A stretch of DNA of 25,196 nucleotides from Bacteroidota bacterium. GTDB taxonomy: Bacteria; Bacteroidota; Bacteroidia; Sphingobacteriales; Sphingobacteriaceae. Below, in pieces: positions 1 to 25,196 of this stretch (position 1 is its first letter; every line of letters starts with the position of its first letter). The notes under the pieces were generated by a model that saw only the letters and a list, made by a program, of their open reading frames with translations, ran no database searches and had not been told where the DNA came from. The stretch covers positions 1 through 25,196 of the forward strand of contig JABDBT010000024.1 in the NCBI GenBank assembly GCA_013288465.1. Reading direction: 5' to 3'. The translations under genes and the position numbers were made by a program.

Positions 1-101
1 CCTATGCCTACTATCTAAAAGAAAAAGACTTCAGTTTTGAAAGATTAAAAACTATAGTTCACTTTTATAATACAGGTGTATTTGACGTTAAAAAAAATTA
101 A
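1..101 (+). CDS. C-terminal fragment of an unidentified protein (truncated by window edge)
   Basis: An open frame enters from the left edge (first whole codon at base 3) and ends at TAA 99-101, giving about 32 residues rich in aromatic and charged amino acids (it contains KEKDFSFERL and HFYNTGVFDV). It has no start in the window and I do not recognise the family. It lies 252 bp upstream of the FkbH-like gene on the same strand, so it may belong to the same polysaccharide or acyl-transfer cluster, but that is inference from position only. A tail this short could also be a chance open frame. Confidence 0.45.
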   Translation, partial: YAYYLKEKDFSFERLKTIVHFYNTGVFDVKKN

Positions 102-353
102 CATTGGTAGAATATTTAAAAGTTTATTGAATATTTTAGAAGTGGCTATTAACGATAATTTTTGCTTTTTCTTCAATAATTTGCACATTATTAATGTTTT
201 AAACACCAGCCACATAGCGCTATAATATTTCCCAGTGGAAATTGTCGAAAACTCGGAACAAATGTGCCATAAGATTTGAGGAAAATGAAATTTTGAACCT
301 GAGGTTGTGAAATTTTTCGATAGTTTTATCTATCATTGACAAAATGATCATTC
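102..353. other. Intergenic region with no clear feature
   Basis: This is AT-rich leader sequence between the edge fragment and the FkbH-like gene. I saw only minor dyads: a 5-bp stem with a 4-nt loop near 227-240 and the 8-bp palindrome ATGATCAT just before the start. There is no convincing TAnnTTTG promoter, no RNA gene and no small ORF with codon structure. Confidence 0.4.
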
Positions 354-2081
354 ATGAAGATTTTTTCCCAGTTAAAGAAAAATTTAAAAAACGACTTTTC
401 AAACTTAACACCTGTTAAAGTTGCTTTACTGGGCGATACTGCCACGCAATTTTTAAACCAGGCGTTACGGGGTACGGGATTCGATCATGGTTTTGACCTG
501 CAAATTTGGGAGGCCGATTTCAATCAAATTGAACGACAAATATTTGACCCCACATCAGAGTTATATGAATTTGGCCCCGAACTGATCATTTTGTTTCGGT
601 CGTCACATAAATTAGTAAACAAATACAGTAAACTAAAACCGGAACTTTACAGCAGTTTTGCAGAAAGTCAGCTCGAGCAAATTGATAGCCTAAGTGCTGC
701 AATAAATAGTCGCTTACGTGCAAAAATTATTTACTATAACTACCCGGAAATAGATGATGCCGTATTTGGAAGCTATGCTAACAAGGTTGAACAATCGTTT
801 CTGTTTCAGCTGCGCAAGCTAAATTATGAGTTAATGGTTTATGCCGCTAAAACATCTAATTTTTATATCAGCGATATTTCAAGCATACAAAACCAGGTAG
901 GTAAACAAATCATGTTCCAGCCATCGGTTTATATTAATACCGAAATGGTTTTAAGCATTGATGTTTTGCCGCTGGTGGCAGCGCGCACGGTTGATCTGAT
1001 CGGATCAATGTATGGTAAGTTTAAAAAATGCCTCATTATTGACCTTGACAACACGATGTGGGGAGGCATAATTGGCGATGACGGATTGGAGAATATCCAA
1101 ATAGGAAGTTTAGGCATTGGAAAAGCATTTACCGAATTTCAGTATTGGGTAAAAAAGCTTAAAAACCGGGGTATCATCATTGCAATTTGCAGTAAAAATA
1201 CGGAAGCTATAGCCAAAGAGCCTTTTGAAAAACATCAGGACATGGTATTGCACCTGGATGATATCGCTGTGTTTATGGCCAACTGGGACAACAAGGCCGA
1301 TAATATTAAACAAATACAGGCAATTTTAAATATCGGGTTCGATTCAATTGTGTTTTTAGATGATAACCCATTTGAAAGAAATATGGTACGGGAAAATATA
1401 CCCGCTATAACCGTTCCCGAATTACCCGAGGACCCTGCCGACTACCTGGAATATTTATATACTTTAAATTTATTTGAAACCGTTTCGTTTTCGGGCGAAG
1501 ATGCCGGGCGGACAAAGCAATACCAGGTAGAAGCAAAACGCGCTGTTTTACAAACAGCATACACCAACGAAGATGACTTTTTAAAAAGTTTGAATATGCT
1601 GTCGCTGGTTGAGCCTTTTAATAAGTTTAATACCCCCAGGGTTGCCCAGCTTTCGCAACGGTCAAACCAGTTTAACTTACGCACGGTAAGATATACAGAA
1701 CAGGATATCGAATACCTTAGCCGCCAGGACGATACTTTTACCTATACTTTTACTTTAGAAGACAAGTTTGGCGATAACGGGTTGATTAGCGTAGTTATTT
1801 TGAAAAAGGAAGGTATTGATACCCTGTTTATTGATACCTGGCTCATGAGTTGCAGGGTACTAAAAAGAGGTATGGAAAATTTTATATTAAATACTATTGC
1901 CAATTTTGCAAAACAAAATGGCTATAGCTATTTAAAAGGAGAATATATTGCGACAGCAAAAAACGAAATGGTGAAAGACCATTATAAAAATCTTGGTTTT
2001 GCAGAAGCGCAAAACTATTGGATACTGGACGTTATAAATTATGAGCATAAACCAGGCTTCATCAATAAAAAAATAAATTAA
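354..2081 (+). CDS. FkbH-like HAD-family protein (glyceryl/acyl-ACP loading type, HAD subfamily IIIC)
   Basis: 575 residues with the three-part FkbH layout. An SGNH-like alpha/beta region covers about 20-200. The HAD core follows, with motif I DLDNT at 230-234 (Asp230, Asp232) followed by WGGIIGDDG, ICSKN with Cys279, and FLDDNPF at 334-340. A GNAT-like C-terminal region covers about 400-565 and contains SNQFNLRT. In characterised FkbH/OzmB-type enzymes this family moves a glyceryl unit from 1,3-bisphosphoglycerate onto an acyl carrier protein and removes the phosphate; Cys279 sits where the conserved catalytic Cys lies. A dedicated ACP starts 3 bp after the stop, which supports ACP loading. 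No polyketide synthase is visible here, so the product more likely feeds a surface glycan or lipid modification. Length matches the family. Function of this member is inferred. The ATG lacks a Shine-Dalgarno sequence, as usual for the phylum. Confidence 0.85.
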   Translation: MKIFSQLKKNLKNDFSNLTPVKVALLGDTATQFLNQALRGTGFDHGFDLQIWEADFNQIERQIFDPTSELYEFGPELIILFRSSHKLVNKYSKLKPELYSSFAESQLEQIDSLSAAINSRLRAKIIYYNYPEIDDAVFGSYANKVEQSFLFQLRKLNYELMVYAAKTSNFYISDISSIQNQVGKQIMFQPSVYINTEMVLSIDVLPLVAARTVDLIGSMYGKFKKCLIIDLDNTMWGGIIGDDGLENIQIGSLGIGKAFTEFQYWVKKLKNRGIIIAICSKNTEAIAKEPFEKHQDMVLHLDDIAVFMANWDNKADNIKQIQAILNIGFDSIVFLDDNPFERNMVRENIPAITVPELPEDPADYLEYLYTLNLFETVSFSGEDAGRTKQYQVEAKRAVLQTAYTNEDDFLKSLNMLSLVEPFNKFNTPRVAQLSQRSNQFNLRTVRYTEQDIEYLSRQDDTFTYTFTLEDKFGDNGLISVVILKKEGIDTLFIDTWLMSCRVLKRGMENFILNTIANFAKQNGYSYLKGEYIATAKNEMVKDHYKNLGFAEAQNYWILDVINYEHKPGFINKKIN

Positions 2082-2084
2082 AAA

Positions 2085-2324
2085 ATGGAAAGAGGCGAGA
2101 TCTTAAAAAAAGTGAATGATGTTTTTATAGATGTATTGGATAATGACACTATTGTTTTAACCGATGAAACCACCGCTGATGATGTGGAAGAATGGGACTC
2201 GCTTAACCACATTCAACTGGTAGTGGCTATTGAAAGGCAATTTAAGATCAGGTTTACCTCGCGCGAGATACAAAGCTGGAACAATGTTGGTGAAATGCTG
2301 GATTGTATTATTGCCAAAGGTTGA
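2085..2324 (+). CDS. Acyl carrier protein, partner of the FkbH-like protein
   Basis: 79 residues, the usual ACP size, with the phosphopantetheine attachment motif DSLNHIQL (Ser39) at the start of helix II and the acidic helices typical of the fold. It begins 3 bp after the FkbH-like stop, so the two are almost certainly co-transcribed and translationally coupled. In FkbH systems the ACP carries the glyceryl or other short acyl unit on its phosphopantetheine arm. It is not the fatty-acid synthesis ACP: the sequence is divergent and there is no fab gene nearby. Its last 17 bp overlap a convergent short ORF on the opposite strand. Confidence 0.9.
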   Translation: MERGEILKKVNDVFIDVLDNDTIVLTDETTADDVEEWDSLNHIQLVVAIERQFKIRFTSREIQSWNNVGEMLDCIIAKG

Positions 2325-2490
2325 GGAGTTGCTTATCAATATCTTCGTTACTCATCTTTGTCTTGATCTTACCTCGTAATGATGATAAATTTGCAGGTTT
2401 CTTTAATATTTTAATAATATTAAGGTCTTCCAGGGCTTTCAGTAGCTTATAAGCTTTTGGATTGGTCAGCTCTATTACAAGGGTTTTCAT
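2308..2490 (-). CDS. Short antitoxin-like hypothetical protein, orphan and possibly C-terminally truncated
   Basis: 60 residues beginning MKTLVIELTNPKAYKLLKAL and ending in a charged segment with SNEDIDKQLLNLWQ. From memory this resembles a family of short Bacteroidota proteins (beta strand, then helix, then an acidic helix) often found upstream of small toxins; I cannot verify the match here. Those relatives usually end in something like RNEWERDI, whereas this one stops early, overlapping the 3' end of the convergent ACP gene by 17 bp, so it may have lost its tail. No toxin gene follows. It is convergent to the ACP and divergent from the protease gene. A TAAATTTG element just upstream supports expression. 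It could also be an unrelated hypothetical gene. Confidence 0.55.
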   Translation of the reverse strand: MKTLVIELTNPKAYKLLKALEDLNIIKILKKPANLSSLRGKIKTKMSNEDIDKQLLNLWQ

Positions 2491-2515
2491 TGTTTTTTAT
2501 CTATTAACGAATATA

Positions 2516-2523
2516 CAAATTTA
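2516..2523 (-). promoter_or_regulatory. Candidate -7 promoter element for the antitoxin-like gene
   Basis: Read on the minus strand this is TAAATTTG, an exact match to the Bacteroidota -7 consensus TAnnTTTG, 25 bp before the ATG. No good -33 TTG lies at the expected 19-21 bp spacing, so the call is tentative in AT-rich DNA. Confidence 0.35.
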
Positions 2524-2656
2524 AAAAACTATCCTCAAACCATGTATTTGCCAAATTTGGCTAAAGCCACTACTTATTTATAGCCTTCTTATTTTCAACT
2601 TTATCCTTAATGATTAGAATAAAACCTCATATTTTAGTAAATCTCAATAGCTTTTT

Positions 2657-3475
2657 ATGAAAAAGACTTTGTTATTTCTTCTTTTGTTTTCTCCATGCTG
2701 TTTAAAGGCACAAAACGCTCATCTTCTTGATACAATAATATCTCAAAGCTTTCGAATTAGGGTTGAATTAAAAGACAGTTTAGGAAGATATAGAGAAAAT
2801 TGGGGAATGGGGCTGTTATTAAATAATAAATATTTAGCCACATGTTATCATGTTATTTATGGAGCTGATTCTCATTATAAAGTTCAAAAAATACAATTAT
2901 ATTATAGTAAAGGTGACGGCAACGAAAACCCCATATACGATTCAATAGAACTAACTCCAAATTTTCAGATTACTAAGAATCAGTATGATTTTTCGAAACA
3001 TGTATATAATAAGGATGATTGGACAACTGATATTATTGTTTTAAAACTTCAAAAACCATTAAATAAAGGACATTTCAAAATTTTGAATCATAAACCAGAT
3101 CGAGGTGATAAAACTTATTGTGTAGGAAATTATATAGATACAATTGACAACATGCCCCAGATGTTTTTACGAGAAGAGCGTTCTTACTATTTCACGGTTT
3201 ACACTCAACCTGAGCCTTATTCCCAAGAAGTATTTGTTGCTTGTATTGGAAATATAAAAGAAGGATTCTCGGGAGGTCCATTATATAATGTTTATGGTGA
3301 AGTAATTGGATTAATTACTTCAGGTTGGAAAGAAATCCCTTCTCGTAAATTAGGTTTAATAAAGGATGTCGATTATGATAAGGTTGTTGACGAATATAAA
3401 AACGGAAAAAGAATTTTTTCAGCATTAAATATTTTTTTTGTTATGGGTAAATATTTAAAGGGATATGTAGAATAA
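2657..3475 (+). CDS. Secreted trypsin-like serine protease (S1/HtrA-like fold)
   Basis: 272 residues. The N-terminal signal peptide runs MKKTLLFLLLFSPCCLKA with probable cleavage near residue 18-19. The chymotrypsin-like triad is visible: His65 in ATCYHVIYG, Asp125 in TTDIIVLKL, and Ser205 in GFSGGPLYN, followed by GEVIGLITSG. Spacing fits a compact S1 domain; there is no PDZ domain and no T9SS C-terminal sorting domain, so the enzyme is probably periplasmic or released. The substrate cannot be told. The gene is much more AT-rich than its neighbours and uses A/T-ending codons, which suggests horizontal acquisition. It stands alone, divergent from the antitoxin-like gene and 235 bp ahead of pyrG. 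Proteases of this type are sometimes accessory or defence-associated, but nothing here shows that. Confidence 0.8.
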   Translation: MKKTLLFLLLFSPCCLKAQNAHLLDTIISQSFRIRVELKDSLGRYRENWGMGLLLNNKYLATCYHVIYGADSHYKVQKIQLYYSKGDGNENPIYDSIELTPNFQITKNQYDFSKHVYNKDDWTTDIIVLKLQKPLNKGHFKILNHKPDRGDKTYCVGNYIDTIDNMPQMFLREERSYYFTVYTQPEPYSQEVFVACIGNIKEGFSGGPLYNVYGEVIGLITSGWKEIPSRKLGLIKDVDYDKVVDEYKNGKRIFSALNIFFVMGKYLKGYVE

Positions 3476-3643
3476 TACCCGCCATTAGCGATATTCCAAT
3501 ACCCACCTCAATTATATCCATATCAGATTTGCAACCCGCAGGCTAAATAAACTTAACCAAATACAACCACTATAACATCTGCAATTTCACCTACTTCAAC
3601 TTCAAACCTTTTCAACAAATCCAACCAATCCCAAAAATTTTCC

Positions 3644-3651
3644 TACTTTTG
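3644..3651 (+). promoter_or_regulatory. Candidate -7 promoter element for pyrG-yidC
   Basis: TACTTTTG is an exact match to the Bacteroidota TAnnTTTG element, 59 bp before the pyrG ATG, which would give a 5' leader of about 50 nt. The -33 region is weak (no clear TTTG at 19-21 bp spacing). Confidence 0.5.
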
Positions 3652-3710
3652 TATCCCGTACACAAACAATTAGTATCGGCCTAAAAACCGCTGCTAAATT
3701 CAACAAAATC

Positions 3711-5321
3711 ATGACCAAATACATATTTGTTACGGGCGGTGTTACCTCGTCGTTAGGCAAGGGCATTATATCAGCTTCATTAGCCAAGCTATTGCAGGCA
3801 CGCGGTTACAGTGTAACCATCCAAAAATTTGATCCTTATATTAATATCGATCCCGGAACATTAAACCCGTACGAACATGGCGAATGTTATGTTACCGAAG
3901 ACGGCGCCGAAACCGACCTCGACCTGGGCCATTACGAGCGTTTTTTAAACACGCCAACTTCAAAAGCCAATAACATTACCACCGGCCGCATTTACCAAAA
4001 TGTGATCAATAAAGAACGCGAAGGCGCTTTTTTGGGTAAAACCGTGCAGGTTGTTCCGCATATTACAGATGAGATAAAAAGGAATATCCGCATATTGGGC
4101 GAAAACGGGCAATATGATATTGTAATAACCGAATTGGGCGGCACTGTAGGCGATATCGAATCATTACCTTATATTGAAGCGGTTAGGCAATTCAGGTGGG
4201 AGGTAGGCTCGGGCAACTCATTAGTTATACATTTAACGCTGATCCCTTTTTTAGCTGCCGCCGGCGAATTAAAAACCAAACCCACCCAGCACTCGGTAAA
4301 GATGTTATTGGAGTATGGCATACAGCCGGATATACTGGTTTGCCGTACCGAACATCACCTTAACCAGGACATCCGTAAAAAAATCGCTTTATTTTGTAAC
4401 GTAGGGGTAGGCGCCGTTGTCGAATCAATAGACGCGTCAACCATATATGATGTGCCTTTGCTAATGTTAAAAGAGCACCTGGATAAAACGGTATTAGCCA
4501 AATTAAAACTGCCGCATAAAAATGAGCCTAACCTGGATAGCTGGAAGGACTTTTTAGGCCGTTTAAAAAACCCTACGTCAGATGTGCGCATTGGCCTGGT
4601 AGGTAAATACGTTGAACTGCCTGATGCTTATAAATCGATCATCGAATCATTTATACACGCGGGCGCCAAAAACGAATGTAAGGTAAGGGTTGAATATATC
4701 CCGTCAGAAAAATTAACCCCCGGCAACGCTGTCGAAAGGCTACAGGGCCTGCATGGCGTTTTAGTTGCGCCGGGCTTTGGCGAGCGTGGTTTTGAAGGCA
4801 AGATAGAGGCTATACGTTATGTACGCGAAAATAATATACCGTTCTTTGGTATTTGTTTGGGTATGCAATGTGCTGTGGTTGAGTTTGGCCGTAATGTTTT
4901 GGGGCTTACAGATGCCAGCAGCACCGAAATGAACCCGGATACACCTAACCCGGTTATAGCGATGATGGAGGAGCAGAAAAAGATTGTTAATAAAGGCGGC
5001 ACCATGCGTTTGGGCGCTTATGCCTGCGAGATAAAAAAGGGAAGCAAGGCAGCCCAAATATACGGTAAAACCAGTATCAGCGAACGCCACAGGCACCGTT
5101 ATGAATTTAATAACGCGTACCTAAAAGACTACGAAAAAGCCGGTTTAATACCCTCTGGCTTTAACCCCGAGAATAATTTAGTGGAGATTGTTGAATTAAA
5201 AAATCACCCGTTTTTTGTGGGCGCGCAGTTCCACCCCGAATTAAAATCAACAGTTGCTAATCCGCATCCACTTTTTATTAACTTTGTCGCCGCTTCGCTG
5301 GCTTATGCCCGCAAGAAATAG
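3711..5321 (+). CDS. pyrG: CTP synthase
   Basis: 536 residues, close to the usual length of about 540. This cytoplasmic enzyme makes CTP from UTP, ATP and glutamine, the last step of de novo pyrimidine nucleotide synthesis. The N-terminal synthetase domain opens with [16 protein letters not shown] (ATP-binding loop) and carries the [24 protein letters not shown] signature near 55-80. The C-terminal class I glutamine amidotransferase domain has the nucleophile Cys382 in [10 protein letters not shown] and the His508/Glu510 pair in QFHPELKS. The HRHRYEFNN segment typical of CTP synthases is present near 465. It is the first gene of an operon with yidC, which follows 25 bp later, and a TAnnTTTG promoter candidate lies upstream. 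All key residues are intact. Confidence 0.98.
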
Positions 5322-5346
5322 AATAATATAGTACGATACATACATA

Positions 5347-7173
5347 ATGGATAAAAATACGTTTACAGGAATGTTCCTGATCATGCTCATCATAGCCGGC
5401 TCGGTTTATTTTTTAAAGCCGTCGCCAGCTGAGCTGCAAAAAGAGAGGTTAGTACAACATAACGACTCATTAAAAAAAGCAGGCATAACCCCCGTTGCTG
5501 CTACTGCTAAAGCAGATACTTCTAAAATAGCTAAAACTGTTGTTGATACAGCCGCCTTAAAAAGCCCGTTTGGCGCTTCATTAAATGGCAGCGAAAAACT
5601 GATTACGCTGGAGAATAAAGATATCCGCGTTAAATTAAGCACCAAAGGAGGCCGCATTTGCTCGGTTGAATTAAAGGACTATAAAACTTTTGATAAAAAG
5701 CCGCTGATATTATTTGATGGCGAACAAAACAAGTTTGGATTTAGCTTTGCCGCAGGCGTTGCCAATGTAAATACTAACGACAGGTATTTTACACCAAGCG
5801 CTACAGGTTTACAGGTTACCGGGGCCGATTCGGCCTCAATTACCATGCGTTTAAGTTACAATGCCACACAGTATATTGATTATGTATATACGTTAAAAGG
5901 CGATGGCTACAAAGTTGGTTTAACCATTAAGCCAATGGGGCTTGATAATGTAATTGCTAATAGCAGCAGCATTAACCTTGATTGGGAAACAAGCTTACGC
6001 AGACTTGAAAAAAGCGCCTCGCTCGATCACCAGTATTCATACATTGGATATTTTGACAATGAAAGCAAGTATGACTATTTTGGCGATACAAAGGATGATC
6101 AGAAGGATATTAAGGACAAAAAAGTTCAATGGCTAACGTTTAAACAGCATTTCTTTTCAAGTGTGCTGCTTTCAAAAGATGGCTTTTCTAAATCAAGCTT
6201 TGCAGTAAGTACTGATACTGCAGATCATGCTGACATTAAACAGCTTAAAGCTAACCTGGTATTAGCGCGTAGCGCAGATGGAACATTCCCGCTTGACTTT
6301 TATTTTAGCCCCAATCGGTTTAAAATATTAGAGGCGCAGGGCCATAGCCTTGAGAAACAGATCTATTTTGGTTGGGGCCCGTTAAAATACATTAATCGTT
6401 GGGCGGTATGGCCGGTATTTGTGGTGTTGACCCAAACTAACTGGAACTATGGTATAATTATATTGTTATTAACCATCATCCTTAAATTGGTATTATCGCC
6501 GCTTACCTACAAGTCATATCTATCAATGGCCAAAATGCGGGTTTTAAAGCCCGAGATGGACGAAATTAAGGCAAAAGTAGGTGAGGATAATCCAACTTTA
6601 TTGCAGCAGGAATATCTCAAGCTCTATAAAAAAGCCGGGGTTAATCCTTTAGGTGGGTGCTTGCCTTTATTGATACAAATGCCTATTGTTATCGCGTTCT
6701 TCCGCTTTTTCCCGGGCTTATTTGAGCTGCGCGGGCAAAGCTTTTTGTGGATGCATGATTTATCAACTTATGATTCATTTATAAACTTTGGTTTTAGCAT
6801 TCCTTTTATTGGCGACCACTTAAGTTTAATGTGCGTATTGATGACTATTTCTACGCTGATATACACCTACTTTAATAACCAGATATCAGGCGTAAGCGGG
6901 CAAATGAAATACATAGGGTACATTACACCTGTTATTTTCCTGGGTGCTTTGAACGGTTACCCGGCAGGTTTAAATTATTATTACTTTTTGGCTAACATGT
7001 TAACTTTTGCGCAGCAATATATTATCCGCCTGATGGTTGATGATAAAAAAATTCACGCGCAGATACAGGAAAATAAAAAGAAACCCGAGGACAAAAAGAA
7101 AAAATCAGGCTTCGCCGCTAAAATGGAAGAGATGATGCGTAATCAACAGCAAATACAGGCGAAGAAGAAGTGA
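5347..7173 (+). CDS. yidC: Membrane protein insertase YidC/Oxa1 family
   Basis: 608 residues, the size of YidC in Bacteroidota. An N-terminal membrane helix (about 6-23) is followed by a large periplasmic beta domain (about 40-335). The conserved insertase core covers about 345-565 and includes WNYGIIILLLTIILKLVLSP, GVNPLGGCLPLLIQMPIVIA with the hydrophilic-groove region, and later transmembrane helices ending near NMLTFAQQYIIR. The tail (about 570-608) is strongly basic with many lysines, as expected for ribosome contact. YidC inserts and folds inner-membrane proteins alone or with SecYEG. It sits 25 bp after pyrG and is followed by a strong hairpin terminator, so the operon ends here. Confidence 0.97.
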   Translation: MDKNTFTGMFLIMLIIAGSVYFLKPSPAELQKERLVQHNDSLKKAGITPVAATAKADTSKIAKTVVDTAALKSPFGASLNGSEKLITLENKDIRVKLSTKGGRICSVELKDYKTFDKKPLILFDGEQNKFGFSFAAGVANVNTNDRYFTPSATGLQVTGADSASITMRLSYNATQYIDYVYTLKGDGYKVGLTIKPMGLDNVIANSSSINLDWETSLRRLEKSASLDHQYSYIGYFDNESKYDYFGDTKDDQKDIKDKKVQWLTFKQHFFSSVLLSKDGFSKSSFAVSTDTADHADIKQLKANLVLARSADGTFPLDFYFSPNRFKILEAQGHSLEKQIYFGWGPLKYINRWAVWPVFVVLTQTNWNYGIIILLLTIILKLVLSPLTYKSYLSMAKMRVLKPEMDEIKAKVGEDNPTLLQQEYLKLYKKAGVNPLGGCLPLLIQMPIVIAFFRFFPGLFELRGQSFLWMHDLSTYDSFINFGFSIPFIGDHLSLMCVLMTISTLIYTYFNNQISGVSGQMKYIGYITPVIFLGALNGYPAGLNYYYFLANMLTFAQQYIIRLMVDDKKIHAQIQENKKKPEDKKKKSGFAAKMEEMMRNQQQIQAKKK

Positions 7174-7175
7174 GG

Positions 7176-7210
7176 TTAGTGATTAGACATTAGTTGATTG
7201 GTGATTAGGC
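7176..7210. repeat. Imperfect direct repeat TTAGTGATTAGAC / TTGGTGATTAGGC
   Basis: Two 13-nt copies differing at two positions lie at 7176-7188 and 7198-7210 (22-nt period), immediately after yidC. Similar 'gtgattag' microrepeats occur as intergenic filler in Bacteroidota. No function can be assigned. Confidence 0.4.
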
Positions 7211-7220
7211 TTGTCAATTT

Positions 7221-7259
7221 AAAAAGACCATGTTCAAGTATTTGAATGTGGTCTTTTTA
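7221..7259 (+). terminator. Rho-independent terminator after yidC
   Basis: AAAAAGACCA (7221-7230) pairs perfectly with TGGTCTTTTT (7249-7258). A 2-nt internal mismatch follows, then a further 5-bp TTCAA/TTGAA stem closes a short loop. The right arm ends in a T-run. Its A-tract and T-tract symmetry would also let it work on the opposite strand. Confidence 0.85.
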
Positions 7260-7326
7260 TTTGCAGATCATTTGGTTTTGAACGGTGGTTGGGATTTTCC
7301 TGGTAGGAAGCCCACCAAAGAGCGTT

Positions 7327-7452
7327 GTCGTTGCGAGGAGCGTTGTGGCTGGTGGGTAAGGGCGACGCGGCAATCTCGTCACTTTATTAACCGCGCGACG
7401 AGGTTGCTTCGGCCTGTCACCGCACAAACCCGGGCAAGTGCCTCGCAATGAC
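7327..7452. repeat. REP-like nested palindromic element
   Basis: The outer arms are GTCGTTGCGAGG (7327-7338) and CCTCGCAATGAC (7441-7452), complementary except for one position. Inner arms GCAATCTCGTC (7370-7380) and GACGAGGTTGC (7397-7407) match at 10 of 11 positions around a 16-nt loop. It is GC-richer than the flanks. The GTCATTGCGAGG...CCTCGCAATGAC ends match a well-known type of dispersed intergenic repeat in Bacteroidota and other phyla, which I recognise from memory. It would fold into a two-level cruciform. Such repeats are thought to be spread by REP-associated (RAYT-like) transposases in trans; none is encoded here. Confidence 0.75.
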
Positions 7453-7705
7453 ACAGTTGTTAGGGTAGTGACAGAATATTGAAAGGTGTGCGGACTTTTA
7501 TGTTCCAATAAAATGAGTTTAAATGCTCGTACGTAAAATATATAAGCCTTCCAATTGCTAAAATCATGTTTGTTTATTTCAGATATAAATTGTTTATATT
7601 CACTTATAATTTAATGTTTCACGCTATTAATTGATAGTTGAAATATTGAAGCGTATTCCAGCTACCTATTGTCAGTTTTTTTGGTTAACCCTAAAATTAA
7701 AAAAT

Positions 7706-9277
7706 ATGAAACGGCAATTATGTACATTGATGTTCCTGCTGGCTATTATCCCGGCACTTTATGCTCAAACAGCCAATGATTGGGTAAAATCGGCTCTTCA
7801 AAAAATAGACAATAAAGATTACCTGGGGGCAATTGACGATTGTAATAAAGCCTTGCAGGTCGATCCCCGCTACTCATCGGCCTTTATTGACCGTGGCCTC
7901 GCTAAACATAACCTGGGCCATTATGACGACGCGATAATAGATTTTAACCAGGCCATAAGCATTGATTCAAGATCGGCCACTGCCTATTATGACAGGGGCA
8001 TTTCCAAATATCACTTAGACAGAAACGATGAAGCCATAGCCGATTATGACCAGGCTATTGTTTTGGACCCGAAGTATGTTAATGCATACTATAACCGCGC
8101 TATAGTAAAGAACCACTTAAGCCGTTATGCCGATGCAATTGGCGATTATGATATGGCCATAACACTCGACCCGAAATATGAATTTGCCTGGTGCAACCGT
8201 GGCCAGGTAAAAGTTAACTGGGGCCATGATGCCGACGCGATAACAGACTTAGACCAGGCCGTTATTTTAGATCCGAGAGATGAACTTGCGTATTATAATC
8301 GCGGTAACGCAAAACGGCATTTAAGCCGCTATGCCGAAGCGATAAGCGACTATGATATGGCCATATCAATCGATGCTAAATATGCTAACGCTTATTTTAA
8401 CCGCGCCCTTAGCAAATATAATTTAAAACGTTATGACGAAGCAATTACCGACTATGACCAGGTGGTTGCACTTGATGCAAAATACGTTAATGGCTATTAT
8501 AACCGTGCGCTAACCAAATACTATTTAGGCCGGTATGCTGACGCAATAGCCGATTACGACATGGCCATAACCCTCGACCCTAAATATGAATTTGCCTGGT
8601 GCAACCGCGGGCAGGCAAAAATTAACCTGGGCCGTTATGCCGATGCGATAACAGATTTAGACCAATCAATAATTTTAGACCCTAAAGATGAATTTGCTTA
8701 TTATAACCGTGGCGATGCCATATACTATTTAGGCCGGTATGCTGACGCGATACCGGATTTTGATAAAGCACTTGCAATAAATCCTAAATATTCATTCGCT
8801 TATTATGGGCGGGGCCTTGCCAGGCAAAACTTAGGCAATTATGCCGACGCTATAGCCGATTTTGGCCAGGTAATTTCACTTAACCCCAAATACACTTATG
8901 CTTATTTTAACCGTGGCCTTGCAAAGCATAATTTAGGTAATTATGCCGAGGCGATAACCGATTTAGATATGGTAATATCGCTCGACCCTAAAAACAAGGA
9001 CGCTTTTAACAATCGTGGCCTCGCAAAAAATAAATTAGAACGTTATGCCGAGGCAATAACCGATTTAGACCAGGCCATCGCTTTAGACCCTAAATATACC
9101 ATTGCCTATAACAACCGTGGCTACGCTTACTATAAATTAGGCAACACTAAAGAAAATTACCGGAAGGCTATTGCAGATTATGACATGGCTGTACAGTTGG
9201 GTGGCAGCACCTATAAGCCTGCGTGGACATACCGCGGCGATGCCGTGGTAGCCATGGATAAAGCGACGGGGCAGTAA
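7706..9277 (+). CDS. Exported tetratricopeptide-repeat (TPR) protein
   Basis: I chose the ATG at 7706 rather than an upstream in-frame TTG (7631), because 7706 opens a clean signal peptide, MKRQLCTLMFLLAIIPALYA, cleaved near residue 20. The 523-residue product is almost entirely a solenoid of about 13 TPR units of 34 residues (roughly 35-480) with the pattern YADAI.DYD.AI.LDPKY..AY.NRG.AK..LG, plus a degenerate last unit. No catalytic domain is visible, so a scaffold or protein-binding role in the periplasm or outer envelope is inferred. The repeats are similar enough to show a 4-unit (408-bp) internal duplication: 8024-8329 resembles 8432-8737. It stands alone, followed by a hairpin repeat. 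Confidence 0.85.
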   Translation: MKRQLCTLMFLLAIIPALYAQTANDWVKSALQKIDNKDYLGAIDDCNKALQVDPRYSSAFIDRGLAKHNLGHYDDAIIDFNQAISIDSRSATAYYDRGISKYHLDRNDEAIADYDQAIVLDPKYVNAYYNRAIVKNHLSRYADAIGDYDMAITLDPKYEFAWCNRGQVKVNWGHDADAITDLDQAVILDPRDELAYYNRGNAKRHLSRYAEAISDYDMAISIDAKYANAYFNRALSKYNLKRYDEAITDYDQVVALDAKYVNGYYNRALTKYYLGRYADAIADYDMAITLDPKYEFAWCNRGQAKINLGRYADAITDLDQSIILDPKDEFAYYNRGDAIYYLGRYADAIPDFDKALAINPKYSFAYYGRGLARQNLGNYADAIADFGQVISLNPKYTYAYFNRGLAKHNLGNYAEAITDLDMVISLDPKNKDAFNNRGLAKNKLERYAEAITDLDQAIALDPKYTIAYNNRGYAYYKLGNTKENYRKAIADYDMAVQLGGSTYKPAWTYRGDAVVAMDKATGQ

Positions 9278-9306
9278 TTAAAGCACTAGTTGAAGACAAA
9301 TTAACT

Positions 9307-9348
9307 CGAATTTCACGAATTGCTAAACTGCTGAATTTGTGAAATTCG
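9307..9348. terminator. Stem-loop after the TPR gene (possible terminator and dispersed repeat)
   Basis: CGAATTTCACGAATT (9307-9321) pairs with AATTTGTGAAATTCG (9334-9348) at 14 of 15 positions around a 12-nt loop, followed by TTTTAAT. It lies 30 bp after the TPR stop and before the nuclease gene. The 'gaatttcacgaatt' sequence resembles a common intergenic repeat of these bacteria, so it may be both terminator and repeat. Confidence 0.6.
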
Positions 9349-9421
9349 TTTTAATCCGAGCTAATTTGTGTTTATAAAAATAGGCTAATAAATTTAGCAA
9401 AAACTTACTACATTTATCCCC

Positions 9422-10816
9422 ATGTATGCAATTGTTGATATTGAAACTACGGGCGGGCATGCCAGTGCCAACGGGATAACCGAAATTGCTATTTGCATAC
9501 ATGATGGCAATGCGGTAGTTAAACGCTACCAAACCCTGGTAAACCCCCATAAAGAAATTCCTATTTACATACAGGCGTTAACCGGTATCAGCAATGATAT
9601 GGTTCAAAATGCGCCTTCATTTGGGCAGGTGGCGCATGAAATTTACCAATTGCTTAACGGGCAAATATTTGTAGCACATAATGTAAACTTTGACTACTCA
9701 TTTGTGCGCTATCATTTAGGTATTGCCGGGTACGAGCTGCAAAGCAATAAGTTATGCACCGTAAGGCTGGGCCGTAAAATATTGCCCGGCCTGCCATCAT
9801 ACAGCCTGGGTAAACTATGCAGGCACCTGGGCATTGAAAACGATAGCAGGCACCGGGCGGCTGGTGATGCCAGCGCCACAGCCACGCTGTTTACGCTGTT
9901 GCTGCAAAGTGACAAGGATAACCATATTAAAGCTGCACTGAAAGTAACCTCGAAAGAGCAGGTATTACCACCTCATTTGCCAAAAGCTACGATAGTAAAT
10001 TTACCGTCAACGCCGGGCGTATATTATTTTCATGACGACAAAGGCAAGGTTATTTATGTAGGTAAGGCCAAGAATATAAAAAAACGTGTTTGCAGCCATT
10101 TTACGGGCAATAACCCTGGCTTGCAACGACAGGAATTTCTGCGCAATATTTACCAGGTTACCCACCAGGTATGCGGCACCGAACTGGTGGCGTTTGTGCT
10201 GGAAGCCATTGAGATCAAACGCCTTTGGCCAAAATATAACCGGTCGTTAAAGCGGTTTGAACATGCTTATGGCTTATATATATTTGAAGACCAGCGGGGT
10301 TACCTGCGCCTGGCGGTTGATAAATACCGAAAACATAACCAAACCATTTATACCTGCAACTCATTACTGGAAGGTTATAACCTGTTAAACCACTTAATTG
10401 AAACGTTTGGGCTTTGTCCTAAGCTATGTTTTATACAAACCAATAATCAGCCTTGCGTAAACGGCAAAGAGAGCGGCTGCGCCTGCACAGGGCATGTTAG
10501 CGTTGATGATTATAACAAAAAGGTAAATTACGCGCTGGATGAACTAAAAGATGCCCTGCCCACCTTTGCTATCAGCGATGCAGGCCGCACGCATGACGAA
10601 CATAGCTGTATCCTTATTGAAAAAGGAAAGTTTTACGGCATGGGCTACATTGCCGATGATGCCGAAGCCAACAACCTGCACCAGCTTAAAACCTATTTAA
10701 CGCCCTATCCCGGCAATGACTATATTAAAACGATGGTGAGTAACTACGCGGCGAAGTTTCCCGAACGGAAAGTGGTGTTTGTTGAAGAATCCGAAAAAAC
10801 TTACGAAGTTTCGTAA
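9422..10816 (+). CDS. DEDDh exonuclease fused to a GIY-YIG (UvrC/Cho-like) nuclease
   Basis: 464 residues in two nuclease modules. Residues 1-165 form a DnaQ/epsilon-like 3'-5' exonuclease: ExoI with Asp6 and Glu8 (IVDIETTGG), ExoII with Asp91 (HNVNFDYSF), and ExoIII with His144 and Asp149 (HRAAGDAS). Residues 190-275 form a UvrC-type GIY-YIG domain: GVYYF at 199-203, YVGKAKNIKKRV with Arg222, and Glu261 in VLEAIEIKRLWPKYN. A cysteine cluster follows at Cys332, 336, 345, 353 and 355, as in Cho/UvrC relatives. Such fusions are known in Bacteroidota and actinobacteria and are thought to act in DNA repair by incision near damage followed by trimming; the exact role here is inferred. All catalytic residues are present. 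A candidate TACATTTA element ends only 6 bp before the ATG, so the message may have almost no leader. Confidence 0.9.
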   Translation: MYAIVDIETTGGHASANGITEIAICIHDGNAVVKRYQTLVNPHKEIPIYIQALTGISNDMVQNAPSFGQVAHEIYQLLNGQIFVAHNVNFDYSFVRYHLGIAGYELQSNKLCTVRLGRKILPGLPSYSLGKLCRHLGIENDSRHRAAGDASATATLFTLLLQSDKDNHIKAALKVTSKEQVLPPHLPKATIVNLPSTPGVYYFHDDKGKVIYVGKAKNIKKRVCSHFTGNNPGLQRQEFLRNIYQVTHQVCGTELVAFVLEAIEIKRLWPKYNRSLKRFEHAYGLYIFEDQRGYLRLAVDKYRKHNQTIYTCNSLLEGYNLLNHLIETFGLCPKLCFIQTNNQPCVNGKESGCACTGHVSVDDYNKKVNYALDELKDALPTFAISDAGRTHDEHSCILIEKGKFYGMGYIADDAEANNLHQLKTYLTPYPGNDYIKTMVSNYAAKFPERKVVFVEESEKTYEVS

Positions 10817-10820
10817 GTTT
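10797..10820. terminator. Perfect 11-bp hairpin spanning the nuclease stop codon
   Basis: AAACTTACGAA and TTCGTAAGTTT are exact complements separated by two bases (GT). The TAA stop (10814-10816) lies in the right arm, so the last five codons are within the hairpin. A short T-run ends the stem, but no long U-tract follows. It probably terminates or protects the 3' end of the mRNA. Confidence 0.5.
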
Positions 10821-10844
10821 GAAAGTTAACAAACAGTTACAACA

Positions 10845-11654
10845 ATGCGTATCACAACTATAATACTGCTTTACTTATCCTGTTGCGGCTTATACAACCA
10901 TAGTAATAATCATCCTCGCACTCATAAAATAACTTCTAAAAGATCAATTGATACAATTCCCACCGAAGCAAAAAAACTGATAAGGTATTATAGCGATTTT
11001 ATTGCCGGTTTTGCTGATAATCACCTCATCTTTAAAGATAAAAGCAGGATGGTATGGGATGATGGAATTAAAAATAAATCCTTTCAGCAGATACTCGATA
11101 ACCCTGATTTGAAGGATATGTTTATGCAGAAATATAGCACAGGTCAGTTGAAAGAACCTCCTGCCATAAACTTCGATCCGGGTAGGATACGAAGCACACC
11201 ATTTTTTGAGAAGATATATGGCGCTACCGAAAAGGAAGTTAAAGCTAATTTAACCGAGATAATTTGGTGCCCAAAACTGGTTGGTCAAAAAATTACGGTT
11301 ACCCAAATAAATGGGGTAGATAAAAAACTGCTGCAAATATCAAAGGAGCTTGATGAACATCCCGAACTGAAAAAATACCTTACCAATATTGGCGGCACCT
11401 TTAACTGGCGTAACATTAAAGGCACAACCCGGCATAGTATGCATAGCTATGGCATGACCATTGATATTAATACCACTTATTCAAATTATTGGGAGTGGGA
11501 ATGTAAATGCGTTAATGAAGATGCTGTTGTACCTTATATAAACCGGATACCGCAAATAATAGTTGATGTTTTTGAAAAGTATGGTTTTATATGGGGAGGC
11601 AAATGGGCGCATTTTGACACTATGCACTTTGAATACCGGCCCGAATTATTGTAA
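10845..11654 (+). CDS. M15-family peptidase (VanY / D-Ala-D-Ala or L-Ala-D-Glu type), probable lipoprotein
   Basis: 269 residues. The zinc-peptidase signature of family M15 is clear near the C-terminus: SMHSYGMTIDIN with ligands His200 and Asp207, and HFDTMHFEYRPELL with His261 and Glu263. These enzymes trim peptidoglycan stem peptides. The N-terminus is hydrophobic (MRITTIILLYLSCCGLY) and has cysteines at 13-14, so a lipoprotein anchor is likely, although YLSC is not an ideal lipobox; it could instead be a plain signal peptide. The precise substrate bond cannot be read from sequence. It starts 28 bp after the nuclease stop, just past the hairpin, so co-transcription is possible but uncertain. 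Confidence 0.85.
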   Translation: MRITTIILLYLSCCGLYNHSNNHPRTHKITSKRSIDTIPTEAKKLIRYYSDFIAGFADNHLIFKDKSRMVWDDGIKNKSFQQILDNPDLKDMFMQKYSTGQLKEPPAINFDPGRIRSTPFFEKIYGATEKEVKANLTEIIWCPKLVGQKITVTQINGVDKKLLQISKELDEHPELKKYLTNIGGTFNWRNIKGTTRHSMHSYGMTIDINTTYSNYWEWECKCVNEDAVVPYINRIPQIIVDVFEKYGFIWGGKWAHFDTMHFEYRPELL

Positions 11655-11791
11655 TAACATTGGATAGTTAACCATTATTAGTGTTAAAAATCTATTTACA
11701 TTCAGTTATACGCAATCGATTGCAACTATATCATTTTTGTATATTGCGCCCATAAACAATCATCAAAACAAAAACTAATAATTTAAAAGAT
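11655..11791 (+). promoter_or_regulatory. Leader of the SDR gene with a 12-bp perfect palindrome
   Basis: GCAATCGATTGC (11712-11723) is an exact palindrome about 70 bp before the SDR start, in the position of an operator or -35 region. Downstream, CATTTTTG (11732-11739) and TATATTGC (11740-11747) are partial matches to the Bacteroidota -7 element. A 12-bp palindrome is expected several times by chance in 25 kb, so only its location favours a role. Confidence 0.3.
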
Positions 11792-12523
11792 ATGGCAGGA
11801 AAATTAACCGGGAAGGTCGCAATTATTACAGGCGCAAGTGCCGGCATAGGCAAGGCAAGCGCATTGGCTTTAGCTGCCGAAGGCGCTACTATTATACTCG
11901 CCGCCCGCAGGGCAGAAAGATTGGAAGAATTAGTAGCCGAAATTGAAAAACTGGGCGCTAAAGCCGCCATAGTTGTCGGCGATGCCCGTGAAGAAAAAAC
12001 CGCGCTTGATGCCGTGAAAACAGCTTTATCATTTGGCGGCCGCATTGACATACTGCTCAACAATGCGGGTATGGGTATCTATAAAAACCTGGTTGACACC
12101 AGCCTGGAGGATTATGATACCATGATGGACACTAATTTCCGCTCCGGGTTTTTGTTTACCCGTTACGTGGTGCCCGAGATGATTAAACAAGGCAGCGGTA
12201 CGGTGTTAATGCTTTCTTCAATGGCGGGCGTTTATGGGTTTGCAGGCGAAGCGGTTTACTGTGCAACCAAGTTTGCCCAGGTAGGCTTTGCACAGGCGCT
12301 TGACAGGGAGTTGAGGCCGCACGGCATTAAGGTAGGCGCTATATGTCCCGGTGGTGTAAAAACGGAGTTTGCAATTGGAACAGGCCGTACGCAGGAAGGC
12401 GTTGATAAATCAGGTATGTTGGAGCCGGAGGATGTAGCAGGGGCCGTGTTATTGGCTTGTACCCAATCGCCTGGCTCAAGGATCATCGAAATACAAATGC
12501 GCACAATGACCGAGGCGCTGTAG
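11792..12523 (+). CDS. Short-chain dehydrogenase/reductase (classical SDR)
   Basis: 243 residues, typical for classical SDRs. The Rossmann cofactor loop TGASAGIG lies at 13-20, NNAG at 90-93, the structural Asn115 in DTNFRSGF, catalytic Ser143 in MLSSMAG, and Tyr156/Lys160 in YCATK. The basic pair Arg39-Arg40 (ILAARRAERLEE) after the second strand favours NADP(H) over NAD(H). The C-terminus keeps PGGVKTEF. These are soluble oxidoreductases of carbonyl or alcohol substrates; the substrate cannot be identified. It resembles the YdfG-like general-purpose group. The gene is monocistronic, ending in a terminator shared with the convergent OmpA-like gene. Confidence 0.92.
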   Translation: MAGKLTGKVAIITGASAGIGKASALALAAEGATIILAARRAERLEELVAEIEKLGAKAAIVVGDAREEKTALDAVKTALSFGGRIDILLNNAGMGIYKNLVDTSLEDYDTMMDTNFRSGFLFTRYVVPEMIKQGSGTVLMLSSMAGVYGFAGEAVYCATKFAQVGFAQALDRELRPHGIKVGAICPGGVKTEFAIGTGRTQEGVDKSGMLEPEDVAGAVLLACTQSPGSRIIEIQMRTMTEAL

Positions 12524-12527
12524 ATGA

Positions 12528-12564
12528 GGAAGAAAACTTAGCTTCCGAAACTAAGTTTTCTTTC
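12528..12564. terminator. Bidirectional terminator between the SDR and OmpA-like genes
   Basis: A 14-bp stem (one G-T pair) forms from 12528-12541 and 12551-12564, with core GAAAACTTAG/CTAAGTTTTC and a 9-nt loop. A-rich and T-rich flanks on both sides let it serve the plus-strand SDR (stop 4 bp before) and the minus-strand OmpA-like gene (stop 9 bp away). Confidence 0.85.
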
Positions 12565-12573
12565 GTATGCTTT

Positions 12574-14307
12574 TTACTCCTCAATCAACCTAAACTCAGT
12601 CCTGCGGTTTAGTTGGTGTTGTTGTTCGGTGCATTGTACGCCATCGGCGCATTCATTTAGCAGTTGTGTTTTGCCGAAGGCGGAGGTGAACAATCTTTGG
12701 GGGGCGATGCCTTTTTTAACGAGATAGGCCATAACAGATGCCGACCGCCGTTGGGAGAGGCCAATATTATAATCGCCGGGCGCCCTTGAATCGGTATGCG
12801 ATGCTATGCTTACCCTAAAGGTTGGATGCTCATTTAACAGAATGATCAGTTTGTCCAGTTCGGCTGCCGCGTCGGGGCGGATGTTGGATTTGTCGAGGTC
12901 ATAGTAAATATTATTTACCGCAAATATCAGCCGGCTTTTTACGGGTAGAGGTATGGAAGCTGTTTTAGGTGTATCGGCAATTATGATGTGCTTAGCAGGG
13001 GGAGCATTGTATGTAAATTGGTAAATATCATCATCGCCCTTGCCGCCATGCCGGTTTGATGAAAGGTAACCGCTTAAACCGTCGCGCGTAACCAGGCAAA
13101 AATCATCGCCGGTGCTGTTTATGGGATATTTTAAATTTACCGGGTTGCTCCACGTTGCCTTTTCGCCTTTGGCGGAATAAATATCATATCCACCCATGCC
13201 CGGCAAACCTTTTGATGAGTAATATAAAACACCATCCCCGCCAACTTCGGGGAAAGCTTCTTCTTCTTTTGTATTAATGGTTTTGCCGCAGTTAACGGGT
13301 TTGCCCCAGGTGCCATCGGCTTGTTTTTCGCAATACCATATATCTGTCTTGCCTTCGCCGCCGGGCATATCTGACGTGAAATAAATGAGCCGCCCGTTTT
13401 TTGATAAGGTCGCATGGCCAACGGAATAGTTATTAATATCGTTATAGGGGAAACCTGCTACCACTACCCATTGGTTATATTTCTTAACCGCCATAACCAA
13501 TTGCAGGCGGCGGGTGTATAGCCTTTGCCCGCGTTTGCTGATTTGTTTATCCAATACAATATCCTTGTTTTCTACTTCGGTAGTTAGGGTGATGTAGGCC
13601 GTATCCGCTTTAGCGTTTAAAGTTAAGGGGCCTATATGGTAATTATCAAAAGTTAAGCTGTTAAGGCCATTTGCGAGATATACGGCTTTGCTGTTTTCGC
13701 CTTTAGCGTCAACCTGGTACAACCTGAACCAGTTATTACCGGTACGGTTATCTGTTGGCCCGTAATCCTGTTTGCGGTCTGATGTAAATATAGCTCCGCC
13801 TTGTTGGTCCTCAACCAACCCCCATTCAGAAAAGGCCGAGTTTAAGTTTGGCGCGCTTTTTACGATATAGCCATTAGCCTGTTTCATCCATGAAGCTGCC
13901 GAATCGCAGGTGGAAAGCTTTAGCGCCATTGCTTCAGGGTTGTTCACCTTTTTAAAGTAAAACTGGTATTGCTGCTTGGCCGCCTCAAACTTTTGATCGT
14001 ATAACAAAGTTTCGGCATAATGGTAATGGCTTAGGGCGCTTGCGGCCGTATCTGCCACGGTACGGGCATACCAGGTTTCGGCCTCTTCAAAACGGTTCAT
14101 GTTGCCGAAACAATCAGCCACCCGCTCCAGCAAGCGCGCATCCGGATTTTTTCGATTAACTAATTTAAGATATAGGTTTACGCTTTTTAAATATTCATAA
14201 CGATCAAAATATTGTTCGGCCTGTTGTTTTAAGGATAACTGTTCCTGCGCGTTAGCTTGTGCAGCCAATACGGTGATCAATAAACAGCAAATCAACAATC
14301 GTTTCAT
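12574..14307 (-). CDS. OmpA-family outer-membrane protein with TPR and PD40 domains (PorE-like)
   Basis: 577 residues. The signal peptide is MKRLLICCLLITVLAAQANA. A TPR-like helical region (about 25-140) is followed by PD40/WD40-like propeller repeats (about 165-430, with LIYFTSDMPGGEGKTDIWYC, VLYYSSKGLPGMGGYDIY and GYLSSNRHGGKGDDDIY). A C-terminal OmpA peptidoglycan-binding domain covers about 460-577 and contains YYDLDKSNIRP and ASHTDSRAPGDYN. T9SS PorE-type proteins share TPR-PD40-OmpA but also carry a carboxypeptidase-regulatory domain that I do not see here. It is the third gene of the operon, 3 bp after the PorP/SprF-like stop. The likely role is to anchor the PorP-adhesin assembly to the cell wall. 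A paralogue rather than the core T9SS PorE is most likely, since core T9SS genes are absent. Confidence 0.88.
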   Translation of the reverse strand: MKRLLICCLLITVLAAQANAQEQLSLKQQAEQYFDRYEYLKSVNLYLKLVNRKNPDARLLERVADCFGNMNRFEEAETWYARTVADTAASALSHYHYAETLLYDQKFEAAKQQYQFYFKKVNNPEAMALKLSTCDSAASWMKQANGYIVKSAPNLNSAFSEWGLVEDQQGGAIFTSDRKQDYGPTDNRTGNNWFRLYQVDAKGENSKAVYLANGLNSLTFDNYHIGPLTLNAKADTAYITLTTEVENKDIVLDKQISKRGQRLYTRRLQLVMAVKKYNQWVVVAGFPYNDINNYSVGHATLSKNGRLIYFTSDMPGGEGKTDIWYCEKQADGTWGKPVNCGKTINTKEEEAFPEVGGDGVLYYSSKGLPGMGGYDIYSAKGEKATWSNPVNLKYPINSTGDDFCLVTRDGLSGYLSSNRHGGKGDDDIYQFTYNAPPAKHIIIADTPKTASIPLPVKSRLIFAVNNIYYDLDKSNIRPDAAAELDKLIILLNEHPTFRVSIASHTDSRAPGDYNIGLSQRRSASVMAYLVKKGIAPQRLFTSAFGKTQLLNECADGVQCTEQQHQLNRRTEFRLIEE

Positions 14308-14310
14308 ATA

Positions 14311-15297
14311 TTAAAAATATCGCGGACTAATTATCCTTGGTTTTTTAGATGGTAAAGTTAAGCTAAGCGAAATTTCATGCGAGCCATTTTGGTAGTTTGC
14401 CAGTTTGCTGGTGGTAAAATCAAACGAATAGCCGATCCTTAAATGATCATTAATATAAAATTGTGCAATAGCGGCTATGGCGTCGTTATTATCAGCAATG
14501 CTTTGTAAGCTATTTTTATTCCAGATAGAAACCCCTGTGCGATAAGAAGCGCCCAGCCATAATATTTTGTTGAGCAGCAAATACGAGCTGATATCTAAAT
14601 TAGTAGGCCCTTTAAAATCCTCTTTTATCATTACGGAAGGTTTAAGGTCGAGATGATCTGAAAGGGGCAGCAATACGCCGCCGGTTACATAAGCCGTGCG
14701 TACCATTTGTACAACTTCGGTATTGTCAATAGCCTTGATACCCGCGCCGGATAGTAAATTAAAAACCGACGCGCCAAAATAAGCCCCAGGCGAGTAATAG
14801 TAAATACCCACCCTAAAATCGGGTGTAAACTTACTTTCAACACCAAGGGGTATCGCGCCATCGCCTGGGTCGGTGGCATTAAATTCAGCGCCGTTGATGC
14901 TATATTGTTCGGCACCCACTGCAAACCCGAAGCATAAACGTTTGGTATCTTCATTATCCAATTGCAGCCGGTAGGCATAGTTAATATATATTGAAGAAGT
15001 ACTTTCGGGCCCCAAGCGGTCAAAAGTAGCTATTACGCCCAGGCCAACGTTTTTATTGTTCGGATTAGTCAAACCATCAATTGATGTAGTGCCGGTTTGC
15101 GGCGCGCCATTAATACCTACCCACTGAATGCGGCTGCTGAGGTTAACGGTCCAGTCATCCTTGTAGCCTGCATACGCAGGGTTTACGGCCAACCCGTTAA
15201 ATACATACTGGCTAAACTGGATAGTTTGCTGTGCCTGTGTTTTAAACACAGTAAAACAGATAGCCATCACCAGAATATATTTACGAAGGCTGCCCAT
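14311..15297 (-). CDS. PorP/SprF family type IX secretion outer-membrane protein
   Basis: 328 residues. A signal peptide ends near TQAQQ (residue 23), followed by the family hallmark QFSQYVFNGLAVNPAYAGYKDDW (about 27-49). The rest is beta-strand-rich barrel sequence ending in aromatic PRYF, as is common for outer-membrane barrels. SprF-type members act with one particular T9SS type B substrate, helping its export or attachment to the surface. The gene directly abuts the upstream adhesin gene (stop at 15298, start at 15297) and is 3 bp ahead of the OmpA/PD40 gene, so the three are translationally coupled. It is therefore probably dedicated to the adhesin of this operon. No T9SS core genes occur here. 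Confidence 0.93.
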   Translation of the reverse strand: MGSLRKYILVMAICFTVFKTQAQQTIQFSQYVFNGLAVNPAYAGYKDDWTVNLSSRIQWVGINGAPQTGTTSIDGLTNPNNKNVGLGVIATFDRLGPESTSSIYINYAYRLQLDNEDTKRLCFGFAVGAEQYSINGAEFNATDPGDGAIPLGVESKFTPDFRVGIYYYSPGAYFGASVFNLLSGAGIKAIDNTEVVQMVRTAYVTGGVLLPLSDHLDLKPSVMIKEDFKGPTNLDISSYLLLNKILWLGASYRTGVSIWNKNSLQSIADNNDAIAAIAQFYINDHLRIGYSFDFTTSKLANYQNGSHEISLSLTLPSKKPRIISPRYF

Positions 15298-17814
15298 TTA
15301 TTTCTTTCGTTTTAAAAATACCCAACCTTTTAGCGGCGTAATTTCGCCGGTATGTTCCCTGCGGTTCAAAATATAATAATAGGTTCCTTCGGCAAGATTG
15401 CCGCCGTCCCAGTTGTTCAGATAATTGTCGGCCCGGTAAACCTCGTTGCCCCAGCGGTTAAAAATGATAAGCTGCGAGCCGGGATAGCTTTCCAATCCCT
15501 TTATTTTAAACACATCGTTAAAGCCATCATTATTGGGGGTAAATATGTTGGGGATAGCCGTATCGGCCTTAATTACGGTTAAGGCCACCGTAGCCGCGCA
15601 GCCATTGGCGTTAGTGAATATAAAGTGATAAACGCCTATAGTATTCAACCCGGTTATGGTGGTTGTGCTGCCAGTTGGGCTGGTTATGTTGGCCACTACA
15701 GGATCAGTAATAGCCTGTGCCCATGTACCGGCGCTGTTAGCGGCCAAAGTTGCAGGTGCGTATTGAAAAATAACCTGATCGGGTCCGGCATTTGGAGCTG
15801 CTGCAAAAATAGTTGTGTTGGTGATGATATTATTACAGCCTACGCCCGATGGCGCGGAGTTGCATTCGCTTACAGGGTCGGTTGGGGTGGCAGTATCCGC
15901 TGGATTTGTCGCATCAGGGTCGGTAACGTCAGCAGGGCGCAGTATAGTGGCTGATACGGTGATATTTCCGCTAACAGTTGAGGCAATGTTACCGGTAATG
16001 GTATAGGTCCTTACTGCCCCATTTGCGAGGTCGAGATTTGATGTGTAAGCGATCGTTGATATCGTGCCAACCGGTGTTGCAGAAACACCCGAAGTAGCTA
16101 CACTGCTTACCGCTACATTGGTTATAACATTTGGAAAATTGAATTGAAATACTGATCCTGTAACATCATTTGGCCCATTGTTTTTTACTGCTACCGTGTA
16201 GGATACAGGCTGCCCGGCGCAGCCGGTAGCAGGTATAAGGCTTATAACCGCAAGGTCTGCTTCGATCAATTTTAAATTTACCGAACTTATCAATGGAGTG
16301 TTGGTTATATATGCCCAGGTATCAATGCTTTTGTTGTTGCCAAAGTCGTTTTGGTCAGTGGGGTCAGTAGTAGTAATGCCCCATTTATGGCCATTTACCG
16401 AACTGCTTATACCTGTTAGGTTTTTGATTGGATTGGGTGGCGTACCCACTACGGTAATAGGTGTATCATCCCAATAAACCGTATCATCAGGCGCTTCATT
16501 TCCATTTATGCGGGTGAGGATAATGCCGTTTACATTGCGCTCCACGTCAAAAAATGGAAAGTGTACCTCGCCCGCGGTATTTGCCAGGCTAACATTGGCA
16601 GTATAAGCCGACAACCCGCCAGTGGGCGCCTTATTGCCCATCCCATCCAGGCCGTCCCAATGTACCTGATTGGTGCCGGCGCTAAAAGTACCTGTTAGTT
16701 TCCTGTCGATAGGGTCGGTAAAAAGGCCATTTTTATTAACATCAATAACTATACTGTAGCTTCCGCCAGTACTGGAGGTAAATGTAAAATTCCCCCCCAA
16801 CGGATTAGTGCCTGCCTGGCCAACGGTACCTTCATCGCCAATAAAATTAACACTGCTTACAGTAGGCGCTGCAGGTGTATTTAAAAGCCAGGTTGTACCC
16901 CCACCGGGTGTATTGGCTGTAGCAGGCAGGTCGGCAGCAGGGGTATTGAAAAATATTTTATAGGTGATGTCTGATTGTGTATCCGCGGTGGTTGGGTCTT
17001 GTATGTTGGGGCTATTAACATTATCAACACTTTGATAGGAGGCTGCACCTGTGGCCGTTCTGAAACCTTTATTATTTGCAAAAAAAGTAAAGCCATTACC
17101 TGCCTGGCCGTTATTATTCATCACATACTGGTAGCCGTCTTTAGTAAGGATATTGAATATGCCGTTAAAACCCACATTGAAAGCCCCTAATATGCCCGAA
17201 AATACGTTGGTAAACACCCTGCCGGTTAACGGCTCGGCGCTGCTGTTGCGTACTGTAACATCAAAAGCGGTAACATACGTGCCTGTTGATTGTGTCCAGT
17301 TAGCGTTTGCGGCCACCGGATTAGGATTTGAAGCGTCGTTTCCATTTGGCGAAACAAAATCTATCTCCCAAACTCCCGCCTGCCCTGCTTGTACGGTTAA
17401 TGTATAAGGCGTATAACCGCCGCCATTGGGCAATGGCCCTGCCAGCTCCTGTACGCGGTTGCTGATGAGGCCAATGGTAGTAGAAGTTCCGCTGGTATAA
17501 GTAGTTCCGTCGGGCGCCCGCAGGTTAATAGTGCCTGCGCCTAAGCCCTGCGCGCTTGAGCCTATATTAAGGGTTTCGCCCACTTTAACATAAACTTTCA
17601 TAGTACCCAACGTAGGGAATGGGAAGGATGCATTGCCTATGGTACTTGAAAAAAGAAAGGCGCGGTAACCGCCGTTTGCAGTTATTTCTTTGCTGCCTTC
17701 GGCAAATGATATGGAGGCAGTAAATATTAAAAACAGGAAAATGCACCACTTTAAACGGAATGATCCTTTTGCGGGTAAATGGAAATTATAGGAAGTATAA
17801 TTTAAAATAGCCAT
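15298..17814 (-). CDS. Large T9SS type B secreted adhesin-like protein (gliding-motility C-terminal domain)
   Basis: 838 residues. The signal peptide has an extended N-region, with hydrophobic stretch about 22-38 and cleavage near SFA|EG. The body is low-charge, Thr/Asn/Gly-rich beta sequence. A DUF11-type repeat lies around 515-635 (ADLAVISLIPATGCAGQPVSY...NNGPNDVTG). A PKD/SprB-like segment covers about 670-745 (PNAGPDQVIF...NANGCAATVAL). The C-terminal sorting domain covers about 750-838 with IPNIFTPNNDGFNDVFKI, LIIFNRWGNEVYR and GWVFLKRKK. That is the CHU_C / gliding-motility-associated (type B) T9SS domain, so the protein is exported across the outer membrane and likely kept on the surface. 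It heads the operon with its PorP/SprF-like and OmpA-like partners. What it binds is unknown. Confidence 0.93.
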   Translation of the reverse strand: MAILNYTSYNFHLPAKGSFRLKWCIFLFLIFTASISFAEGSKEITANGGYRAFLFSSTIGNASFPFPTLGTMKVYVKVGETLNIGSSAQGLGAGTINLRAPDGTTYTSGTSTTIGLISNRVQELAGPLPNGGGYTPYTLTVQAGQAGVWEIDFVSPNGNDASNPNPVAANANWTQSTGTYVTAFDVTVRNSSAEPLTGRVFTNVFSGILGAFNVGFNGIFNILTKDGYQYVMNNNGQAGNGFTFFANNKGFRTATGAASYQSVDNVNSPNIQDPTTADTQSDITYKIFFNTPAADLPATANTPGGGTTWLLNTPAAPTVSSVNFIGDEGTVGQAGTNPLGGNFTFTSSTGGSYSIVIDVNKNGLFTDPIDRKLTGTFSAGTNQVHWDGLDGMGNKAPTGGLSAYTANVSLANTAGEVHFPFFDVERNVNGIILTRINGNEAPDDTVYWDDTPITVVGTPPNPIKNLTGISSSVNGHKWGITTTDPTDQNDFGNNKSIDTWAYITNTPLISSVNLKLIEADLAVISLIPATGCAGQPVSYTVAVKNNGPNDVTGSVFQFNFPNVITNVAVSSVATSGVSATPVGTISTIAYTSNLDLANGAVRTYTITGNIASTVSGNITVSATILRPADVTDPDATNPADTATPTDPVSECNSAPSGVGCNNIITNTTIFAAAPNAGPDQVIFQYAPATLAANSAGTWAQAITDPVVANITSPTGSTTTITGLNTIGVYHFIFTNANGCAATVALTVIKADTAIPNIFTPNNDGFNDVFKIKGLESYPGSQLIIFNRWGNEVYRADNYLNNWDGGNLAEGTYYYILNRREHTGEITPLKGWVFLKRKK

Positions 17815-17889
17815 TGCAGCATGATCAGGTTCTTAGAGAAGGTTAAGATAAGGAAAATACAGGTAAGATCAGCGGGGCTTATTTTAATT

Positions 17890-17913
17890 ACCGTGTCATT
17901 GCAATGACACGGT
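17890..17913. repeat. 24-bp perfect palindrome with REP-type ends
   Basis: The arms ACCGTGTCATTG and CAATGACACGGT are exact complements with no spacer. The core GTCATTGC/GCAATGAC equals the outer end of the REP-like element at 7327-7452 (ending CCTCGCAATGAC). It lies 7 bp beyond the AsmA-like stop and about 75 bp before the adhesin start, both on the minus strand. It could terminate the AsmA-like transcript as a 10-bp stem with a 4-nt loop, although no clear U-tract follows. Confidence 0.7.
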
Positions 17914-17920
17914 GGTTTCC

Positions 17921-20900
17921 TCAATTACTACTATCATCCGCCACTTCCTTCAGTTCATCTCCTTTTTTGCTTTTGCCTAAGTGGACTTTTGGGTTATCCT
18001 GCGTTCCGGTAATATGCATAGGTATGCCTATAATACCCAATGGGGGCAGGCCAAGCCTGAAATCGAGGTTAATAGCTTTGTCAAAGCTTACCTGTCCGCC
18101 AAACCTTACCCTGAAGCCTGCCACCCGTATTTTGGTTTGCTCAATGGTAATGATATTATGCGCTATAGTACTTTTAATAGCTATTTGCGATACGCCGGGG
18201 TTATTGGCAATACTATCATGTTTGGTTTGGCTGCCAACCGCGTTAAGCAGTTTAAATCCATGCATCTTAAGTTCCTTGGCCGATAGGGTGCCGCCGCCGT
18301 TCAAAGTAGAATATACCGGCATCATATTGCTGTTAAGCTGCCCACCTAATTTATAATCTAACGAAACCAGGCCCTCGGCATGGCCTGCAGCGGTGGCCAT
18401 ATCATGAAATAGCTTAATACCGTTGTAGGCTTTTTTAATGTCAAAATCTTTAGCGCTGATATGGTAATTAAAAAATGCTTTTTTAGGGTTGATACTGGTA
18501 TAATCGGCATCCATGTTTACCGGCGCGCCAATTAGGTTAAACCCGGTTTGTTTTAAAGTAATGGTGCCATTATGAATGCCCATTTGCCCTTTTGAATCAT
18601 TAATGACCAGCCCATTGTATTTTACTTTTTTAACATCGGCGGCAAAATTCATGTCGAGGTTTTTTGGAACCATAACTACGCCCGATGATTTCGTGCTTTT
18701 GCCCGATGGCGCGGCGCTTGCAAATACCATAAAATCATCAATAGTTAGCTGATCGCTGGTTAGGTTAAAATCGCCTTTTAAGGCCGACCCCGGTTTCATC
18801 GCGTAGTCAATTACATTAGCTAATGCGCCATTCAAGATAATTTGCGAACTGCCATAAGTAGCAGTAAACGTATCAAACTGCATCTTATCCTGGTTAAAGC
18901 TAAAAACACCTTTATTTATGACGAACGGTTTTGGAAACAATTCAGAGGTAAGTGAGATATTATTTACCTTAAAGGTGCCCGAGTTGACCAACTGGTCGTA
19001 GCGCCCCGCCTGCACATCGCTTTGTTTCCCTTTTACAGCTAAATTGGCCGCTATCGTCCCATTAACGTTATAGCCTTTTATGGCAAATACCCGGTAAATT
19101 TTACCCAGGTTTATAGTGCCGTTGGCGGTTATATTATACGCAAGGTCGTTAAAGTTGACCAATTGAGCTTTCAGCAAAAAAGGTTCGCCTTCAAACTCAA
19201 ACGATATGGGTTTTATAAAAACCTTTAACCCTGCCAGTGAAGCGGTATTATTGGTGATACTGGTGTTAACCTGTATTTTCTTGATAGCATGAGGGTAATA
19301 TTTTGTTTTTACCGACCCATTTAGCAGGCTTACATTGGCCGTAATTACCGGGAATTTCTTTTTGCCGGGCAGGTATTTGCCTTTAGCTTTAACATCGGCG
19401 TTCAGGTCGCCTTTCAGGTCGATGCTGTCAATAGGGTAAAATTGTTTCAGATCGGCGAAATGAAATTTTGCCTGCAGGTGGGCATCAATCGGGAAATCGG
19501 CCATATTACCCATTTTAAAATAACCTTTAATATAATTATTTAACGCGTAAGCTTCCATATTATCAACTGCAAGGCTAATGTGTTTGTAATTATTATCGGG
19601 GCAGCTGGCAACCATATTAAAGCTGATACGGTTAACCGCCTGCGGCAACGAAGCGTATTTAAAATAACCATCTTTAAATGACGACTGCACCGTAAACCTG
19701 GGTATGCTGGTAATTACAGTATCAATCTTCTTTCGTAACCCTACCCGTTTTATCGCGGTAGCGTACCTGCCTTGTGCTAATAGGTGCAGCGCATAGCGGC
19801 CTTTAATGCTGAAAGGTTTAATACCTAAAGCCTTGCTCCATTGTTCAAGATCTATCTCTGTGTTTACCTTGGCATAAATATCGGGCTGTTTTACACCTTT
19901 AACCTTAATTACCGAACTAAAATGATCTTTACCAATATTAAAATAGCTCGAATCAATGCTCACATACAAACTATCGGGGTTAAGGCCCGGGAGTTTGGTT
20001 TGAAAATCGAGGTACAAATTGCGTATTGGCTCCGGTGTTTTACCATTGGCGATAACGCCGTTGCGCACCTTTAGGCTCATGGTCAAATTGGGCTTTAAAT
20101 TGTCTTTAACCACATATTTACCTGTAAGGGCCATCTGGATATGCCCGTCGCCGTCAACCTCGGTATTATCCATTAGTTTTTGGTATGATGCAGGCAGGGC
20201 GGTAATAATATCGCCCAGGTCGCTTTGGTGCGAGTCTATTTTAAAATCCATATCATAACCGTCCTTAATAAACGCGAACCGGCCCGTAAACTGCACGGGC
20301 AACTGGTTAATAAGCAGGTCGTTTTTCTGAAAAATAAAGGCCAATGATTTGGTATTGATCTTAGTTACCAGATCGGCGTTTACTTTTTTAGATAGGATAT
20401 AGGGTTGCCTGCCATAATAAAAATCAAGCGATTGGATCTCGGTATGGGTATGCAGGTCAAAAATATCCTGGCTCAAATCGCCGCTGCCGGTATAATTAAA
20501 CCCGCGGGCGTTAATTTTCATGGGTAACGACTCGTCATTGTAAACCAACCGGCTGTTTTGCACCAATATCTGGTCGATACCCAATGAGGCCTGGGTCGTA
20601 TCATTTTTGGCCCCGGTTTTCGGCTGACCGGGCTTGTAAACGTTATAATTTGCCCTGCCGGTACTATCCACCTGTATATTAATAAAGGCCTGGTTAAGGT
20701 ATATTTTGTTGATGTTTATTTTGCTTTTTAATAAGGAAGTAAGGTCAATGCCCAGCGAAATTTCTTTAGCAGCCATTAAGGTGTCTTTTTCAAAAGGCGC
20801 GCTGCCTTTTAAGTCAACATCATATAACGTAAGCGTAAGCGCCGGGAAATGTTTGAAAAACGAAAGGCCTGTGCTGCTAAATGAAATATGGCCGTTGATG

Positions 20901-21046
20901 CTGCCATTTGCCCAGCTATTTATTTTTTTGGTGAATGTTTGCGGGAAAAGAAAGGGTAGTAAAAACATAAGGATAAGCAGGCTGCCCAGGGTGATGCCAC
21001 TTATTTTAAGTGTTTTGAATAATATTCTTTTTATAGGGAACGGCAT
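17921..21046 (-). CDS. AsmA-like envelope protein
   Basis: 1041 residues from the ATG at 21046. I prefer this start to the upstream in-frame TTG (21073), because a TAAGTTTG promoter element overlaps that TTG. One N-terminal membrane helix (about 14-34) is followed by a very long beta-strand-rich region. Near the N-terminus is SFSSTGLSFFKHFPALTLTL, typical of AsmA. Near the C-terminus lies the AsmA_2-type block (GLPPLGIIGIPMHITGTQDNPKVHLGK). AsmA-like proteins (AsmA, YhdP, TamB) are anchored in the inner membrane, span the periplasm and are implicated in lipid transit to, or homeostasis of, the outer membrane. Here the gene diverges from a DedA-glycosyltransferase fusion and an Omp85 barrel, which supports an envelope-lipid role (inference). 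The tail is charged (KKGDELKEVADDSSN). Confidence 0.88.
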   Translation of the reverse strand: MPFPIKRILFKTLKISGITLGSLLILMFLLPFLFPQTFTKKINSWANGSINGHISFSSTGLSFFKHFPALTLTLYDVDLKGSAPFEKDTLMAAKEISLGIDLTSLLKSKININKIYLNQAFINIQVDSTGRANYNVYKPGQPKTGAKNDTTQASLGIDQILVQNSRLVYNDESLPMKINARGFNYTGSGDLSQDIFDLHTHTEIQSLDFYYGRQPYILSKKVNADLVTKINTKSLAFIFQKNDLLINQLPVQFTGRFAFIKDGYDMDFKIDSHQSDLGDIITALPASYQKLMDNTEVDGDGHIQMALTGKYVVKDNLKPNLTMSLKVRNGVIANGKTPEPIRNLYLDFQTKLPGLNPDSLYVSIDSSYFNIGKDHFSSVIKVKGVKQPDIYAKVNTEIDLEQWSKALGIKPFSIKGRYALHLLAQGRYATAIKRVGLRKKIDTVITSIPRFTVQSSFKDGYFKYASLPQAVNRISFNMVASCPDNNYKHISLAVDNMEAYALNNYIKGYFKMGNMADFPIDAHLQAKFHFADLKQFYPIDSIDLKGDLNADVKAKGKYLPGKKKFPVITANVSLLNGSVKTKYYPHAIKKIQVNTSITNNTASLAGLKVFIKPISFEFEGEPFLLKAQLVNFNDLAYNITANGTINLGKIYRVFAIKGYNVNGTIAANLAVKGKQSDVQAGRYDQLVNSGTFKVNNISLTSELFPKPFVINKGVFSFNQDKMQFDTFTATYGSSQIILNGALANVIDYAMKPGSALKGDFNLTSDQLTIDDFMVFASAAPSGKSTKSSGVVMVPKNLDMNFAADVKKVKYNGLVINDSKGQMGIHNGTITLKQTGFNLIGAPVNMDADYTSINPKKAFFNYHISAKDFDIKKAYNGIKLFHDMATAAGHAEGLVSLDYKLGGQLNSNMMPVYSTLNGGGTLSAKELKMHGFKLLNAVGSQTKHDSIANNPGVSQIAIKSTIAHNIITIEQTKIRVAGFRVRFGGQVSFDKAINLDFRLGLPPLGIIGIPMHITGTQDNPKVHLGKSKKGDELKEVADDSSN

Positions 21047-21070
21047 ATATAATAAGGTTGATTTATATAT

Positions 21071-21078
21071 CAAACTTA
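21071..21078 (-). promoter_or_regulatory. Candidate -7 promoter element for the AsmA-like gene
   Basis: On the minus strand this is TAAGTTTG, an exact TAnnTTTG match lying 25 bp before the ATG at 21046. It overlaps the alternative upstream TTG start, which argues that translation begins at 21046. The -33 region is weak. Confidence 0.5.
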
Positions 21079-21121
21079 ATAAAATATACCCGAAGTGAAA
21101 TATTAAATAAATTTTTGGAAA

Positions 21122-21147
21122 GGCGTAATATCAACCAAAATTACGCC
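21122..21147. promoter_or_regulatory. Inverted repeat in the divergent AsmA / DedA-GT promoter region
   Basis: GGCGTAAT (21122-21129) and ATTACGCC (21140-21147) are exact complements separated by 10 bp. The site lies in the 194-bp divergent region, about 44 bp upstream of the AsmA-side -7 element and about 93 bp before the DedA-GT start. It could be an operator for a dimeric regulator serving both directions. No regulator gene is nearby. Confidence 0.4.
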
Positions 21148-21240
21148 CGATGTACAACATTGCTACAGAATATTAACTTACTCTTGACTCGATAATAACC
21201 ATTTTACTAAAAGAATTACCCCTCATTCTATTATTATAAA

Positions 21241-22911
21241 ATGCCGCATGATGCAATAGAATATATTAATCATTATGGTTATGCGGCCATATTCGTACTG
21301 GTTTTTTTACAGGAAATAGGTGTACCTAATCCCGTTCCAAATGAATTAGTGCTGATGTTCTCGGGCTACCTTACCTCTACCGGCGCATTATCTTTATTAG
21401 CTGTACTGATCACCGCTATAGTTGCCGATGCTTTAGGCGCAACTATTTTGTATATAACCTTTTATTTTTTTGGAGGATATATTTTAAGCCATAAACCTAA
21501 ATGGTTGCCGCTACCTATGGCTAAAATTGACCGCTTATCGGTAAAAGTATCATCAGGCGGAGGGTTAATCTCTATTTTTTTAGGCAGGATAACACCTTTC
21601 ATCAGGGGCTATATTTCGGTTATTTCGGGCCTGCTTAAAATTAAACCCGGTAAATATTTGCCCCTTATTTTAATAACAGCCATAATGGTATCGGGTGCCT
21701 ATATAATGGCAGGCAGGTTACTTGGCCCATACTGGACCGGGGTTGCGGGCAACCTTTCGAAAATAAAATACATCGCACTGGCAATAGCACTATTAATAGC
21801 GATTTATATCGTGATCGCTAATTTGAATAAAAAGCGTAAGAACGAATTAACATTTAATGCAAACAGTTTAAACGGCTATCATCATCCGTTAACAATACAC
21901 ATGGTATCAGAAACCGAATATGTTACAAAAGGCCAGGGGGTACATACCGCGTTTTTAGAACTGATAGAATTGCTGCGCGAAAAGAACGATGTTAAAGTGA
22001 TAATTAATAATGAAGGCAGGGGCGATGTATTCCACTCGCATACTTATGGGCCTTATTATTTTTGGAAAGGGAGGGGTTATAAAGGCCGCCGCATACACAC
22101 GGTACACGTAATTCCGGATTCTATCAAAGGGTCGCTGCCCATGTGGAAGTACCTGTTGCCCGTAGCCAAAGCTTATTTTAAAATGGCTTTCTCATACGCT
22201 GATGTGCTTATCGCGTTATCGCCCATGGTTGAAGACGCGATAAGGGATTTAGATGTAAAAACACCGATAGTTAAAATATATAATCCGGTTTTACTTGAAC
22301 ATTGGAAACGTACCCCAAAAAACCGGGAAAGGGGCAGGCAATTGCTCGGCGTAAGCGAACATGACATTGTAGTTTTGGGTGTAGGCCAATTACAGGAAAG
22401 AAAAGGCGTGGAAGATTTTGTTGATATCGGCGAAGCTATCCCAAATGCTAAATTTGTTTGGGTAGGCGGCAGGCCATTCGGCATATTTACCGAAGGTATT
22501 AACAGGATAAATGAAAAAATTGTAAAGGCTCCGGCTAATATTCAGTTTGCGGGCATGTTCGACCTGTCAAATATGCCCGCAATTTATGCGGCGGCTGATG
22601 TTTTTTTATTTCCATCGTACCAGGAAAACTGCCCCCTTGCCCCATTAGAGGCTGCTGCCTGTGGGTTGCCTGTTATCTATCGTGATATAAAAGAATATGC
22701 CTTATTATATGATGATTATTATTTGAATGCGGGTAATACTTCCGAGTTCATTACGCTAACAAAAAGATTGATCGACGATGCTGCTTTTTACGCCGAAGCT
22801 GAAAAAATTTCGGACAAACTGGTACAACAATTTGACAAAAACATAATCAGGGCTAAATTGATTGATTTATATACCCGCGTATTTAACGAGGCTAATATGA
22901 AAAGTAATTGA
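21241..22911 (+). CDS. DedA (VTT/SNARE-associated) membrane domain fused to a GT4 glycosyltransferase
   Basis: 556 residues in one uninterrupted frame. Residues 1-195 are a DedA-family membrane domain: FLQEIGVPNPVPNEL (Glu25, Glu35), FSGYL, then FLGRITPFIRGY with the conserved Arg116 and Arg122 and ISG, plus further membrane helices to about 193. A short basic linker (NKKRKNE) leads to a GT-B/GT4 glycosyltransferase at about 215-545: a GVHTAFLEL acceptor-side segment, VLGVGQLQERKGVEDFVD, FVWVGG, and the EX7E motif with Glu462 and Glu470 (ENCPLAPLEAAACGLPVI). DedA proteins are linked to undecaprenyl-phosphate and phospholipid translocation, and GT4 includes lipid glucosyltransferases. The inferred role is making, and possibly moving, a glycolipid or lipid-linked sugar. 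The GT part would face the cytoplasm. It is translationally coupled to the Omp85 gene. Confidence 0.88.
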   Translation: MPHDAIEYINHYGYAAIFVLVFLQEIGVPNPVPNELVLMFSGYLTSTGALSLLAVLITAIVADALGATILYITFYFFGGYILSHKPKWLPLPMAKIDRLSVKVSSGGGLISIFLGRITPFIRGYISVISGLLKIKPGKYLPLILITAIMVSGAYIMAGRLLGPYWTGVAGNLSKIKYIALAIALLIAIYIVIANLNKKRKNELTFNANSLNGYHHPLTIHMVSETEYVTKGQGVHTAFLELIELLREKNDVKVIINNEGRGDVFHSHTYGPYYFWKGRGYKGRRIHTVHVIPDSIKGSLPMWKYLLPVAKAYFKMAFSYADVLIALSPMVEDAIRDLDVKTPIVKIYNPVLLEHWKRTPKNRERGRQLLGVSEHDIVVLGVGQLQERKGVEDFVDIGEAIPNAKFVWVGGRPFGIFTEGINRINEKIVKAPANIQFAGMFDLSNMPAIYAAADVFLFPSYQENCPLAPLEAAACGLPVIYRDIKEYALLYDDYYLNAGNTSEFITLTKRLIDDAAFYAEAEKISDKLVQQFDKNIIRAKLIDLYTRVFNEANMKSN

Positions 22912-24149
22912 AAGCTTTTACATTGATAATAATTGCGGTTCTTTATTCGTTGGAAGGATTCTCCCAAACAGACTCATTACGCTTAAAACAGAAAAACACC
23001 GATAATATAATCCTTGAGCAGTCATTTATTGACTCTTCCAAACAAAAAGACGTTGGCGACCTGATTAGCAAAATTTTCACTAAAAAAGCATCTTCAACTA
23101 AAACGCAGCCGACTAAAAAGCTAAGTATCTCTGTTATACCTTCGGCAGGATATACACTAACAACCGGGTTTGCGGCGGATTTAACCGGGAACGGTGCATT
23201 TTTTACCACCAGTGACCATCATGAAAACCTGTCGGTTGTTGATGGCGACCTTTCCTACGATGTAAAACTTCAAAAAATATTTGTTTCCCGGTCAGAGATT
23301 TGGACAAATAATAACAGCTATAAAATTACCTCAGATATACGGTGGCAGGAATTTCCCGAAGATACTTATGGCATAGGTACCACGACGTTACCTGCTAATG
23401 CCGATCCTTTGTTGTTTTTTTACACTAAGGTTTATGCAACCCTGTACAAAAAGATAGTTCCGGACGCTGATTATTATTTAGGGTTGGGGTATAACCTTGA
23501 TCATCATTATAATATTAAAGAAACCGGTATTCAAAGTAAAATGACGACCGATTTTAAAACCTATGGCGGCGCTGCTGCAACAACGTCGTCGGGCGTTAAC
23601 ATTAATTTTTTATATGATAGCCGCAAAAACACCATTAATGCGCTTAATGGTATTTATGCCAATATAACCTATACTCAAAACCTTATTTGGCTATGCAGTA
23701 ATTCAAATTGGGAACAGCTTCAGCTCGATTTCAGGAAGTACATCAAAGTATCGCAGCGCTCAAATAATGTGTTGGCGTTATGGAGCTTTGTTTGGTTAAC
23801 CAAGGGCAACCCGCCCTATCTTGATCTGCCCTATACCGGCGGTGATACTTTTAACAATACCGGCAGGGGATATATACAAGGCCGGTTTACGGGGCGCGAT
23901 ATGCTTTATATAGAAAGCGAATACCGGTTTGGCATAACCCCTAATGGTTTAATAGGCGGCGTATTATTTGCCAACGCCGAAAGCTTAACCGAGCTTAAAA
24001 CTAACGCGTTTGAAACCGTAGCCCCGGGAGCGGGGGCAGGATTGCGTATCAAAGTAAATAAGCATTCAAACACCAATGTGAGCATTGATTATGGGTTTGG
24101 CATACATGGCTCACATGGTTTTTTTGTTAATTTGGGAGAGGTTTTTTAG
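22908..24149 (+). CDS. POTRA-less Omp85/BamA-superfamily outer-membrane barrel (surface antigen D15-like)
   Basis: 413 residues. The start is TTG within a 4-bp TTGA overlap with the DedA-GT stop; TAA is the preceding in-frame codon and no ATG is near. A TTG start yields a good signal peptide (KAFTLIIIAVLYSLEGFSQ). A short Ser/Thr/Lys linker (about 25-75) is followed directly by the Bac_surface_Ag-type barrel, with SVIPSAGYTLTTGFA, FLYDSRKNTINALNGIYANITY, and a terminal strand GFFVNLGEVF ending in Phe as the BAM signal. There is no room for POTRA domains. Some short Omp85 members act without POTRA domains; their substrates are mostly unknown. The coupling to a DedA-glycosyltransferase and the divergent AsmA-like gene suggest a role in delivering or using an envelope lipid, which is inference. 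Confidence 0.85.
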   Translation: MKAFTLIIIAVLYSLEGFSQTDSLRLKQKNTDNIILEQSFIDSSKQKDVGDLISKIFTKKASSTKTQPTKKLSISVIPSAGYTLTTGFAADLTGNGAFFTTSDHHENLSVVDGDLSYDVKLQKIFVSRSEIWTNNNSYKITSDIRWQEFPEDTYGIGTTTLPANADPLLFFYTKVYATLYKKIVPDADYYLGLGYNLDHHYNIKETGIQSKMTTDFKTYGGAAATTSSGVNINFLYDSRKNTINALNGIYANITYTQNLIWLCSNSNWEQLQLDFRKYIKVSQRSNNVLALWSFVWLTKGNPPYLDLPYTGGDTFNNTGRGYIQGRFTGRDMLYIESEYRFGITPNGLIGGVLFANAESLTELKTNAFETVAPGAGAGLRIKVNKHSNTNVSIDYGFGIHGSHGFFVNLGEVF

Positions 24150-24230
24150 AAAGGATTTTTAGTGAACCAGGCTTTTTTTGAACCGGTTTTCAAATAATTT
24201 AGCCAACTTAGGCGAAAATGCCCGGCCGCA
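24150..24230. other. Convergent intergenic gap
   Basis: These 81 bp lie between the Omp85 stop and the convergent propeller gene. A 6-bp stem TTTGAA/TTCAAA with a CCGGTT loop sits beside a T-run near 24174-24197, but the T-run precedes rather than follows the stem on the plus strand, so I do not call a terminator. Confidence 0.4.
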
Positions 24231-25196
24231 TCAAACACGCGTTAATTTTACGGGTGCAGTGTGGTAAGCATTCCACTGGCATACATACAGGCTTTTATCA
24301 TCATCAACACACACATCGTGGCCATGATAAAAAACGGGGTTTGCAGCTTGTAATGTTTGCTGTAGAATACCGTTTTTATAATTAGGGGCAGTTCCTCCGG
24401 GATTTGATACCACTTTGTTATCAGCATCCAATACAGTTACAAAGCCCGAATAATCAAAGCGTTTTCCGGTAGCATCCTTCGACCAGCATACACCGGCATA
24501 AATATTCTGTTCGTTAATTACTGCCCGGCATACATACATGCCCGGCAAATCAATACGCTTAATAAATTTGCCATCCAGCGTAAATATCTTGAAACAATTT
24601 TCTTCGCGCGAAGTACAGATGAGCGTGGGGTTACTTTTATCGCGGGTATCAACGGTTACGCCATGAGCGTTAACCAGGTTATGATCTTTATTGGCATTAT
24701 GATGCCCACCAAAATGACGGATATATTGCCCTTTGCTATCGTACTGAATAATATAATCAGAGCCATACCCATCGGCAACATAAATATCGCCATTAGGCGC
24801 TACTGTAGTTTCAGTTGGTTTAAAGGGCTCGTCATCTTTATAAATACCGATGGTCCTGGGGTGGCCAATAGCAAATATCAGCCTGCCATCAAGCGTGGTT
24901 TTTAGTACCTGGCCCGACTGCCCGTAGCCGTTGCCGGATCTATCCAAAGCCCAGCCGCAGTCAGTAAGCAATAAAAAGTCTTCGTCCCCTTCTTTGCTAA
25001 TGCTTAAACCGTGTCCACCGGGTAAAGCTGTTCCCCAATAATCCACCAATTTGCCCGATTTATCAAAGATCAGAATGTTATTATGTGTATGGTCACCAAG
25101 CATAATAAGGCGCCCCTTGCTGTCCTGTACCATTTCATGGCAATTGGCCAGCGGCGTATTATTAACACTGATTTTTGCCCAACTCTTGTCGGCTTT
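24231..25196 (-). CDS. NHL-repeat / six-bladed beta-propeller protein, N-terminus beyond the window
   Basis: The frame stays open past the internal Met at 25133 to the window edge (upstream residues include SWAKISVNNTPLANCHEM), so the true start is outside and about 321 residues are seen. NHL-type blades recur: GRLIMLGDHTHNNILIFDKSGKLVDYWG, then PTETTVAPNGDIYVADGYGSDYIIQYDSKGQYIRHFGG, NAHGVTVDTRDKSNPTLIC, and a final GHDVCVDDDKSLYVCQWN blade. The pattern recalls propeller proteins related to peptidyl-hydroxyglycine alpha-amidating lyase, but I cannot tell whether it is an enzyme. In this phylum such proteins are usually secreted or periplasmic; the signal region is not visible. It is convergent to the Omp85 gene. 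Confidence 0.8.
   Translation of the reverse strand, partial: KADKSWAKISVNNTPLANCHEMVQDSKGRLIMLGDHTHNNILIFDKSGKLVDYWGTALPGGHGLSISKEGDEDFLLLTDCGWALDRSGNGYGQSGQVLKTTLDGRLIFAIGHPRTIGIYKDDEPFKPTETTVAPNGDIYVADGYGSDYIIQYDSKGQYIRHFGGHHNANKDHNLVNAHGVTVDTRDKSNPTLICTSREENCFKIFTLDGKFIKRIDLPGMYVCRAVINEQNIYAGVCWSKDATGKRFDYSGFVTVLDADNKVVSNPGGTAPNYKNGILQQTLQAANPVFYHGHDVCVDDDKSLYVCQWNAYHTAPVKLTRV

Follow-up and report, generated by a model that had tools for sequence, protein, structure and literature searches.

A DedA/VTT-GT4 fusion protein from a relative of Mucilaginibacter as a candidate membrane glycolipid synthase-translocase

Introduction

It is an open question how glycolipids synthesised on the cytoplasmic face of the membrane reach the outer leaflet; for C. 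difficile, a 2025 paper describes both the presence of several glycolipids in the outer leaflet and the flippases involved as unknown (PMC11898633). A gene of a bacterium related to Mucilaginibacter (21241..22911, + strand, of the 25,196-nucleotide stretch of DNA analysed here, hereafter the window) bears on this question, as it joins a DedA/VTT membrane domain to a GT4 glycosyltransferase. Could one protein both make a sugar-bearing membrane lipid and move it? The linkage of these two parts gives a testable candidate for the route, and the fusion is a tethered system that allows enzyme and translocator to be altered independently by mutation. For one branch of the DedA family, of which few substrates are known, it would in addition hint at a substrate.

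One intact frame that recurs

The gene starts with ATG, has its stop codon within the coordinates given and encodes 556 residues, in the order complete DedA/VTT domain, variable linker, complete GT4 enzyme. A Pfam search with E up to 0.01 found six families, and the matches above the gathering score were VTT_dom (PF09335, residues 32-159), Glyco_transf_4 (254-351), Glycos_transf_1 (364-485) and Glyco_trans_1_4 (377-513). The proposal of the initial annotation that a single intact frame unites the two complete domains, with a GRITPFIRG motif (residues 115-123) in the one and an EX7E pair in the other, is thus borne out.

How often the combination recurs, a count that the same annotation had recommended, can now be given: VTT and GT4 lie in one protein in 24 of the best 120 of 1211 matches of a first protein search (the query protein counted), in 25 of the best 120 of 1119 matches of a second one (the same 24 and P0124), and in 6 of the 62 genome loci described below. 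The fused proteins come from differing sources (NCBI, JGI, ENA and others), and one of them, P0024, is encoded on a 4,293,963-bp contig of Dyadobacter sp. CECT 9275. Because the architecture recurs in this way among the protein matches listed, the fusion is no assembly accident, and we rule out an assembly artefact or a frameshift. There is indeed no sign of the frameshift between residues 195 and 220 that had been named beforehand as a possible objection, the same join being present in 24 protein clusters and in P0124, and the interval between positions 165 and 219 holding 53-61 residues across the 24. A second objection foreseen was that the halves might be separate genes in relatives and the fusion confined to a single assembly; the halves are separate in many relatives, but the fusion is found in several assemblies.

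Conservation was read from alignments of 24 fused proteins (A1) and 34 VTT proteins (A3), and from one of 18 rows (A5); P0124, which is absent from A1, shows the same motifs by eye. Used alone as the query, the VTT part retrieved 12 proteins, of which 11 belong to these fusions and the twelfth is P0121; it missed the fused P0012-P0024, so that this search is no census. P0121 itself (340 residues, 1.4-kb contig) combines a VTT domain of the same class with DUF3047, a single example that is possibly an artefact.

Two halves and a variable linker

The VTT/DedA membrane domain (residues 1-165; 21241..21735, + strand; mean pLDDT of the models 91.2) scores 40.3 bits with PF09335, over the gathering cut-off of 33.9. 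It contains a first re-entrant motif running from E25 to E35 (residues 25-35; 21313..21345, + strand) and a second one, GRITPFIRG, which includes R116 and R122 (21583..21609, + strand). E25, E35, D63, R116 and R122 are invariant in all 24 fused proteins of A1, and in the 34 VTT proteins of A3 E25, E35 and R116 are again without exception, R122 being found in 33 of them (L018 has a lysine). The two arginines, invariant also in the 18 rows of A5, are the alignment partners of R130 and R136 of YqjA, where the conserved arginines are essential (PMC7818093). The essential acidic D51 of YqjA aligns with E35, a different residue that is likewise acidic, and YqjA E39 falls opposite Q24, a single column away from E25, the pairing with E25 being made by eye on the E-x-G motif. 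The helix order in the models is compatible with the amphipathic helix, re-entrant loop and membrane helix, occurring twice, of the family. Searches for related known structures gave no solved DedA structure by sequence up to E 0.1, no Foldseek match of the VTT model under E 0.001 and no clear VIA match.

The second half (residues 217-556; 21889..22908, + strand) is a GT4 glycosyltransferase by its Pfam domains and NCBIfam matches, its EX7E motif and the GT-B fold of its model, and all 24 fused proteins of A1 have the catalytic pair E462/E470 (22624..22650, + strand). Across these proteins mean pairwise identity is 57% in the VTT part and 65% in the GT part, whereas it is 21% in the last membrane helix and linker that lie between them (residues 166-216; 21736..21888, + strand), a segment that is mostly helical in the model. 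Because the identity of the two flanking domains is high relative to that of the linker and their key residues are invariant, both halves are under constraint. For the whole protein we infer an N-out/C-in topology; residues 194-216 hold four lysines and arginines for one acidic residue, and residues 158-178, which would lie outside, also hold three basic residues, a point against this reading. As the pTM of the fusion model is 0.68, the relative placement of the two domains in it is unsure.

Affinities of the two halves and a possible function

Among the best 25 of 29 NCBIfam families, the top matches of the GT half are IagA/BgsA (NF053513, 140.3 bits) and Dgs, the processive diacylglycerol glucosyltransferase (NF049987, 125.4 bits), the next family scoring 63; the alignments cover positions 3-332 of the 333 of the IagA/BgsA profile and almost the whole of the Dgs model. 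Neither score reaches the cut-off, which is 460 bits for the former and 500 for the latter. For the VTT half the best matches are the UptA models, NF052604 (52.6 bits for a cut-off of 250) and NF052605 (57.1 for 300), both again far under the level of equivalog membership. With scores so far below the cut-offs, the names UptA and IagA/BgsA should not be transferred to this protein. Enzymes of the IagA, BgsA and Dgs kind add the second sugar onto glucosyl-diacylglycerol (PMC11898633, PMC3901891). The model of the first-step glucosyl-diacylglycerol synthase Mgs (NF049988) was uninformative, having matches in 10 of 10 genomes and in 14 of 14 controls and none over the cut-off, and on a Bacteroides alpha-galactosylceramide synthase nothing was found in the open-licence literature, although a ceramide might also be considered as the acceptor. 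Open-licence papers listed for glycolipids of Mucilaginibacter contributed nothing further. The likeness of the GT half to the second-step diacylglycerol glycosyltransferases LafB, BgsA, IagA, CpoA and Dgs is seen through the IagA/BgsA and Dgs models; the GT half differs from them in falling under the equivalog cut-offs, in being found here in Bacteroidota and in its fusion to a VTT domain. The VTT half in turn shares with UptA and PetA the domain and the conserved arginines of the re-entrant loops, including the counterparts of UptA R112 and R118, which matter for C55-P binding (PMC11474028), but apart from its low scores it differs from UptA in being fused to an enzyme.

Two known systems are of help in reading this combination. 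MprF, an aminoacyl-phosphatidylglycerol synthase/flippase, unites a synthase and a lipid translocator in one protein, and its transport domain has been reported fused to glycosyltransferases (PMC11980842). Here too a soluble lipid-modifying enzyme is joined to a putative membrane lipid translocator, but the membrane family and the enzyme are others, and the group predicted to be transferred is a sugar, not an amino acid; the transport and synthase domains of MprF are absent from the six Pfam families found, so the likeness is one of arrangement only. In Listeria, LafA, LafB and the membrane protein LafC are encoded in one operon, and LafC is thought to follow the two glycosyltransferases (PMC2764115). 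Given the best matches of the two halves, this operon and the MprF precedent, we tentatively favour the possibility that the fusion is a bifunctional membrane glycolipid synthase-translocase. In this model the GT4 half, on the cytoplasmic side, would use a nucleotide sugar as the donor of a hexose for an inner-leaflet membrane lipid, the most likely reaction being the addition of a second sugar onto a monohexosyl-diacylglycerol-like lipid, and the DedA/VTT half, tied to the enzyme by the helical linker, would carry the glycolipid across the inner membrane or else scramble lipids against the build-up of product in one leaflet. The acceptor lipid, the sugar donor, the lipid moved by the VTT half and the direction of movement are here as we infer them. 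The initial annotation had left the choice between a glycolipid and a lipid-linked sugar; we favour the glycolipid because the NCBIfam families that match the GT half best are synthases of membrane glycolipids.

The VTT half could instead act like UptA, returning undecaprenyl phosphate to the inner leaflet and thereby feeding a GT4 enzyme that uses a polyprenyl-linked acceptor. We regard such carrier recycling as unlikely, since the UptA scores are far under the cut-offs and the top matches of the GT half are synthases of diacylglycerol glycolipids; moreover, a set of genes for the undecaprenyl phosphate pathway was not noticed when the ORF list of the window was inspected by eye.

Fusions of DedA with other enzymes that act on lipids are known, namely DedA-PAP2 (PMC9876793) and DedA-MprF-synthase (cited in PMC11980842) fusions, and what is new here, as far as the accessible text of these papers goes, is GT4 as the partner. 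No fusion of DedA or VTT to a glycosyltransferase is described in the titles and abstract beginnings of the open-licence papers listed by our literature searches, in agreement with the earlier remark that the combination has no described function, although analogous synthase-translocase fusions have been published.

Linkage of VTT and GT genes across genomes

Two peptide patterns of the GT, scanned against 84,980 species genomes, yielded 66 loci, of which four with an incomplete GT (L061, L064, L065, L066) were left out of the counts and trees. In the 62 loci with a near-complete GT, the two parts are fused in 6, adjacent in the order VTT-GT in 22, adjacent in the order GT-VTT in 2, and one gene apart in 2 (L030 and L042, with an Omp85 gene in between and, in L042, the VTT gene in opposite orientation). 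VTT and GT are thus linked in 32 of the 62, with adjacent genes in either order, and, the cluster that contains GT and VTT aside, 9 of the 66 loci is the most that any neighbour family reaches. As the two parts are neighbouring genes in so many relatives, they probably act jointly in making and moving a sugar-bearing membrane lipid, and the coupling of VTT to GT4 is well supported.

The remaining 30 of the 62 loci have a GT without a VTT in the retrieved surrounding DNA, some of them near contig ends. For 26 of the 30 (25 genomes, mostly metagenome assemblies that may be incomplete) no close VTT was found elsewhere in the genome, the best match being 44 bits; close VTTs turned up only in six genomes that had been included for their already-known linked VTT. 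With so many loci of this kind the GT can probably work alone. The suggestion in the initial annotation that one protein synthesises and moves a glycolipid or lipid-linked sugar therefore holds in part: the domains are complete and, judged by their residues, seemingly active, and the pair recurs, but these 30 loci and the four anchored loci described below speak against a strict need for both. As the VTT is dispensable in some lineages, its contribution would be an accessory step after or beside synthesis and not part of catalysis. Two GT copies without VTT occur in one Chitinophagales assembly (G010; L021 and L059), the second overlapping an Omp85 gene by one base.

Two taxa were also surveyed genome by genome. 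In the family of M. arboris (301 genomes) the GT is present in 4, one of them a fragment, and a close VTT in 3, each time on the contig of the GT; two of these three genomes were known from the GT scan, one as the centre of the draw, and one (G045) is new. In the class drawn around G010, presumably Bacteroidia as G010 is a Chitinophagales assembly, 12 of 395 genomes contained the VTT class and 3 the GT, with a single genome containing both, which rules out that this VTT class is exclusive to GT4. An unrelated glycosyltransferase (PF13528, MJ1255 type) abuts the same VTT class in 6 of the 12 (L102, L103, L104, L106, L108, L109), all from one order (11 genomes); of the others, one has GT4 2.8 kb away, and in five neither GT has a relative within about 1.5 kb of the VTT gene. 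The VTT is present in 8 of 11 genomes of the order of G412 and in 1 of 7 of that of G345, orders too small for a larger census. A tandem pair of VTT genes of this class is seen in three genomes of one order (L105, L106, L107). Glycosyltransferases of the PF13528/MJ1255 type also lie near GT4 in L018 (7716-8840, with a metallophosphatase alongside) and L050 (772-1923), the Pfam assignment being for L018 only, and the two enzymes may belong to one pathway.

As a control, 20 ordinary DedA genes were taken from the genomes searched above for a VTT elsewhere. Their 39 neighbours included no relative of either GT by profiles of our own, and there was no glycosyltransferase among the best 25 of the 64 Pfam families found. 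The 20 genes are not fully independent, since about 7 have a common neighbourhood (with pyrophosphatase and antiporter), and L091, being the remnant itself, was left out. This control bears on the idea that a PetA-like VTT half balances the leaflets by phospholipid scrambling during the lipid conversion by the GT, without carrying the glycolipid itself. PetA has been proposed to move phosphatidylethanolamine (cited in PMC11474028) and VMP1 and TMEM41B are reported scramblases (cited in PMC11980842), and such a helper role would fit close linkage without strict dependence. Bulk scrambling would, however, hardly need covalent coupling, and the 20 ordinary DedA genes of the control do not adjoin relatives of these GTs; we therefore consider it quite improbable.

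Returning to a synthase-translocase, one might speculate, with considerable doubt, that it is a DedA-built counterpart of MprF: the VTT class would translocate glycolipids in partnership with two or more unrelated GT families (GT4 and MJ1255-type PF13528) and would have been fused to GT4 at least twice, giving a one-protein route from nucleotide sugar to outer-leaflet glycolipid, and perhaps on to the outer membrane.

Apparent repeated fusion and loss of the VTT core

The GT trees were built by a quick method, so their support values are modest evidence. For the second tree, seven loci were removed (duplicates, near-duplicates and long branches), and 12 anchored and 7 GT-only proteins, taken from many, were added. 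A single clade of 48 rows (99%) contains 27 of the 29 fused rows, and P0124 is placed among loci with the GT-VTT or the separated order (100%). A single fusion for all, P0124 included, is rejected (AU test, p = 0.0004), a result to be read with caution, as the group was defined once the tree had been seen and P0124, known from a 1.8-kb contig, has a long branch. This suggests at least two VTT-GT4 fusions. For P0013, membership in one clade with the other fusions is not rejected (p = 0.138 and 0.429 in two tests), and it may represent a third.

The main clade also suggests that the VTT core was later lost repeatedly with a membrane helix kept. In L013/L016, L020 and L022, which lie inside this mostly fused clade, the core is gone and the helix remains; the core was found neither nearby nor, at close identity, in the genome, and Pfam detects no VTT in L013 or L020. 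Traces may be seen in the N-terminus of L013 (MPVPNK...), which by eye resembles a VTT re-entrant loop, and in L020, where about 42 N-terminal residues remain (36% identity). The 16 anchored rows that lack this core are dispersed through the fused clade, a single clade for them is rejected, and seven changes between the fused and anchored states are needed on 43 rows; 12 of the 16 are known only as proteins, and P0122 may be a truncated gene call. In L008, also of the main clade, VTT and GT are overlapping genes, apparently split again. That the VTT half is a mere tether for the GT, its transport lost or irrelevant, would accord with these anchored loci and with more such proteins in the searches, but it is very unlikely, because one helix evidently suffices as an anchor elsewhere and a whole transporter-like fold, with its 57% identity and five invariant residues next to a 21% linker, would hardly be kept for that purpose.

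Five GT loci without VTT from FCPU426, Acetothermia and Goldiibacteriota assemblies (L031, L040, L049, L053, L057) form one clade with L027, which would reflect either transfer between phyla or misbinned contigs.

Neighbours of the fusion gene

Downstream, a gene for an Omp85-type outer-membrane barrel (22908..24149, + strand) has a mechanically assigned TTG start that overlaps the stop of the fusion gene and is a possible operon partner. Genes of this family also follow the GT in L030, L042 and L059 and face the VTT in L101. The family occurs in 29 of 43 genomes and is frequently multi-copy, which weakens the case for a dedicated third partner and makes the link suggestive only. Just upstream, on the opposite strand, lies a large AsmA-family protein (17921-21073); proteins of the AsmA type are implicated in lipid delivery to the outer membrane. 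Elsewhere in the window, one frame (9422-10816) joins what we take, by eye, to be an exonuclease-like N-terminus and a GIY-YIG-like nuclease.
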